NCBI GenBank assembly: GCA_027486035.1
Contig: JAIXPX010000052.1
Coordinates: 1-64,000, forward strand
Direction of reading: 5' to 3'
Length of the DNA stretch: 64,000 nt
Source: Erythrobacteraceae bacterium
Lineage (GTDB): Bacteria; Pseudomonadota; Alphaproteobacteria; Sphingomonadales; Sphingomonadaceae
Shown: piece by piece, positions 1 through 64,000 of the stretch
How positions within the stretch are numbered: position 1 is the first letter of the stretch
Layout: each line of letters begins with the position of its first letter
Position numbers and translations under genes: made by a program
The notes under the pieces: model-generated
Seen by the model: only the letters and a program-made list of their open reading frames with translations
Database searches by the model: none
What the model was told of the DNA's origin: nothing

Positions 1-336
1 AAGAGCCCGGTGCGCTCGGGCCACTACCGTCCGCTGTTCCGCAAGTTCTTCTGGTTCGGCCTGATCCCGACCATGATCGCGCTGTTCATCTGCGGCGGCG
101 CTCCGGCGGAAGAGCCCTATGTGGTGATCAGCCAGATCGCGACGGCCTATTACTTCCTCCACTTCCTGGTGATCCTCCCGATCATCAGCCAGATCGAGGT
201 GCCTAGGCCCCTGCCGTTCTCGATCACCGAAGCGGTGCTCGGTGGCGACAAGACTGCGGAAGCGCCGCGTGCCGGTTCGGTTGACGGTGGCGACACCGGC
301 GCCGCGCCCGAAGGCTCGCTGCAACCGGCCGAATGA
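1..336 (+). CDS. petB: Cytochrome b of the bc1 complex, C-terminal part (5' end outside window)
   Basis: Only the last 111 residues are present; the frame is open from base 1. Cytochrome b is the membrane subunit of ubiquinol-cytochrome c reductase and carries the quinol oxidation and reduction sites. The visible piece has two hydrophobic helices (around FGLIPTMIALFICGG and TAYYFLHFLVILPIISQIE), which match the last helices of the family, followed by a hydrophilic, acidic tail of about 40 residues that is probably poorly conserved. Cytochrome c1 starts 56 bp downstream on the same strand, the usual fbc/pet order, so the two are almost certainly co-transcribed. The Rieske gene is expected upstream, outside the window. 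Confidence 0.9.
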   Translation, partial: KSPVRSGHYRPLFRKFFWFGLIPTMIALFICGGAPAEEPYVVISQIATAYYFLHFLVILPIISQIEVPRPLPFSITEAVLGGDKTAEAPRAGSVDGGDTGAAPEGSLQPAE

Positions 337-392
337 TCGGCCGCTCGCAGCGCTCAAGCAATCTGAACCGATAACCAGGAAAGAGTTCGGTC

Positions 393-1223
393 ATGACTAT
401 TCGTCTCGGAGGCATCATCGCAGGCCTCGCCATCACCGCGGTGCTGGTGCTGTGGTCGCTCGTGCCCGGTGTATACAACTACGCCTTCGGCCCGGCGCCT
501 GAACAGCCGCCGTCTTACGCTTTCTACGAGCATGGCCATGGACCGGAAGGCGGCTTCTCGTTCGATGGCCCCTTCGGCAAGTGGGACGTGGCCCAGCTGC
601 AGCGCGGCTATCATGTCTACAAGGAGGTCTGCAAGTCGTGCCACAGCCTCAAGTATGTCGCGTTCCGTGACCTGCAGCAGCTTGGCTACACCGAGGCCGA
701 AGTGCAGGCCGAAGCGGCGAGCTGGACCATTCCGTTCAAGGATCCGACGACCGGCGAAATGGCCGAGGCGCCCGGCAAGCCGACCGACTACTTCCCGCCG
801 GTCTATTACGCCGGTCAGGGCGTGCCGCCCGATCTCTCGCTGATCACCAAGGCGCGTCACGACGGGTCGAACTACGTCTACGACCTGATGCTCGGCTATG
901 GCGAGCCCGATCCGGCCAAGGCCGCCAAGGTCGGCTTTGAGGTGCCCGACGGGCTCTACTTCAACAAGCACTTCCCCAACGTGAACATCGCCATGCCCGC
1001 GCCGCTGAGCGACGGTCAGGTGATCTACGCCGACGGCACCAATGCAACGATCCCGCAGATGTCGAAGGACGTTGCTGCCTTCCTCACCTGGACGGCCGAG
1101 CCTTCGCTGATCCAGCGCAAGCAGACCGGCTGGTTCGTGATCGGCTTCCTGCTGTTTGCGACGGCGCTGGCCTTCCTGTCCTACAAGCAGATCTGGGCCG
1201 GCGTTAAGCCGAAGAAGAAGTAA
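393..1223 (+). CDS. petC: Cytochrome c1 of the bc1 complex
   Basis: 276 aa haem protein that passes electrons from the Rieske centre to soluble cytochrome c on the periplasmic side. CKSCH at residues 80-84 is the covalent haem c site, and Met201 in NIAMPAPL is the expected sixth ligand. An N-terminal hydrophobic segment (about 8-26) works as export signal or anchor. A C-terminal membrane helix (about 246-263) ends in a basic tail, KPKKK. The ATG is preceded by an AGGAAAG ribosome site at good spacing. The gene follows petB directly and is closed by a terminator-like hairpin at 1240-1288. Length is normal for a family member with a simple C-terminal anchor. Confidence 0.95.
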   Translation: MTIRLGGIIAGLAITAVLVLWSLVPGVYNYAFGPAPEQPPSYAFYEHGHGPEGGFSFDGPFGKWDVAQLQRGYHVYKEVCKSCHSLKYVAFRDLQQLGYTEAEVQAEAASWTIPFKDPTTGEMAEAPGKPTDYFPPVYYAGQGVPPDLSLITKARHDGSNYVYDLMLGYGEPDPAKAAKVGFEVPDGLYFNKHFPNVNIAMPAPLSDGQVIYADGTNATIPQMSKDVAAFLTWTAEPSLIQRKQTGWFVIGFLLFATALAFLSYKQIWAGVKPKKK

Positions 1224-1239
1224 GCGTCTTCGCCCCGAG

Positions 1240-1288
1240 GCACATGGCGCCCCGTCGTCCCTTGCGGATGGCGGGGCGCTTGTGCTTT
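1240..1288 (+). terminator. Terminator-like hairpin after petC
   Basis: A two-part stem: GCACA (1240-1244) pairs with TGTGC (1281-1285), and GCGCCCCG (1247-1254) pairs with CGGGGCGC (1272-1279), closing a loop of about 17 nt. A short T-containing stretch follows. It lies between petC and apt and probably ends the bc1 transcript. The T run is weak, so termination strength is uncertain. Confidence 0.55.
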
Positions 1289-1313
1289 GAGGGGGCGGAA
1301 AGGGGCACCCGTC

Positions 1314-1880
1314 ATGACATCGCCGCATTTATCCGGGCCGCAGCTCTTGCCCGAGGAGCTTAAGGCGCTCGTGCGCACCGTGCCGGACTTCCCCCATCCC
1401 GGCATCCAGTTCCGCGACATCACCACGCTGATCGGCCATCCGCAGGGCCTCGCCGCGAGCGTCGGGCACCTGGCGTTGCTGGCTGCGGCTGCGGGCGCGC
1501 GGAAGATCGCGGGTATGGAAGCGCGCGGATTCATCTTCGGCGCGGCGGTCGCGGTCCAACTCGGCCTCGGCTTTGTCCCGGTGAGGAAGCCCGGCAAGCT
1601 GCCGATCGTGACCATCGGCATTGATTACGCGCTCGAATACGGCACCGACCGGCTCGAGATGGATCCGGGCGCCGTCGGCCCGGGAGAGAAGGTGGTGATC
1701 GTCGACGATCTCATCGCCACCGGCGGCACGGCGCTGGCGGCGGCGCAATTGCTGCGCGAGGCGGGGGCCGAGGTCAGTCATGCCCTGTTCGTGATCGACC
1801 TGCCCGATCTCGGCGGGGCCGACCGGCTGCGCGCTGCCGGGGTCAAGGTCGATGCGTTGATGGCCTTCGAGGGCGAGTGA
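1314..1880 (+). CDS. apt: Adenine phosphoribosyltransferase
   Basis: 188 aa cytoplasmic purine salvage enzyme that converts adenine plus PRPP to AMP and pyrophosphate. The diagnostic PRPP-binding motif [13 protein letters not shown] is at residues 127-139, and the N-terminal [14 protein letters not shown] segment is typical of Apt. I chose the ATG at 1314 because a purine-rich AAAGGGG lies 7 bases upstream; an in-frame TTG at 1287 would add nine residues but is less likely. Length is close to the usual 170-185. It stands between the bc1 genes and a parS site and looks like a single-gene unit. Confidence 0.93.
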
Positions 1881-1902
1881 CCGGCTGCTCCGGCAGCGGC
1901 GA

Positions 1903-1918
1903 TGTTTCACGTGAAACA
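1903..1918. other. parS centromere site, perfect copy 1
   Basis: TGTTTCACGTGAAACA matches the widely conserved chromosomal ParB-binding site exactly. It sits inside a 20-bp perfect palindrome (1901-1920). It is intergenic, 22 bp after apt. ParB-parS nucleates the partition complex and SMC loading near the replication origin (established for the site family). Neither parA nor parB is in this window. Confidence 0.9.
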
Positions 1919-1934
1919 TCGCAACCAAACCGTG

Positions 1935-1992
1935 TCTGGCAGGGTGCAGGACGAAGCTAGCAGGGGTCTGGACGAGCCTGGCGGGGGCCTGC
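1935..1992 (+). repeat. Helically phased CTGG-core array beside parS copy 1
   Basis: Six related cores (TCTGG, GCAGG, GCTAG, TCTGG, CCTGG, CCTGC) start at 1935, 1946, 1956, 1967, 1977 and 1988, a spacing of 10-11 bp. The first begins 17 bp after the last base of parS. This is the most degenerate of three such arrays; the alignment with the arrays at 43440 and 61489 is what supports it. No coding potential is evident, and nothing else is recognisable up to mrpA. Confidence 0.55.
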
Positions 1993-2144
1993 CGCTCTCC
2001 CGCACAGGCCTGCGACCACCTGCCTGCCGACCGCCCGTGCCGCCCGGGGTTGTAAGGATCGCAAGCCCTCGGCTATGCCCGTCAGGGGCTTGCGCCCTCG
2101 AGCGCCTCTCATTCTAGTCGAGGAAGGACCACCAGGGTCGCCCG

Positions 2145-4985
2145 ATGGCCATTGCCGTGACACTTCTGACGCTGGTCATCCTCCCCTTCGCCGCGGCGCT
2201 CGCCATCGCGCTGCTGCATGGCGCGCCGCGCAGGGTGCATTCGGCCATAGCCAGCGCGGCGAGCGCGGGCGGCCTTGCCATCCTTGCGATGCTCGCCGGA
2301 CCGGTGCTCGGCGGTGCAACCCCTTCCGCCACCTGGGCCTGGGTCCCCTCGCTCGGCCTCGACCTCGCGCTGATGGTCGATCCCCTGGGCTGGATCTTCG
2401 CCCTGTTGATCCTCGGCATCGGCCTGCTGGTGGTGATCTTCGCCCATGCCTATCTCCACCCGGGCGAGGACACCGGCCGCTTCTTCGCCAGCCTGATGCT
2501 GTTCCAGGGCGCGATGCTCGGCATCGTGATCGCCGGCAATGTGCTCCTGCTGCTCGTCTTCTGGGAGCTGACCAGCCTCGCCTCCTTCCTGCTGATCGGC
2601 TTCTGGCAGCACAAACCCGAGGCCCGGCAGGGTGCGCGCATGGCCCTTGCCGTCACCGGCGGCGGGGGGCTCGCCCTGATCGGCGGACTGGTGCTGCTCG
2701 GCCTCGTCGCCGGCAGCTTCGACCTCGCCACGATCCTGACCCGGGGCGAGGCGGTGCAGGCCTCGCCGCTCTACCCGGCGATCCTGACGCTGATCCTGAT
2801 CGGCTGCTTCACCAAGTCGGCGCAGTTCCCGTTCCACTTCTGGCTGCCCCACGCCATGGCCGCCCCGACGCCGGTCAGCGCCTATCTCCACTCGGCGACG
2901 ATGGTGAAGGCGGGGGTCTTCCTCCTCGCGCGGCTGTGGCCGGTGCTGGCGGGGACCGAACTCTACACGATCACGGTGACAAGCGTCGGGCTGGTCACGA
3001 TGCTGCTCGGCGCGGGGGTCGCGCTGTTCCGGCATGATCTGAAAAGCATCCTTGCCTATTCCACCATCAGCCAGCTCGGAATGCTGGTGATGCTGCTGGG
3101 CTTCAGCCTCGAGGCGGCGGCGATGGCGGCGGTGCTGCACATCCTCAACCACGCCGCCTTCAAGGCCGCGATGTTCATGAGCGCGGGGATCGTCGAGCAC
3201 GAGACGGGGACGCGCGACATCCGCCGTCTGGGCGGGCTTGCCAAGGCGATGCCGATCACGGCGCTCATCGCCACGCTCGCCGCCGCGGCGATGGCGGGGC
3301 TGCCGCCGCTGGGCGGGTTCATCTCGAAGGAGCTCGTCCTCGGCGAGGCGCTCGCCTTCGCGACGCCCGATGCCCTTTGGCTGATCCCCGCACTCGTGAC
3401 CCTCGGGGCGGGCCTTTCGGTGGGATATTCGCTGCGCCTTGCCGGGCACCTGTTCTTCGGCCAGCCGCGGGAAGCGGAACCCTTCGCGCGGGCGCATGAA
3501 CCGGGGGTCGGCCTGTGGGCGAGCCCGGCGCTGCTGACCACCCTCGCTCTCCTGCTCGGCCTTGTCCCGATGCTGCTTGCCGCCCCGCTGGTCGGCCCGG
3601 CGACGGGGGCCGTGACGGGACGCACCCCGCCCGAGCTCGACCTCGGCCTGTGGCACGGGGTGAACCTTGCGCTGATCCTCAGCGTGATCGCCGTCGCGGG
3701 CGGTGTGCTGCTGCTGTGGCAGCACAAGCGCCTGCTCGCCGCGTGGGAGCGCGCCCCCCTGCCCGATGCCAAGCTGATCTTCGACCGCGTCATGCGCCTT
3801 GCCGACCGGTGGGTGAGAAAGGCGATTGTCGCCACCCATAGGCCGCGCCTCCAGACCATGCTGCTGGCGAGCTTCGGCGTGACCATCGCGCTGGTGATCG
3901 ACGGTGCGCTGGCAGGCGGCGGCACGCTGGCCGGCGACCGCCCCGGTATTGCCGCGAGCGTGCCGGGGATCGCGGCCTGGGCGCTGCTCGTAGCCGCCAC
4001 CGCAGCCGTGGTGCTCGATGCGCGCCACCGCTTCCGCGCGCTGATCTTGATCAGCGTGATCGGCCTTGTGGTCTGCCTTGCCTTCGTCCAGTTCTCCGCG
4101 CCCGACCTCGCGCTCACCCAGATCGCGGTCGAGGCGGTGTCGGTGCTCTTGCTGCTGCTCGCCCTCAACCTGCTGCCCAAGCAGCCGCCCGCGCTGTCAT
4201 CCGCACCGCGCAAGGGGCGCGATGCCCTTGTGGCGATCGCCGCAGGCCTTGCTGTCGGGGGGATCGCCTGGGCGATGCTCACCCGCGACCCCGGAGCGAG
4301 CATCGCTGCCTTCCACCTCGCCAATGCCAAGACCGGCGGCGGCGGGACCAATGTGGTCAACGTCATCCTCGTCGATTTCCGCGGCTTCGACACTTTCGGC
4401 GAGATCATCGTGCTGGGCATCGCGGGGCTCAGCATCTTCGCACTGCTCGATACCACCGCGACCGGCGCTGCCGGCGCGCGCCTCCGGGCCTGGCGGACGG
4501 ACCTGCCGCTCTCGCCCGAGCGCCATCCGATGATGCTGGTCGCGGCCAGCCGGATCATCCTGCCGCTGACACTGACGGTCGGCATCTTCCTGTTCCTGCG
4601 CGGCCACAACCAGCCGGGCGGGGGCTTCATCGCGGCGCTGGTCGTCGCCATCGCCTTCCTCGTCCAGTATCTCGCCGCCGGTTTCGACTGGTCGGATGCG
4701 AGGAAGCCCTTCGGCGAGCACCGGCTGATCGGCTGGGGCATCCTGCTGGCGCTCGCCACGGGGCTGGGCGCAATGGTGCTGGGCGCTCCCTTCCTCACCT
4801 CGTGGTTCGACTATTTCAAGCTGCCGCTGGTCGGGACATTCGAACTGGCCAGCGCGATGCTGTTCGATGCGGGCGTGTTCCTGACGGTGCTCGGCGCGGT
4901 GATGCTGGCGCTGGCGCAGCTGAGCCACATCGGTATGCGGGCCGCACGGGCAGCGGCGCGGGACAGCGGGAGGCGCGGGGCATGA
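2145..4985 (+). CDS. mrpA: Na+/H+ antiporter subunit MrpA fused to MrpB
   Basis: 946 aa polytopic membrane protein, the large subunit of the multi-gene Mrp cation/proton antiporter, which exports Na+ and helps pH homeostasis. The first ~500 residues match the complex I NuoL/MrpA antiporter fold; conserved stretches such as TKSAQFPFHFWLP and PTPVSAYLHSATMVKAG carry the intramembrane Lys and His expected for proton transfer. The last ~140 residues, beginning near SPERHPMMLVAASRIILP and containing RGHNQPGGGFIAALV, are an MrpB (MnhB) domain, so A and B are one polypeptide, as in the PhaAB type. The start is an ATG 10 bp after a purine-rich stretch. Its stop overlaps the mrpC start. Confidence 0.93.
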   Translation: MAIAVTLLTLVILPFAAALAIALLHGAPRRVHSAIASAASAGGLAILAMLAGPVLGGATPSATWAWVPSLGLDLALMVDPLGWIFALLILGIGLLVVIFAHAYLHPGEDTGRFFASLMLFQGAMLGIVIAGNVLLLLVFWELTSLASFLLIGFWQHKPEARQGARMALAVTGGGGLALIGGLVLLGLVAGSFDLATILTRGEAVQASPLYPAILTLILIGCFTKSAQFPFHFWLPHAMAAPTPVSAYLHSATMVKAGVFLLARLWPVLAGTELYTITVTSVGLVTMLLGAGVALFRHDLKSILAYSTISQLGMLVMLLGFSLEAAAMAAVLHILNHAAFKAAMFMSAGIVEHETGTRDIRRLGGLAKAMPITALIATLAAAAMAGLPPLGGFISKELVLGEALAFATPDALWLIPALVTLGAGLSVGYSLRLAGHLFFGQPREAEPFARAHEPGVGLWASPALLTTLALLLGLVPMLLAAPLVGPATGAVTGRTPPELDLGLWHGVNLALILSVIAVAGGVLLLWQHKRLLAAWERAPLPDAKLIFDRVMRLADRWVRKAIVATHRPRLQTMLLASFGVTIALVIDGALAGGGTLAGDRPGIAASVPGIAAWALLVAATAAVVLDARHRFRALILISVIGLVVCLAFVQFSAPDLALTQIAVEAVSVLLLLLALNLLPKQPPALSSAPRKGRDALVAIAAGLAVGGIAWAMLTRDPGASIAAFHLANAKTGGGGTNVVNVILVDFRGFDTFGEIIVLGIAGLSIFALLDTTATGAAGARLRAWRTDLPLSPERHPMMLVAASRIILPLTLTVGIFLFLRGHNQPGGGFIAALVVAIAFLVQYLAAGFDWSDARKPFGEHRLIGWGILLALATGLGAMVLGAPFLTSWFDYFKLPLVGTFELASAMLFDAGVFLTVLGAVMLALAQLSHIGMRAARAAARDSGRRGA

Positions 4986-5371
4986 CTTACGAATTCCTCG
5001 TCGCCAGCGCCATCGGCGTGCTGGTCGCCGGCGGCACCTACCTGTGCCTTCGGGCGCGCACCTTTGCGGTGGTGCTGGGCCTGACGCTGCTGTCCTATGC
5101 GGTGAACCTGTTCCTGTTCGCGTCCGGTCGGCTCGTCATCGGCCGCCCGCCGATCTGGGACGGGGCCATCGCCCCATATGCCGATCCCCTGCCCCAGGCG
5201 CTGGTGCTGACTGCGATCGTCATCACCTTCGGCATGACCGCCTTCGTGGTGGTCCTTGCCTTGCGCAGCTTTCTCGAGACCGGCAGCGACCATGTCGATG
5301 GCGACAAGGTGGCGTGCGACGCGCAGGACGGGCTGATGAAGGACGAGCCTTCGAGGGACGGGGAATCGTGA
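4982..5371 (+). CDS. mrpC: Na+/H+ antiporter subunit MrpC
   Basis: 129 aa, three predicted membrane helices, NuoK-like (MnhC family). The segments VLGLTLLSYAVNLFLFASGR and DPLPQALVLTAIVITFG are characteristic, with the conserved Pro-Leu-Pro-Gln-Ala motif. It contributes to the membrane core of the Mrp complex. The ATG overlaps the mrpA stop as ATGA, and its own stop overlaps the GTG of mrpD, so translation is probably coupled. A hydrophilic tail of about 30 residues follows the last helix. Confidence 0.93.
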   Translation: MTYEFLVASAIGVLVAGGTYLCLRARTFAVVLGLTLLSYAVNLFLFASGRLVIGRPPIWDGAIAPYADPLPQALVLTAIVITFGMTAFVVVLALRSFLETGSDHVDGDKVACDAQDGLMKDEPSRDGES

Positions 5372-6897
5372 ACCTGTCGGCGCATCTTGCGATCCTGCCG
5401 ATCCTCATCCCGGCGCTGGCCGCGCCGCTGGCGCTGCTGGCGATGCGGCGGCGGCGCGGGCTGGGGGTGGCGATGGCGCTGGTCTCGTGCCTTGCGCTGC
5501 TGGCTGCGGCGCTGGCGTTGATGGCGGGGGCGGGCGACGGGACGATCACGTCCTATGCGCTGGGCGATTGGCCTGCGCCTTTCGGCATCGTGATCGTCGT
5601 CGATCGCCTCGCGGCGGCCATGCTGGTGCTCACAGCGGTGCTGGCGCTGATCGCGCTGCTCCACGCGGTGCTGACCGGCGCGGACATGAAGGGCTGGCAT
5701 TTCCACCCGCTGTTCCAGTTCCAGCTCATGGGCCTCAACGGCGCCTTCCTCACCGGCGACCTGTTCAACCTCTTCGTGTTCTTCGAGGTGCTGCTGATCG
5801 CCTCCTATGGCCTGATGCTGCACGGGCAGGGGCCGGCGCGATTGAAGGCCGGGGTGCAATATGTGGTGGTGAACCTTGTCGGATCGGCGCTGTTCCTGAT
5901 CGCGCTGGGGATGCTCTATGCGCTCACCGGCACGCTCAACATGGCCGACATGGGGCTCAGGGTCGCTGCGGTTCCGGCGGCGGATCAGGGCCTGCTGCGG
6001 ATCGCGGCGCTGCTGCTGGTGAGTGTCTTTGCGCTGAAGGCCGCGCTGGCGCCGCTCCACCTCTGGCTGGTGCGGACCTATGCCGTGGCGACGCCAGCCG
6101 TGGCGGCGCTCTTCGCGATCATGACCAAGGTCGGGGTCTATGCGATCATCCGCGTCGTGCCGCAGGTGTTCGGCGAGGCGGCGGGTGCGGCGGCGTGGGT
6201 GCCCGCGCCTTACCTGCTGCCCGCTGCACTGGCGAGCGCGGTGATCGGCTTTGCGGGCGTGTTCGCGGCGCGCAGCCTGTCGGAACAGGCGGCCTTCGCG
6301 GTGATCGGATCGACGGGCACGCTGCTGGTCGCGGTCGCGGGATGGAGCGCCGCGAGCCTCGGAGCGGCGCTCTACTACCTGGCCCACTCGACCCTGGCGG
6401 GCGCGGCGCTGTTTCTCCTTGCCGATGCGGCGGCACGGCGGCGCGGGAGCCATGGCGATGCGGCAAGCCCCGGCCCGGCCTTTGCCGGGCGCGGAGGGCT
6501 CGCGCTGATGTTCATGGCCGCTGCCATTGCTGCGACCGGCCTGCCGCCCCTGTCGGGCTTCATCGGCAAGCTGCTGATCCTGAAGGCGGTGGCGGCGCAC
6601 CCCGGTTGGGGCTGGAGCTGGGCCTGGAGCTGGGGGGTGATCCTCGGCACGACCCTGATCGCCGTGATTGGCTTTGCCCGGACCGGCAGTTCGGTGTTCT
6701 GGAAGTCCACCGATGGCGATGCGCCGCCCGCGCCCACGAACCGCGCCGATCTCGTCGCCCCCGCGCTTGCGCTGGTCCTGCTGGCGGGACTATCGGCCGG
6801 GGCGGGCCGGGCGAGCGCCTATGCCGCCGCCGCCGCTGCCCAGGTGCTCGATCCGGCCGCAGGCGCGCAGGTCGTGCTCGGGGAGGGACGCCGATGA
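5368..6897 (+). CDS. mrpD: Na+/H+ antiporter subunit MrpD
   Basis: 509 aa polytopic protein of the NuoN/NuoM-like proton-translocating family, the second antiporter-like subunit of Mrp. Conserved segments seen are FFEVLLIASYGLMLHG, the FALKAALAPLHLWL helix with its key Lys, and the MTKVGVYAIIRV helix. The GTG start overlaps the mrpC stop as GTGA. A longer open frame upstream (to 5044) merely runs inside mrpC and was rejected. The stop overlaps the mrpE ATG. The protein is slightly Trp-rich near residues 410-420 (WGWSWAWSWG). Confidence 0.92.
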   Translation: MNLSAHLAILPILIPALAAPLALLAMRRRRGLGVAMALVSCLALLAAALALMAGAGDGTITSYALGDWPAPFGIVIVVDRLAAAMLVLTAVLALIALLHAVLTGADMKGWHFHPLFQFQLMGLNGAFLTGDLFNLFVFFEVLLIASYGLMLHGQGPARLKAGVQYVVVNLVGSALFLIALGMLYALTGTLNMADMGLRVAAVPAADQGLLRIAALLLVSVFALKAALAPLHLWLVRTYAVATPAVAALFAIMTKVGVYAIIRVVPQVFGEAAGAAAWVPAPYLLPAALASAVIGFAGVFAARSLSEQAAFAVIGSTGTLLVAVAGWSAASLGAALYYLAHSTLAGAALFLLADAAARRRGSHGDAASPGPAFAGRGGLALMFMAAAIAATGLPPLSGFIGKLLILKAVAAHPGWGWSWAWSWGVILGTTLIAVIGFARTGSSVFWKSTDGDAPPAPTNRADLVAPALALVLLAGLSAGAGRASAYAAAAAAQVLDPAAGAQVVLGEGRR

Positions 6898-7385
6898 TCG
6901 CGCGGCTCCTGCCCCACCCCGGTCTCAGCGTGCTGCTTGTCGTCATGTGGATGGTGATGGTGGGCGAGGTCAGTTTCGGCGCGCTGTTGCTCGGCATCGT
7001 CGTCGGCATTCTGGTGCCGCGCTTCACCGCGCCGTGGTGGCCCGGACGGCCGCGGGTGCGGTTCCTGCCGGCGCTGGCCTATGCCGCCATCGTGGTGCGG
7101 GACATCATCCTCGCCAATCTCGAGGTGGCCGCGATCATCCTGTTCAAGCGAACCCGCGACCTGCGCCCCGCCTGGTTGGCGATCCCGCTGGAGCTTGCCG
7201 GTCCCGAGGCGATCACGGTCTTTGCCGGGACGATCAGCCTGACGCCGGGGACGGTCTCGGCCGATGTCTCGGCCTGCGGCAGATATCTCCTCGTCCATGC
7301 GCTCCACGCCCCTGATCCGGCGGCCGAGATCGCCAAGGTCAAGGCGCGCTACGAGGCGCGGCTCAAGGAGATCTTCCGTGATTGA
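6894..7385 (+). CDS. mrpE: Na+/H+ antiporter subunit MrpE
   Basis: 163 aa with two N-terminal membrane helices and a cytoplasmic C-terminal half, as in the MnhE family. The diagnostic region is ITVFAGTISLTPGTVSADV, followed by a domain ending in an amphipathic helix. The ATG overlaps the mrpD stop (ATGA), and the end overlaps the GTG start of mrpF. It is required for assembly or activity of Mrp complexes in studied bacteria (family knowledge). Confidence 0.92.
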   Translation: MIARLLPHPGLSVLLVVMWMVMVGEVSFGALLLGIVVGILVPRFTAPWWPGRPRVRFLPALAYAAIVVRDIILANLEVAAIILFKRTRDLRPAWLAIPLELAGPEAITVFAGTISLTPGTVSADVSACGRYLLVHALHAPDPAAEIAKVKARYEARLKEIFRD

Positions 7386-7647
7386 GAGCGCGCTCGCCTT
7401 CGGCTTTGCGGCCCTCGGCCTCGCGCTGGCGATGAACCTGTGGCGCCTTGTCAGGGGCCCGGGCGCGTCCGACCGCATCCTTGCGCTCGATACGATGGTG
7501 ATCAATGTCATCGGCCTCATCGTCCTCACCGGCATCGCGTCGGGCAGCGGCGCCGCCTTCGAGGCGGCGCTGCTGCTGGCGATGGTCGGCTTCGTGGGGA
7601 CGGTGGCCTATGCCAAGTTCCTGCTGAGGGGGGACATCATCGAATGA
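7378..7647 (+). CDS. mrpF: Na+/H+ antiporter subunit MrpF
   Basis: 89 aa, three membrane helices. The RLVRGPGASDRILALDTM segment, with the conserved Asp-Arg after the first helix, is the signature of MnhF/PhaF. GTG start at 7378 inside the 3' end of mrpE; the stop overlaps the ATG of mrpG. It is a small structural subunit of the Mrp membrane complex, related in fold to part of NuoJ. Confidence 0.92.
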   Translation: MIESALAFGFAALGLALAMNLWRLVRGPGASDRILALDTMVINVIGLIVLTGIASGSGAAFEAALLLAMVGFVGTVAYAKFLLRGDIIE

Positions 7648-8063
7648 GCCCCGCTGCCCTGGCCGAGATTCTGGTGAGCGCGCTGATCGTTATCGGCGGC
7701 AGCTTTGCGCTTATCGGTAGCTGGGGGCTGGTCCGCCTGCCCTCGCTGATGGAGCGGCTGCACGGCCCGACCAAGGCCTCCACCCTGGGTCTCGGCGCGA
7801 TCCTTGGCGCCTCGGTGCTGTGGTTCCATCTGACGCAGGGGGTCTGGACCACGCACGAGCTGCTGGTGTCGGTGTTCCTGTTCCTCACCGCGCCGATCAG
7901 CGCCAACATGATCGCCAAGGTCCACCTTCACCGCCTGCGCCAGCGCGAGCCGAGCGAGCCGCCCGGTCCCGCAGGCGCGCCTGCCGCGCCGCCGGGAGGC
8001 GCGGACTGGGCGAACCACGAAGCCCCGCACGAGGGCACGCCGGGCGATTTCGTGGGGGATTGA
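7644..8063 (+). CDS. mrpG: Na+/H+ antiporter subunit MrpG
   Basis: 139 aa, three helices (MnhG/PhaG family), with the typical GLVRLPSLMERLHGPTKAST loop after helix 1 and LTAPISANMIAK in helix 3. The last 45 residues are a Pro/Ala/Gly-rich hydrophilic tail not expected of the core family. It closes the A/B-C-D-E-F-G order, so the full Mrp set is present with A and B fused. A small membrane ORF follows 4 bp later. Confidence 0.92.
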   Translation: MSPAALAEILVSALIVIGGSFALIGSWGLVRLPSLMERLHGPTKASTLGLGAILGASVLWFHLTQGVWTTHELLVSVFLFLTAPISANMIAKVHLHRLRQREPSEPPGPAGAPAAPPGGADWANHEAPHEGTPGDFVGD

Positions 8064-8067
8064 GGCC

Positions 8068-8298
8068 ATGTCCAATGCGAGCAAACAGGGGATCGCTGCC
8101 GGCGTCGCATTGATCGCGATCCTTTGCGCGCGGTGGGCACCTGCGGACGGAATGCGGGTTTCCAGCAGCGACGGGGTCTGCTGCATCGAACCGTTTCGCT
8201 ACGCCATCCCCCGGATGGTCGGCCAGCTATCCCTGCCGATTGTGGCTGTCTGCATCCTCTGGGTGATCGCCATCTGGCTGCGAAGCCGGCGCGGGTAG
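8068..8298 (+). CDS. Small membrane protein downstream of mrpG
   Basis: 76 aa, not recognised. It has a hydrophobic N-terminal segment (GIAAGVALIAILCARWA) and a C-terminal helix (LPIVAVCILWVIAIWL) followed by basic RSRRG. Between them is a short loop with a Cys-Cys pair. It starts 4 bp after the mrpG stop with GAGG upstream of the ATG, so it is probably the last gene of the Mrp transcript. It could be an accessory subunit or an unrelated hypothetical; no known Mrp subunit fits its size. Confidence 0.6.
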   Translation: MSNASKQGIAAGVALIAILCARWAPADGMRVSSSDGVCCIEPFRYAIPRMVGQLSLPIVAVCILWVIAIWLRSRRG

Positions 8299-8306
8299 CA
8301 CCCCCT

Positions 8307-8398
8307 TCGTCTCCCCGGACGTGATCCGGGGCCCCGCTGCTTTTCGGTCTTGCGTCTCCGCAAGAAAGCGGGATCCCGGGTCAGGCCCGGGACGACGG
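8307..8398. repeat. Paired inverted repeat element (REP-like doublet)
   Basis: Two imperfect palindromes face each other: CCCCGGACGTGATCCGGGG at 8313-8331, and a CCCGGGTCAGGCCCGGG-type copy near 8374-8392. They flank a small hairpin, CTTGCG (8349-8354) with CGCAAG (8359-8364). The outer halves are approximately inverted copies of each other. It lies between convergent mrp and mtnP and could act as a bidirectional terminator. The core reappears at about 18714. Confidence 0.6.
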
Positions 8399-8405
8399 GG
8401 TTGGC

Positions 8406-9272
8406 TCAGGCAAACAGCCGCCGCGCCACTGCGTCGAGCTTGGCCAACAAGGCCGGATCATGCTCTGCCGTGGCGGTGATCACGGCATCGTCGAGCGCGA
8501 CATCGATGGGCGAGGGCGCGCGGGTCTCGGGCAGCGCCGCGATGAAATTCCTGACCATCGCCCGCGCCAAGGCGCTGTTGGCCTGCATCTGGCTGACCAC
8601 CTGGGCAACGTCGACCGCCTCGCCCTCCCGCCAGCAATCATAATCGGTGACCATGCCGACCAGCGCATAGGGCAGCTCCGCCTCGCGGGCGAGCTTGGCC
8701 TCGGGCATGGCGGTCATGCCGATCACATCCGCGCCCCACTGCCGGTACATACGGCTCTCGGCGCGGGTCGAGAATTGCGGGCCTTCCATGGCGAGATAGG
8801 TCGCCCCCACCGCGAGCTTGCCCCTCGCCTTGGCGATCGCATCGGCGGCCATCTGCGAAAGGCGCGGGCAGACCGGATCGGCCATCGAGACATGGGTGAC
8901 GAAGCCGCTGGTGAAGAAGGTGGAGGGCCGGTTCACGGTGCGATCGATGAACTGCTCGACCACGGCAAAACGCCCCGGCTCCAGCTCCTCGCGCAAGCTG
9001 CCGACCGCGCTGATCGCAAGGATATCGGTGCAGCCCGCCCGTTTCAGCGCGTCGATATTGGCGCGCGCATTGAGCTCCGATGGCGAGACCGGGTGCCCGC
9101 GCCCGTGGCGGGGAAGGAAGCGCACCTTCACTCCCGCGAGCGTGCCGCACAGGATCTCGTCCGAGGGGTCGCCCCATGGCGTCTCGATCGCGATCCACTG
9201 CGCATCCTCAAGCCCGTCGATGGCGTAGAGACCCGATCCGCCGATGATCCCGATGCACCATTCGCTGGCCAT
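8406..9272 (-). CDS. mtnP: S-methyl-5'-thioadenosine phosphorylase
   Basis: 288 aa, PNP/MTAP phosphorylase family. It cleaves methylthioadenosine with phosphate to adenine and methylthioribose-1-phosphate. IIGGSGLY at 9-16 and RHGRGH at 55-60 are phosphate-site motifs; the TAMPEAKLAREAELPYA segment is characteristic of the MTAP branch. The ATG at 9272 gives the standard family start; the frame stays open far upstream but that is antisense noise. Adenine released here could feed apt at 1314-1880. A related nucleoside phosphorylase specificity cannot be excluded from sequence alone. Confidence 0.88.
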   Translation of the reverse strand: MASEWCIGIIGGSGLYAIDGLEDAQWIAIETPWGDPSDEILCGTLAGVKVRFLPRHGRGHPVSPSELNARANIDALKRAGCTDILAISAVGSLREELEPGRFAVVEQFIDRTVNRPSTFFTSGFVTHVSMADPVCPRLSQMAADAIAKARGKLAVGATYLAMEGPQFSTRAESRMYRQWGADVIGMTAMPEAKLAREAELPYALVGMVTDYDCWREGEAVDVAQVVSQMQANSALARAMVRNFIAALPETRAPSPIDVALDDAVITATAEHDPALLAKLDAVARRLFA

Positions 9273-9310
9273 GGCCGCTCTCGTCCTCTGCTTGCTGGGA
9301 GATGCGGGAC

Positions 9311-10015
9311 TTAGGTCAGGTCGAAGGGGGTCGGCAAGGCCTTGCGCACGATCCGCTCGGCCATGGCATAGGGCTCGGCGACCAGCGGCAGGGCCTGCAT
9401 CGCGGCATAATGCGCGGCAAGGCCCGGCCAGCGCGCCAGCGGCGTCTCGGCCACCAGCGCGATCTGCATCAGCACGCACGCCACGGTGATGTCGGCAATC
9501 GAGAGCGCATTCCCGGCGAAATACTCCCGTCCGCCGAGCCGCGTCTCGAGCACGTCGAACACCGGCGGCAGCTGGTTGGCCCAGGCATCGCGGGCCTTGT
9601 CGAGCCCGGGTTCCTCGCCCTTGGAGATGGCGAAGAAGATCGGGCGGAAGATGCCGAGGCCGCCCGCCATCGCCAGCGAGGTATCGGCGAATTCCTCGAT
9701 GAACAGGGCCTCGCCCAGCGCCATCGGATCGTCCGGGTAAAGCGCCGGGGCAGGGTGCTTCTTCTCGATATAGGCGCAGATGGCCGAGGAGTCGGGGATC
9801 GTGCCCGCGAGGCCTTCTTCGGCCACAGATCGGTCGCGCAGCACCGGGATGCGCTTCATCGGCGAGATTTCGAGGAACCATGGCGGGGGCGCGAAGACGT
9901 TCACCGCCTCGACCTCGAAGGGCACCCCCTTGGCGATGCATACCCCGGCGGCCTTGCGCAGGAAGGGCGAAAGCGGGCTGCCGTAAAGCACCAGATCGGG
10001 GCGGGGGTCGGTCAT
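9311..10015 (-). CDS. Glutathione S-transferase family protein
   Basis: 234 aa with the two-domain GST layout: a thioredoxin-like N-terminal domain (about 7-85: LVLYGSPLSPFLRKAAGVC, then IPVLRD and IPDSSAICAYIE), and an all-helical C-terminal domain with the N-capping ALSIADITVA motif. The N-terminal Ser in SPLSPF is the likely thiol-activating residue. I chose the ATG at 10015, which has GAGAGGA upstream; the frame extends to 10078 without a better start. It is divergent from the aldehyde dehydrogenase. Substrate unknown. Confidence 0.85.
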   Translation of the reverse strand: MTDPRPDLVLYGSPLSPFLRKAAGVCIAKGVPFEVEAVNVFAPPPWFLEISPMKRIPVLRDRSVAEEGLAGTIPDSSAICAYIEKKHPAPALYPDDPMALGEALFIEEFADTSLAMAGGLGIFRPIFFAISKGEEPGLDKARDAWANQLPPVFDVLETRLGGREYFAGNALSIADITVACVLMQIALVAETPLARWPGLAAHYAAMQALPLVAEPYAMAERIVRKALPTPFDLT

Positions 10016-10208
10016 GCGCAAGTTCCTCTCGTAGCCAAGTCGGGTTGCTTCCCATAGCCGCGCGCGGGCGTAGCGCAATCGTCAGGTGATCGCGCCCGCG
10101 CCCCGCGCTAGCCTTGGGGTCAAAGCAGCGATTGCGTTTTTGAATGCAACGCGCCAATTTCACCGGCGAGAGAGACGACTCCCCCATTCGACAAGAGAGG
10201 ACAATCCC

Positions 10209-11636
10209 ATGGTCACCCAGTACAAGAACCTTATCGGCGGCGAGATGGTCGCGACTGACCGCTGGCTCGACGTGGTCAACCCGGCCAACGAGCAGGTGAT
10301 CGGCCAGGTGCCCGCCTGCGGCAAGGCCGAGCTCGACAAGGCGGTCGCCGCCGCGCGCGCCGCCTTCAAGACCTGGAAGAACACCCCCATCGAGGAACGC
10401 CGCGCCGCGATCATGGCGATTTCGGGCGCGATCAAGGCCAATGCCGAGGAACTCTATCGCCTCCTCACCTCCGAACAGGGCAAGCCCCACGATCAGGCGC
10501 GCGGCGAAATCTACGGCGCGGCCGGGATGAGCGCGGCGCAATCGACCCTCAGCCTCGACGAGGAGATCACCGAGGACAGCGACACCCGCCTGTCGCGCAC
10601 CCGCCGCGTGCCCGTGGGCGTGGTCGGCGGCATCGTGCCGTGGAACTTCCCCGTGATGATGGCGATCCAGAAGATCGTCCCCGCCATGCTCTCGGGCTGC
10701 ACCATCGTGCTAAAGCCCTCGCCCTTCACCCCGCTGACCACCCTCAGGATCGCCGAGCTGATCGCCGACAAGGTGCCGGCGGGCGTCGTCAACATCATCA
10801 CCGGCGAGGATGATCTGGGTCCGATGATCACCAGCCACCCCGATATCGACAAGATCACCTTCACCGGCTCGACCGCGACGGGCAAGAAGATCATGGAAGG
10901 CGCCAGCGCCGATCTCAAGCGCATCACGCTGGAACTGGGCGGCAACGATGCTTCGATCGTGCTGCCCGATGCCGATCCCAAGAAGGTCGCCGAACAGCTG
11001 TTCTGGTCGAGCTTCTCGAACGCCGGACAGATCTGCGTGGCGGCCAAGCGCGTCTACATCCACGAGGACATCTATGATGAACTCAGCGCCGCCATCGTCG
11101 AATATGCCAAGACCGTGAAGGTCGGCGACGGCAGCCAGCAGGGCACCGGCGTCGGCCCGATCCAGAACAAGAAGCAGTACGAGCGCGTTCTGGAGCTGAT
11201 CGAGGACGCCAAGGACAATGGCTACAAGTTCCTGCTGGGCGGCAATGTCGATCCCTCGGGCACCGGCTACTTCGTGCCGCTGACCATCCTCGACAACCCG
11301 CCGGAAGACGCGCGGATCGTCGCCGAGGAACAGTTCGGTCCGGTCATGCCGCTGATGAAGTTCTCGACCGAAGAGGAAGTCATCGCGCGCGCCAACAACT
11401 CGGAATACGGCCTCGCCGGCGCGGTGTGGACCGGCAATCCGGAAAAGGGCGTGGAGATCGCCGAACAGCTCGAAACCGGCACGGTGTGGGTCAACGAATA
11501 TCTCCACCTTTCGCCCTTTGCGCCCTTCGGCGGGCACAAGCAGTCGGGCTTTGGCGCCGAGTATGGCAAGGAAGGCCTCAAGGAGTTCACCTATCCGCAG
11601 GTGATCACCGTGAAGAAGGACAACGTGCCCGCCTGA
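10209..11636 (+). CDS. NAD(P)-dependent aldehyde dehydrogenase
   Basis: 475 aa, complete ALDH superfamily enzyme oxidising an aldehyde to its acid. The general base Glu242 (in LELGGN) and the nucleophile Cys276 (in NAGQICVA) have the usual 34-residue spacing. PWNFPVMM and the GSTATGKKI turn are cofactor-binding elements. The N-terminus (LIGGEMV) and C-terminal KQSGFGAEYGKEGLKEFT resemble the broad betaine-aldehyde/succinate-semialdehyde group, but the substrate cannot be set from sequence. The ATG follows GAGAGGAC. A phosphotransferase gene starts 4 bp downstream. Confidence 0.92.
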   Translation: MVTQYKNLIGGEMVATDRWLDVVNPANEQVIGQVPACGKAELDKAVAAARAAFKTWKNTPIEERRAAIMAISGAIKANAEELYRLLTSEQGKPHDQARGEIYGAAGMSAAQSTLSLDEEITEDSDTRLSRTRRVPVGVVGGIVPWNFPVMMAIQKIVPAMLSGCTIVLKPSPFTPLTTLRIAELIADKVPAGVVNIITGEDDLGPMITSHPDIDKITFTGSTATGKKIMEGASADLKRITLELGGNDASIVLPDADPKKVAEQLFWSSFSNAGQICVAAKRVYIHEDIYDELSAAIVEYAKTVKVGDGSQQGTGVGPIQNKKQYERVLELIEDAKDNGYKFLLGGNVDPSGTGYFVPLTILDNPPEDARIVAEEQFGPVMPLMKFSTEEEVIARANNSEYGLAGAVWTGNPEKGVEIAEQLETGTVWVNEYLHLSPFAPFGGHKQSGFGAEYGKEGLKEFTYPQVITVKKDNVPA

Positions 11637-11640
11637 TCCG

Positions 11641-12987
11641 GTGGCGCTAACGGCTGAAGACCTGAGCGCCGGGCTGGCGCGGGCGTTTGCCCGCGTTGGG
11701 CTCGGCGCTTTGTCATGTGCGCCGCAGCGCCTCACCGGCGGGGCGGTGATGGAGAGCTGGCGGTTCGAGGCTGGGGGCGAGCCTTTCGTCCTGCGCCGCG
11801 CGCCGAGCCTCGCCTTCATGGAGGGGCGGCCTTATGGGCACGCGGTCGAAGCGGCTTTGATCGAAGCGGCGCGGGCCAAGGGCGTCACCGCGCCGGAAGT
11901 GGTGGCGGTGCTGGAGGAAGGCGACGGGCTCGGCTCCGGCTTCGTGATGCGCGCCCTGCCGGGGACGGCTGATCCCAAGGTTATTCTGGCTTGCGACGAT
12001 CCGGACGGGGTGCTGCGGCAGGCGGCGCGGGACTTGGCGCGCATCCACCGCTTGTGGCAGGCCGACGTGCCGGAAGGCGTGCCGGTGATGGATTACCGCG
12101 CGGCCATTGCCGACCTCAAAGCGCAGTTCATGGAGGCGGGCGGCGACCGCCCGATCATCGCGCTGGGGCTCAGGTGGCTGGAGGACAATTGCCCGCCGCA
12201 AGTCGAGCCCGTGCTCAACCACGGCGATTACCGCATGGGCAATCTGCTGGTCGAGGGATCGCGCCTGACCGGCGTGCTCGACTGGGAGATCGCCCATTTC
12301 GGCGACCGCCACGAAGACCTCGCCTTCGGCTGCATGGCGGTGTGGCGCTTCGCCCGCTACGACCGCCCTGCGCTGGGGCTGGGCAGCATCGAAGACTATA
12401 TCGCCGCCTATGAGGCCGAGGCGGGGGTGCGCCTCGACCCTGCCCGCTTCCGCTTCTGGACGATCTATCGCACCGTGTGGTGGGCCTTGGGCTGCCTCAA
12501 GATGGCGGCGCAATGGCGCTCGGGCGCGGACCGGATGCTGGAGCGTGTCGTGATCTCGCGGCGGACGAGCGAGCAGGAATTGGACTTGCTGTTGCTGCTG
12601 GAGGAGGATGCGCCGGAGGAGGAGAAGGCGCGGCCTGTTGTTCTCAACGACTGGACATTCCAATCGGCTGGTGAGGCGAGTGACGCAGAAATGGCAGTTG
12701 CCGTTTCCGAGTGGCTAGCCACTCTCAAAGACAAGCTGACCGGGCATGACCGGTTCCAGCTCGCTGTGGCGCGCAACGCTTTAGGGATTGTTGCGCGATC
12801 GGTTGAGCTTGGGGCGCATGCCAGTGACGCTCTCGGTTCGGAGGCTTTGCTATCCGGGCGAGTTTCGCTGGCGACTGACGGCGTGCTGTCCGAACTTCGT
12901 CGTACGGCATTTGAGAAGCTGAGGGCGGACGTGCCGAAGTATCCGGCACTCGCAGCGGCAAGGACGCTCTGGAAGATAGAGGACTGA
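11641..12987 (+). CDS. APH-family phosphotransferase with C-terminal extension
   Basis: 448 aa. The first ~330 residues form an aminoglycoside-phosphotransferase/ACAD10-type kinase fold: catalytic loop HGDYRMGN (His194, Asp196) and the metal-binding Asp214 in LDWE. The last ~115 residues form an extra helical domain, which I believe corresponds to DUF6285, seen on other homologues beside acyl-CoA dehydrogenases. GTG start 4 bp after the aldehyde dehydrogenase. Only 2 bp separate it from the acyl-CoA dehydrogenase, which suggests joint catabolism of a hydroxylated acyl substrate (inference from eukaryotic ACAD10/11 fusions). It is not evidence for antibiotic resistance. Confidence 0.85.
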   Translation: MALTAEDLSAGLARAFARVGLGALSCAPQRLTGGAVMESWRFEAGGEPFVLRRAPSLAFMEGRPYGHAVEAALIEAARAKGVTAPEVVAVLEEGDGLGSGFVMRALPGTADPKVILACDDPDGVLRQAARDLARIHRLWQADVPEGVPVMDYRAAIADLKAQFMEAGGDRPIIALGLRWLEDNCPPQVEPVLNHGDYRMGNLLVEGSRLTGVLDWEIAHFGDRHEDLAFGCMAVWRFARYDRPALGLGSIEDYIAAYEAEAGVRLDPARFRFWTIYRTVWWALGCLKMAAQWRSGADRMLERVVISRRTSEQELDLLLLLEEDAPEEEKARPVVLNDWTFQSAGEASDAEMAVAVSEWLATLKDKLTGHDRFQLAVARNALGIVARSVELGAHASDALGSEALLSGRVSLATDGVLSELRRTAFEKLRADVPKYPALAAARTLWKIED

Positions 12988-12989
12988 AC

Positions 12990-14276
12990 ATGGACTTCGC
13001 CATCCCCGCCGACCTGCAAGCCTATCTCGACGAACTCGACGCCTTCATCGCCGCCGAGATCAAGCCGCTTGAACAGCAGGACGACAACATCCGCTTCTTC
13101 GATCACCGCCGCGAATATGCGCGCACGGACTTCGAAGCGGGCGGGCTCCCCCGGCACGAGTGGGAGGAACTGCTGAAAGAGGCCACCCGCCGCGCCGACA
13201 AGGCGGGCCATTGGCGCTTCTCCGCGCCCAAGCGCTATGGCGGCAAGGACGGCAGCAACCTCTGGATGGCGGTGATCCGCGAGCATTTCGCGCGTCAGGG
13301 CCTCGGCCTCCACAACGATCTCCAGAACGAGCACTCGATCGTCGGCAACTTCCCCTTCGTCGCCATGTTCGACCAGTGGGGCACCGAGGAGCAGAAGCAG
13401 GAGTTCATCCTCGGCGGGTTTGAACGCACGCGGCGCGTCGCCTTCGGGCTGACCGAACCCGATCACGGCTCGGACGCCACCCACATGGAGACGCAGGCTG
13501 TCAGGGAGACCCGCGACGGGGTCGATGGCTGGCGGATCGACGGCGAGAAGATGTGGATCACTGGCATGCACGTCGCCACCCATTGCGCGATGTTCGCGCG
13601 GACGGCGGGCAAGGCGGGGGATGCGAGCGGGATCACCTGCTTCCTCGTCCCCAACCCCACCGAGGGGCTGAAAATCGAGGAGTGGATGTGGACCTTCAAC
13701 ATGCCCACCGACCACCCGCGCCTCAGCGTCACCAATGTCTGGGTGCCCGATAGCGCGATCCTCGGCGTCGAAGGCCGCGGCCTCGCGCTGGCGCAGAGCT
13801 TCGTCCACCAGAACCGCATCCGGCAGGCCGCCTCAAGCTGCGGCGCGGCGCTCTATTGCATCGACGAAAGCGTGAAATACGCCCGCGAACGCAAGCCCTT
13901 CGGCGAGGAGCTGGCGCGCAATCAGGCGATCCAGTTCCCCTTGGTGGAACTGGCGACGCAGGCCGAGATGCTCAGGCTGCTGATCTTCAAGACCGCGTGG
14001 GAGATGGACAATATGCCTCACGAGGCGATCGAGAAGACCATCTCGGACAAGGTCTCGATGTGCAATTACTGGGCGAACCGGCTGGTGTGCGAGGCGGCGG
14101 ACCGGGCGATGCAGGTCCACGGCGGCATCGGCTATTCGCGGCACAAGCCCTTCGAACACATCTACCGCCACCACCGCCGCTACCGGATCACCGAGGGCAG
14201 CGAGGAAATCCAGATGCGCAAGGTCGGGGCCTACCTGTTCGGCTATCTCGGGCCGAAGCGGGGGATGTACGGCTAG
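12990..14276 (+). CDS. Acyl-CoA dehydrogenase family protein
   Basis: 428 aa FAD enzyme that introduces an alpha-beta double bond in an acyl-CoA. FGLTEPDHGSDAT is the flavin/substrate motif; KMWITGMHVATH follows as expected. The C-terminal helical domain has QVHGGIGYSRHKPFEHIYRHHRRYRI and ITEGSEEIQ. It is longest in similarity to ACAD10/11-like enzymes rather than short-chain fatty acid ones. It forms a tight unit with the upstream phosphotransferase and aldehyde dehydrogenase. Acyl chain specificity unknown. Confidence 0.92.
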   Translation: MDFAIPADLQAYLDELDAFIAAEIKPLEQQDDNIRFFDHRREYARTDFEAGGLPRHEWEELLKEATRRADKAGHWRFSAPKRYGGKDGSNLWMAVIREHFARQGLGLHNDLQNEHSIVGNFPFVAMFDQWGTEEQKQEFILGGFERTRRVAFGLTEPDHGSDATHMETQAVRETRDGVDGWRIDGEKMWITGMHVATHCAMFARTAGKAGDASGITCFLVPNPTEGLKIEEWMWTFNMPTDHPRLSVTNVWVPDSAILGVEGRGLALAQSFVHQNRIRQAASSCGAALYCIDESVKYARERKPFGEELARNQAIQFPLVELATQAEMLRLLIFKTAWEMDNMPHEAIEKTISDKVSMCNYWANRLVCEAADRAMQVHGGIGYSRHKPFEHIYRHHRRYRITEGSEEIQMRKVGAYLFGYLGPKRGMYG

Positions 14277-14279
14277 CGG

Positions 14280-15254
14280 CTAACCCCGCCCCCCGTCTCT
14301 TCGGCGCCACCACCCCGCGAGCACGCTCCCGATCACCACGTGCCACACCGCCGAAATCGCCGCCGGGACCGGGGCGAGGGCGGCCTGCGTCGCATTGGCG
14401 AACTGCGCGGCAAAGGCAGGGGTCTTGGCGAGGCCTGAGCCTAGCCCCGAATTCTGCATCCCCACCTCGATGCTGATCGTGCGGGCCTCGATCACCCCTA
14501 GCCCCAGCATCCGCGCCAGCGCATAGCCCAGCGCAAAGCCGCTCGCGTGGAGCAGGAAGGTCGCGAGCAAAAGCACGCCCGCATTGGCGATGATCTGCGC
14601 CTTCGCCCCGCCCACGATCCCGCCGACGATCAGGATCACGAGCACGATCGCCACCAGCGGCAGCACGGCGCTCACCCGCTCAGCGGCGCGTGGGAACAGG
14701 CGGTTGAGCAGCGTCCCCAGCACCACCGGCAGCAGCACCACGCTGACCATCTGGACGAGCAGGTTCCAGCGGTCGATTTCCACATAGGCCCCCGCCAGCC
14801 ACCCCGTCAGCAGCGGGGTCAGCGCCACGGCAGCGAGGGTCGAGGCCATGGTCATCGCCACCGATAGCGCCACGTGCCCGCGCGCGATATAGGTGACGAT
14901 GTTCGAAGCGGTGCCTCCCGGGCAGCAGGCGACCAGAATGAGGCCCACGGCGAGCCCCGGCTCCAGCCCCAGCAGCTTCGCCACGGCAAAGCCCGACAGC
15001 GGCATCACCGTATACTGCAGCGCCACCCCGGCCACGAAGGCACGCGGCAACTTCAACAGGCCGCGATAGTCCTCGAAGGTCAGCGTCAGGCCCATCGCCA
15101 GCATGATGATGCCCAGAGCGATGCTGAGCAGCGGCTGTCCGGCGAGCGCAATCCGTCCGTCGGTCATCCACGTGAAAGCGGGCGGATAGAGCCACGCCAG
15201 CGCCACGCCCCCCAGCGTCAGCGCGGCGAAGTTGTTGGTGATCCGTTGCAGCAT
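14280..15254 (-). CDS. Bile acid:sodium symporter (BASS) family transporter
   Basis: 324 aa with about ten hydrophobic helices. Family hallmarks are the GLTLTFEDYRGLL loop, the broken helix ACCPGGTASNIVTYIARG, and the second crossover EVGMQNSGLGSGLA, which bind Na+ and substrate. BASS proteins in bacteria import organic anions such as bile acids, keto acids or pantoate; the cargo here is unknown. The gene converges on the acyl-CoA dehydrogenase with 3 bp between stops. The C-terminal tail is Arg-rich, consistent with a cytoplasmic end. Confidence 0.9.
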   Translation of the reverse strand: MLQRITNNFAALTLGGVALAWLYPPAFTWMTDGRIALAGQPLLSIALGIIMLAMGLTLTFEDYRGLLKLPRAFVAGVALQYTVMPLSGFAVAKLLGLEPGLAVGLILVACCPGGTASNIVTYIARGHVALSVAMTMASTLAAVALTPLLTGWLAGAYVEIDRWNLLVQMVSVVLLPVVLGTLLNRLFPRAAERVSAVLPLVAIVLVILIVGGIVGGAKAQIIANAGVLLLATFLLHASGFALGYALARMLGLGVIEARTISIEVGMQNSGLGSGLAKTPAFAAQFANATQAALAPVPAAISAVWHVVIGSVLAGWWRRRDGGRG

Positions 15255-15363
15255 CCTTGAGGCCCCTTCAGCGGCCGTCTCTAATCGACCAACGACTTTC
15301 GCACCCCTAGCAATATCCCTTCCCCCCGCTAGTCTCCCGCGCCGACAGAGGGAGACTCAATCC

Positions 15364-18300
15364 ATGCGCCATTTCGCCGCCGCCCTGCTTGCAGGTGCCG
15401 CAACCCTTGCCCTTGGCATCTGCACCCCGCTCGCCGCTGCGCCTGCCAAAAAGGACGCCAAGGCCGAGGAGAAGTGGAGCGTCGAGGCGCCCAAGGGCGC
15501 GGTCCTGAAGCAGGTGCCGGTCAAGGTCAACGAGGGCACCTGGATGGATATCGACGTCGCCCCCGACGGGAAGACGATCGCCTTCACCCTGCTCGGCGAC
15601 ATCTATACCATGCCGATCACCGGGGGCACGCCGACGCGCATCAGCGAGGGCCTCTCGTGGGACGTCCAGCCGCGCTTCTCGCCGGACGGCAAGCGCATCG
15701 CCTTCACCTCCGACCGCGGCGGCGGAGACAATATCTGGGTGATGAACGCCGACGGCAGCGACAAGCGGCAGGTGACGAAGGAGGATTTCCGCCTGCTGAA
15801 CCAGCCGAGCTGGTCGCCCGACGGGCGCTTCATTGCCGCCAAGAAGCACTTCACCACCGAGCGCAGCGCAGGCACGGGCGAGATCTGGCTCTACCACGTC
15901 TCGGGCGGCGGCGGGGTGCAGGTCGTCGAGCGCGCCAACGAGAGGCTCCAGAAGGAACTGGGCGAGCCGATCTTCGCGCCCGATGGCAGCGCGATCTACT
16001 ACACCCGCAACACCACGCCGGGGAACATCTTCGAATATGCGCAGGACAGCCAGACCGGCATCTTCGCCATCGAGCGCCATGATCTGGCGAGCGGCGAGGT
16101 CACGACGGCGGTCAGCGGCTATGGCGGCGCGGTGCGCCCCGCGCCCTCGCCCGATGGCAAGGCGATCGCCTTCGTGCGCCGCGAAAAGGACCAGACCCAG
16201 CTGTGGGTGAAAGACCTCGCCAGCGGCCGGGAGCGGATGATTTTCGGCAAGCTCGACCTCGACGTGCAGGAGACCTGGGCGGTCACCGGGGTGTACCCCA
16301 ATATCGACTGGCTGCCGGATTCGAGCGGCATCGTGTTCTGGGCAGGCGGCAAGATCAACCGGGTCAACGCCGACGGCACCGGCCATGCGGTGATCCCCTT
16401 TACGGTCAATGACACCCGCGCGGTTGCCGATGCACCGCACCCGGTGATCGATGTCGCGCCCGACAGCTTCACCACCACCATGCCGCGCTTCGCCACCCTT
16501 TCGCCCGATGGCGCGCGGGTGGTGTTCGAGAGCCTCGGGCGGCTCCACGTCAAGTCGGCCAGGGGCAAGGATCTGCCCCGTCCACTGACCGGCGACCCGG
16601 CAGACGCGATCGAGGCCTTCCCCGCCTTCAGCCGCGACGGTAGCCGTCTGGCTTACGTGCGCTGGAGCGACGACAGGCTCGGCGCAATCGTCATCGCCGA
16701 TGCCAATGGCCAGAACCGCCGCGTGCTGACGGGGCCGGGCCATTTCGGCAACCTCGCCTTCTCGCCCGACGGCACGATGCTCGCCTTTGAGAAGCGCGAG
16801 GGCGGCTATCTGACCGCGCCCGATTTCTCCGAAAACCCGGGCATCTACGTCATCCCGGTCGCGGGCGGGGAGCCGCAGCTCGTCACCCGCGACGGGGCGA
16901 ACCCGCAATGGGGCGCAGGGCGCGACCGCCTGTTCATGGTGGCGCGCGACAGCGGCAAGCTCGCGCTGGTCTCGACCGATCTTAATGGCGAGGCAAAGCG
17001 CGTCCATGCCCGCGGCGAGCTTGCCAATGACCTGCGCATCGCGCCCGACGGGCGGACCATCGCCTTCCGCCAGAACTACGAGGTCTTCGCCATGCCGCTG
17101 GTGCCGGGCGGCAAGCCGCTCGACGTGGGCGAGCAGGCCAGTGCGCTGCCGGTCGTCAAGGTCAGCACCGGGGGGGCGGACTATCTCGGCTGGGCGCGCG
17201 GCGGCGAGACGCTGTTCTGGTCGATCGGGCCCTCGCTCCAGAGCGCCGAGGTGAGCGCGCTCTTTGCCGCCGCACCCAAGGCGGAGACCGACAAGGCCGC
17301 CCCGGCCCACACCCCGCCGACCAGCGGCATCCCGCTGGCCGTGACGGTGCAGAAGGCGCGGCCGGCGGGCACCACGGTCATCACCGGCGCGCGGGTGCTG
17401 ACGATGCGCCCCGGCCTTGCCACCGACGATGCCGGGGTGATCGAAAACGGCCTCATCATCATCGAGGGCGACCGCATCACCGGCGTCCATGATGCCACCA
17501 CCGTGAAGATCAAGCTGCCCGAGGGCGCGCGGATCATCGATGCGACCGGCAAGACCATCATGCCCGGCCTTGTCGATGCCCATGCGCATGGCGCCTACGG
17601 GGTCGGCGATCTCATCCCGCAGCAGAACTGGACGCTGATCCAGGACCTCGCCATGGGTGTGACGACGATCCACAATCCCTCGAGCCAGGCGAGCACCGTC
17701 TTCGCCGCGGCCGAGCGCCAGCGCGCGGGGTTGACGACGGGGCCGCGCATCTTCTCGACCGGCGAGATCATCTATGGCGCCAAGGCCGCCGGCGTCTTCG
17801 CCCGGATCGACAGCTACGAGGACGCGCTCGCCCATGTCCGCCGGATCAAGGCGCAGGGCGGCATCTCGGTGAAGAACTACAACCAGCCGCGCCGCGAACA
17901 GCGCCAGATGGTGGTGCGCGCCGCGGCGGCCGAGAACATGCTGGTGGTGGCCGAGGGCGGCTCGCTGTTCGGCTTGGACATGAACATCGCCGCTGACGGC
18001 AACTCGACGCTGGAGCACAATATTCCGGCCGACGTCTTCTATGAGGACGTGCTGCAGTTCTTCAGCCAGTCGGCGACCAACTACACGCCGACCCTGGTGG
18101 TCACCTATGGCGGTCTGGCGGGCGATCCCTATTGGCGGCAGGCGACCAATGTCTGGGAAAACCCGCTGATGGTCCACACCCCGCCCAAGATGCTGCTCGC
18201 CGACAATGGCCGGCGGGTGAAGGCGCCCGACTGGGCCTATGTCGATGACAACAACGCGCGCGAGGCGAGGAAGCTGGCGCAGCGCGGCGTCAAGGTCAGC

Positions 18301-18699
18301 ATCGGCGCGCATGGCCAGCAGGCGGGCGTCGGGGCGCACTGGGAGCTGTGGAGCTTCGTGCGCGGCGGGATGAGCCCGGTCGAGGCGCTGAAGGCGGGCA
18401 CGATCGTGCCGGCGCAATCGCTGGGCATGGCCAAGGACATCGGCAGCATCGAGCCCGGCAAGCTTGCCGATCTCGTGATCCTCTCGGATGATCCGAGCAA
18501 GGACATCGCCAACTCGGACAATATCGAGAAGGTGATGCTCGGCGGGCGGCTCTATGATGCGAAGACGATGAACGAGCTCGAGACCGGCACCGCGAAGCGC
18601 CGCGCCTATTGGTGGGAAGGCGAGGGCAGCACCGGCGCCGGCGGCTCGCAGCGCACCACCAGCGAGGGCCGTGGCCATGCGGACGGGGATGCGGGGTAA
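15364..18699 (+). CDS. Secreted beta-propeller (PD40/TolB-like) amidohydrolase
   Basis: 1111 aa. A cleavable signal peptide (about 1-24, LGICTPLAAA) leads into many WD40-like PD40 repeats (about 50-640, repeated SPDG...IAF units) of the TolB/tricorn type. A C-terminal amidohydrolase domain follows from about 675 on: KTIMPGLVDAHAHGAYG has the metal-binding His740 and His742, and GSIEPGKLADLVILSDDP closes the small domain. It is a periplasmic metal-dependent hydrolase, perhaps a dipeptidase or imidazolonepropionase-like enzyme; substrate unknown. The ATG follows GAGGGAGAC. An in-frame extension to 15232 lacks a start signal. Family members of this fused type are known in sphingomonads. Confidence 0.88.
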   Translation: MRHFAAALLAGAATLALGICTPLAAAPAKKDAKAEEKWSVEAPKGAVLKQVPVKVNEGTWMDIDVAPDGKTIAFTLLGDIYTMPITGGTPTRISEGLSWDVQPRFSPDGKRIAFTSDRGGGDNIWVMNADGSDKRQVTKEDFRLLNQPSWSPDGRFIAAKKHFTTERSAGTGEIWLYHVSGGGGVQVVERANERLQKELGEPIFAPDGSAIYYTRNTTPGNIFEYAQDSQTGIFAIERHDLASGEVTTAVSGYGGAVRPAPSPDGKAIAFVRREKDQTQLWVKDLASGRERMIFGKLDLDVQETWAVTGVYPNIDWLPDSSGIVFWAGGKINRVNADGTGHAVIPFTVNDTRAVADAPHPVIDVAPDSFTTTMPRFATLSPDGARVVFESLGRLHVKSARGKDLPRPLTGDPADAIEAFPAFSRDGSRLAYVRWSDDRLGAIVIADANGQNRRVLTGPGHFGNLAFSPDGTMLAFEKREGGYLTAPDFSENPGIYVIPVAGGEPQLVTRDGANPQWGAGRDRLFMVARDSGKLALVSTDLNGEAKRVHARGELANDLRIAPDGRTIAFRQNYEVFAMPLVPGGKPLDVGEQASALPVVKVSTGGADYLGWARGGETLFWSIGPSLQSAEVSALFAAAPKAETDKAAPAHTPPTSGIPLAVTVQKARPAGTTVITGARVLTMRPGLATDDAGVIENGLIIIEGDRITGVHDATTVKIKLPEGARIIDATGKTIMPGLVDAHAHGAYGVGDLIPQQNWTLIQDLAMGVTTIHNPSSQASTVFAAAERQRAGLTTGPRIFSTGEIIYGAKAAGVFARIDSYEDALAHVRRIKAQGGISVKNYNQPRREQRQMVVRAAAAENMLVVAEGGSLFGLDMNIAADGNSTLEHNIPADVFYEDVLQFFSQSATNYTPTLVVTYGGLAGDPYWRQATNVWENPLMVHTPPKMLLADNGRRVKAPDWAYVDDNNAREARKLAQRGVKVSIGAHGQQAGVGAHWELWSFVRGGMSPVEALKAGTIVPAQSLGMAKDIGSIEPGKLADLVILSDDPSKDIANSDNIEKVMLGGRLYDAKTMNELETGTAKRRAYWWEGEGSTGAGGSQRTTSEGRGHADGDAG

Positions 18700-18713
18700 G
18701 GCCAAACCTTCCC

Positions 18714-18740
18714 CGTCCCGGACCTGATCCGGGGCGGGGG
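18714..18740. repeat. Palindromic element of the 8313 type
   Basis: CCCGGACCTGATCCGGGG folds into a 6-bp stem and repeats the core of the element at 8313-8331 with one base changed. It lies just after the amidohydrolase stop and may serve as its terminator. It is a single arm here, not a doublet. Confidence 0.5.
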
Positions 18741-18753
18741 AACGGATTGCACC

Positions 18754-18993
18754 CTACTCCCCCTCCCGCAGCCCGCGCAGATCCTTGAGGGCCTTGGCCC
18801 TGAGCTGGTGGACCCGCGGCACGCTGACCTCGAGCACAGCGGCGATTTCGGTGAGGTTCAGCTCCTCGACGAAGAACAGCTGGAGCACCAGCTTCAGCTG
18901 GTCGGGCAGCTGAACCATCTCCGCGATCAGCCGCTCGGATCGAGCCTCAAGGCCTTCTATGGCGGCCTCGCGGGGCAGATCGGGGCCAATCTC
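18754..18993 (-). pseudogene. fliA-like sigma factor remnant (region 4 only)
   Basis: 79 codons of open frame bounded upstream by TAG at 18994-18996, with no start codon in a sensible place. The translation contains LVLQLFFVEELNLTEIAAVL and VSVPRVHQLRAKALKDL, the helix-turn-helix region 4.2 of the flagellar sigma-28 factor FliA. Regions 2 and 3 (about 150 residues) are missing, and no flagellar gene is near. I read it as the 3' relic of a lost gene. The alternative, a deliberately short region-4-only protein, would need a start that I do not see. Confidence 0.75.
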
Positions 18994-19066
18994 CTACAGG
19001 CCGACAGTCGGATTCGGGCATAAATTCGCAGGGATATCAGTGATTTGCTGCAAGCGTCGGGATTAA

Positions 19067-19082
19067 TGTTTCACTTGAAACA
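19067..19082. other. Degenerate parS-like site
   Basis: TGTTTCACTTGAAACA differs from the parS consensus at one position in the central CACGTG. It is still inside an 18-bp near-palindrome and is intergenic, between the fliA relic and an alpha/beta hydrolase. Unlike the other three sites it has no phased CTGG array on either side. Confidence 0.6.
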
Positions 19083-19135
19083 TTGATTGGGATCGGGCTT
19101 ACGCGCGATGCAGGTCTGCGCCACCAAGACACAGC

Positions 19136-20008
19136 CTAGACCAGAAACTCCGCAATGATCCGCGCTGCATCCGCCGGGTCCTGGAAGGGGTGGAAATGGG
19201 TCATGTCCGGCCGATAGAGGTCGGTGCCCTGCGGCAGCACCTTGGCCAGCTCGGGCCAGGTCGGCGAGCTCTTGAAATCATTGAGCGTGGTGTGCAGCGC
19301 GCGCACCACCAGCACCGGGATGGCGACGTGCTTGGCGGCCTCGAGAATGCCGGGATTGCTGCGGCTCGAGGCATAGACACTCGCCTCGTCCTCGGGCGCG
19401 CAGGCAAGCTCCATGCCCTCGCCCGAAGGGGCCGGGACGAGGCCGTGGCGGCAGTAATCCTCGAACACGCGGGGGTCGAAGAGGTTGTACGGATCGCGCT
19501 CGCGGAAGCGTTCGATCATCGCCTCGGGCGAGGCGAAATCGCGCTTGCGGCGGATCGCGGGGTGGGGGTTGTCGGCGCTGTAGAGCGGCTCGCCCGGCGC
19601 ATAGAATTCGGGGGCGAGGATGACGGGGTCGAACAGCACGAGGCGGGCAAACCGCCCCGGGTTGTCGGCAGCGACCTGAAGCAGGGTATGGGCGCCCATC
19701 GAATGACCGATGCCGACCGCGCCGCTGATCCCCGCCTCGGCAAGGAACGCCGCGACATCCTGCGCCAGCACCCGCCAGTCCTCCACCGGCCCGCCGCCGG
19801 TCTGCCCGTGCCCGCGCAGGTCGATGGCGTGGGCGGGGTGTTCGGGGAAGCGCGCGATGATCGCGTCCCACACCCGTCCGTGAAAGCCTGTCGCATGGGC
19901 AAAGACCAGCGGCGCTCCGGCCCCTTGGGAAGGCCAGTGGTGCACGGCCAGCTCGGTGCCGGCGACGGGGTGGAAGCGGGTTTCGGGGGCGGAGCGCGGG
20001 GCAATCAT
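19136..20008 (-). CDS. Alpha/beta hydrolase
   Basis: 290 aa, complete alpha/beta fold. The nucleophile elbow GHSMGAH (Ser), an oxyanion-loop HATGFHGRVWD near residue 40, an Asp-containing LVVRALHTTL strand and a late His in DMTHFHPF are all visible. I chose the ATG at 20008 (MIAPRSAPET); upstream sequence to 20038 offers only a non-ATG start. Substrate class (ester, epoxide, lactone) cannot be assigned. It is a single gene, convergent with nothing, and followed by the parS-like site. Confidence 0.85.
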   Translation of the reverse strand: MIAPRSAPETRFHPVAGTELAVHHWPSQGAGAPLVFAHATGFHGRVWDAIIARFPEHPAHAIDLRGHGQTGGGPVEDWRVLAQDVAAFLAEAGISGAVGIGHSMGAHTLLQVAADNPGRFARLVLFDPVILAPEFYAPGEPLYSADNPHPAIRRKRDFASPEAMIERFRERDPYNLFDPRVFEDYCRHGLVPAPSGEGMELACAPEDEASVYASSRSNPGILEAAKHVAIPVLVVRALHTTLNDFKSSPTWPELAKVLPQGTDLYRPDMTHFHPFQDPADAARIIAEFLV

Positions 20009-20071
20009 GGCGGCGAACAACCCGTTTCGCGCCCCCAAGTCAATCGCGCGCTTTTGTGAGGGGGCGCGCTT

Positions 20072-21184
20072 CTAGAACACCACGACCGAGCGGATCGACT
20101 TGCCCTCGTGCATCAGGTCGAAGGCGGTGTTGATCTCCTCGAGGCCCATGACGTGGGTGATCATCGGGTCGATCGCGATCTTGCCGGTCATGTACATGTC
20201 GACGATCTTGGGCACGTCGGTGCGGCCCTTGGCCCCGCCGAACGCCGTGCCGCGCCAGTTGCGCCCGGTCACGAGCTGGAAGGGGCGCGTGGCGATCTCC
20301 TTGCCAGCCTCGGCCACCCCGATGATGATCGAGGTGCCCCAGCCGCGGTGGCAGGCTTCCAGAGCGGTGCGCATCACCTCGGTGTTGCCGGTGGCGTCGA
20401 AGGTGTAGTCCGCGCCGCCATCGGTCATCTCCACGATCCTGGCGACGATTGCCTCGCGGCCCATGCCCCGGCTGTCGAGGAAGTGGGTCATGCCGAAGCG
20501 TTGGCCCCATTCCTCACGCGCCGGATTGATGTCGACGCCGATGATGAGGTTGGCGCCTGCCAGCCGCGCGCCCTGGATGACGTTGAGGCCGATCCCGCCG
20601 AGGCCGAACACCACCACATTGTCGCCGACCTGCACCTTGGCGGTGTTGGTCACCGCGCCCACGCCTGTCGTCACCCCGCAGCCGATGTAGCAGGCCGACT
20701 GGAACGGCGCGTCCTCGCGGATTCTGGCGACGGCGATTTCGGGGAGGACGGTGAAGTTCGAAAAGGTCGAGCAGCCCATGTAATGGAAGATCGGCTGCCC
20801 CTTGTAGCTGAAGCGCGTGGTGCCGTCGGGCATCAGCCCTTTCCCTTGGGTGGCGCGGATCGCGGTGCACAGGTTGGTCTTGCCGCTGAGGCATGACTTA
20901 CACTGGCGGCATTCGGGCGTGTAGAGCGGGATCACGTGATCGCCGGGTTTCACGCTGGTCACCCCAGCGCCCACTTCGCGCACAATGCCAGCGCCCTCGT
21001 GGCCGAGCACGGAGGGGAAGATGCCCTCGCTGTCGAAGCCGTCGAGCGTGTAGGCGTCGGTGTGGCAGATGCCGGTCGCCATGATCTCGACCAGCACCTC
21101 GCCCGCCTTCGGACCTTCGAGATCGAGCTCGACGATCTCGAGCGGCTGCCTGGCGGCAAAGGCGACAGCGGCGCGGGTCTTCAT
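20072..21184 (-). CDS. frmA: S-(hydroxymethyl)glutathione dehydrogenase / class III alcohol dehydrogenase
   Basis: 370 aa zinc enzyme that oxidises S-hydroxymethylglutathione, the spontaneous adduct of formaldehyde, to S-formylglutathione. The catalytic Zn ligands are in [14 protein letters not shown] and GHEGAGIV; the structural Zn is held by [15 protein letters not shown]. The Rossmann motif is [12 protein letters not shown]. Length and the MKTRAAVAF start are standard for the class III family. A formylglutathione hydrolase (frmB) is not adjacent. A small DUF5522 gene starts upstream on the same strand. Confidence 0.93.
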
Positions 21185-21201
21185 GGGGCGGTCTCCGAAA
21201 G

Positions 21202-23960
<2,759 letters not shown>

Positions 23961-23961
<1 letters not shown>

Positions 23962-24470
23962 TGCTGCGCCGCCTGATGCTGGCGCTGGCCTTGCTGCTCG
24001 CCCCCTTCGCGGGGGGCGGCAGCGCGCTGGCGCACCAGCAGAAGATCGCGATCACCACCGTCGCGCTCAATGCGCGCACGGGGATGATCGAGATCATGCA
24101 CCAGGTGCCGCTGCATGATGCCGAACACGCGCTCACCGCGCAGGGGATCAGTAACCCCGACATCATCGGCAGCAGCAAAAGCCGCGAGCAGTTTGCAGCC
24201 TATGTCACCCGCCGCTTCCTGATCGCGGTGGATGGCACGGCGGTGACACCGGCCTATGTCGGCAGCGAGATCACCGGCGGGAGCCTGTGGGTCTATCAGG
24301 AAATCCCCGCGCCCGCCGCCGGGAAGGCCGCCCTGCGGATCAATTCGCAGATCCTCACCGACATCTGGGCGCGGCAGGAAAACCGCGTCAATATCGGCGG
24401 CGGCACCCGCCCCCAAACCCTTATCTTCAAGGCCGGCGATCCGGCCCGCGAGGCGATGCTGAACCGCTGA
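23961..24470 (+). CDS. Periplasmic DUF6702 family protein
   Basis: 169 aa with a signal peptide ending ALA-HQQK. The mature part begins HQQKIAITTVALNARTGMIEIMHQVPLHDAEHAL, which fits the DUF6702 family, found next to M1 peptidases in many Gram-negatives. Function unknown. The ATG overlaps the stop of the peptidase gene by one base, so translation is coupled and a shared role is likely. No catalytic motif is seen. Confidence 0.8.
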
Positions 24471-24501
24471 CCGGGCGGGGCGTGTCGCCGCGCCTCTTCC
24501 C

Positions 24502-24721
24502 TTGACCGCAGCCAGAGCGGTCGGCCTCCACCCCAAGGCCGCGCGCCGCGCGCGCCGGATGCCCTTCCCGGCGATCGTCTTCAACCTCCACAGCCAGTTC
24601 CGGCGCCTGCGTCAGTCCGATGGTCGAGCGGCACGGCGACATCAGCGAGGCGCGGCAGTAGAGCGGCAGGCAGGTCGCGGGGGCGTGGACCTGCCCGATG
24701 GCGCCGGAGGATCTGGCGTGA
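24502..24721 (+). pseudogene. YqcI/YcgG-family relic (frameshift, deletion and nonsense)
   Basis: Two frames together recreate the C-terminal part of the YqcI/YcgG (GntA-like, haem-dependent N-oxygenase) family. Frame 1 gives VGLHPKAARRARRMPFPAIV and FNLHSQFRRLR. Frame 2, from about 24614, gives SPMVERHGDISEARQ, then a TAG, then SGRQVAGAWTCPMAPE before TGA. In intact members these blocks are joined by about 15 more residues, and no stop separates ARQ from the following Tyr-Ser-Gly-Arg. So the gene has lost its 5' half, an internal piece, the frame and one codon. The family assignment rests on remembered motif order, not a search. Confidence 0.65.
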
Positions 24722-24893
24722 GAGCGCGCATCCCGCCGCGCTCGGGCACAGCCGTCCACCTGGCGAGCGGCGAGCCGCTCTCACTCGTTCTCGTCCAGCG
24801 GCTGCGAGCCTGTTCGGTCGCCGCGTCGAGGCGCTTGGGGAAGGCGCTCTCGTCCTCGCCGGTCTCGGGCTGGCACAGCGACATGGGATCGAC
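24722..24893. other. Unassigned stretch inside a decayed region
   Basis: I find no convincing gene here. All frames give low-complexity Arg/Ser-rich or Pro-rich translations; a minus-strand frame (MSLCQPETGEDESAFPKRL) has a start but no recognisable family. It separates two pseudogenes and is probably remnant sequence. Confidence 0.4.
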
Positions 24894-25097
24894 CTAGCGG
24901 CGGTGATCGGGGTGCCAGTCTTCGGCGCTGACGCCGGTGCGCGACCCGCGCGCGAAGCGGCTCTTCTTCGCGCCGTCTGCGCCGCCGATCCCCATGAGGA
25001 GGACGCCGAGCCCGGCGATGCCGACCACGGCGGCGACCGCTATGGCGGCGATGGCCGCCTGGTGGCCGCTTTCGCCGTGACCACCGGCTCCGAGCAT
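24894..25097 (-). CDS. Possible small membrane protein
   Basis: 67 aa. A single long hydrophobic helix (AAIAAIAVAAVVGIAGLGVL) is followed by a basic tail (KKSRFARGSRTGVSAED). GGGGAGAGGGT lies directly upstream of the ATG, a good ribosome site, and codon third positions are GC-rich. However, its first ~30 bases overlap, antisense, the L,D-transpeptidase relic, and it lies in a decayed region. It could be chance. Not recognised. Confidence 0.35.
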   Translation of the reverse strand: MLGAGGHGESGHQAAIAAIAVAAVVGIAGLGVLLMGIGGADGAKKSRFARGSRTGVSAEDWHPDHRR

Positions 25098-25409
25098 GAC
25101 CCTCTCCCCATTGGCGAGTGGAAAATGAAGGGCGGCGGCACCAATCCGACCTTTGTCTATCATCCCGAGCTGTTCTGGGATGTCGAGCACCTTCCGCCCG
25201 GCCCCAACAGCCCGGTCGGAGTGGTGTGGATTGACCTCGACAAGGAGCATCACGGCATCCACGGCACACCGGAGTCGAGGCTGATCGGCCGCTAGGAAAG
25301 CCACGGCTGCGTGCGCCTTGCCAACTGGGACGCGGCGCGCCTGGCGCTGATGGTGAGCGGGCGCACACAGGTCGAGTTCCGGTCCGAGCGGCCCTTGCGA
25401 CCGGCCTAG
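25041..25409 (+). pseudogene. L,D-transpeptidase (YkuD) relic with in-frame TAG at the active site
   Basis: The translation gives FAVTTGSEHDPLPIGEWKMK, then NPTFVYHPELFWDV, PVGVVWIDL and HHGIHGTPESRLIG, the YkuD catalytic domain order. TAG at 25293-25295 interrupts it. The same frame continues with ESHGCVRLANWDAARLALMV, containing the catalytic Ser-His-Gly-Cys-Val-Arg motif, to a TAG at 25407. Upstream of about 25065 the sequence no longer resembles the family and no signal peptide is seen. It therefore looks truncated at the 5' end and carries one nonsense codon directly before the active-site motif. Such enzymes cross-link peptidoglycan or attach lipoproteins. Confidence 0.75.
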
Positions 25410-25688
25410 AAGAGTGTTGCAAAATCACGACACACGGCAAGGCTTGTGCGTTTGACAAGCGACTGGCTTTGCTTTTTCGTTGCTCTGCCGCTTCGCGGGC
25501 GCAACATTCGTGAGTTCATTGGGAAGCGACAGGGATCGCGCTCACCTGAAAAGACGAAGCGGACAGCCGCGTCCGGGTTTCCGGGCAGGCTGGGCTCCGC
25601 GCGACGACATTACAGGTGCGGTGCATCCGGCTGCGGGGGACAAGGGCCCGGCCGGATCGACACCGCCAGACACAACACGGGGAAGACC
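25410..25688 (+). promoter_or_regulatory. Leader region of the TonB-dependent receptor gene
   Basis: 279 bp with no credible ORF. An inverted pair GCTTGT (25442-25447) and ACAAGC (25455-25460) is separated by 7 bp and overlaps a TTGACA hexamer at 25453, which could be a -35 box; no strong -10 follows. It probably holds the promoter and a long 5' leader. GGGGAAG precedes the receptor ATG. The assignment is weak. Confidence 0.3.
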
Positions 25689-28436
25689 ATGCGAAAGATT
25701 GCCAAGGTTCTACAGTCCGGTTCGGCCATCGCCGTGGGTGCGGTGCTGTTCGCGGCGAATGCTGCCCAGGCCGCCGAAGGTGCCGATGGCTCGGCCGGCG
25801 TCGCCGCCAGCAGCGCCGCTGCCGCCGCTCTGGTGCAGGAAGCCGAGCCGGAAATCATCGAGGACGAGGCGGGCGGCAACCAGCTGATCGTTACCGGTAC
25901 CCGCCGCGCGGGCCGCACCCTCGCCGAAAGCCCGGTGCCGGTCGACGTGATCTCCGCCGAACAGCTCACCCAGTCGGGCCTCACTGAAACCGCGCGTCTG
26001 CTGCGCGACCTCGTGCCGTCGCTCAACTTCCCGCAGCCCTCGATCACCGACGGGACCGATGCGATCCGCCCGGCAACCCTGCGCGGCCTCGGCCCTGACC
26101 AGACGCTGGTGTTGATCAACGGTAAGCGCCGCCATGTCGCGGCGCTGCTCAACCTCAACGGCTCGGTCGGGCGCGGCTCGACTGCGGTCGACCTCAATCA
26201 GATCCCGGCCTCGTCGATCGGCCGCGTTGAAGTCCTGCGCGATGGCGCGGCGGCGCAATACGGCTCGGACGCGATCGCGGGCGTGATCAACTTCCAGCTC
26301 AACGATGCGCGCAAGGGCGGCCGGTTCTTCGTCAACTACGGCGGCTTCAACACCCGGCTTGAAGGCGTCAAGGACGTCACCGGCGTGAACGGTACGGCGG
26401 GTGCTGTGCCGGCGCTGACCGCCGACGGCGTGCTCCAGCTCAACAATTCGGACAAGGATCTGAAGGTCACCGATGGCGAGGTGCTAACCGTCGGGGGCAA
26501 TATCGGCCTGCCGCTGGGCGCCGAGGGCTTCATCAACATCACCGCCGAGTATCGCGATCGCAACGATACCAACCGGTCCGGCTTCGATCCGCGGCGCAAC
26601 TATGCCCAGTCGGGCGCGCTTGATCCGCGCGAGCTGACCTTCGACCGCCGCAATCACCGTTATGGCGACCCGAAGACCGAGGATCTCAACATCGTCGTCA
26701 ACATGGGCGTGCCGCTGCGCGAGGACCTGTCGTTCTATGCCTTCGGCAGCTACGGCAAGCGCAATGCGGAATCCGCCGGCTTCTACCGCCGTGCGGCCGA
26801 CAACCGCAACGTGCTGGCGGTCTATCCCGACGGCTTCCTGCCGCTGATCAACACCGACACCAAGGACTACGCGATGGTCGGCGGGCTCGAGGGCGACATC
26901 GACGGCTGGAAGTGGGATCTGTCGCTGTCCTACGGCGACAACAAGACCGACTTCTTCATCACCGACACGCTCAATGCCTCGCTCGGCGCGGCCAGCCCGA
27001 CCGAATTCGAGGCAGGCGGCATCGCCTATAGCCAGGTAACCGGCAACCTCGATGTCAGCCGCGACATCGATGTGAGCTTCAAGGGCCTGACCGTCTCCTT
27101 CGGGGCCGAGTACCGCCGCGAGGAATACCAGCTGACCGCGGGCGAGCCCGACAGCTACCGTGCCGGGCCGGTGCTGGTGGGGGCCAACAACGCCTTCATC
27201 ACCGGCGCGGCCGCGACCGCTTTTGCCGCACCGGGCAGCCAGGTGTTCCCGGGCTTCCAGCCGCGCATCGGCGGCAGGGACGTGACGCTTCCCAACTCGC
27301 GCTCGAACATTTCGGCCTATGTCGAAGTCGATGCCGACATCTCGGACGCCTTCAACGTCCAGGTCGCGGGCCGTTACGAGGACTACACCGACTTCGGTTC
27401 GACCCTGAACGGGAAGCTCGCCAGCCGCCTCGAGCTGGTCGACGGCTTCGCGCTGCGCGGCGCGATCTCGACCGGCTTCCGCGCTCCCTCGCTCCAGCAG
27501 CAGTTCTTTGCTGCGGCGGCGACCAACAATATCGGCGGCGTGCTGGTCGATGCGGTGACCCTGCCGGTCAACAACCCGGTCGCGGTGGCGCTGGGCGCGA
27601 GCCCGCTGAAGGCCGAGAAGTCGCTTTCTTGGTCGGCGGGCGCGGTGTTCAACAAGGTCGACGGGCTCGACGTCACCTTCGACTACTACCAGATCGACAT
27701 CGACGACCGTATCGTGCTGACCGACAACCTCACCGCCACGCGCAGTGCGGCCGGCGCGCCGTCGGGCACCAACCCCGGTCTGGGGATCGCGCAGATCCTC
27801 AACAATGCCGGCTTCACCAGCATCTCGGCGGCGCGGTTCTTCTTCAACGGGATCGACACGCGCACGCGCGGCTTCGATGTCATCGCGACCTATCGCACCG
27901 ACCTTGGCGACCTCGGCTCGCTGTCGCTGACCGGCGGCTACAACTGGAACGATGTCGACATCACCGGGCGCCGGACCAACCCGGGCAGCCTTTCGCAGGT
28001 GCCGGGGATCGACCTGTTCGGCCGGCTGGAATCGCTGCGCATCGAGCGCGGTCAGCCCAGGGACCGCATCAACCTCGGTGCCGACTGGGAGCGCGGCTGG
28101 CTGAGCGCGACGCTGCGCAGCAACCGCTTCGGCGAGGTCTTCTCGCCGGGTGCGACGCCGATCAACGACCTGCTGCTCGCACCGCGCTGGATCACCGATC
28201 TGGAATTCCGCCTGCGTCCTGAAGGCGGCTTTGCGGAAGGCATCGAGCTGGCGGTGGGCGCGAACAACCTGTTCGACCAGTACCCCACGGTCGCCCCGAC
28301 CGGCCGCGCCACCGATCCGGTGACCGGCCAGCAGGCGAACCTGTCGGTCAACAACTACTTCCTGCCCTATTCGTCCTTCTCGCCTTTCGGCTTCAATGGA
28401 CGCTTTCTCTATGCCCGTGTGAGCTACGTGTTCTGA
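25689..28436 (+). CDS. TonB-dependent outer membrane receptor
   Basis: 915 aa. Signal peptide (1-29, FAANAAQAAEG), a short acidic N-terminal stretch with EIIEDEAGGNQLIVTGTRRA acting as TonB box region, then the plug (about 75-195; SPVPVDVISAEQL, LRGLGPDQTLVLINGKRRH, VEVLRDGAAAQYGSDAIAGV) and a 22-strand barrel ending in the aromatic residue of YARVSYVF. It imports an unknown ligand using TonB energy. The location just upstream of copA-copB-copC suggests a copper or metallophore link, but a hairpin at 28461-28484 separates the transcripts, so this is inference. Confidence 0.93.
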   Translation: MRKIAKVLQSGSAIAVGAVLFAANAAQAAEGADGSAGVAASSAAAAALVQEAEPEIIEDEAGGNQLIVTGTRRAGRTLAESPVPVDVISAEQLTQSGLTETARLLRDLVPSLNFPQPSITDGTDAIRPATLRGLGPDQTLVLINGKRRHVAALLNLNGSVGRGSTAVDLNQIPASSIGRVEVLRDGAAAQYGSDAIAGVINFQLNDARKGGRFFVNYGGFNTRLEGVKDVTGVNGTAGAVPALTADGVLQLNNSDKDLKVTDGEVLTVGGNIGLPLGAEGFINITAEYRDRNDTNRSGFDPRRNYAQSGALDPRELTFDRRNHRYGDPKTEDLNIVVNMGVPLREDLSFYAFGSYGKRNAESAGFYRRAADNRNVLAVYPDGFLPLINTDTKDYAMVGGLEGDIDGWKWDLSLSYGDNKTDFFITDTLNASLGAASPTEFEAGGIAYSQVTGNLDVSRDIDVSFKGLTVSFGAEYRREEYQLTAGEPDSYRAGPVLVGANNAFITGAAATAFAAPGSQVFPGFQPRIGGRDVTLPNSRSNISAYVEVDADISDAFNVQVAGRYEDYTDFGSTLNGKLASRLELVDGFALRGAISTGFRAPSLQQQFFAAAATNNIGGVLVDAVTLPVNNPVAVALGASPLKAEKSLSWSAGAVFNKVDGLDVTFDYYQIDIDDRIVLTDNLTATRSAAGAPSGTNPGLGIAQILNNAGFTSISAARFFFNGIDTRTRGFDVIATYRTDLGDLGSLSLTGGYNWNDVDITGRRTNPGSLSQVPGIDLFGRLESLRIERGQPRDRINLGADWERGWLSATLRSNRFGEVFSPGATPINDLLLAPRWITDLEFRLRPEGGFAEGIELAVGANNLFDQYPTVAPTGRATDPVTGQQANLSVNNYFLPYSSFSPFGFNGRFLYARVSYVF

Positions 28437-28460
28437 TCGTTTAGGCAGGGCAAGGCTGGC

Positions 28461-28484
28461 GGCGGGCAGGGCGACCTGTCCGCC
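28461..28484 (+). terminator. Hairpin after the TonB receptor gene
   Basis: A 10-bp stem, GGCGGGCAGG with CCTGTCCGCC (one G-U pair), is closed by the GNRA-type loop GCGA and followed by GTTTGCG. It starts 25 bp after the receptor stop. The T run is short, so it may also stabilise the 3' end rather than terminate. Confidence 0.5.
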
Positions 28485-28612
28485 GTTTGCGTCTGGTCGC
28501 AGCTTGCTTGATGGTGCAGCGCAGAGGCTGTAGGCCCGCAGCCTCCGGTCTGTCCGCCGCAAAATTGCGGCCAGCCGCAAGCCAAACCGGCGCACGCCGC
28601 GTAGTGAGTGTC

Positions 28613-30334
28613 ATGATCCTTCCCCGTCTTTCCCGCCGCCGCCTGCTTGTGGGCGCAGGTGCAGCCTCCGCTTTCGCCGCGATGCCGGCCTGGGCGCAGG
28701 GCCATGCCCTGCATCGGGGCCAAGGACATGGCAGGGGCGGCGCGCCCATTCGGGTCGGCTTCGACCAGCTGTCCGGCGCGGTGATCGACCTCGCTGTCGG
28801 CGAGGGGCTGCGGGTGGTGCAGGGCCGCAAGGGGCGTGGGATCGCGGTCAACGGCTCGGTTCCGGGGCCGCTCATCCGCCTCAGGGAGGGGCAGAACGTC
28901 CGCCTCAACGTCACCAACCACCTCGGCGAAGACACCTCGATCCACTGGCACGGGCTGCTGCTTCCCTTCCACATGGACGGTGTGCCGGGCATCAGCTTCC
29001 CCGGGATCAGGCCGGGGCAGACCTTCAGCTACGAATTCCCGATCCGCCAATCGGGCACCTACTGGTATCACAGCCATTCCGGCCTGCAGGAGCAGCAGGG
29101 CCATTATGGCCCGCTGATCATCGACCCCGCAGGCCCGGAGCCGGTCGGATACGACCGCGAGTTCATCCTCCTGCTCAGCGAGTTCACCCCGCTCGACCCC
29201 CATTTCATCATGGACCGGCTGCGCAAGGGTGAGGGCTACTTCAACTACCAGCAGACCAGCTGGGCCGACGACTACCCCCTCTCGGCCGCAGACCGCCGGA
29301 TGTGGGCCGAGATGCGGATGCCCGCGACCGACATCGCCGATGTGACCGGCTCCACCTTCACCTATCTTGCCAACGGGCGCGGGCCCAAGGAGGGGCTGGA
29401 ATTCCTTTTCACCCCCGGTGAGCGGGTGCGCCTCAGGATCATCAACGGGTCGGCGCAGACCTTCTTCAACCTGCGCATTCCGGGCCTGCCGATGACGGTG
29501 ATTGCGGCCGACGGCCAGAACCTGCAGCCGGTCGAGGTCGACGAATTCCAGATCGGCACGGCCGAGACCTATGACGTGATCGTGGAGCCGCGCGCCGAGG
29601 CCTACACCATCATTGCCGAAAGCATGGACCGTTCCGGCATGGCGCTGGCCACCCTGGCCAGCCGGGCGGGTGCCCGCGCGCCGATCCCGCCCCCGAGGAA
29701 GCCCCCGCTGCTCGACATGGGCGACATGGGGATGAACCATGGCGGCCACGACAGTGGCGGACACAGCATGGACGGCATGACAATGCGCGACACGCTGCTG
29801 CTGCCGCCCGACGTGAAGGTCGGCCCCGGGATCGACATGGTCTCGATGGCCCCGGTCGACAAGCTCGGGGATCCGGGCATCGGCCTGCGCGACGTCCCTC
29901 ACCGCGTGCTCACCTACAAGATGCTCTCGGCGCTCGAGCCGAACCGCGACACGCGCGAGCCGTCACGCCTTCTCGAACTGCACCTCACCGGCAATATGGA
30001 CCGCTATATGTGGTCCTTCGACGGGGAGATGTATTCCGCCGTCTCCGACAAGCCGATCCGCTTCGCCTGGAACGAGCGGGTGCGGGTGAAGCTCGTCAAC
30101 AACACGATGATGGCGCACCCGATCCACCTGCACGGGATGTTCTTCACGCTGGTCAACGGCGAGAGCCCCGCGCACCAGCCGCGCAAGAATATCGTCATCG
30201 TCCAGCCGGGCGCGAGCGCGCAGTTCGATCTCACCGCCGACGAGCCGGGCGACTGGGCCTTCCACTGCCACCTCCTCTACCACATGCACGGCGGGATGAT
30301 GCAGACCGTGACGGTGATGGGGCCGGACGCGTGA
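28613..30334 (+). CDS. copA: Multicopper oxidase, copper resistance protein CopA
   Basis: 573 aa. A Tat signal (SRRRLLVGAG...PAWAQG) exports the folded enzyme to the periplasm, where it oxidises Cu(I) and binds copper. Three cupredoxin domains are present: HWHGLLLPF and YWYHSHSG in the first, HPIHLHGMF and FHCHLLYHMHGGM in the last, giving the type 1, 2 and 3 copper ligands. A Met/His-rich loop around residues 380-405 (MGDMGMNHGGHDSGGHSMDG) is the usual copper-collecting region. I chose the ATG at 28613, which places the Tat motif at the start. The copB GTG overlaps the stop. Confidence 0.93.
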   Translation: MILPRLSRRRLLVGAGAASAFAAMPAWAQGHALHRGQGHGRGGAPIRVGFDQLSGAVIDLAVGEGLRVVQGRKGRGIAVNGSVPGPLIRLREGQNVRLNVTNHLGEDTSIHWHGLLLPFHMDGVPGISFPGIRPGQTFSYEFPIRQSGTYWYHSHSGLQEQQGHYGPLIIDPAGPEPVGYDREFILLLSEFTPLDPHFIMDRLRKGEGYFNYQQTSWADDYPLSAADRRMWAEMRMPATDIADVTGSTFTYLANGRGPKEGLEFLFTPGERVRLRIINGSAQTFFNLRIPGLPMTVIAADGQNLQPVEVDEFQIGTAETYDVIVEPRAEAYTIIAESMDRSGMALATLASRAGARAPIPPPRKPPLLDMGDMGMNHGGHDSGGHSMDGMTMRDTLLLPPDVKVGPGIDMVSMAPVDKLGDPGIGLRDVPHRVLTYKMLSALEPNRDTREPSRLLELHLTGNMDRYMWSFDGEMYSAVSDKPIRFAWNERVRVKLVNNTMMAHPIHLHGMFFTLVNGESPAHQPRKNIVIVQPGASAQFDLTADEPGDWAFHCHLLYHMHGGMMQTVTVMGPDA

Positions 30335-31191
30335 GGACCGCACTCGCTCTTGTCGCCCTGTGCGGCGCCGCGCCGCTCGCCGCGCAGGACGAGCACGCCG
30401 GGCATGAGATGGGCGCGCCCGCACGGGACGCCTCGCCCGGCCCGATGATGGAGACCCCGCCTCCGCCCGAGGCCGGCAGTGGGCCACCGCGCGCCGCCGA
30501 TGCGATCTGGGGCACCGAGGCCATGGCCGCCTCGCGCGCGGACCTGAAGCGCACCCACGGCGACTTCCCGGTGTTCTGGTTCCAGGGCGACCGGCTGGAG
30601 ACGCAGGCGCGCGAGGGCAGGGACGCCTTTCTCTGGGACATCCAGGGCTATTACGGCGGCCCGACCGAGCGGCTGTGGTTCAAGTCCGAGGGCGAAGGCG
30701 AATGGGGCGCGGACCCCGACGAGGCCGAAGTGCAGGCGCTCTACGCCAAGGCCTTCATGCCCTTCTGGGACTTTCAGGCCGGCATCCGCCATGACATCGC
30801 CGGGCCGGACACCACTCATGCCGTGATCGGCGTGCAGGGCCTTGCGCCCTACCTGTTCGAGGTGGACGCTGCGGTGTTCCTGTCGCATCGGGGTCACGTC
30901 ACCGCCCGCATCGAGGCCGAGGTCGACCAGCGCATCACCCAGCGCCTGATCCTCCAGCCGCGCGGGGAAGCCAATCTGTCCGCGCAGGACATTCCCGAGC
31001 TTGGGATCGGCGCAGGGATCGACCAGATCGAGGTCGGCGTTAGGCTGCGCTACGAGTTCCGGCGCGAGTTCGCGCCCTATCTCGGCATCGAGCAATCGTG
31101 GCGTATCGGCGCAGGTGCCGATCTTGCGCGGGCAAGAGGCGAGGGGGCGTCCGCCACCAGCCTCATCGCCGGCATCCGTTTCTGGTTCTGA
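30331..31191 (+). CDS. copB: Copper resistance protein CopB
   Basis: 286 aa with a short signal peptide (ALALVALCGAAPLAAQ). A short His/Met-containing linker (DEHAGHEMGAP, GPMMETPPP) leads to the CopB domain, which begins near ADLKRTHGDFPVFWFQGDRLE and forms an outer-membrane beta barrel ending in AGIRFWF. The Met/His-rich N-terminal region is shorter than in Pseudomonas CopB. The GTG start overlaps copA as GTGA, so the pair is translationally coupled. It probably sequesters or exports copper at the outer membrane. Confidence 0.9.
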   Translation: MRTALALVALCGAAPLAAQDEHAGHEMGAPARDASPGPMMETPPPPEAGSGPPRAADAIWGTEAMAASRADLKRTHGDFPVFWFQGDRLETQAREGRDAFLWDIQGYYGGPTERLWFKSEGEGEWGADPDEAEVQALYAKAFMPFWDFQAGIRHDIAGPDTTHAVIGVQGLAPYLFEVDAAVFLSHRGHVTARIEAEVDQRITQRLILQPRGEANLSAQDIPELGIGAGIDQIEVGVRLRYEFRREFAPYLGIEQSWRIGAGADLARARGEGASATSLIAGIRFWF

Positions 31192-31217
31192 TCAACACGA
31201 AGGACGTGAATCTCCCC

Positions 31218-31601
31218 ATGCGTATTGCTGCTCTTGTCGCCGCCCTCGCGCTTGCCGTGACCGCCCCTGCCACGCCGCTGCTCGCCCATGTGAAGCTCGC
31301 CGCCTCGACCCCTGCGGCGGGCAGTGCTGCCAAGGCACCCAAGGCGATCACCCTCACCTTCAGCGAGAAGGTGAACCCTGCCAGCGCTGCGGCCAGCATC
31401 GTCATGACCGCGATGCCGGGCATGGCGAACCACGGCGAGATGCCGATCCGCAACTTCACGCCCGCCTGGTCGGCGGACGGCAAGACCTTAACCCTGACGC
31501 TGAAAAAGCCGCTTCCGGCGGGCAGCTACGAAGTGCGCTGGCAGGCAGCCGGCGCCGACGGGCACGCGGTGAGCGGCAAGCTCGCCTTCGAAGTCGGCTG
31601 A
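31218..31601 (+). CDS. copC: Periplasmic copper-binding protein CopC
   Basis: 127 aa. After a signal peptide ending LLA, the mature protein begins HVKLAASTPAAGS, so the amino-terminal His can form the Cu(II) site together with the late ADGHAVSGK His. A Met-rich loop (MTAMPGMANHGEM) provides the Cu(I)-binding face. It is the YobA/CopC fold with expected length. The gene lies 26 bp after copB. No copD is found nearby, so CopC probably acts as a carrier rather than in uptake. Confidence 0.9.
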   Translation: MRIAALVAALALAVTAPATPLLAHVKLAASTPAAGSAAKAPKAITLTFSEKVNPASAAASIVMTAMPGMANHGEMPIRNFTPAWSADGKTLTLTLKKPLPAGSYEVRWQAAGADGHAVSGKLAFEVG

Positions 31602-32684
31602 TCAGCGGCCCGAAAGCCCTGCAAGCCCGAGCGGCGCATAATCGCCGATGGCAAGCTGCTCGAACACGCCCATGCCCGTCTCGCCCCCCGGCCCCTCGAC
31701 GTGGCAGAGCATCTGCACGTGGAGGTTGTCGGGGCGCGCCGGGTCGATCCCGGGAAGGTCGATGTCCTCGCGCTCCACCTCGAGCGGCCCGTGGTCGAGC
31801 CCGTGGCCCCACTTGGGCGAGGTATAGCCGAGCCCGCGCATCTGGAAGCGGCTGACAGGCACGAGACGGAAGCGCTCCTCGCCCACCACCAGCTCGCTGG
31901 GCGCAGGCCAGCGGGTGCCCTCGGCCAGGGTGGTCGCCATCGCGGGCGCGTGGAACTCGGTGATCCCGCCGCCCCCTTCGCCCGCCCCGGCCCCGTCCGG
32001 CACGATCACCGCGCGGGTGTTCCACGGCGCGCCGTCGGCATGGGCGTTCAAGTGGAAGAACAGGCTGCGGCCCGGCAGGTTCACTGGCGTCCATTGCCAG
32101 AAGAACTGCGGCACCGCCCGTCCGGCGAATTGCGGGTCAGCCGCGCCTATGGGGCGCACACCCCAGCTGCGGTCGCGGGTGCCGATGCTTCCTGCGGCAA
32201 GCGGCTGGCGCACGCCATCGACCGCGATCCACCCCTCGTAACGACCGTTCTGGGTGAGACGGGTATAGTCCATCACCGTGCGCGGGCCGACGCGCCAGGT
32301 GAAGCGCGGCTCCTCGATCGGAAAGGCCCTGCCGGTGAAGGTGAGATCGGCAGCAATGCCCTCTCCCTCGACGATCACCCGCAGGCGGCGCAGCGGCTCG
32401 ATCACCTCGATCCGGATCGGGCCGCAAGCCAGCTCCATGCGCTCCATCCCGAGCTTGCGCGAGGCATGAAGGCAGTGCTGCACGCCGTCCCGCACCACGC
32501 AGAAATGCGCGTCGGCGACATCGAGGTGGGGGTAAACCCCGAAGGCCACCGCAAAGAAGCTGCTGCCATCGGGCGCATAGCCGTTGAAGAAGTAGCGGTC
32601 GTAGAAATTGCGGTCCGTCCCTGCAAAGGCGATGGGCTCGGGCGTCTGGTGGATCGGGTAGTCGTCGGCGCGGCTCAGGGCCAT
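31602..32684 (-). CDS. Hypothetical beta-rich protein (AttH/CrtC-like fold suspected)
   Basis: 360 aa, soluble, no signal peptide. It is rich in aromatic and Gly residues with alternating strands, e.g. YFFNGYAPDGSSFFAVAFGVYPH and DRSWGVRP. This pattern resembles the lipocalin-like AttH/hydroxyneurosporene-synthase group, where DRSWG-type motifs recur, but I am not certain. It starts 4 bp after the stop of an APH-family phosphotransferase, with which it presumably works. It converges on copC with adjacent stops. Function not assigned. Confidence 0.7.
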   Translation of the reverse strand: MALSRADDYPIHQTPEPIAFAGTDRNFYDRYFFNGYAPDGSSFFAVAFGVYPHLDVADAHFCVVRDGVQHCLHASRKLGMERMELACGPIRIEVIEPLRRLRVIVEGEGIAADLTFTGRAFPIEEPRFTWRVGPRTVMDYTRLTQNGRYEGWIAVDGVRQPLAAGSIGTRDRSWGVRPIGAADPQFAGRAVPQFFWQWTPVNLPGRSLFFHLNAHADGAPWNTRAVIVPDGAGAGEGGGGITEFHAPAMATTLAEGTRWPAPSELVVGEERFRLVPVSRFQMRGLGYTSPKWGHGLDHGPLEVEREDIDLPGIDPARPDNLHVQMLCHVEGPGGETGMGVFEQLAIGDYAPLGLAGLSGR

Positions 32685-32688
32685 GGCA

Positions 32689-33738
32689 TCATCCCTTCTG
32701 CATCATCCCGAGGCTGCCGTGTTCGCGCGCGAGAGCGCAGGCACCGCGCGCCATCGACAGGAAATTGGCATCGCCGCGCGCGGTGCGCTCGACGAAGGCG
32801 GCGCTGAACACGGCGGTGGAAACCCCGTGGAGCGCGCCCATGACATAGTCGCGCCATACCTCGTCGCGGGTCAGCGGCACGCCGCGCGCGGTCATCTCGG
32901 CGCAGTAGAGATCGAGCAGTTCCCCCTCGTGGGCGCGGCGCAGGTCATCGCCGATACCGCAGCCGAGGAAATAGCCGATGTCGGTGAGGCCATGGCCCAG
33001 CGTCAGGGTCTGCCAGTCGAGCACCGCGATTTCTTCCGTGCCGCCCTTGATGTCGAACAGCAGGTTGTCGAGGCGGAAATCGCCGTGGACGAGGCTGACC
33101 TTCTCGCTCTTGCGGTCGGTAGCGGCGGTGATTTCGGCCAGCGCCTCGCACAGGTCCATATATTCGGGTTCGAGGAGGCCGGTGTAACGCTCGCGGAAGA
33201 TCGCCTGCGCCCGGGGGTAAAGGGCCTTGACCTGCGCCGCGGCGGCGGGGCTCGGCTGGAGCCAGTCGAGCCCCAGGATCGCCGGGTCGTGCCAGCTTGG
33301 CGCGTGGAGCGCGGCGGCCTGCTTTACGGCCGCACGGGCATCGGCGAGCGAGCACCCCGCGATCTGGTTGCCGCCGCGCGCAGGGCCCAGGTCCTCGAAG
33401 ATCAGGCAGAAGCTTGCCCCGTCCTCCGCCATCGCGGCGAACAGGGTCTCGGGCGTGCGCACCGGCAGGGCGGGGGCAAGGTCGCGGTAAAAGCGCACCT
33501 CCTTGGCATAGAGCCCGAGCATCGCTGCCGTGCCGCGGCTGGTGGGATCGGCAGCGGCGAACTTGCCCGCGAGGGTCACCGGCCCGGCGCCGTCGCCGAA
33601 ATCGAGCGTGAAGCGCACGCTGTCGCCGACCTGTCCGGTGCCGATCGCCTCCCAGCGCCAGCGCTCGGGCACACGGCCCAGAACCGTGCCCCACCAATCG
33701 GCGGTGATGTCGTCCGGCCGCGCCGGAAATGCGCTCAT
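32689..33738 (-). CDS. APH-family phosphotransferase
   Basis: 349 aa, kinase-like fold. The catalytic loop LVHGDFRLDNLLFD and the metal-binding AVLDWQTL are present, with CLIFEDLGPARGGNQ as the hinge region. I chose the ATG at 33738, which has GGAGAGG 5 bp upstream. It is closer to the uncharacterised ecdysteroid-kinase/ACAD10-like group than to antibiotic kinases. It forms a two-gene unit with the AttH-like protein. It differs from the 11641 phosphotransferase by lacking the C-terminal helical extension. Substrate unknown. Confidence 0.83.
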   Translation of the reverse strand: MSAFPARPDDITADWWGTVLGRVPERWRWEAIGTGQVGDSVRFTLDFGDGAGPVTLAGKFAAADPTSRGTAAMLGLYAKEVRFYRDLAPALPVRTPETLFAAMAEDGASFCLIFEDLGPARGGNQIAGCSLADARAAVKQAAALHAPSWHDPAILGLDWLQPSPAAAAQVKALYPRAQAIFRERYTGLLEPEYMDLCEALAEITAATDRKSEKVSLVHGDFRLDNLLFDIKGGTEEIAVLDWQTLTLGHGLTDIGYFLGCGIGDDLRRAHEGELLDLYCAEMTARGVPLTRDEVWRDYVMGALHGVSTAVFSAAFVERTARGDANFLSMARGACALAREHGSLGMMQKG

Positions 33739-33891
33739 GCTTGCCTCTCCGGTGACAGGGATAGGCAGGGCGGCAGCGCGGGGCAACGGCCTTGCACGAA
33801 GTTTTGCTTTTCTTTGGCGTTCAGGGGATCAAGCCGGGTGTCCGGAAGCATTTTGCGGGCAGGCGACGTGCATCACCTTGCGGAAAGACGT

Positions 33892-34704
33892 ATGGTCGAA
33901 GCCATGCCTGAACAGGCTAAGGCAAGCCGCCTGACCCACGGGATCGAGGAGCTTCCGGCGCAGCGGCATGTCCCCGCGTTGGGGCTGGCGGTGACGCTTG
34001 CGATGGTCGCTCTGGCCTGGGTGGCCCGCATACTGCTTGACGATTCCTTTCCCTATGTGACCTTCTTTCCCGCGGTCGTCCTGACCGCCTTTCTGTTCGG
34101 CGTGCGGCTCGGCAGCCTCTCGGCGCGGCTGTGCGGCGTGATCGCGTGGTACTATTTCATCCCGCCGTTTCATACCTTCGCGCTCGACAAGGCGACCTTC
34201 ATCGCCAACTTCGCCGCCCGCATCCACTCGCTGGCGGCAGGGCAGGACCTGCTCGTCGGCAGCGAATGAAAAGGCGTCGAACTTGAGGCTCTGGTCCGCG
34301 CCCAGCTCGGGCATTTCAAGGACCTCGTCGATGAGCGCATCATCCTCAGTGGCGAGACCGTCGCCCTGTCTTCGGCCGCGGTGCAGGCGATCGGCATGGC
34401 GATCCATGAACTCGTCGCCAATGCAAGCAAGTACGGAGCCCTGTCGGCCGATTGCGGACGGGTGAGCCTGGCCTGGCGCCGGTATCCGGCTGCGGGTGGC
34501 GGGGAGCGGTTCCAGATGACCTGGACCGAAAGCGATGGCCCCCCGGTCTCGCCCCCGGCGACGAGAGGCTTCGGCGCGACCGTCACCGGCGACATGATCC
34601 GGGCGAGCCTCGATGCCGAGGTCGAAACCGATTTTGGAGCGACCGGGCTTGTCTGGCGGCTCGACTGCCCGGCTGAAACCGTACTAGCGCGCGATCCGGC
34701 TTGA
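33892..34704 (+). pseudogene. HWE-type sensor histidine kinase, internally deleted and with in-frame TGA
   Basis: The 5' part encodes a DUF4118 membrane sensor (VTLAMVALAWVARILLD, FPAVVLTAFLFGVRLGSL). It then jumps to AARIHSLAAGQDLLVGSE, the end of an HWE dimerisation domain; the segment with the phosphoacceptor His is absent. TGA at 34267-34269 stands where HWE kinases have Trp. The same frame continues GVELEALVRAQLGHF, the N-box MAIHELVANASKYGAL and a degenerate ATPase end to 34704. So the reading frame is kept through the deletion but the protein cannot autophosphorylate. A truncated receiver gene follows 25 bp later. Confidence 0.78.
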
Positions 34705-34729
34705 GCATCGACCTGCAGGGGTATCGGTA

Positions 34730-34924
34730 ATGGCGGCGCGCCTTCTGGTTGTGGAGGACGAGTTCTTCATCGCGCAGGAGATCGCCGATGCCGTAACGCT
34801 GGCGGGCTTCGCGGTGGTCGGTCCCTTTGCCCGGGTCGCCGAGGCGCTGGCGCAGCGCGGCATTCCCTTCGTCGTTGTGACAGGCTTCAGCCCCGACCAG
34901 CTCCCCGGCGCGATGGCCGTCTGA
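34730..34924 (+). pseudogene. Response-regulator receiver with internal deletion
   Basis: 64 codons. It starts like a receiver (RLLVVEDEFFIAQEIADAV, then GFAVVGPFARVAEAL) with the acidic pocket residues. It then passes directly to AQRGIPFVVVTGFSPDQLP, the region after beta-4. The 45 or so residues with the phosphorylated Asp are missing, and the conserved Lys near the C-terminus is lost too. The join falls at an Ala-Leu-Ala repeat, consistent with slippage between short direct repeats. It belongs to the broken kinase upstream. It is an open frame, so a small protein may still be made. Confidence 0.72.
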
Positions 34925-34947
34925 TGGCAAGGGTCCGGCTGATCGAT

Positions 34948-35655
34948 CTAGCCGATCGGGACGGGCCAGTCGGCGTTCATCAGCGCCTCGATGGCGAGGC
35001 CGCGGGCGTGTTCGACGTGGCGGCGCGCGGCCTCGCGGGCTGCTTCCGGATGGCCCGAGGCAAGTGCCGCGATCAGATCCTCGTGCTGACGGTCGGCGGC
35101 GCGGCGCTCGATATCCTTCGATGCCCCGCCAAACAGCCCGAGATGGACGAGCCGCTGCATCTCGTCGCCGACGTCCTCGAGCAGCGCAAACAGTCGACGA
35201 TTGCCGGTCGCCGCCACGATGGCGCGGTGAAAGGCGCGGTTGCTGTCAATGAAGGCGAGCTGCTCGCCTTCATTGACCGCCTGCTGGGGGGCACTGTTGA
35301 TGGCGCGTAAACGAGCAATGTCGACTTTGCCCGTCGCCAGCGCAGCGGCGGCCGGCTCGAGGATCAGGCGCAGCTCGAACAACTCGCGGACCGAGGCCAT
35401 GGTGATCGGCGTCACAACATAGCCGTGGCGCGGGATCGGCTGGATCAACCCGGTATCGCCCAGCCGCGTCAGCGCCGCACGCGTTGCCGCTCTCCCGAGC
35501 CCGAGCATCGCCGAAAGCTCGGCTTCGGAGAAGCTGGTGCCAGGCGCAAGGCGGCACAGGATGATGCTGCGCTTGATCTGCTCGAAGGCCTGATCGCTCT
35601 GTCGTTCTGTCGACGTCGAAACGTCTGGGGCTTGGGTCGCTTGCGCTTTTGCCAT
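34948..35655 (-). CDS. GntR-family (FadR subgroup) transcriptional regulator
   Basis: 235 aa. The winged helix (about 20-85: AFEQIKRSIILCRLAPGTSF, LSAMLGLGRAATRAALTRL, HGYVVTPIT) is followed by an all-helical FCD ligand domain with metal-site residues (ELFELRLILEPAAAALA, FHRAIVAATGN, QHEDLIAALASGHPEAA, HVEHA). I chose the ATG at 35655, since AGGCAGG lies 6 bp upstream; another ATG at 35661 sits right on that site. It is divergent from the NTF2-like operon, with two 10-bp palindromes in between, so it most likely controls that operon. Ligand unknown. Confidence 0.85.
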   Translation of the reverse strand: MAKAQATQAPDVSTSTERQSDQAFEQIKRSIILCRLAPGTSFSEAELSAMLGLGRAATRAALTRLGDTGLIQPIPRHGYVVTPITMASVRELFELRLILEPAAAALATGKVDIARLRAINSAPQQAVNEGEQLAFIDSNRAFHRAIVAATGNRRLFALLEDVGDEMQRLVHLGLFGGASKDIERRAADRQHEDLIAALASGHPEAAREAARRHVEHARGLAIEALMNADWPVPIG

Positions 35656-35696
35656 GTTCATCCTGCCTCGGTTCTCGGCTGCCCGCTCAGCACATC

Positions 35697-35721
35697 ATGT
35701 TAACATCTTATTGACATGTCA
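35697..35721. promoter_or_regulatory. Two adjacent palindromes, candidate GntR operators
   Basis: ATGTTAACAT (35697-35706) and TGACATGTCA (35712-35721) are both perfect 10-bp palindromes with centres 15 bp apart. The second overlaps a TTGACA hexamer at 35711 that could be the -35 box of the rightward operon. They lie between the divergent GntR gene and the NTF2-like gene. Binding is inferred from position. Confidence 0.45.
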
Positions 35722-35762
35722 CCGCGAAGGAAGCTAGTCCCTCGCTGCAAGGAGGGTTGCGC

Positions 35763-36287
35763 ATGGCCAAAGCACGGTTGCTTGCCGGATTGCTGGTGCT
35801 GGGTGCGGGAGCCGCCGGTTGGGGCGCGGCCCTGCCCGTTGCGGCGCAGGCCCAGAGCGCCGCGACTCAGAACCTCCCGGCCGCTGTCGAACGCTATGCG
35901 CTCGCCTGGGCAAGTCGCGATGCGGCGCGGATCGCGGCCCTGCACACAGCCGACTCCGTATTTCATCTGGTTATCGAGGGCGAGCCTCCCGTCGTCGGAC
36001 GCGCCGCCATCGAGGCGCGGTTTGCCCGGATCCTCGCCGACAATCCCGCCTACAGCTCTACCCCGCGGGCGGTGAATTTCGGCGCCGACTTCGTGGTGAT
36101 CGAATATGATTTCGTCATGGCGCCGCCCCGGGCCTTCGTGATGGGCGAGCGGCGTTACGAACCGCGGGTGCAGGCCTATTCCGTGCCCGCGATCGACGTC
36201 ATCACCTTTCGCGGCGGGCTGGTGGCGCGCAAGGTCACCTATCTCGACACCGCCGTGATCGCCGCCAACAGCGGCTTGGTGCAATGA
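35763..36287 (+). CDS. Exported NTF2/SnoaL-like protein
   Basis: 174 aa with a signal peptide (LLAGLLVLGAGAAGWGAALPVAAQAQ) and an NTF2-like cone fold: AVERYALAWASRDAARIAALHTADSVFHL, GRAAIEARFARIL, VIEYDFVMA. The ATG at 35763 has AAGGAGGG 7 bp upstream. It is the first gene of a unit with three small membrane proteins; the next ATG overlaps its stop. The fold serves as enzyme or binding protein in other systems; here the function is unknown. A membrane-export combination is unusual for this fold. Confidence 0.8.
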   Translation: MAKARLLAGLLVLGAGAAGWGAALPVAAQAQSAATQNLPAAVERYALAWASRDAARIAALHTADSVFHLVIEGEPPVVGRAAIEARFARILADNPAYSSTPRAVNFGADFVVIEYDFVMAPPRAFVMGERRYEPRVQAYSVPAIDVITFRGGLVARKVTYLDTAVIAANSGLVQ

Positions 36288-36679
36288 TCCGTGCAGGGCT
36301 GATGGCGCTGGCCCTGGGGTGGGGCCTGACCGGCCTTTTCATCCTTGCGCTGCCCGAGACCTTCTACGCTCTCGTCCCCGGCCTTTCCCTGATGGGACCG
36401 TTCAACAGCCATTTCATCCGCGATGTCGGTCTGGCCTTTCTGGCGAGCGGCGGATTGCTCGGGTGGGGAGTATTGCGGCAGGCGGCGAGCATCGCGCTGG
36501 CGGGCGCGTTCTGGCCCGCCCTGCACGCGATCTTCCATGTTCAGATCTGGAGCCATCGCGGCTTTCCCTTCGACGGCATCTTCGCCTTCGACTTGGCGGC
36601 GGTGATCGTGCCGCCGTTCCTCGCGCTGCTTGCGGTCCGGGCGCTGGCGCGTGCCGGCGGCAGGAGCCAGCACGCATGA
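36284..36679 (+). CDS. Four-helix membrane protein (DUF4345-like), first of three
   Basis: 131 aa, four predicted helices: ALGWGLTGLFILALP, DVGLAFLASGGLLGWGVL, ASIALAGAFWPALHAIF and AAVIVPPFLALLAVRAL. The HFIRDVGLAF segment before helix 2 corresponds to the charged motif of DoxX/DUF4345-type proteins. The ATG overlaps the stop of the NTF2-like gene, and its own stop overlaps the next ATG. Function unknown. Confidence 0.75.
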   Translation: MIRAGLMALALGWGLTGLFILALPETFYALVPGLSLMGPFNSHFIRDVGLAFLASGGLLGWGVLRQAASIALAGAFWPALHAIFHVQIWSHRGFPFDGIFAFDLAAVIVPPFLALLAVRALARAGGRSQHA

Positions 36680-37041
36680 TCGCGCGGCTCTGCTGGCTTG
36701 CCCTGATGCTGCTGCACGTCCCGCCCGCGCTCGCGCTGGTGCGCCCGGCGCAGCTGGTGGCGATGTATGGCTTGGACCCGGCATCCAGCACCTTCGTCCT
36801 GATGCAGCATCGCGCGGCGCTGTTCTGCGTGGTGGTGGTGATCTGCGGCTGGGCGGCGCTGCGCCCGGAAGCGAGGCCCCTGACGAGCGTTACGGTGGGG
36901 ATCAGCATGGTCTCGTTCCTGGCGATCTGGTTGGCCGCCGGAATGCCGGTGCAACTGCGGGTCATCGCCCTTGCCGATCTGGCCGGCGTGCCGGTGCTGC
37001 TGCTCGCCGCGTGGCTCGCCTTGCGGGGGCAGAGCGCGTGA
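36676..37041 (+). CDS. Four-helix membrane protein, second of three
   Basis: 121 aa with four hydrophobic segments: LALMLLHVPPALALV, ALFCVVVVICGWAAL, SVTVGISMVSFLAIWLAA and LADLAGVPVLLLAAWLAL. The layout matches its two neighbours (helix 1, RPAQL loop, MQHRAALF before helix 2), so it is probably a diverged paralogue. ATGA overlap with the previous gene, and the GTG of the next gene overlaps its stop. Not recognised by function. Confidence 0.72.
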   Translation: MIARLCWLALMLLHVPPALALVRPAQLVAMYGLDPASSTFVLMQHRAALFCVVVVICGWAALRPEARPLTSVTVGISMVSFLAIWLAAGMPVQLRVIALADLAGVPVLLLAAWLALRGQSA

Positions 37042-37397
37042 GCGCTGCAGGGATCATCGCCGCCGCGCTGTTCTACGCTCTAATTGGGCTGGCCGCCTTG
37101 CTGCGGCCCGCGCGCCTGCTGGAAGACTTCGACATCCTCGCCGAGACCCCCGACAGCCAGAACGAGATCCGCGCCGTCTATGGCGGCTTTCCGTTGACCG
37201 TGGCGGGGCTGCTGGCCTTCTGCCTTACCGGAACGCCGCTGGCGGGTGGAATCCTCTTCGCCCTTGCGCTGGCCTCGGCGGGGATGGCGGCGGGGCGGCT
37301 GGTCTCGGCACTGATCGACCGGCGGCTGGGCCGCTATCCGGCGATCTTTGCGGTGCTCGAACTGATCGTCGCCGGACTTATCGCGGGAGGAATCTGA
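37038..37397 (+). CDS. DUF4345 family membrane protein, third of three
   Basis: 119 aa, four helices. FYALIGLAALLRPARLLEDFDI and NEIRAVYGGFPLTVAGLLAF are typical of DUF4345. GTG start overlapping the preceding stop. It ends the operon that starts with the NTF2-like protein; about 130 bp without features follow. Function unknown; the conserved Glu-Ile-Arg before helix 2 aligns with His-Phe-Ile-Arg and Met-Gln-His-Arg in the other two proteins. Confidence 0.78.
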   Translation: MSAAGIIAAALFYALIGLAALLRPARLLEDFDILAETPDSQNEIRAVYGGFPLTVAGLLAFCLTGTPLAGGILFALALASAGMAAGRLVSALIDRRLGRYPAIFAVLELIVAGLIAGGI

Positions 37398-37528
37398 GCC
37401 ATGGCGCCTCGCGCATACCGGCAAAACGGGGAGGCCCTTTCTGCCCTTGCTCTGGTCCACCACCGCATAGATCACGCGAAACCTGATAAAGCAGCGACAG
37501 CAAGGTTCTAAATCAGGACTTGAAATTC

Positions 37529-38299
37529 ATGACACAGCGCCCGCTTCCCTCGCTCCCCGACCCCGACCGTTTTGGCGGTCCTGGCTGGCTTGCCCGCAGC
37601 GGCGGGGTTATGTCCGGCAGCGAATGCGCGCGCGGCCTCGCCATCGCTTCGCGCCAGCAGGTGCAGAACCTGTGGCAGCGCATTGTCCCCTTCCTCCACC
37701 GCCCGGGCCGGGTTGATGACCTTCCGCCGGTGCCGGACAGCAAGCTCGTCAAGCTGGCCGAGGAAGCCGCGCTCTCCCAAAGCCCGGCGCTGCTCGGCCA
37801 CGGCTACCGCGCTGCGATCTTCGCGCGCGCGCTTGCGCATATCGACGGGCACAAGCCCGATCCGGAGTTGCTCCACATCTGCGGCCTGCTGCATGATGTC
37901 GGCCTGATGCAGGATATCGCGGGAGAGGACTTCACCCTGCGCAGCGCCGCCGCCGCGCGCCGGTGCGCCTGCGATGCGCATGAGCCCGAGGCGGTGGGCG
38001 ATCACCTCGCCGATGCGATCATCGTCCACACCACCATCGGCGTCACGCCGGAGCGCGACGGGGTGCTGGGGGCCTACACGCAATATGGCGCGATGGTCGA
38101 TCTGACCGGCCTCAGGCTCGCCCATCTGCCCAAGGACTTCGTCGCCGGCGTGCTGCGCCAGCACCCGCGCGGGCCCTTCAAGGCCGAATTGATCCGCCGC
38201 CTCGAGAAGGAGGCGCGCGCCGTTCCGGGCGGTCGTTTCGCTTTCGCCACACGCGTGGGCTTCGGCCTCGCCGTGAAACAGGCACCGTTCCCGTCATGA
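37529..38299 (+). CDS. HD-domain protein
   Basis: 256 aa. LLHICGLLHDVGLMQD contains the His-Asp pair of the HD phosphohydrolase superfamily, with an earlier His in GHGYRAAIFARALAH and a later DAIIVHTTIG, so the metal site is plausible. The N-terminal 90 residues have no recognised domain. The ATG at 37529 is preceded by CAGGA at about 10 bp. HD proteins cleave nucleotides or phosphate esters; the substrate is unknown. A GNAT gene overlaps its stop (ATGA). Confidence 0.75.
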   Translation: MTQRPLPSLPDPDRFGGPGWLARSGGVMSGSECARGLAIASRQQVQNLWQRIVPFLHRPGRVDDLPPVPDSKLVKLAEEAALSQSPALLGHGYRAAIFARALAHIDGHKPDPELLHICGLLHDVGLMQDIAGEDFTLRSAAAARRCACDAHEPEAVGDHLADAIIVHTTIGVTPERDGVLGAYTQYGAMVDLTGLRLAHLPKDFVAGVLRQHPRGPFKAELIRRLEKEARAVPGGRFAFATRVGFGLAVKQAPFPS

Positions 38300-38895
38300 C
38301 CGAGCCGAAATCAATCATCGACGGCGCGGCCATCTTGCGCCCCAGGGCGGTAGAGACGCTGGCGCTGGCGTTTCAGGACGATCCCGCGCTCGCATGGATT
38401 TTCCCCGATGCCGCAATCCGGCGCCGCCGCCTGCCGCGCTTCTTCGCGTGGCGTTTTGCCGATCATGTGCGCCACGGCATGATCCTCGCCTCGCCGGAGC
38501 GCGAGGTGGTGACGCTGTGGCGGCGGCCCGGCAAGGTGCATCACCACGATCCGCTCTCCCCGGCCGAACTATGGCGCATGGTGCGGATTTTCGGGACCGC
38601 GCTCGGACGTGCGGACACGGTCGGTAAGCATCTTTCCCGCCATGTCCCGGCGGGCGAGGACTATCTCTATCTGCGCTATGCCGCCGTGCGCCCTGATGCG
38701 CAGGGCAAGGGCTGGGGTGGCCGCGCGATCCGCGCCGGGATTGCCGAGGCGAATAGGATCGGGGTGGACACCTGCCTCGAGACCGCCAAGGAAAGCAACG
38801 TCGCCATTTACCAGCGGCTCGGCTTTGCCATCGTCGACGAATGGAAGGTGCCGGGCGGCCCGCGCTTCTGGACGATGATCCGACCGAAAGATTGA
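38296..38895 (+). CDS. GNAT-family N-acetyltransferase
   Basis: 199 aa. The acetyl-CoA P-loop is VRPDAQGKGWGGRAIRAG (motif Q/RxxGxG/A), followed by CLETAKESNVAIYQRLGFAI, the usual beta-5 to helix segment. The ATG overlaps the HD gene stop, so the two are coupled. The acceptor substrate is unknown. Close in pattern to the unspecific GNATs common in sphingomonads. After its stop, 148 bp without features lead to the tRNA. Confidence 0.85.
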   Translation: MTEPKSIIDGAAILRPRAVETLALAFQDDPALAWIFPDAAIRRRRLPRFFAWRFADHVRHGMILASPEREVVTLWRRPGKVHHHDPLSPAELWRMVRIFGTALGRADTVGKHLSRHVPAGEDYLYLRYAAVRPDAQGKGWGGRAIRAGIAEANRIGVDTCLETAKESNVAIYQRLGFAIVDEWKVPGGPRFWTMIRPKD

Positions 38896-39043
38896 CGACA
38901 GGGATCACCACCGCATCAGCGTCATCGACACAGCGCAGGCCGGCGTCTCCAGCCCCTGTAGAAACGCCAAAGCGCGCAGAACTGCGCCACGCTCGCGGCA
39001 CGGCGCGCCCGAGGGCTATCTCTGATTTTCAGGAGAGACTGTT

Positions 39044-39130
39044 TGGTGCGGTCGAGAAGACTCGAACTTCCACGGGCTTTCGCCCACAACGACCTCAACG
39101 TTGCGCGTCTACCAGTTCCGCCACGACCGC
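39044..39130 (-). tRNA. tRNA-Leu (anticodon GAG)
   Basis: 87 nt including an encoded CCA. Acceptor arm GCGGTCG/CGACCGC, D-arm with GGTAGACGC, anticodon arm CAACG-TTGAGGT-CGTTG giving GAG, a long type II variable arm (TGGGCGAAAGCCCG), and T-arm GAAG-TTCGAGT-CTTC. The long variable arm and A in the loop are as expected for a leucine tRNA. It lies in a 356-bp gap between the GNAT and zinc-ribbon genes; I see nothing else in that gap. Confidence 0.95.
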
Positions 39131-39251
39131 ACTCGGGTTTGTCGGGGGAGCCCTGTGGGCCGTCCCCGCGGTAGGAGGGCGCCCCTAGCAAGGGGTTGGC
39201 GAGGGCGCAAGGGCTAAACGCTGCCTCCCGCACCGCCCTCGAAAAACGCGT

Positions 39252-40220
<969 letters not shown>

Positions 40221-40386
40221 TGCGCCTTTGTGATAGTCCGCGCATGGCCGCAAACAAGAGGATGCGCCGACGAGTTGCCCATTTACCCGGTGTTTTCCAC
40301 ATTGCGCGGCCCGATATGCGCCTTCGCGGTGCAAGGGACGGGTTCTGCCGCTTTCCCCCCGGCGACGGCCCTGATAGGTCGGCGCA

Positions 40387-41123
<737 letters not shown>

Positions 41124-41127
<4 letters not shown>

Positions 41128-42080
41128 GCCGTGTCCCGCCGCCGCCGCCCGCCGGCCCCGAGACCGAGGCCGAAACGGCGGGCGCGCTGCCCGCGCGCCA
41201 GCGCCGACGCGCGGCCACGCGGATCCTGCCGCCCTCGCGCTTCACCGGCCCTATTCCCTGGGTGCTCGCCATTCTCGTGGCGCTGGTGGTGATCGCCGGT
41301 TCGGGCGGCCTTGCCCTGCGCAACCTTGCCGCCAACGCCAATGCCGGGGTGGGGCGGGCGGTGAGCGTGCAGGTGATCGAGCCCAATCCCGATCTGCGCG
41401 GCGTGCGCGCTGCGGCGGCGGTCAGGGCGCTGACGCGGCTGGACGGGGTGCAGGCGGTGCGGCAGGTGCCCGAGGCCGAGCTTGCCGCCATGCTCGAGCC
41501 GTGGCTGGGGGATATTGCCGCAAGCGGCGACGTGCCGATCCCGGCGCTGATCGATGTCGAGCTTGCCGGGCCCGCGAGCCCTGCGGCCATCGCCCGGATC
41601 GAGACCGCACTCAAGGCGGCGGTTCCCCGCGTGCGGGTCGATGCGCAAGGTGTGTGGCTGCGTCCGGTGGCCAATGCATTGCGGGCGCTGCAATATCTTG
41701 CTCTCGGCCTCATCGCGCTGGTCGCTCTGGCGGCAGCAGCGGCGGTGTGGCTGGCGGCGCGGGGAGCCTTTTCTGCGGCGCGCGACACGGTCGAGATCAT
41801 GCACCTGCTGGGCGCCAGCAAGCAGCAGATCGCGGGCATGTTCCTGCGCGACGTGTTGCGCGAGGCGACGCTGGGCGCGACGCTCGGGACGCTGGCGGGC
41901 GTGGCGGCCGTCTGGGCGCTCGGCCAGCAGTTTGCCGCGCTCGATAGCGGTCTGGTGAGCGGCGGCGGGCTGCGTGTCACCGATTGGCTGGCGATTGCAG
42001 CAATACCGCTCGCTGCCCTGCTGCTGGCGCTGGCGACCACGCGCATCACGCTCGAGCGCGCGCTTGACGATATGCTGTAG
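41124..42080 (+). CDS. ftsX: Cell division protein FtsX
   Basis: 318 aa. A Pro/Arg-rich cytoplasmic N-terminus of about 42 residues, helix 1 (PWVLAILVALVVIAGSGG), a periplasmic loop (about 65-180) that would contact the hydrolase activator, and three more helices at the C-terminus with the TVEIMHLLGASKQQIAGMFL coupling segment. Sequence conservation is low as usual for alphaproteobacterial FtsX; the adjacency to ftsE decides the call. ATGA overlap with ftsE. Confidence 0.92.
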
Positions 42081-42162
42081 CGCCGCGCGCCGACATTCTC
42101 CCGGCGGATTGACGCAAGGACATGCTTCCCCCCCGCGCGGACAGGCTTTAAGGCCCGCAGCA

Positions 42163-42696
42163 ATGATCCGCCGCGCTGTCTCTTTCCTGTTCCTCGTCTG
42201 GGCGATCGGCTTCCTGTGGTTTGTCGTCGCCCTGCCGCGGCCCGCCGCTCCCGGTGTGACAACCGACGCGGTGATCGTCGTCACCGGTGGCCCTGGCCGG
42301 ATTGCGCGCGGGCTCGCCGTGCTGGAGGCAGGAGAGGCGCAGCGGATGCTGGTGAGCGGCGTCGATCCCGAAGTCCGCCCGCGCGAATTCGCCGCGCAGT
42401 TCGGCGTGCGCCCCCGCCAGATGGCCTGCTGCATCACGCTCGGCTTTGCTGCGGTCGACACCCGCTCCAACGCGGCCGAGACCGCCAAGTGGGTCGCCCA
42501 GAACGAGGTGCGCTCCTTGCGGCTGGTGACGACCGACTGGCACATGCGCCGCGCCGCGGGCGAGCTTGACCGGACGCTGCCCGGCCATGTCACCGTGGTG
42601 CGCGATGCGGTGCCCTCGCAGCCCAATGGGAAGACGCTGTTCCTCGAATATCACAAGCTGATCGCCAGCCGCGCGGCGGGACTGGCCGATCTGTGA
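42163..42696 (+). CDS. YdcF/SanA-like DUF218 membrane-anchored protein
   Basis: 177 aa. One N-terminal helix (SFLFLVWAIGFLWFVVAL) anchors a DUF218 domain: TDAVIVVTGGPGRIARGLAVL, RMLVSGVDP, DTRSNAAETAKW, LRLVTTDWHMRRA. The DxxSNAxET motif and the His of WHM are family hallmarks. Proposed roles lie in envelope integrity or polyprenyl/vancomycin barrier functions. It lies between ftsX and plsC; the plsC GTG overlaps its stop. Confidence 0.85.
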   Translation: MIRRAVSFLFLVWAIGFLWFVVALPRPAAPGVTTDAVIVVTGGPGRIARGLAVLEAGEAQRMLVSGVDPEVRPREFAAQFGVRPRQMACCITLGFAAVDTRSNAAETAKWVAQNEVRSLRLVTTDWHMRRAAGELDRTLPGHVTVVRDAVPSQPNGKTLFLEYHKLIASRAAGLADL

Positions 42697-43391
42697 GGTG
42701 GCTGTTGGCCGCGCTGCGCAGCCTTGCCTTCTATGTGCTGTTCTACGGCGGCAGCGTGTTCCTCGTCAGCGTCTCGGTGATCGCGGTGATTGCGCAGAAG
42801 CGCTGGCTGCGGCCGATCGTGGCGAAGTGGGGACACTGGCACCTTTGGTGCACCCGCAAGGTGCTCGGCATCGCGGTGGTGCTCGAGGGCGAGCTGCCGC
42901 AAGGGCCGGTCCTGATCGCGGTCAAGCACGAGGCCTTCTTCGAGGCGATCGACACTCCGCGCCTGTTCACTGATCCTGCGGTCTTCGCCAAGCAGGAGCT
43001 GTTCCGCATCCCCGGCTGGGGCTATTCGGCGCTGGTCTACGGGCTCATCCCCGTAGCGCGCGAAGAGGGGGCCAAGACCCTGCGGGCGATGCTCGCCCTG
43101 GCGAAGCAGCGCGTGGCGGAGGGGCGTCCGCTGGTGATCTTCCCCGAGGGCACCCGCGTCGCGCAGGGCACACGGCCGCCGCTGCAATCGGGCTTTGCCG
43201 GGCTCTACAAGCTGCTCAAGCTGCCGGTGGTGCCGATCGCGGTCGATAGCGGGCGGCTCTATCACCACGTGATCAAGCGGCCGGGGCAGATCACTTACAA
43301 GGTGGGCGAGGCGATCCCGGCGGGCCTCCCGCGCGAAGAGGTCGAGGCGCGGGTGCACGCGGCGATCAATGTGCTGAACGCCGGGGAGTAA
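42693..43391 (+). CDS. plsC: 1-acyl-sn-glycerol-3-phosphate acyltransferase
   Basis: 232 aa membrane-associated enzyme that adds the second acyl chain in phosphatidic acid synthesis. It has an N-terminal helix (LAFYVLFYGGSVFLVSVSVIAV), block I VKHEAFFEA, block II FAKQELFRIPGWG, and block III VIFPEGTR. Block I reads H-x4-E instead of the usual H-x4-D; Glu may replace Asp, as in some alphaproteobacterial relatives. GTG start overlapping the DUF218 stop (GTGA). A parS region follows its stop. Confidence 0.9.
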   Translation: MRWLLAALRSLAFYVLFYGGSVFLVSVSVIAVIAQKRWLRPIVAKWGHWHLWCTRKVLGIAVVLEGELPQGPVLIAVKHEAFFEAIDTPRLFTDPAVFAKQELFRIPGWGYSALVYGLIPVAREEGAKTLRAMLALAKQRVAEGRPLVIFPEGTRVAQGTRPPLQSGFAGLYKLLKLPVVPIAVDSGRLYHHVIKRPGQITYKVGEAIPAGLPREEVEARVHAAINVLNAGE

Positions 43392-43439
43392 GCGCCACAG
43401 GCCCCTGGCAGGTGGCCGCCGGATGCCCCTTGGCCGGCG

Positions 43440-43487
43440 CCAGACAGCTCCAGGCCCCGTCCAGACCCCGTCCAGACCCCCGCCAGA
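43440..43487 (-). repeat. Helically phased CTGG-core array beside parS copy 3
   Basis: Read on the minus strand away from parS, TCTGG, TCTGG, TCTGG, CCTGG, TCTGG start at 43487, 43476, 43465, 43454 and 43444, a spacing of 11, 11, 11 and 10 bp. The consensus unit is TCTGGACGGGG. Fifteen bases separate the first core from parS. It is the cleanest of the three arrays and lies wholly in the gap between plsC and tyrC. Confidence 0.75.
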
Positions 43488-43502
43488 TCGGGCCACTTTG
43501 CA

Positions 43503-43518
43503 TGTTTCACGTGAAACA
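43503..43518. other. parS centromere site, perfect copy 3
   Basis: TGTTTCACGTGAAACA, within the 20-bp perfect palindrome 43501-43520. It lies between the convergent ends of plsC and tyrC, only 14 bp from the tyrC stop. Same consensus match and reasoning as at 1903. Confidence 0.9.
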
Positions 43519-43532
43519 TGCCGCGTTCCGGC

Positions 43533-44441
43533 TCAGTCGCCGTGGACCCGGCCAAAATCGGGCCGCTCGTCGTCCTGCCCCTGCTCGATCACCGCGCGGC
43601 GGATCGCGCGGGTGCGGGTGAAGAGGTCGAACAGGGTGTCGCCGTCGCCCGAGCGGATCGCGCGCTGGAGGGCGGTGAGGTCCTCGGTGAAGCGGCCGAG
43701 CATCTCGAGCACCGCGCCCTTGTTGGTGAGGAACACGTCGCGCCACATGACGGGGTCCGAGGCGGCGATGCGGGTGAAGTCGCGGAAGCCCCCGGCGGAG
43801 TACTTGATCACCTCGCTCTGGGTCACGTCCTCGAGATCGCTGGCAGTGCCGACGATGGTGTAGGCGATGAGGTGCGGGATGTGGCTGGTCACCGCGAGGA
43901 CGAGGTCGTGATGCGCGGCGTCCATCAGCTCGACCTTGGAGCCGAGCGCGGTCCAGAAGTCGGAGAGGGCGGCGACCGCGGCGGGGTCGGCCCCCTCGGG
44001 CGGGGTGATGATGCACCAGCGGCTCGCGAAGAGGGTGGCGAAGCCCGCCTCCGGCCCGCTCTGCTCGGTCCCGGCGACGGGGTGGGCGGGGATGATGGTG
44101 GCGCCGGGGAGCGCGGCGGCGAGCGCTTCGGCCACCGCCGCCTTGGAGGAGCCGACGTCGCTGACGATGGCGTCCGGCTTCAGCCCCGCCGCGATCGCCC
44201 GCGCCGCATCGCCCATCGCGCCCACGGGGACGCAGAGGATCACGAGGTCGGCATCGGCGACGGCGGCCTCGGCGGTCTCGCACACCGTGCCGACGAGTCC
44301 CCGCGCCGCCGCCCGCTCGCGCACCGAGGCGTCGCGGTCCCAGCCGGTGGTGGCGATCTGCGCCGCGCGCGCCTTGACCGCGAGGCCGATCGAGCCGCCG
44401 AGCAGGCCAAGGCCGACGATGGCGACACGGGCGATGCTCAT
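43533..44441 (-). CDS. tyrC: Prephenate/arogenate dehydrogenase
   Basis: 302 aa. The NAD-binding Rossmann motif VAIVGLGLLGGSIG is at about residues 6-19; IIPAHPVAGTEQSGPEAGF and LVLAVTSHIPHLIAYTIV form the TyrA catalytic region with the key His residues. It oxidatively decarboxylates prephenate or arogenate in tyrosine synthesis. The ATG at 44441 overlaps the hisC stop as ATGA, so the two are coupled. The hisC enzyme also serves as aromatic aminotransferase in many alphaproteobacteria, which fits the pairing. No regulatory ACT domain is present. Confidence 0.93.
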   Translation of the reverse strand: MSIARVAIVGLGLLGGSIGLAVKARAAQIATTGWDRDASVRERAAARGLVGTVCETAEAAVADADLVILCVPVGAMGDAARAIAAGLKPDAIVSDVGSSKAAVAEALAAALPGATIIPAHPVAGTEQSGPEAGFATLFASRWCIITPPEGADPAAVAALSDFWTALGSKVELMDAAHHDLVLAVTSHIPHLIAYTIVGTASDLEDVTQSEVIKYSAGGFRDFTRIAASDPVMWRDVFLTNKGAVLEMLGRFTEDLTALQRAIRSGDGDTLFDLFTRTRAIRRAVIEQGQDDERPDFGRVHGD

Positions 44442-45535
44442 GCCGCCACCCCGCACAGCTTGCGGAGCGTGGCGATGACGTCGGTGGTCGCTTGCGCGGT
44501 GCCGATGGTGATGCGCAGGCTGTTCGGCAGTCCCTGCGAGGGCAGGTGGCGCACGGCGTAACCGGCGTCGGACAGAGCCTCGAGCGCCGCAGCGGCGGTG
44601 ACGGTGCCCTCGAAGTGGACGAGGAGGAAGTTGGCCTCGCTCGGGCTCGCGGAAATGCCGTGGTTGCCGAGCATCGCGATGGCCTCGGCCAGTCGTTGTC
44701 GCTCCCTCGCGTTGTGGTTGCGGCTGCGTGCGACGAAGTCCTGGTCGCCCAAGGCGGCGAGCGCGGCCTTCTGCCCGCTCACCGAAACGTTGAACGCGCC
44801 GCGCATGCGGTTGACGAGGTCGATCAGATGAGCCGAGCCAGTGACCCAGCCGACCCGCTCCGCAGCGAGGCCATAGGCCTTGGAGAAGGTGCGGCTGACC
44901 AGCACGTTCTCGTGGGTGGCAGCGAGGGCGAAGGCCTGGGTCTGAAAGGCGGGGTCGACATACTCGGCATAGGCCTCGTCGATCACCAGCAGCACGTCGG
45001 AAGGCAGGCCTGTGTGGAGGCGGGCGACCTCAGCGGGCGGGAGAAAGGTGCCGACCGGGTTGTTCGGGTTGTCGAGCAGCACCACGCGGGTGCGTTCGGT
45101 CACGGCGGCGAGAAGGTTGTCGACGCTCGCGCCGAAACCCTCGGGCGCGGCGAAGACCGGCGTTGCGCCGATCTTCTGGGCAAGCAGCGGGTAGAGCGAG
45201 AAGGAATAGCGCGACATGAGCACCTCGTCCCCGGGCCCGGCCAATGCCTGGACCGCGCAGTGGAGCAGCTCGCCCGAGCCTGTGCCGCAGACGATGCGGT
45301 CGGGATTGAGCCCGTGCACTTCGGCGATCTTTTCGCGCAGCGCGCGCGCGTCGGGATCGGGGTAGTCGGCCGGGTTGTGCGTCTCGGCCAGTGCCGCGAA
45401 CGCTGCGGGGCTGGCACCGAGCGGGTTCTCGTTCGCCGACAGCTTGACCAGCGGCTTGCCGCTCGCCGACTTTGACTTGCCGGGGACATAGGCGTGGATC
45501 GCGGCGATCCAGGGCTTGGGTTCGGGTCTCGACAT
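44438..45535 (-). CDS. hisC: Histidinol-phosphate aminotransferase
   Basis: 365 aa PLP enzyme of fold type I. Lys219 in [17 protein letters not shown] forms the Schiff base; LSANENPLG at the N-terminus and [24 protein letters not shown] are family motifs. It transaminates histidinol phosphate, and with tyrC probably also aromatic keto acids. Length is normal. It is divergent from metX, with 108 bp between the start codons, where promoters for both should lie. Confidence 0.94.
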
Positions 45536-45643
45536 GGGAGCTGCGCGATAGCCAGTTTGGCTTGCCGAATACAGCGCGAAAACGAGAGCACGCCCGCCGT
45601 GCCGATTGACACGGACGGGGGGCTCCCCCAATTCGCGAGGCCA

Positions 45644-46744
45644 ATGAACGCCGCACCGCCCGTCTCTCCGGTCTATCGCATCCCCCACCCCCTGCCGCTC
45701 GACAGCGGGCAGGTGCTGGAGAACTGCGAGATCGCTTACGAGACTTACGGTACGTTGGCGCCGGACGCTTCGAATGCCGTGCTGGTGTGCCATGCGCTGA
45801 CCGGCGACCAGTTTCTCGCCAGCCCGCACCCGATCACCGGCAAGCCAGGGTGGTGGGAGAGGATGGTCGGCCCGGGCAAGCCGATCGACACGGACCGGCA
45901 CTTCGTGGTCTGCGCTAATGTCATCGGGAGCTGCATGGGATCGAGCGGCCCCGCCAGCATCGCGGCTGACGGCGCGCCTTACGCCATGCGCTTCCCCGTC
46001 ATCACCATCCGCGACATGGTGCGGGGCCTTGTGTCGCTGCTCGATGGCCTCGGGATCGCGAAGCTCCATGCCGTGGTTGGCGGGTCGATGGGCGGGATGC
46101 AGGCGCTCAGTCTTGCCGCCAACTGGCCCGATCGTGCCGCCCGCGTGCTGGTGATCGCCTCGACCGCAAGGCACTCGGCGCAGAACATCGCCTTTCACGA
46201 GGTCGGGCGGCAGGCGATCATGGCTGATCCCGCCTGGGCCGAGGGGGACTACTATGCCGCCGACGCCAAGCCCGACAACGGCCTCGCGGTGGCGCGCATG
46301 GCGGCGCACATCACCTATCTCTCCGAAGCGGGGCTGACCGAGAAGTTCGGCCGCCGCTTGCAGAACCGTGAGGCCAAGGGCTTCGGCTTCGATGCCGAGT
46401 TTCAGGTGGAAAGCTACCTCAGATATCAGGGCACCGGCTTCACCCGGCGCTTCGATGCGAACTCCTACCTCTACATCACCCGCGCGATGGACTATTACGA
46501 CATCGCCGAGGAGCATGGCGGCAAGCTCGCCAATGCGTTCCGCGGCACTGAGGCGCGCTTCTGCATCGTCAGCTTCGATACGGACTGGCTCTACCCCACC
46601 GCCGAAAGCCGCCACGTGGTCCACGCGCTGAACGCGGCGGGGGCGAAGGTGAGCTTCGTGGAGCTTTCCGCCCCGCATGGGCACGACAGCTTCCTGCTCG
46701 AGCACGACCAGCTCGACCGGGTGGTGAAGGGGTTCGTGGAATGA
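45644..46744 (+). CDS. metX: Homoserine O-acetyltransferase (or O-succinyltransferase)
   Basis: 366 aa alpha/beta hydrolase-fold acyltransferase. Nucleophile Ser148 in [12 protein letters not shown], then DTDWLYP (Asp) and APHGHDSFL (His). [10 protein letters not shown] after VVCANV is a strong MetX marker. It activates homoserine for methionine synthesis; in some alphaproteobacteria MetX uses succinyl-CoA, which cannot be decided here. The ATG at 45644 follows GCGAGG. The metW ATG overlaps its stop. Confidence 0.93.
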
Positions 46745-47331
46745 CCTGCCTGCGCCCCGATCTTGCCGCCATCGCCGCCCATGTCGCGCCCGGTAGCCGG
46801 GTGCTCGACATCGGCTGCGGCGACGGCGCGCTGATGGCGGAACTGGAAGCGACAAGCGGGTGCGATGCGCGGGGGATGGAGCTCGACGGCGCGCTGGTCG
46901 AACGTTGTGTGGCGCGCGGGCTGAGCGTCGTGCAGGGCGATGCCAATCTCGATCTGGCGAACTACCCCGACAAGGCCTTCGACTACACGATCCTCAGCCA
47001 GACCTTGCAAACCGCGACGCGGCCCGACTTGATGCTCGACGAGCTGCTGCGGGTGGGCCGCCGCGCCTTCGTCTCGTTTCCGAACTTCGCGCATTGGCGC
47101 ACCCGCGCCGCGCTGATGTTCGGCGGGCGGATGCCGGTGACCCGCGCCCTGCCGGTGAGCTGGTACGAAACGCAGAACATCCACCACGTCACCGTCGAGG
47201 ACTTCCGCGAGCTTGCGCGGATGAAGGGCGCAGCGGTGGAGCGCGCATGGTTCTTCTCGGGCGAGAAACGGATCGGCGCGCCAGCGGCTAACTGGCGCGC
47301 CGAATTTGCCGTCTTCGAACTCAGCCGGTGA
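46741..47331 (+). CDS. metW: Methionine biosynthesis protein MetW
   Basis: 196 aa class I methyltransferase fold with SAM motif [12 protein letters not shown] and later [37 protein letters not shown] is the MetW signature. It works with MetX in the homoserine acylation step, probably as an activating partner. ATGA overlap with metX. Ends adjacent to the stop of the convergent VOC gene. Confidence 0.93.
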
Positions 47332-47724
47332 TCAACCCGCCCGGTGCAGCATGCACAGCTTGTGGCCGTCGAGGTCGAGCACGTAGCCGAGGTTGAGCGT
47401 GCCCATCGCGCCGGTGCGCGGGCCCGGGGGATCTTCGATCGACTTGCCGCCGGCGGCGACAGCCGCATCGTGGAAGGCCTTGACCTGTTCGAAGCTGTCG
47501 CAGGCGAAGCCGATGGTCGAGCCGTTGGAGCAGGTCGCGGGCTGGTCGTTGATCGGTTCGCTGATCGAGAACATCCCGCCGTTATGCATCCAGAACGCGC
47601 GGCGGTGACCGGTAGCGGCGACGTTGATCATCCCGGGGCCGGCACCCAGCGTGGCGAGCACCGTGTCGTAGAATGCCTTGGCGCGGTCAAAATCGCTCGT
47701 GCCGAGCATGATGTGACTGAACAT
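47332..47724 (-). CDS. VOC-family (glyoxalase-like) protein
   Basis: 130 aa, one vicinal-oxygen-chelate domain: MFSHIMLGTSDFDRAKAFYDTVL at the start and YVLDLDGHKLCMLHR at the end give the paired beta-alpha-beta-beta-beta units. A predicted metal site has a His near the N-terminus (residue 4) and a late His. GAGAGGAAAGG precedes the ATG. Closest to the uncharacterised glyoxalase/bleomycin-resistance-like group; substrate unknown. Single gene convergent with metW. Confidence 0.85.
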   Translation of the reverse strand: MFSHIMLGTSDFDRAKAFYDTVLATLGAGPGMINVAATGHRRAFWMHNGGMFSISEPINDQPATCSNGSTIGFACDSFEQVKAFHDAAVAAGGKSIEDPPGPRTGAMGTLNLGYVLDLDGHKLCMLHRAG

Positions 47725-47833
47725 TGATTGCCTTTCCTCTCTCCATCCGGGTTGCGGATTAGGATGGATTGCCGCGCCGGGCAACGCGTTTTCCGGTAGC
47801 CACAGGTTCATCTCCGAGCGCATAGGACAGGCT

Positions 47834-48181
47834 ATGCTGACACAGATTCTTGCCGCAGCGCTTGCGCTTCTGGCTGCACCCGTCGCTCCACCCAACCTGT
47901 CAGAGGAGGATCGCGCGCTGCTGCGCTGTGCGGCGGCCTTTGCGCTGGTGGCCGGGGAGCAGGCGATGGGCAATGACGCGGCGAAGAAATGGCCACCGGT
48001 CGAGGTGCGCGGAAAGGAATTCTTCGTGCGTGCGCTGGCGCAGCTGATGGATGCAACCGGTCTTGACCGGGGCGGGATCAGCCAGCTGGTCAGCGCGGAA
48101 GCGCAGGCGATGTTGGACAATGACGACGTCGACAAGGTGATGCCCGCTTGTCTCGTGATGCTGGACGCCTCGGGGGTCTGA
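47834..48181 (+). CDS. Hypothetical secreted protein
   Basis: 115 aa with a short signal peptide (TQILAAALALLAAPVAPP). The rest is helical (LRCAAAFALVAGEQAMG, VRALAQLMDATGLDRGGISQLV) with two Cys (in LRCAAAF and MPACLVM) that might pair. AGGACAGG precedes the ATG. Not recognised; small helical periplasmic proteins of this kind occur widely in sphingomonads. Confidence 0.65.
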   Translation: MLTQILAAALALLAAPVAPPNLSEEDRALLRCAAAFALVAGEQAMGNDAAKKWPPVEVRGKEFFVRALAQLMDATGLDRGGISQLVSAEAQAMLDNDDVDKVMPACLVMLDASGV

Positions 48182-48248
48182 TTACTCCCCCGCTTACCGT
48201 TCGCAGGCGATGGATTCGGCCTGCGAATTGCGGCATGTGCTGATGATC

Positions 48249-48917
48249 ATGTGGCTTCTCTACCAATTCCCGCTCTGCCCGTTCAGCCGCAAGATTCGCC
48301 TGCTGCTGAGCGAGAAGAACATCCCCTTCGATCTGGTGCGCGAGGACCCCTGGGCGGCCTCGGACATGTTCTTCAACCTCAACCCGGCGGGACGTACCCC
48401 GGTGCTGGCGCGGCAGGACAAGAACGTCGTCATCCCCGATAGCCGCGCGATCGCGGAATACTTCGAGGAGACGGTCGATCGCAACCCGATGATCAACGGC
48501 ACCGCAGCGCAGCGTGCCGAGATCCGCCGGCTGGTCGCGCTGTTCGACGAGAATTTCTACGCCGATGTCACCGCACCGCTGCTCTCGGAGCGCATGAAGA
48601 AGCGCATCCTGCGCCTGCCGCCGGACAGCGGCGCATTGCGCGATGCGATGAAGATGGCGCATGGCCATCTCGACTATCTCGACTGGCTGATCGACAACCG
48701 CCCCTGGGTGGCGGGCTCGACGATGAGCCTCGCCGACCTTGCGGCTGCCGCGCAGATCTCGGTCGCGGATTACCTCGGTGGGATCGATTGGTCGGGGCAC
48801 GAACAGTCGCGCGGCTGGTATTCGGTGTTCAAGAGCCGGCCCAGCTTCCGCCCGCTCCTCACCGAGCGGATGGACGTGATCAAGCCGCCGCCGCACTACG
48901 CGCTTCTTGATGGTTAG
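48249..48917 (+). CDS. Glutathione S-transferase family protein
   Basis: 222 aa. The N-terminal thioredoxin-like domain has YQFPLCPFSRKIRLLLSEK, with a CPFS motif as in omega or beta class GSTs, and TPVLARQDKNVVIPDSRAIAEY for glutathione binding. The C-terminal helical domain has GSTMSLADLAAAAQISVADY. I chose the ATG at 48249; ATG at 48243 and an earlier in-frame start at 48210 are possible. It differs from the 9311 GST in having Cys rather than Ser at the active site. Substrate unknown. Confidence 0.85.
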   Translation: MWLLYQFPLCPFSRKIRLLLSEKNIPFDLVREDPWAASDMFFNLNPAGRTPVLARQDKNVVIPDSRAIAEYFEETVDRNPMINGTAAQRAEIRRLVALFDENFYADVTAPLLSERMKKRILRLPPDSGALRDAMKMAHGHLDYLDWLIDNRPWVAGSTMSLADLAAAAQISVADYLGGIDWSGHEQSRGWYSVFKSRPSFRPLLTERMDVIKPPPHYALLDG

Positions 48918-48930
48918 CCTCCTCGCTCGC

Positions 48931-48994
48931 GGGGCCTGAGGGCCCCGTCGCTGCGGGCGGCCGGTCGGCCTTGCGGATTGTCTGCGACAATCCG
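48931..48994. repeat. Triple hairpin array upstream of msrB
   Basis: Three stems in a row: GGGGCC-TGAG-GGCCCC (48931-48946), GGCC-GGTC-GGCC (48959-48970), and CGGATTGTC-TGC-GACAATCCG (48974-48994), a perfect 9-bp stem ending 28 bp before the msrB ATG. It may terminate the GST transcript or shape the msrB leader. It resembles the arrays at 61587 and 63220. Confidence 0.55.
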
Positions 48995-49022
48995 ATATCA
49001 GGGCTCACTGGAGAGGTAGCTT

Positions 49023-49430
49023 ATGTCCGACGATCCCCGCAGCGTGACCGATGCCGAGTGGCGCGAGAAGCTCACGCCCATGCAGTACCACATCCTGCGC
49101 GAGGCCGGCACCGAGCGGGCCTTCACCGGCGCATACGACAAGTTCTACGACGAGGGCGAATACCACTGCGCCGCCTGCGGGACGCAGCTGTTTTATTCGG
49201 CAGCCAAGTACAATTCCGGCTGCGGCTGGCCCGCCTTCACCCGGCCTGCCACAAACGAGGTGATCGAGGAGCATCGCGACACCAGCTACGGCATGGTCCG
49301 CACCGAGGTTCGCTGCGGCAAATGTGGCGGGCATCTCGGCCATGTCTTCCCCGACGGCCCGCCAGAGCAGGGTGGCCTTCGCTATTGCATCAATTCCGCG
49401 GCGCTCCTTTTCACCCCCGCACAAGACTGA
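49023..49430 (+). CDS. msrB: Peptide-methionine (R)-S-oxide reductase
   Basis: 135 aa. It reduces the R-epimer of methionine sulfoxide in proteins. Zinc ligands are Cys49, Cys52, Cys98, Cys101. The catalytic Cys122 is in [12 protein letters not shown], and Cys67 in SGCGWP is a likely resolving residue. There is no signal peptide, so it acts in the cytoplasm. GAGAGG lies before the ATG. The partner msrA is about 14 kb away at the end of the window. Confidence 0.94.
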
Positions 49431-49548
49431 TCGACAGCGCACGGGGGCAGAGCCGGGCAATCGCGGGGTTCACCCCCGGTTACAACTTGCCTATGCAGGG
49501 GGCCGCGACCCGCTCCGGAGGCGGGATTGGATCAATTGGGCGATAATC

Positions 49549-51717
49549 ATGTCGAAAAGGGGTGAGCGGTTGCAGAACAAGGGCGCGCGCGGACAGCGAC
49601 GGGCAGCGGCGGAGCGCTCTGGCCGTTCAGGCGCAAGCCCGCGCGGCCCTGAAGGGCAGCCTCCCTCCGCCGGCCGCCCGTGGTTGCGCCGGGCGATCAA
49701 GTGGGGCGGCGGTTTTGCCGCTCTTGTTCTTGTGGTTCTTGCCGTCGCGGTCGGCTTTGCCGCCCAGTCGCTGCCCAGCTATGAAACGCTGAAAGCCACC
49801 CAACCCGGCCAGACTATTATGGTCCGGGCGCGCGACGGACGCGAGCTTGTCGAGATCGGGCCAAGTTTCGGCGACTGGATCAATTACGGCGACATCCCCG
49901 AGAACATGACGAATGCCATGGTCGCGGTGGAGGACAAGCGGTTCCGCTCGCACCTCGGCATCGATCCCGTGCGCCTGACGGGCGCGATGGTCGAATGGGT
50001 CACCGGTTCGCGCTCGCGGATCGGGGGTACCTCGACGATCACCCAGCAGCTGGCGCGCAACGTGTTCCTCAACAGCAATCGGACCCCGGATCGCAAGGCG
50101 CGCGAGGCGGTGCTTGCACTCGCGCTCGAGTGGAAGTTCTCGAAGGAGCAAATTCTCGAGCTCTATCTCAACAAGGTCTATTTCGGCGGCGGCGCTTACG
50201 GGATCGACTCCGCCTCGCGCAAATTCTTCAGCCACCCCGCCACCGACCTCAGCGTCGGTGAGGCAGCGATCATCGCCGGCCTCGTCAAGGCCCCGAGCCA
50301 GTATTCGCCCACAGCCGACGTGCAGGCTGCCGTTGACCGGGCCAAGGTGGTGCTCGGCCTGATGCGCGAGCAGGGTTACATCAGCGCCGATCAGGCCAGC
50401 GTCGATGTCGATGCCGTACAGCTCAAGGAACAGGCGGGGCAGAACTCGGTGCGCTACTTCACCGACTGGGTGTTGCCGCAGCTCGACATCATCCTGCCCG
50501 AGACCAACGAGCCGATCGAGGTCTGGACGACGCTCGATATCGGCATGCAGCGCGCCGCGACCGCCGCGATCGAGGCGAACACGCCCAAGGACGCGCAAGG
50601 CGCACTGGTCAGCCTCGATCGTGACGGGGCGATCCTCGCTATGGTCGGTGGCACGGACTATGTCGCAAGCAACTACAACCGCGCGACCTCGGCGCTGCGC
50701 CAGCCGGGCTCGGCATGGAAGCTGTTCGTCTACCTCGCCGCGCTCGAGGCCGGCTACACGCCCGAGGACAAGGTGGTCGACACGCCCGTGACGATCGACG
50801 GCTGGAGCCCGCGCAACTCGAACGGGCGCAATGTCGGCGAGACCGACCTGCGCACCGCCTTTGCCTATTCGATCAACACGGTCGCCGCCCAGCTCGGCAA
50901 CGAGGTCGGCTTCGGGACGGTGGCGTCAATGGCGCGGCGCCTAGGGGTAAGTTCCAGGGTCGACACCAATCCCTCGATGGTGCTCGGCTCCTCCGAGGTG
51001 CGGGTGATCGAGATGACCCAGGCCTTCGCCGGGATCACCGCCAGGGGCGTACCGGTCGAGCCCTACGGGATCGTCAAGGTGACGGGGGCCAGCGGCGAGG
51101 TGCTCTACAGCCGCCAGGCCAAGTCGGGCGCGCCAGCGGTGCCGGACTATGTTGTCGCCGGAATTACCGACCTCCTCCAGGCGGCGGTGCAGACCGGCAC
51201 CGGCCGTGCGGCCAATATCGGCCGGCCGGTCGCGGGCAAGACCGGCACCACCAGCTCGAACAAGGACGGCTGGTTCATCGGCTTCTCCTCGGGCATAACC
51301 ACCGGCGTGTGGATGGGCCGCGACGATGCCAAGGCGGTGCCCGGTCTCCAGGGAGGGCGCGCTCCGGCGCAGGCCTTCGCGGCCTATATGGGCTTTGCCG
51401 TCAGGAACCGCCCGGTCGAGCAGTTCGACGTGACGCTCGAATTGCCCGACTGGCAGCTCGAGCCCGACGAGGAGGCGCTGTTCGGGGAGCCCGAGGACTA
51501 CTACTACATCGACGAGGCCGGCAACATGGTCGAGCCCGGGCGCCGTAATCCCTCGCAAGGTCCGTTCGGGGTGGAAGGAGAGCGCGGACCCAACGCGCCG
51601 ACGGCGGTCAGCCCCGATTTCCTCGAACAGGCGACCGGCGGTCCGGTCCCGCAGGCGGGCCAGAGGCCGCCGCGCAGGCCTCAGCCGCAGCCCTCCCCCA
51701 AGTCGCCTGAACAGTAA
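49549..51717 (+). CDS. Penicillin-binding protein 1A-type bifunctional enzyme
   Basis: 722 aa. A basic cytoplasmic N-terminus and one membrane helix (FAALVLVVLAVAVGFAA) lead to the GT51 glycosyltransferase domain (catalytic Glu128 in VAVEDKRFRSHLGID; STITQQLARNVFL), then the transpeptidase domain with Ser388-x-x-Lys391 (PGSAWK), a Ser-Ile-Asn triad element and Lys564-Thr-Gly. It polymerises and cross-links peptidoglycan. The C-terminal ~90 residues are acidic then Pro-rich and probably disordered. The ATG at 49549 is the first that places the basic segment; the open frame to 49324 overlaps msrB. A terminator follows. Confidence 0.92.
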   Translation: MSKRGERLQNKGARGQRRAAAERSGRSGASPRGPEGQPPSAGRPWLRRAIKWGGGFAALVLVVLAVAVGFAAQSLPSYETLKATQPGQTIMVRARDGRELVEIGPSFGDWINYGDIPENMTNAMVAVEDKRFRSHLGIDPVRLTGAMVEWVTGSRSRIGGTSTITQQLARNVFLNSNRTPDRKAREAVLALALEWKFSKEQILELYLNKVYFGGGAYGIDSASRKFFSHPATDLSVGEAAIIAGLVKAPSQYSPTADVQAAVDRAKVVLGLMREQGYISADQASVDVDAVQLKEQAGQNSVRYFTDWVLPQLDIILPETNEPIEVWTTLDIGMQRAATAAIEANTPKDAQGALVSLDRDGAILAMVGGTDYVASNYNRATSALRQPGSAWKLFVYLAALEAGYTPEDKVVDTPVTIDGWSPRNSNGRNVGETDLRTAFAYSINTVAAQLGNEVGFGTVASMARRLGVSSRVDTNPSMVLGSSEVRVIEMTQAFAGITARGVPVEPYGIVKVTGASGEVLYSRQAKSGAPAVPDYVVAGITDLLQAAVQTGTGRAANIGRPVAGKTGTTSSNKDGWFIGFSSGITTGVWMGRDDAKAVPGLQGGRAPAQAFAAYMGFAVRNRPVEQFDVTLELPDWQLEPDEEALFGEPEDYYYIDEAGNMVEPGRRNPSQGPFGVEGERGPNAPTAVSPDFLEQATGGPVPQAGQRPPRRPQPQPSPKSPEQ

Positions 51718-51737
51718 GGCACCAGCCTTGCGGCACG

Positions 51738-51774
51738 AAAAAGGGCGCCGGAAGCAAGTCCCGGCGCCCTTTTG
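51738..51774. terminator. Bidirectional intrinsic terminator
   Basis: AAGGGCGCCGG (51741-51751) pairs with CCGGCGCCCTT (51761-51771), with a 9-nt loop, A-run before and T-run after. It sits between the convergent PBP1A and degP-like genes, so it can end both transcripts. Confidence 0.88.
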
Positions 51775-51791
51775 TCGTCGGTCTGGCGCGA

Positions 51792-53327
<1,536 letters not shown>

Positions 53328-53498
53328 GTCCTCTTGGTCCTTATCTCTTGCCGGAAATGCGCGGGCGTGCCGCGCCGTTCCTCAATCCTTTCGCCGTCCC
53401 GCCGGCTTCATCGGCGGGCTGCCCCAAATGCCTATCGTGCCGCTGAACGCGCGTTGAACATCGCCTGCGCTCGGCGGGGAGCATCGGCCCTTCGTCGA

Positions 53499-54344
53499 TC
53501 AGCGATTACCCTTGAACTGGCGGAAATATTCGCTGTCGTCCGAAAGGACCATGCTGCTTTGACCCTCGCCCGCGAGGAAGGTCTGCCGATAGCTCTGCAT
53601 GGCGCGGTAGAAGTCGTAGAACTTCGGGTCCTTGCCATAGGCATCGGCGTAGATGTTGGCAGCCTGGGCGCTGGCCTCGGCCTGGATGATCTGCGCATCG
53701 CGCTGGCCTGCGGCGCGGATCGTCGCGGCCTCCTCCTGCCGGTCGGTTTCCATGCGGGTGAAGGCGGCATCGAGCGGCCGGCCTTCGGGCAGGTCTGCCG
53801 CCTTGATCCGCACGTCGAGCACCTGCGCGCCATAGGTCCGAGCCTGCCTGTCGAGCGCGGCGGTGATGTTGGCCATCGCCGTGCCCCGCTCAGCATTGAT
53901 CAGCGCCGAGAAAGGTCGCCGCCCGAGCTCCTGGCGCAGCACCGAGGTCAGGATCGGCAGCAACTGCGCTTCGAGCTGGGTCTCCGACCCGGCCCGCTCG
54001 ACCAGTCTGACGGGATCGATGATGCGATAGCGGGCATAGGCATCGACCTGGAGACGTTGCTGGTCGTTGGAGAGCACCTGGGTGCGCTCCATATCGAGGT
54101 CGAGCACGCGGCGGTCGATCATCCGCACCTGCTCGTAAATCGGGACTCGCATCTGCAAACCGGCCCCCGTCTGGCCATAGGGCACTTCGGGACGGAACTG
54201 GTTGAAGACGCGCACCGGCTTGCCCGCAGCGATGACCACGCCCTGATGTGTCTCGGGCACGATCACGACGCTGGAAAGCAGGGCCACCAGCAGGACGATG
54301 GCACCGATGACCAGCGATTTGCTGTTCTGGAGGATAGCGTTCAT
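53499..54344 (-). CDS. hflC: HflC, SPFH-domain partner of FtsH
   Basis: 281 aa. One N-terminal helix (SLVIGAIVLLVALLSSVVIV) followed by the band 7/SPFH domain; ERGTAMANITAALDRQARTYG and DVRIKAADLPEG are typical of HflC, and the coiled-coil ends near YADAYGKDPKFYDFYRAMQSY, the family C-terminal motif. It forms with HflK a cage around FtsH that limits its proteolysis. It starts 4 bp after the hflK stop. Confidence 0.94.
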   Translation of the reverse strand: MNAILQNSKSLVIGAIVLLVALLSSVVIVPETHQGVVIAAGKPVRVFNQFRPEVPYGQTGAGLQMRVPIYEQVRMIDRRVLDLDMERTQVLSNDQQRLQVDAYARYRIIDPVRLVERAGSETQLEAQLLPILTSVLRQELGRRPFSALINAERGTAMANITAALDRQARTYGAQVLDVRIKAADLPEGRPLDAAFTRMETDRQEEAATIRAAGQRDAQIIQAEASAQAANIYADAYGKDPKFYDFYRAMQSYRQTFLAGEGQSSMVLSDDSEYFRQFKGNR

Positions 54345-54348
54345 GGCG

Positions 54349-55431
54349 TCATTCCCCCTGCTTCTGCGGAGCTGCCTGTGCGCGCCGCTTCAGTTCGGGA
54401 AGCGGCAGGTAAGGCGTGACGTTGCCGGATTCGACGATCGTCTTGTCGGTCTTGGACAGGATCTGCTCCATGGTCTCGTAGTAGAGGCGTCGGCGCGTCA
54501 CTTCGGGCGCGAGCTTGTATTCCTCGTAGATGTCGTTGAACTCCCGCGCGTCGCCCTGCGCCCGGGCGAGCACCTGCTGCGCCACGGCGCGCGAGCGATT
54601 GATCGCGGCGTCCGCGTCCTGCTGGGCGGAGGACACGTCCTTGAAGGCTTCCTCGACACGGGAGGGCGGATCGACCTTGTTGATCTCGATGCCCTGCACG
54701 GAGATACCCGAGCGGTATGCGTCAAGCCGTGCCTGCATGGCCGTGCGCACATCTTGCTCGATCTCGGCCCGGCCCGCGCCGGTCAGCACAGTGTCGAGCT
54801 TCTGGCGGGCGACGGCGGCACGCATGGCCGCCTCGCCGATCTCGAGCAGTGCGTTCTGCGGGTCGCTGAGCTGGTACTTGAAGAGCGTCAGATCAGAGAT
54901 GTTCCAGCGGATCAGATAGGACAGATCGACGAGGTTCTGGTCACCGGTCAGGATCAGCTTCTCGGTCTTGGTCCCGGGCACTTCCTCGAGGCGAACCTGT
55001 GTCACGTTTTCCTTCTCGACCATGTGGATTGGCCAGGGCGCGGTGAGGTTGGTACCGGAATCGAGTGTACCGTAATACTTGCCCCCGAGCCAGGTCACGA
55101 TCGCCTGCTCGCCGGGCTGGACGAAGTGGACGCTGGTGACCGCGAGCCAGACGAGCGCGATGCCGCCGCCGATGACCGGCAGCCAGCTCTTGCCGCCGGG
55201 CCGCTCGGGCAGGCGGAAAGTCGGCCCGCCGCTTCCGCCGCCGCTGCGTTGACCGTCGGGGCCGCGGCTCTTGAAGATATCGTCAATGCTGGCCGAGCGC
55301 CGCTTGCCGGGCTCGCTGCCGCCGGGGAGCCAGGGGTTGCGCGGGCCACCGCCACCATCGCCACCCGCACCGCCGTCGCCGGAGGGCTCCTCGCCCGAGC
55401 CGCCGCCCCAGGGGTTGTTCTTGCCGGCCAT
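54349..55431 (-). CDS. hflK: HflK, SPFH-domain partner of FtsH
   Basis: 360 aa. A Gly-rich N-terminus (NNPWGGGSGEEPSGD), one membrane helix (WLPVIGGGIALVWLAVTSV), then the SPFH domain (VQPGEQAIVTWLGGKY, TKTEKLILTGDQNLVDLSY, WNISD) and a coiled coil (AQQDADAAINRSRAVAQQVL), ending at a region close to RRRLYYETMEQILSKTDK. I chose the ATG at 55431, which has AAGG about 9 bp upstream; in-frame ATGs at 55479 and 55488 would add 16-19 residues using rare codons. Gene order hflK-hflC is standard. Confidence 0.92.
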   Translation of the reverse strand: MAGKNNPWGGGSGEEPSGDGGAGGDGGGGPRNPWLPGGSEPGKRRSASIDDIFKSRGPDGQRSGGGSGGPTFRLPERPGGKSWLPVIGGGIALVWLAVTSVHFVQPGEQAIVTWLGGKYYGTLDSGTNLTAPWPIHMVEKENVTQVRLEEVPGTKTEKLILTGDQNLVDLSYLIRWNISDLTLFKYQLSDPQNALLEIGEAAMRAAVARQKLDTVLTGAGRAEIEQDVRTAMQARLDAYRSGISVQGIEINKVDPPSRVEEAFKDVSSAQQDADAAINRSRAVAQQVLARAQGDAREFNDIYEEYKLAPEVTRRRLYYETMEQILSKTDKTIVESGNVTPYLPLPELKRRAQAAPQKQGE

Positions 55432-55563
55432 GGCAAGGCCCTTAAGGCCCGCGCCAAGACGCTCTCTCCAGCCGTCCATTCTCTGCATCAGCCGTTTATA
55501 GGCATGGGTTCGGGCGAAAAACAGGGGTTCGCTGCGTGAATTTGGTGTTAGAGGCGTGGCGAA

Positions 55564-56571
55564 ATGGACAACCAGTCGCCCATGCTCCGCCAACCCGCAG
55601 CCGAAGAGGCGGCGATCCGCGCTGCTCTCACCCCTGAAATCAACCACCGCTTGCGCTCGGCCCGTATCGTTGCGCGGCGTGCGGTGATCGTCGCCGAGGC
55701 GGGAGACCTCCCGGATGACGGCCGCGCCGAGCTCGAGGCGGCGATCACCGCTGCCCTCCTGCCCCTGCCCGAGATCGACGAGGTGCGCGTCGCGCTTACC
55801 GGAGAGCGCCGCCGACGGCGCCTGATCGCGGTGGGATCGGGCAAGGGCGGTGTGGGCAAGTCGACGCTGACGACCAATCTTGCGGTCGCGCTGGCCAGGA
55901 TGGGCCGCCGCGTCGGCGTGATCGACGGCGACATATACGGACCCTCGCAGCCCAAGCTGCTCAAGACCGAAGGGATCAAGCCGGCCGCCACGCCCGATGG
56001 GGCGCAGCTGGTGGCGATCGACAGCCCCTATGGCGTCAAGGTGCTCTCGATGGGGCACATCGTTGCTCCCGGCAAGGCGCTCGCCTGGCGCGGACCGATG
56101 ACCGGCAAGGCCCTGTCGCAATTGATCGACGCCGACTGGGGCGAGACCGATCTCCTGCTCGTCGACCTGCCGCCGGGGACGGGCGACGTGCAGCTCTCGA
56201 TGCTCTCGGCTCACCGGCCCGACGGGGCGGTACTGGTCTCGACCCCGCAGGACCTGGCGCTGATCGATGCGGCGCGCGCCGGGCAGCTGTTCGAGCAGGG
56301 CGAGGTGCCGATCATCGGCCTCGTCGAGAACATGGCCGGCTATGCCTGCCCGCATTGCGGCGAGGTCAGCGATCCCTTCGGGCAGGGCGGCGTCGAGAAG
56401 TTTGCCGCAGCACTGGAGATCCCCTTCATCGGCCGCGTGCCGCTGACCCTGGCAACCCGCATAGCCGGCGACAAGGGCGAACCTCCTGCGGCTGGCGAGG
56501 GCGAGGAGGCGGCGCCCTTCATGGTGATCGCCGAGCGACTGGCGCGCTGGCTCGACACGGGGAAGATCTGA
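55564..56571 (+). CDS. Mrp/NBP35 (ApbC) family Fe-S carrier ATPase
   Basis: 335 aa. A short N-terminal DUF59-like region (1-80) then the deviant Walker A GKGGVGKST at 93-101, switch DGDIYGPSQPKLL, and LLVDLPPGTGDV. The CPHC motif near residue 259 binds the iron-sulfur cluster between subunits. It delivers Fe-S clusters to apoproteins. It is followed 3 bp later by a molybdopterin-type oxidoreductase, so a maturation link is possible. Not to be confused with the Mrp antiporter at 2-8 kb. Confidence 0.92.
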   Translation: MDNQSPMLRQPAAEEAAIRAALTPEINHRLRSARIVARRAVIVAEAGDLPDDGRAELEAAITAALLPLPEIDEVRVALTGERRRRRLIAVGSGKGGVGKSTLTTNLAVALARMGRRVGVIDGDIYGPSQPKLLKTEGIKPAATPDGAQLVAIDSPYGVKVLSMGHIVAPGKALAWRGPMTGKALSQLIDADWGETDLLLVDLPPGTGDVQLSMLSAHRPDGAVLVSTPQDLALIDAARAGQLFEQGEVPIIGLVENMAGYACPHCGEVSDPFGQGGVEKFAAALEIPFIGRVPLTLATRIAGDKGEPPAAGEGEEAAPFMVIAERLARWLDTGKI

Positions 56572-56574
56572 CCC

Positions 56575-58860
56575 ATGGCGGTAACGCGGCGCGGGTTGCT
56601 CGCCGGAGCGGCGGCAGGCGGCGGCCTCGTCGTGGCCTGGTGGCTGATGCCCCGCAGCTACCGCACCCCGCTGGTCGCGGCCCATGACGAGCATGTGTTC
56701 GGCGCCTGGCTCAAGATCGCTGCCGACGGGGTGGTGACGGTCGCTGTGCCGCAGCTCGAGATGGGACAGGGGATCACCACGCTGCTGCCTCAGATCGTCG
56801 CCTATGAGCTGGGCGCGGATTGGCGGCAGGTCGCGGTCGAACCGGCGCCGGTCTCGGGTGCCTATGGCAATGTCCCGCTGGCAAGGAAGTGGATGCCGCT
56901 TTGGGATCCGGCCTTCGCCGGCATCTCCGAGGGCAGCGACGACCTGATCGCCCGGCGCTTTGCCGGATCGCGGCGCTTCAACGCGACTGCGGGCGGAACC
57001 TCGCTCGCTGCCTACGAAGGGCCCTGCCGCGAAGCCGCCGCCGCAGCGCGAGCGATGCTCGCGCAGGCCGCTGCGGAAAAATGGGGCACCGCCTGGGAGG
57101 AATGCGAGGTCGAGAACGGCTTTGTGACCCACGACGGCAAGCGCGCGAGCTTCGGCGAGCTGGCCGAGGCCGCCGCCGCTTTCGCCCCGCCTGCCCCCCC
57201 GCCGCTGCGCCCCGAGCCCCCGCGCGAAAAGCCGCTGCCCGCCGATTTCGATGCCGCGCCCGCATGTGCGCGCATTGATCTTCCCTCCAAGGTCGACGGC
57301 TCCTTTCGCTTTGCCGGCGACGTGCGCCTGCCCGGCATGGTGTTTGCCTCGATCCGCCACGGGCCGGTCGACGACAGCGAACTGGCCGGTTTCGATCGCA
57401 ACGGCGCGGCGGGTATTCGCGGCCTTGCCGGGATCGTCCAGAGCAAGCGCTGGCTGGCGGTCGCCGCCGATACCTGGTGGAGCGCCGAGACGGCGCTCGA
57501 GGCGATGAAGCCGCGCTGGACGACCGCAGCGCGGATCAACAGCACCGATATCGCCGCCAAGCTCGATACGCTGCTGGTCAGCGGCAAGGCCTTCACCATT
57601 GCCGAAACCGGCGAGGGGGGCGAAGCGCTCCAGCGGGTCGATATCGGCCGGCGGTATGAGGTCGAGCCGGCCTATGCGATGCCGGCCGAGACCGCGACGG
57701 CAGCAGCGCGGTTCGAGGACGGGCGGCTCGACCTGTGGATTGCGACCCAGGCACCCGAACAGACGCGCATCGCCGCGGCCCGCGCGATCGGCCTCGCGCC
57801 CGAGGATGTGGCGCTCTATCCCGTGCCCGCTGGCGGCAGTTTCGATGCCCGGCTCGATCATGACCACGCCATCGAGATCGCGCAGATCGCCCGCGAGCTG
57901 GATCGTCCCGTGCAGCTCACCTGGCCGCGCCGCGAGGAGTTGATCCGTGCCCGCCCGCGCGCGCCTGCCTACCTGCTGCTCGGCGCGCAGCTCGCCAAGG
58001 GCGGAGCGCCGGGACAGGGCGGCGCGATCGAGGCGATGCGCCTGCGGATCGCCACGCCGCCCGCCGCCCGCGAATTCGGCAAGCGCCTGTTCGAGAACCT
58101 GACGCCGGCTGCTGCAATCCGCGAGACCACCGGCGGACCGGACCCGCTCGCCTGCGAAGGCGCGGTGCCGCCCTACCAGATCCCGGCTCTGTTGGTGGAG
58201 CACGTGCCTGCGGCCATCGGGCTGCCGGTCGGCCGGGTGCGCGGCAACGCCCATGGCCCGACGATCTTCGCGATCGAAAGCTTCATCGACGAGATCGCCG
58301 CGCGTCACGGGCGCGAGCCGCTGTCCTATCGCATGTCGATGCTGGGGAGCGACGTGCGCCTTGCCGCCTGTCTCCAGCGCGCGGCCCAGCTTGCCCAGTG
58401 GGATGGCGGGGTCGACAATAGCGGGCAGGGACTTGCCTGTGCGCGGATCGGCGAGGGGGCGGATGCCGCGCGCATCGCCTGCGTCGCGACTGCTCGCCCA
58501 AGCGAGGGCGGGGTGCGGGTGATCCGCCTTTCGGCCGCGGTCGATATCGGACGCATCATCAATCACGACATCGCCCGCCAACAGATAGAGGGCGGCCTCG
58601 TGTTCGGCATCGGCATCGCGCTCGGCAATCCGCTGCGGCTGCGTGGCGGGCTCCCGGAGGTGGCGAGCGACGCGGCGCTCGGCCTGCCGACGCTTGCCGA
58701 TTGTCCGGAGATGCGCATCGAGTTCATCGCCAGCGATGCCCCGCCGGCCGACCCCGGCGAACTCGGTGCGGTGGCCGCGCCGCCGGCGATTGCCAACGCG
58801 CTGTTTTCGGCTACGGGGTTGCGGCTGAGGCGGTTGCCCCTACTTTCGGACGGCATATGA
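56575..58860 (+). CDS. Molybdopterin-binding oxidoreductase large subunit (xanthine oxidase / IorB-like)
   Basis: 761 aa. A Tat-type N-terminus (TRRGLLAGAAAGGGLVVAWWL) and paired Mo-binding domains: LEMGQGITTLLPQIVAYELG, FNATAGGTSLAAY, ATQAPEQTRIAAARAIGL, RVRGNAHGPTIFAIESFIDE. Near the end, PGELGAVAAPPAIANALF should hold the active-site Glu of the family. It resembles isoquinoline 1-oxidoreductase beta subunits, which hydroxylate aldehydes or N-heterocycles. The 2Fe-2S small subunit expected beside it is absent from the window. Substrate unknown. Confidence 0.85.
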   Translation: MAVTRRGLLAGAAAGGGLVVAWWLMPRSYRTPLVAAHDEHVFGAWLKIAADGVVTVAVPQLEMGQGITTLLPQIVAYELGADWRQVAVEPAPVSGAYGNVPLARKWMPLWDPAFAGISEGSDDLIARRFAGSRRFNATAGGTSLAAYEGPCREAAAAARAMLAQAAAEKWGTAWEECEVENGFVTHDGKRASFGELAEAAAAFAPPAPPPLRPEPPREKPLPADFDAAPACARIDLPSKVDGSFRFAGDVRLPGMVFASIRHGPVDDSELAGFDRNGAAGIRGLAGIVQSKRWLAVAADTWWSAETALEAMKPRWTTAARINSTDIAAKLDTLLVSGKAFTIAETGEGGEALQRVDIGRRYEVEPAYAMPAETATAAARFEDGRLDLWIATQAPEQTRIAAARAIGLAPEDVALYPVPAGGSFDARLDHDHAIEIAQIARELDRPVQLTWPRREELIRARPRAPAYLLLGAQLAKGGAPGQGGAIEAMRLRIATPPAAREFGKRLFENLTPAAAIRETTGGPDPLACEGAVPPYQIPALLVEHVPAAIGLPVGRVRGNAHGPTIFAIESFIDEIAARHGREPLSYRMSMLGSDVRLAACLQRAAQLAQWDGGVDNSGQGLACARIGEGADAARIACVATARPSEGGVRVIRLSAAVDIGRIINHDIARQQIEGGLVFGIGIALGNPLRLRGGLPEVASDAALGLPTLADCPEMRIEFIASDAPPADPGELGAVAAPPAIANALFSATGLRLRRLPLLSDGI

Positions 58861-58939
58861 TCCCGACATATTTGTCACAGCACGGGGCGCCCTTTGTCGC
58901 CGCCCGGAAACGAAACGCGCACCGCGCGTTAGGCGGGCT

Positions 58940-59974
58940 ATGACCTGGCAGACCCAGCGCCTTCCGGGCGATCACCCTCCTGCGAAAAGCGGCCGCATCG
59001 GCGTCTTGCTGATCAACCTCGGCACGCCCGACGGGCCTGACCCGGAATCGGTCAAGCGCTATCTCAAGCAGTTCCTCTCCGACACGCGCGTGGTGGAGAT
59101 TCCGCCCTTCGTGTGGCAGTTGATCCTGCGCGGCATCATTCTCAACACCCGGCCCAAGAAAAGCTCGGAGGCCTATACCAAGATCTGGACCGAGCGCGGC
59201 TCGCCGCTCGCGGACATCACCGCCCGGCAGGCCGAGGCGATGGGGGGCCGCTTCGGCGAGAAGGTCGTGCTCGATTACGCGATGCGATATGGCAATCCCT
59301 CGATCGAGAGCCGCCTTACCGCGCTGATGGCGGATGGCTGCGATCGCATCCTCATCGCGCCGATGTATCCGCAATATTGCGCCGCCACGACCGCGACCGT
59401 GTTCGACGAGGTCGCGCGGGTGCTGAAGGCGATGCGCTGGCAGCCTGCCTTGCGCTTTGTGCCGCCCTATCACGACGAGCCGACCTATATCGCCGCGCTT
59501 GCCGATGATCTCACCCGGCAGGTCGAGGCCCTGACCTTCACGCCCGAGGTGATGCTGCTGAGCTTCCACGGGATGCCGCAGCAAACGCTCGAGAAGGGCG
59601 ACCCCTATTACTGCCATTGCTCCAAGACCGCGCGTCTGCTGCGCGAGGCGCTGGAAACGCGGCCGCAGTTCGCTGGCGTGCGTTTCGAGACGACCTTCCA
59701 GTCGCGTTTTGGCCCGGCGGCGTGGCTCGAGCCTTCGACCGATGCGACGCTGATCGCGGAAGGGGGCAAGGGTACGAAGCGGCTCGTCGTCGCCGCCCCC
59801 GGCTTTGCGGCCGATTGCGTCGAGACGCTCGAGGAACTCGCGCTCGAGGGCCGCGACGAATTCCTCGAGGCGGGCGGGGAGGATTATGCCGTGCTCGAGT
59901 GCCTCAACACATCGCAAGCCGGGCTTGGCATGATCGAGGCAATGCTGCGCCGCGAGCTTTCGGGTTGGATTTGA
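58940..59974 (+). CDS. hemH: Ferrochelatase
   Basis: 344 aa. It inserts Fe2+ into protoporphyrin IX, the last step of haem synthesis. GVLLINLGTPDGPD at the N-terminus, SEAYTKIW, and LLSFHGMPQQTLEKGDPYYCHC with the catalytic His and a run of Cys that may hold a 2Fe-2S cluster, as in other alphaproteobacterial enzymes. APGFAADCVETLEEL near the end is typical. The length is usual. A P450 gene lies 66 bp downstream on the same strand, a natural haem consumer. Confidence 0.95.
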   Translation: MTWQTQRLPGDHPPAKSGRIGVLLINLGTPDGPDPESVKRYLKQFLSDTRVVEIPPFVWQLILRGIILNTRPKKSSEAYTKIWTERGSPLADITARQAEAMGGRFGEKVVLDYAMRYGNPSIESRLTALMADGCDRILIAPMYPQYCAATTATVFDEVARVLKAMRWQPALRFVPPYHDEPTYIAALADDLTRQVEALTFTPEVMLLSFHGMPQQTLEKGDPYYCHCSKTARLLREALETRPQFAGVRFETTFQSRFGPAAWLEPSTDATLIAEGGKGTKRLVVAAPGFAADCVETLEELALEGRDEFLEAGGEDYAVLECLNTSQAGLGMIEAMLRRELSGWI

Positions 59975-60040
59975 CGCAGGCGCGTATTTACATAAGAGTC
60001 AGTTGCGAATCCGAACTCTCGCCGGAGCATCGAGACCCCC

Positions 60041-61456
60041 ATGGCCACTCTTGCCCAAGCCCCGCGTCCGTCCGAAACCGCGTCCGCCGATGCGCCTCGC
60101 CACTGGAGCGACCAGCGCCTGAGCGAGGCTGATCTCGCCCATATCCCGGGCGATGCCGGCTGGCCGGTGGTGGGCAACACCTTCACCATGCTCGCCGACC
60201 CGCACGCCTTTGCCCAGCGGATGATCGCGAACCACGGCAAGGTCTACAAGAACCGCGCCTTTGGCGGCTGGCAGGTGGCGCTGATCGGGGCCGAGGCGAA
60301 CGAGCTGCTCTTGTTCAACAAGGACAAGATCTTCTCCAGCGAACAGGGCTGGGGGCCGGTGCTCGACCAGCTTTTCCCGCGCGGGCTGATGCTGCTCGAT
60401 TTCGAGCATCACCGCATCGACCGCCGGGCGCTCTCGATCGCCTTCAAGCCCGAGCCGATGCGGCATTATTCGGGCGCGCTCAACCGCGGCATCGCGCGCG
60501 AGGTCGCCACCTGGGCGGGGCCGAAGCAGTTCTATCCGGCGATCAAGAAGCTCACGCTCGACCTCGCCGCCGACAGCTTCATCGGCCTGCCCTGGGGGCC
60601 GGAAGCCGACACAATCAACGAAGCTTTCGTCGATATGGTGCAGGCCTCGGTCGCGCCGGTGCGGCGCCCGCTGCCCTTCACCCGGATGAAGAAGGGCGTC
60701 GATGGCCGCGCCTTCCTCGTCGACTATTTCACGAAGGAAACCTTGCGCCGCCGCGCCGAGGGCGGGGGGCAGGACATGTTCAGCCAGTTCGCCACCGCCA
60801 CGCGCGAGGATGGCTCGCTGCTGCCGGTCGACGAGGTGGTCGATCACATGAACTTCCTGATGATGGCGGCGCATGACACGATCACCTCCTCGGCCACCTC
60901 GCTGATCTATCACCTCGCCGCCAACCCTGTCTGGCAGGAGAAGCTTCGGGAGGAAATTCTCGCCGTTACCGGCGGGCCTGACGGCGATGGCAATCCGCGC
61001 CCGCTCGACTATGACGATCTGGCGAAGCTCGATCTCACCGAGATGGCGTTCAAGGAATCGCTGCGGATGGTCCCCCCCGTCCCCTCGATGCCGCGCCGGG
61101 CGCTCAGGGAATTCGAGTATGGCGGCTACCGCATCCCGGCGGGCGCGATGGTGGGGATCAATATCCACTGGACCCATCATTCGGAGGAATATTGGGAGAA
61201 CCCGCACGCCTTCGATCCGCTGCGCTTCACGCCGGACAAGGTGAAGGCGCGGCACAAATATGCCTGGGTGCCGTTCGGCGGGGGCGCGCATATGTGCCTC
61301 GGGCTGCACTTTGCCTATATGCAGGTGAAGATCCTGCTTGCCCAACTGCTCCAGCGCTACCGGATCGAGGTGCCCGCCGGCTACAGCCCCGAATGGCAGG
61401 ACTGGCCGATCCCCCAACCCAGAGACGGGTTGAAGGTGACGTTCACCCCGCTCTAG
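60041..61456 (+). CDS. Cytochrome P450
   Basis: 471 aa, soluble (no anchor). Haem thiolate Cys419 in FGGGAHMCLGLHFA; I-helix MAAHDTITSSATS with the Asp-Thr oxygen-activation pair (acid/alcohol); ExxR in KESLRMVPP; the meander and PxRF-like FDPLRFTPDK. It resembles sterol/carotenoid- or fatty-acid-type bacterial P450s (CYP51/120-like signature); substrate not set. The electron partner is not in the window. Stop is followed by parS copy 4 after 1 bp. Linkage to hemH may be for haem supply. Confidence 0.92.
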   Translation: MATLAQAPRPSETASADAPRHWSDQRLSEADLAHIPGDAGWPVVGNTFTMLADPHAFAQRMIANHGKVYKNRAFGGWQVALIGAEANELLLFNKDKIFSSEQGWGPVLDQLFPRGLMLLDFEHHRIDRRALSIAFKPEPMRHYSGALNRGIAREVATWAGPKQFYPAIKKLTLDLAADSFIGLPWGPEADTINEAFVDMVQASVAPVRRPLPFTRMKKGVDGRAFLVDYFTKETLRRRAEGGGQDMFSQFATATREDGSLLPVDEVVDHMNFLMMAAHDTITSSATSLIYHLAANPVWQEKLREEILAVTGGPDGDGNPRPLDYDDLAKLDLTEMAFKESLRMVPPVPSMPRRALREFEYGGYRIPAGAMVGINIHWTHHSEEYWENPHAFDPLRFTPDKVKARHKYAWVPFGGGAHMCLGLHFAYMQVKILLAQLLQRYRIEVPAGYSPEWQDWPIPQPRDGLKVTFTPL

Positions 61457-61457
61457 A

Positions 61458-61473
61458 TGTTTCACGTGAAACA
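61458..61473. other. parS centromere site, perfect copy 4
   Basis: TGTTTCACGTGAAACA, starting one base after the P450 stop codon. Same match to the ParB-binding consensus as at 1903 and 43503. The flanking palindrome is not extended here (A before, C after). Confidence 0.9.
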
Positions 61474-61488
61474 CCGTTTCCGCGCGTG

Positions 61489-61553
61489 TCTGGCGGGGGT
61501 CTAAGAGGGGTCTGAAGGGGGCCTGAACGCGGCTGGAGCGGGGCTGGAACGCG
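61489..61553 (+). repeat. Helically phased CTGG-core array beside parS copy 4
   Basis: Cores TCTGG, TCTAA, TCTGA, CCTGA, GCTGG, GCTGG start at 61489, 61500, 61511, 61522, 61532 and 61543 (11, 11, 11, 10, 11 bp). Fifteen bases separate the first from parS, exactly as at 43487. The G-run between cores (GGGGG, AGGGG, AGGGG) matches the other arrays. No ORF covers it. Confidence 0.7.
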
Positions 61554-61586
61554 CTCAAGGGCACCTATGCGTGATCTCAAAAGCAA

Positions 61587-61660
61587 CGACGCCGACAGGC
61601 GTCGCAAGCGCGACTGCGCGTCGCCGCTTATGCGGCGGAGCCAAGTGGGCCGGATGGCCC
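61587..61660. repeat. Triple tetraloop-hairpin array
   Basis: CGACGCC-GACA-GGCGTCG (61587-61604), CGCCGC-TTAT-GCGGCG (61622-61637) and GGGCC-GGAT-GGCCC (61647-61660), three stems with four-base loops. An A-rich tract follows at 61681-61698, which is a T-rich tract at the 3' end of the minus-strand DUF1674 gene. It therefore probably lies in that gene's 3' untranslated region, as terminator or stabiliser. Confidence 0.6.
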
Positions 61661-61691
61661 GCGCCCGGGGTTTGAGGGCCAAAGCAAAAAA

Positions 61692-61850
61692 TCAAAAATC
61701 GACCGCGATGCCGTCTTTCTCCCAGTCGCCATAGCGGGTGGGGGAGAGCTTCTCATCCACCGCGACCGCCTTGGGCGCGGGCGCGGGATCATTGCTCCAG
61801 TGCGCGGGCTTCTTGAACGCCTTGGCGGCTGCGGACTTCTCTTGGGTCAT
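61692..61850 (-). CDS. DUF1674 protein (SdhAF4-like succinate dehydrogenase assembly factor)
   Basis: 52 aa. The C-terminal PTRYGDWEKDGIAVDF is the conserved DUF1674 block; its mitochondrial homologue (Sdh8/SDHAF4) binds flavinylated SdhA and protects it before assembly. The N-terminal half is Lys/Ala/Pro-rich and variable, as usual. ATG at 61850. It is divergent from the RsmB-like gene by 56 bp and ends in a hairpin array. Confidence 0.85.
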   Translation of the reverse strand: MTQEKSAAAKAFKKPAHWSNDPAPAPKAVAVDEKLSPTRYGDWEKDGIAVDF

Positions 61851-61906
61851 GCTGTCTCCAATGCGCGCGCTGGCGCTTTGTTTCAAGCATGGGTAGAGCG
61901 CCGCCG

Positions 61907-63157
61907 ATGGCACTCCCCCCCGGACTCCCCGTGCGCCGCGCCGCGCTCCGCCTGCTCGATGCCGTGCTGCGCCGGGGCGAAACGCTGGAACAGGCCGAGG
62001 GCAGCGCCCTCGCCGAGATCCGCAAGGCACCCGACCGCGCGTTGGCCCGCGCCATCGCCGGCGAGACGCTGCGCTGGCTGACCGATTGCGACGCCCTGAT
62101 CGACTCGGCGACCAAGCAGCGCCTGCCCGATGATGCCAAGGCGCGTATGGTCCTGCGGCTGATGCTCGCCCAGACCCTGCGCCTCGAAACGCCCCCGCAC
62201 GCCGTGATCGCGACCGGCCTTGCGCTGCTCGAAGGCGGCCCGCGCAGGCTCGCCCACGGGGTGTTCTCGGCGCTCGACAGGCAGGGTGTGAAGCTCCCCG
62301 AGGTGCCGACCCTGCCCGAACGTGTCACCGCCCGCTGGGGTGCGGAGAAGGCCGCCGCGATCGCCCCCGGCCTCGCCTTTCCGCCGGAACTCGACCTTGC
62401 CCTGCGCGACCCCGCCGAAACCCAGGCCCGCGCGGTGCGGATGGGCGGCGTTAGCCTTGCGCCGGGGCATATCCGCCTGCCGCGCGGCGCGGCGGTCGAG
62501 AGCCTTGCCGATTTCAAGGAGGGCGCATGGTGGGTGCAGGATCTCGCCGCTTCGCTGCCTGCGCGGCTGCTCGGGCCGGGGGAGGGCAGGCACGCGCTCG
62601 ACCTGTGCGCCGCGCCCGGCGGCAAGACGATGCAACTGGCAGCGGCAGGGTGGAACGTGACCGCGCTCGACATGTCGAAGCGCCGCCTCGATCTGCTGAA
62701 AGACAACCTCAAGCGCACCGGCCTCAAGGCCTCGCCCGTGCGCGCCGATGCGCTGACGTGGGAGCCCAAGCACCGCTTCGACGCGATCCTGATCGACGCG
62801 CCCTGCACCGCCACCGGCACCAGCCGCCGCCACCCCGATGTGCTCCACCGCATCGGCAAGGGGCAGATCGCGGAGATGGCCGAGCTGCAGCGGGCCCTGG
62901 TTGCCAAGGCCGCCGGGTGGCTGAACCCCGGCGGCGTGCTGGTCTATGCGGTGTGCTCGCTGGAGGCCGAGGAAGGCGAGGAACAGGCGGCCTGGATCGA
63001 CGCCGAGCTGGGCCTAACGCCAGCGCCGATCACCGCTGACGAACTGCCCGTCGGTCTCGCGCCCACCGCCGAGGGCTGGCTGCGCACCCATCCCGGAATG
63101 CTGGCCGATCAAGGCGGGCTGGACGGGTTCTTTGTGGGCCGGTGGGTCAAAAACTGA
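61907..63157 (+). CDS. RsmB/NOP-family 16S rRNA cytosine-C5 methyltransferase
   Basis: 416 aa. An N-terminal NusB-like helical RNA-binding domain (about 5-130) and a C-terminal SAM methyltransferase domain: LDLCAAPGGKTMQL (motif I), DAPCTATGT (motif IV, first Cys) and VYAVCSLEAEEGEE (motif VI, catalytic Cys). This layout fits RsmB, which methylates C967 in E. coli numbering. ATG at 61907 chosen; ATG at 61889 adds six residues. The gene is followed by a large palindromic element. Confidence 0.9.
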   Translation: MALPPGLPVRRAALRLLDAVLRRGETLEQAEGSALAEIRKAPDRALARAIAGETLRWLTDCDALIDSATKQRLPDDAKARMVLRLMLAQTLRLETPPHAVIATGLALLEGGPRRLAHGVFSALDRQGVKLPEVPTLPERVTARWGAEKAAAIAPGLAFPPELDLALRDPAETQARAVRMGGVSLAPGHIRLPRGAAVESLADFKEGAWWVQDLAASLPARLLGPGEGRHALDLCAAPGGKTMQLAAAGWNVTALDMSKRRLDLLKDNLKRTGLKASPVRADALTWEPKHRFDAILIDAPCTATGTSRRHPDVLHRIGKGQIAEMAELQRALVAKAAGWLNPGGVLVYAVCSLEAEEGEEQAAWIDAELGLTPAPITADELPVGLAPTAEGWLRTHPGMLADQGGLDGFFVGRWVKN

Positions 63158-63161
63158 GTTT

Positions 63162-63364
63162 TCGTCACCCCGGCCCCCGAGCCGGTTCAGGAGTTTAGCG
63201 AGCGGAGGCAGAGCGATTTCGGCCCGCCAAAGGACGGGCCGCGAGCGCACGCGCGCGAGCCGCAGCTGCTCGCGCGGCACGCGCGAAACGCAGCGAGGAC
63301 GTGCCCGCGGAGGCGGGCACGCAAACAAAAAAGCCAAGCCCCGGCTCGGGGGCCGGGGAGACGA
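63162..63364. repeat. 203-bp structured element: outer inverted repeat enclosing three hairpins
   Basis: Outer arms at 63162-63185 and 63341-63364 are inverted copies, 23 of 24 positions matching. Inside are CGGCCCG/CGGGCCG (63220-63226 with 63235-63241), CGCGCGAGC/GCTCGCGCG (63252-63260 with 63268-63276) and GTGCCCGC-GGAG-GCGGGCAC (63301-63320), then an A-run (63323-63332). The element lies between the convergent RsmB-like and msrA genes. No ORF is credible in it. Confidence 0.75.
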
Positions 63365-63385
63365 GAGTTGTTCTGCCCACCCACC

Positions 63386-63937
63386 CTACTTCACATATTT
63401 CTGGAAGCTCTTCCTGAGCTTCATCAGCTTGGGCGGGATCACCGCGAGGCAGTAGGGATTGCTCTGTCCCTGACCGTCCCAGTATTCCTGATGGTAGTCT
63501 TCTGCCGGATACCATTCGGCCACCTGAACGCCGCCCGAGAGGCCCTCGATCGTGGTCACCGCCACCTTGCCGTTCTCGGCATTCCAGCGGGCAATCGCGG
63601 CCTTGGCTTCCTCGCCCTGTTCGTCCGAGAGCGGGAAGATCGCGCTGCGATACTGCGTCCCGATGTCGCCCCCCTGCCGGTTCAATTGCGTCGGATCATG
63701 CGTGCCGAGGAACACGTCGTAGATCTGGGCAAGGCTGATCGCGTGGGGATCGAAGGTCACGCGGATCGCTTCGGCATGGCCGGTCGTGCCGGTGCAGACC
63801 TCCTTGTAGGTCGGATTCGCCTTCGTGCCGCCGATATAGCCGCTCTCGACCCCGCGCACGCCCACCACATCGCGGAACACGGCCTCGGTGCACCAGAAGC
63901 ACCCGCCTGCAATGATCGCCGTCTCCATGTTGCTCAT
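63386..63937 (-). CDS. msrA: Peptide-methionine (S)-S-oxide reductase
   Basis: 183 aa. It reduces the S-epimer of methionine sulfoxide. The nucleophile Cys13 is in GGCFWCTEAVF. Other family blocks are SGYIGGTKANPTYKEVCTG, HAEAIRVTFDP and HDPTQLNRQGGDIGTQYRS. A second Cys after the motif (Cys16) is typical of one MsrA subclass. GGAGA precedes the ATG at 63937; Met4 is an alternative. No signal peptide, so cytoplasmic. It complements msrB at 49023. Confidence 0.94.
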   Translation of the reverse strand: MSNMETAIIAGGCFWCTEAVFRDVVGVRGVESGYIGGTKANPTYKEVCTGTTGHAEAIRVTFDPHAISLAQIYDVFLGTHDPTQLNRQGGDIGTQYRSAIFPLSDEQGEEAKAAIARWNAENGKVAVTTIEGLSGGVQVAEWYPAEDYHQEYWDGQGQSNPYCLAVIPPKLMKLRKSFQKYVK

Positions 63938-64000
63938 CGAATTCTCCGTTGCTTTGTGGCAGAGATAGGCCAGCGACCTGCAAATGCCACCACCCGTGGC

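Follow-up and report, generated by a model that had tools for sequence, protein, structure and literature searches.

Dispersed parS palindromes flanked by a one-sided, helically phased array in part of one genus of Sphingomonadales

Results

parS palindromes and phased arrays in the 64-kb window

The window, that is the whole stretch of 64,000 nucleotides that was analysed, contains a prephenate dehydrogenase gene (PDH_N/PDH_C) and an acyltransferase gene (PF01553) that converge on an intergenic region. Between them lies an exact copy of parS, the textbook origin-proximal bacterial centromere, with a phased repeat array on one side only. Two further exact parS with arrays and one array-less copy with a single mismatch are found elsewhere in the window (Table 1). 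No known RNA family scored above its own threshold in these 64 kb.

Table 1. Positions of the parS palindromes, arrays and flanking genes within the window
Feature	Position	Strand	Remarks
Exact parS, TGTTTCACGTGAAACA	43503..43518	.	14 bp past the prephenate dehydrogenase stop codon
One-sided phased array	43426..43502	-	Core offsets 15, 26, 37, 48, 58 from parS
Second array-bearing exact parS	1903..1918	.	
Array, degenerate units	1919..1992	+	Offsets 16, 27, 37, 48, 58, 69; register nearly that of the 43503 site
Third array-bearing exact parS	61458..61473	.	
Array	61474..61552	+	Offsets 15, 26, 37, 48, 58, 69
parS with 1 mismatch, array-less	19067..19082	.	Junction shared with an array-less exact parS of G003 (L079)
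Prephenate dehydrogenase (PDH_N/PDH_C) gene	43533..44456	-	parS-side neighbour of the 43503 site
Acyltransferase (PF01553) gene	42693..43391	+	Array-side neighbour of the 43503 site, convergent

The original prediction for this locus was that the minus strand carries, after a 15-bp gap from parS, TCTGG cores at steps of 11, 11, 11 and 10 bp. Gap and steps were confirmed, but the letters are less uniform than stated, the fourth core being CCTGG. The same layout had been claimed for the other two array-bearing parS, and there the register is indeed nearly equal while the core letters are more varied (TCTAA, TCTGA, CCTGA, GCTGG, GCAGG and GCTAG are found). Because the arrays at 1903 and 61458 use other core letters, a definition by a "CTGG core" is too narrow. 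Phased cores might also have been as frequent in random DNA; a weight matrix of 5 units, trained on the genome's own arrays (the three in the window included), picked out 3 arrays in the 64 kb, all at the 3 exact parS, and 0 in six Markov-simulated sequences. A separate array model, R1, built from 41 arrays with parS excluded, matched positions 43426-43492 (E 3.3e-12) and 61486-61552 (E 2.1e-13), both arrays being themselves members of the model.

Distribution of parS and arrays around the chromosome

We compared the source draft genome (G000; 2.55 Mb, 52 contigs) with a complete relative (G003; one 3.09-Mb contig); these two genomes also supplied the arrays of R1. At most one mismatch allowed, parS palindromes number 61 in G000 (40 exact), occupying at least 24 contigs, and 63 in G003 (52 exact), distributed around the whole chromosome. 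As anticipated, the array accompanies other parS as well. By a fixed score it is present at 36/51 parS of G000 (51 of the 61 matches were listed) and at 43/63 in G003, and four further one-mismatch parS of G000 outside the 51 each carry it. The array-less sites of G000 (15/51) comprise seven in the origin/parAB cluster and eight elsewhere, and eight of the 20 in G003 belong to the origin cluster; some parS scored as array-less carry weak units. Beside parA sits a parB gene whose product has ParB_N, HTH and C-terminal domains. The origin parS clusters are array-less in all three genomes inspected (G000, G003 and the complete genome G021). Overall, origin-proximal location fails as a general rule and holds for the array-less cluster only, since the dispersed sites ring the chromosomes of G003 and G021. 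Those of G003 occur on both sides of the point opposite the origin, the terminus position being an estimate, and the evenness of their spacing is weak (CV 0.76, random 95% range 0.75-1.27).

Palindrome and array can also occur apart. Among 18 array places of G000 fetched as lying away from listed parS, four have a one-mismatch parS and 14 have none, with at least six mismatches in the stretch searched (L222-L226, L228, L230-L234 and L318-L320; L234 is about 230 bp from a parS, and L223, L230 and L233 are weak). As both parS-free arrays and array-less dispersed parS exist, the two parts are separable, and the 14/18 places without a parS-like sequence suggest that the array alone may act.

Several side observations concern the same distribution. 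One-mismatch parS are commoner among G003 array sites at least 800 kb from the parAB cluster (8/24 vs 1/23, p = 0.02). Orientation domains relative to replication in G003 were considered and dropped, with 23/47 sites co-directional (runs test p = 0.39; 43 of the 47 had passed the array score, and four weak arrays were added manually). One array-less parS (L001, L056, L360, L375) apparently occupies the same place in G000, G003, Erythrobacter oryzae and Erythrobacter sp. MSM4, and in G000 and G003 it falls inside a gene according to the gene caller.

Period, register and direction of the array

Position profiles show that the array unit resembles GGGGTCTGGAn, with G-tracts and C-[TA]-[GA] cores recurring at a register fixed from parS. 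The slope of core distances is 10.72 bp in G000, 10.73 bp in G003 and 10.74 bp in G021 (36, 43 and 25 arrays, respectively), and the A+T profile has its maxima, far over shuffled sequences, at periods of 10.75, 10.70 and 10.80 bp in the same order. With a mean period of 10.72 bp, the cores stay on one face of the helix, and the placement on a single face that had been proposed for the window thus extends to three species. A step of 10 bp now and then keeps the array at the helical repeat, from which a simple tandem repeat of 11-mers would drift away. No periodicity was found on the non-array side of parS in G000, G003 or G021. The arrays of G000 are dissimilar in their letters, with a mean identity of 0.41 and a maximum of 0.71 over 85 bp among 36 of them.

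The units are directional, with GGG:CCC counts within arrays of 307:32 (G000), 368:56 (G003) and 242:51 (G021). Because the array score itself picked the G-rich side, direction was tested separately. When sites were collected with the parS-blind model, parS lay on the 5' side of the G-rich strand in 16/16 listed matches of G003 and 23/30 of G000, and no listed match of either genome had it on the opposite side; in G021, 10/12 fetched model matches have the palindrome next to the array, again on the 5' side. Similarly, a reversed unit scores weakly in 4/114 sites, all four of which are also forward arrays, and both sides of parS score in 2/114. Many arrays show several G-tracts with 7-nt spacers.

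Gene context of the array sites

Genes around array sites of G000 and G003 were called with a simple codon-usage gene caller. Among 79 sites, 70 are intergenic, and convergent gene pairs flank 40/70 of these, as compared with 5/25 gaps of at least 100 bp in one 64-kb window that served as the baseline (Fisher p = 0.002). The array-side gene is directed at the array in 57/70 intergenic sites and the parS-side gene at the site in 48/70. The parS-side stop codon is close (median 18 bp from parS, at most 50 bp in 43/48 genes reading toward the site), and the array-side stop lies at a median distance of 112 bp. RNA downstream of the end of the array-side gene would be C-rich and G-poor.

A second palindrome variant and the ParB that accompanies it

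In the complete genome G021, palindromes that differ from TGTTTCACGTGAAACA at no more than one position number only 3, yet there are 70 array matches. It carries 52 exact copies of TGTTCCACGTGGAACA, distributed around the chromosome; of the 49 listed, the origin cluster next to parB (L321) accounts for seven and other places for 42, and one more is seen in L287. When dispersed TGTTCCACGTGGAACA sites were fetched regardless of arrays, 15/16 carried one. The array core of G021 is also shifted, CTAG and CTAA being commonest instead of CTGG, and the frequency of A at unit position 8 is 0.82, compared with 0.20 in G000 and 0.33 in G003 (statistics limited to units that begin G-rich and contain C[TA]). 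Within G000, G003 and, with the other variant, G021, the predominant palindrome is identical at origin and dispersed sites. As origin and dispersed palindromes of G021 are both TGTTCCACGTGGAACA, this concordance supports a link of the dispersed sites to ParB.

G021 and G000 share 75% identity in ParB, and the ParB proteins of 16 other parS-rich genomes share 78-85% with that of G000, although TyrA of G021 is 91% identical to its G000 counterpart. Its recognition helix carries V190I and M194H, which adjoin but do not coincide with the four specificity positions given for Caulobacter ParB in a published study (PMC7383237); those four positions are not uniquely changed in G021. Near parB, a mixture of the two palindrome variants is seen in several parS-poor relatives, so that ParB may tolerate both and the change in G021 need not be a specificity switch. 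The array-poor genome G034 likewise contains two variant sites. No second full-length match to the chromosomal ParB was found in G000 or G003; there is a single ParB-family match in G003, and G000 has a partial one (E 1.5e-4) besides its full-length match. Additional weaker ParB-family matches are seen in G024, G016, G021, G028, G030 and others, with four in all in G021 and eight in G024, the extra ones of these two being weak (E 1e-13 or worse).

Occurrence across the genus and the order

Among 147 genomes compared, the 141 that belong to the order but not to the genus have 0-4 exact parS each. Within the genus (81 genomes, the G021 variant counted), the palindromes number 4 or fewer in 46 genomes and 9-86 in 35, the richest bearing some 50-80 around the chromosome; dispersal of the extra palindromes was observed in the genomes whose positions were inspected. 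Three or more R1 matches were obtained in 26/35 parS-rich and in 0/46 parS-poor genomes, and array number follows parS number with a Spearman coefficient of 0.78 over the 81 genomes (0.75 without the G021 variant). These array counts are lower bounds, as at most 61 candidates were scored per genome under stricter filters; scoring 150 candidates raises some of them, for example from 78 to 124 in G184. No R1 arrays were found in the four genomes outside the genus that were tested. Overall, among the genomes searched, the parS-rich, array-bearing state is confined to some members of a single genus. R1 matches number 0-2 in nine of the parS-rich genomes, which suggests that dispersed parS do not need the array or that their arrays have diverged from R1. 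Among 11 named genomes, four are parS-rich, namely Erythrobacter oryzae COR-2 (15, 8 of them clustered within 5 kb), Erythrobacter sp. MSM4 (23), Porphyrobacter sp. LE19-388.1B (47) and HGW-Alphaproteobacteria-7 (35), and the other seven have 1-3 parS each.

In array-poor genomes, many dispersed parS are accompanied by an additional half-site, GAAC, placed exactly one helical turn (11 bp) past the matching bases of parS (L338-L357, L358-L363). It is present at 12/20 sites in G034, 6/7 in E. oryzae, 3/8 in MSM4 and 1/7 in HGW-7, and GAAC at other offsets averages at most 0.06 in these four sets; the HGW-7 sites sampled include several CTAG-type arrays (L364, L365, L369). The half-site also occurs at array-less parS away from the origin in G000 (4/8) and G003 (3/12), and at array sites in 1/36 (G000), 1/43 (G003) and 3/27 (G021). 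A likely order of evolution would lead from origin parS to dispersed parS with a half-site and then to array-tagged parS.

Conservation and turnover between species

In G000, 41/51 sites were flagged as lying at most 150 bp from the position predicted by a G003 site. Three of these pairs had low scores and were matched through the element alone; after their removal, 38/51 sites share their junction with G003, comprising 4/7 in the origin cluster and 34/44 of the others. The three other origin-cluster sites paired with a neighbouring copy in G003. Arrays are present in G000 at 27 of the 38 conserved junctions, and for the 24 of these 27 chosen for comparison, orthologous arrays are 46% identical, compared with 39% (sd 8) for unrelated arrays. 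The persistence of palindrome, register and position through this turnover of letters argues for selection on the pattern.

None of the G003 sites corresponds to the site at 43503. Both parS and array occupy the tyrA junction in G000 and in 6 of the 29 other genomes fetched (G214, G184, G016, G212, G014 and G030), and since the element there is found in only part of the genomes, sites also appear to be gained or lost.

Discussion

A putative compound ParB-loading site

Strand direction together with helical phase suggests an activity that binds dsDNA directionally and on a single face, and we read the array as a candidate target of a directional dsDNA-binding protein, or of ParB itself. From these sequence patterns we tentatively propose that the element is a compound, putative ParB-loading site whose array binds a partner confining or polarising ParB; we would put the probability of this class of explanation at about 0.45, and lower for any exact role. 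In such a scheme, chromosomal ParB would load at the dispersed palindromes, and some six to eight phased directional sites on one side of each would serve the second dsDNA-binding activity. A sequence-reading protein, or ParB through a second surface, might cover the array as a cooperative one-face assembly, which, with transcription arriving from both sides, could hold ParB clamps local and one-sided. Many small ParB complexes could then organise the chromosome or partly segregate it without competing against the origin cluster, and the role of the element may accordingly range from confining ParB to chromosome organisation or segregation. A further point speaks against this reading: if the array blocks sliding, the gene on the parS side is left exposed.

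A bolder version, which we regard as possible though doubtful, is a distributed ("holocentric-like") centromere. One ParB would use 50-80 compound sites, each co-read by an undescribed protein that forms filaments or clusters along its phased array, convergent transcription would herd ParB clamps there, and the system would have arisen stepwise from origin parS through parS with a half-site to array-tagged parS.

Alternative readings

The 10.7-bp modulation makes wrapping by DNA gyrase a main rival, since it matches that of the E. coli gyrase motif arms: the array would be an anisotropically bendable arm wrapped where convergent transcription builds positive supercoils, with ParB loading alongside. 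According to a study on gyrase sites, those arms have a 10.75-bp GC modulation and a flexible anisotropic right arm is important in Mu (PMC6379681), figures close to the A+T peaks of our arrays. The location of array sites at convergent 3' ends fits as well, and so does the retention of a pyrimidine-purine step in the common cores despite the change of letters. Bendability, however, is strand-symmetric while the units are strongly directional and uniformly oriented relative to parS, and nothing periodic is seen on the other side of parS, though a one-armed site is conceivable. Moreover, gyrase is universal and the arrays are clade-restricted, and on balance we consider gyrase improbable. A comparably low probability attaches to ParB reading the array itself through a second DNA-binding surface, so that palindrome and array drift jointly. 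G021, which differs in both palindrome and core and has, of the 17 parS-rich relatives compared, the ParB with the lowest identity to that of G000, would suit this idea, as would the GAAC half-site beyond parS in the array-poor G034 and E. oryzae. Yet the unit is unlike a parS half-site, the origin parS of G000, G003 and G021 have no arrays, and the C-terminal domain (about residues 267-315) has no fixed difference between 18 parS-rich and 12 parS-poor ParB, a contrast drawn by parS richness and not by possession of arrays.

With dozens of dispersed sites that a ParB-family protein would recognise, nucleoid occlusion also comes to mind, in which ParB, perhaps with MipZ, would mark the nucleoid as Noc does in Firmicutes. 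Noc sites are not known to occur at the terminus, while G003 has sites on both sides of the point opposite its origin, although one-mismatch sites are commoner far from the origin; since the array would also be left unexplained, we think this less probable than the two preceding readings. The helical phasing further leads us to down-weight two explanations acting through single strands. A Rho-dependent terminator with a C-motif about every 11 nt in the RNA and parS-bound ParB as a roadblock agrees with the C-rich 3' RNA expected where array-side genes read toward the array, but a 10.72-bp phase with 10-bp correction steps is a property of the double helix and superfluous for RNA, the species-wide core shift of G021 is unexplained, and the parS-side gene reading toward the site would go unserved; we hold it to be quite unlikely. 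Folding of the G-rich strand into a G-quadruplex, with GGGG about every 11 nt and loops of 7, is less likely again: several G-tracts with 7-nt spacers do occur in many arrays, but neither conserved loop letters nor helical correction steps would be needed. Similarly unlikely is a functionless mobile or REP-like repeat that carries parS by chance. Many copies in 3' intergenic DNA and the gain or loss at the tyrA junction are what such a repeat would give, but its copies would not be expected to be so dissimilar or to keep their positions between G000 and G003, and one exact composite pattern matched no viral contig.

Relation to described systems

Compared with chromosomal ParABS, the preferred reading of a compound ParB-loading site starts from an identical 16-bp palindrome, parB beside parA and a parS cluster, and departs from it in the dozens of extra sites around the chromosome, most with a one-sided phased array. 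The dispersal of sites for a ParB-family protein is shared with Noc and its NBS; here the sites are parS and not NBS, lie also near the presumed terminus and bear an array, and no full-length paralogue was found in G000 or G003. The gyrase motif, the Mu SGS right arm and BIME-2 share the 10.7-bp modulation and the intergenic 3' location, but our units are directional, have consensus letters, are attached to parS and are restricted to a clade. Iteron-like plasmid centromeres such as parC/ParR and tubC/TubR consist of helically phased direct repeats and so resemble the array in having repeats of about 11 bp beside a segregation function, whereas here many dispersed chromosomal copies are joined to parS. 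REP/BIME extragenic repeats are likewise present in many copies at gene 3' ends; in our case the letters differ, only pattern, register and position are kept, and no near-identical copies exist among 36 arrays of the source genome. In published work parS is confined almost entirely to the neighbourhood of the origin; a second cluster in Caulobacter is tolerated within about 500 kb but carries a cost mid-arm, and a smaller one near the terminus (PMC5815017).

Our literature search, with subscription papers and preprints mostly outside its coverage, returned nothing resembling parS with a phased array, and nothing on parS in Erythrobacter, on parS far from oriC or on ParB in Porphyrobacter chromosome segregation; for parS/ParB in Sphingomonadales it returned one Novosphingobium genome paper. 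The conservation of dozens of parS with a phased array suggests that chromosome-wide use of ParB is feasible, and the combination of dispersed parS with a one-sided phased repeat points to an undescribed mode of chromosome organisation or segregation. The clade offers a natural system for studying the limits of ParB spreading and the tolerance of extra centromeres, and for asking how a palindrome could change at some 50 loci inside one species.

Other motifs at the tyrA junction

In eight relatives (L198, L204, L205, L209, L210, L212, L214 and L218), an identical GAGACACATGAGACACTGTCC motif replaces parS and array 3' of tyrA. Some other tyrA junctions contain sequences resembling GGACAAAG.GACAC..TGTCC. 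The GAGACACATGAGACACTGTCC motif is possibly another dispersed element.
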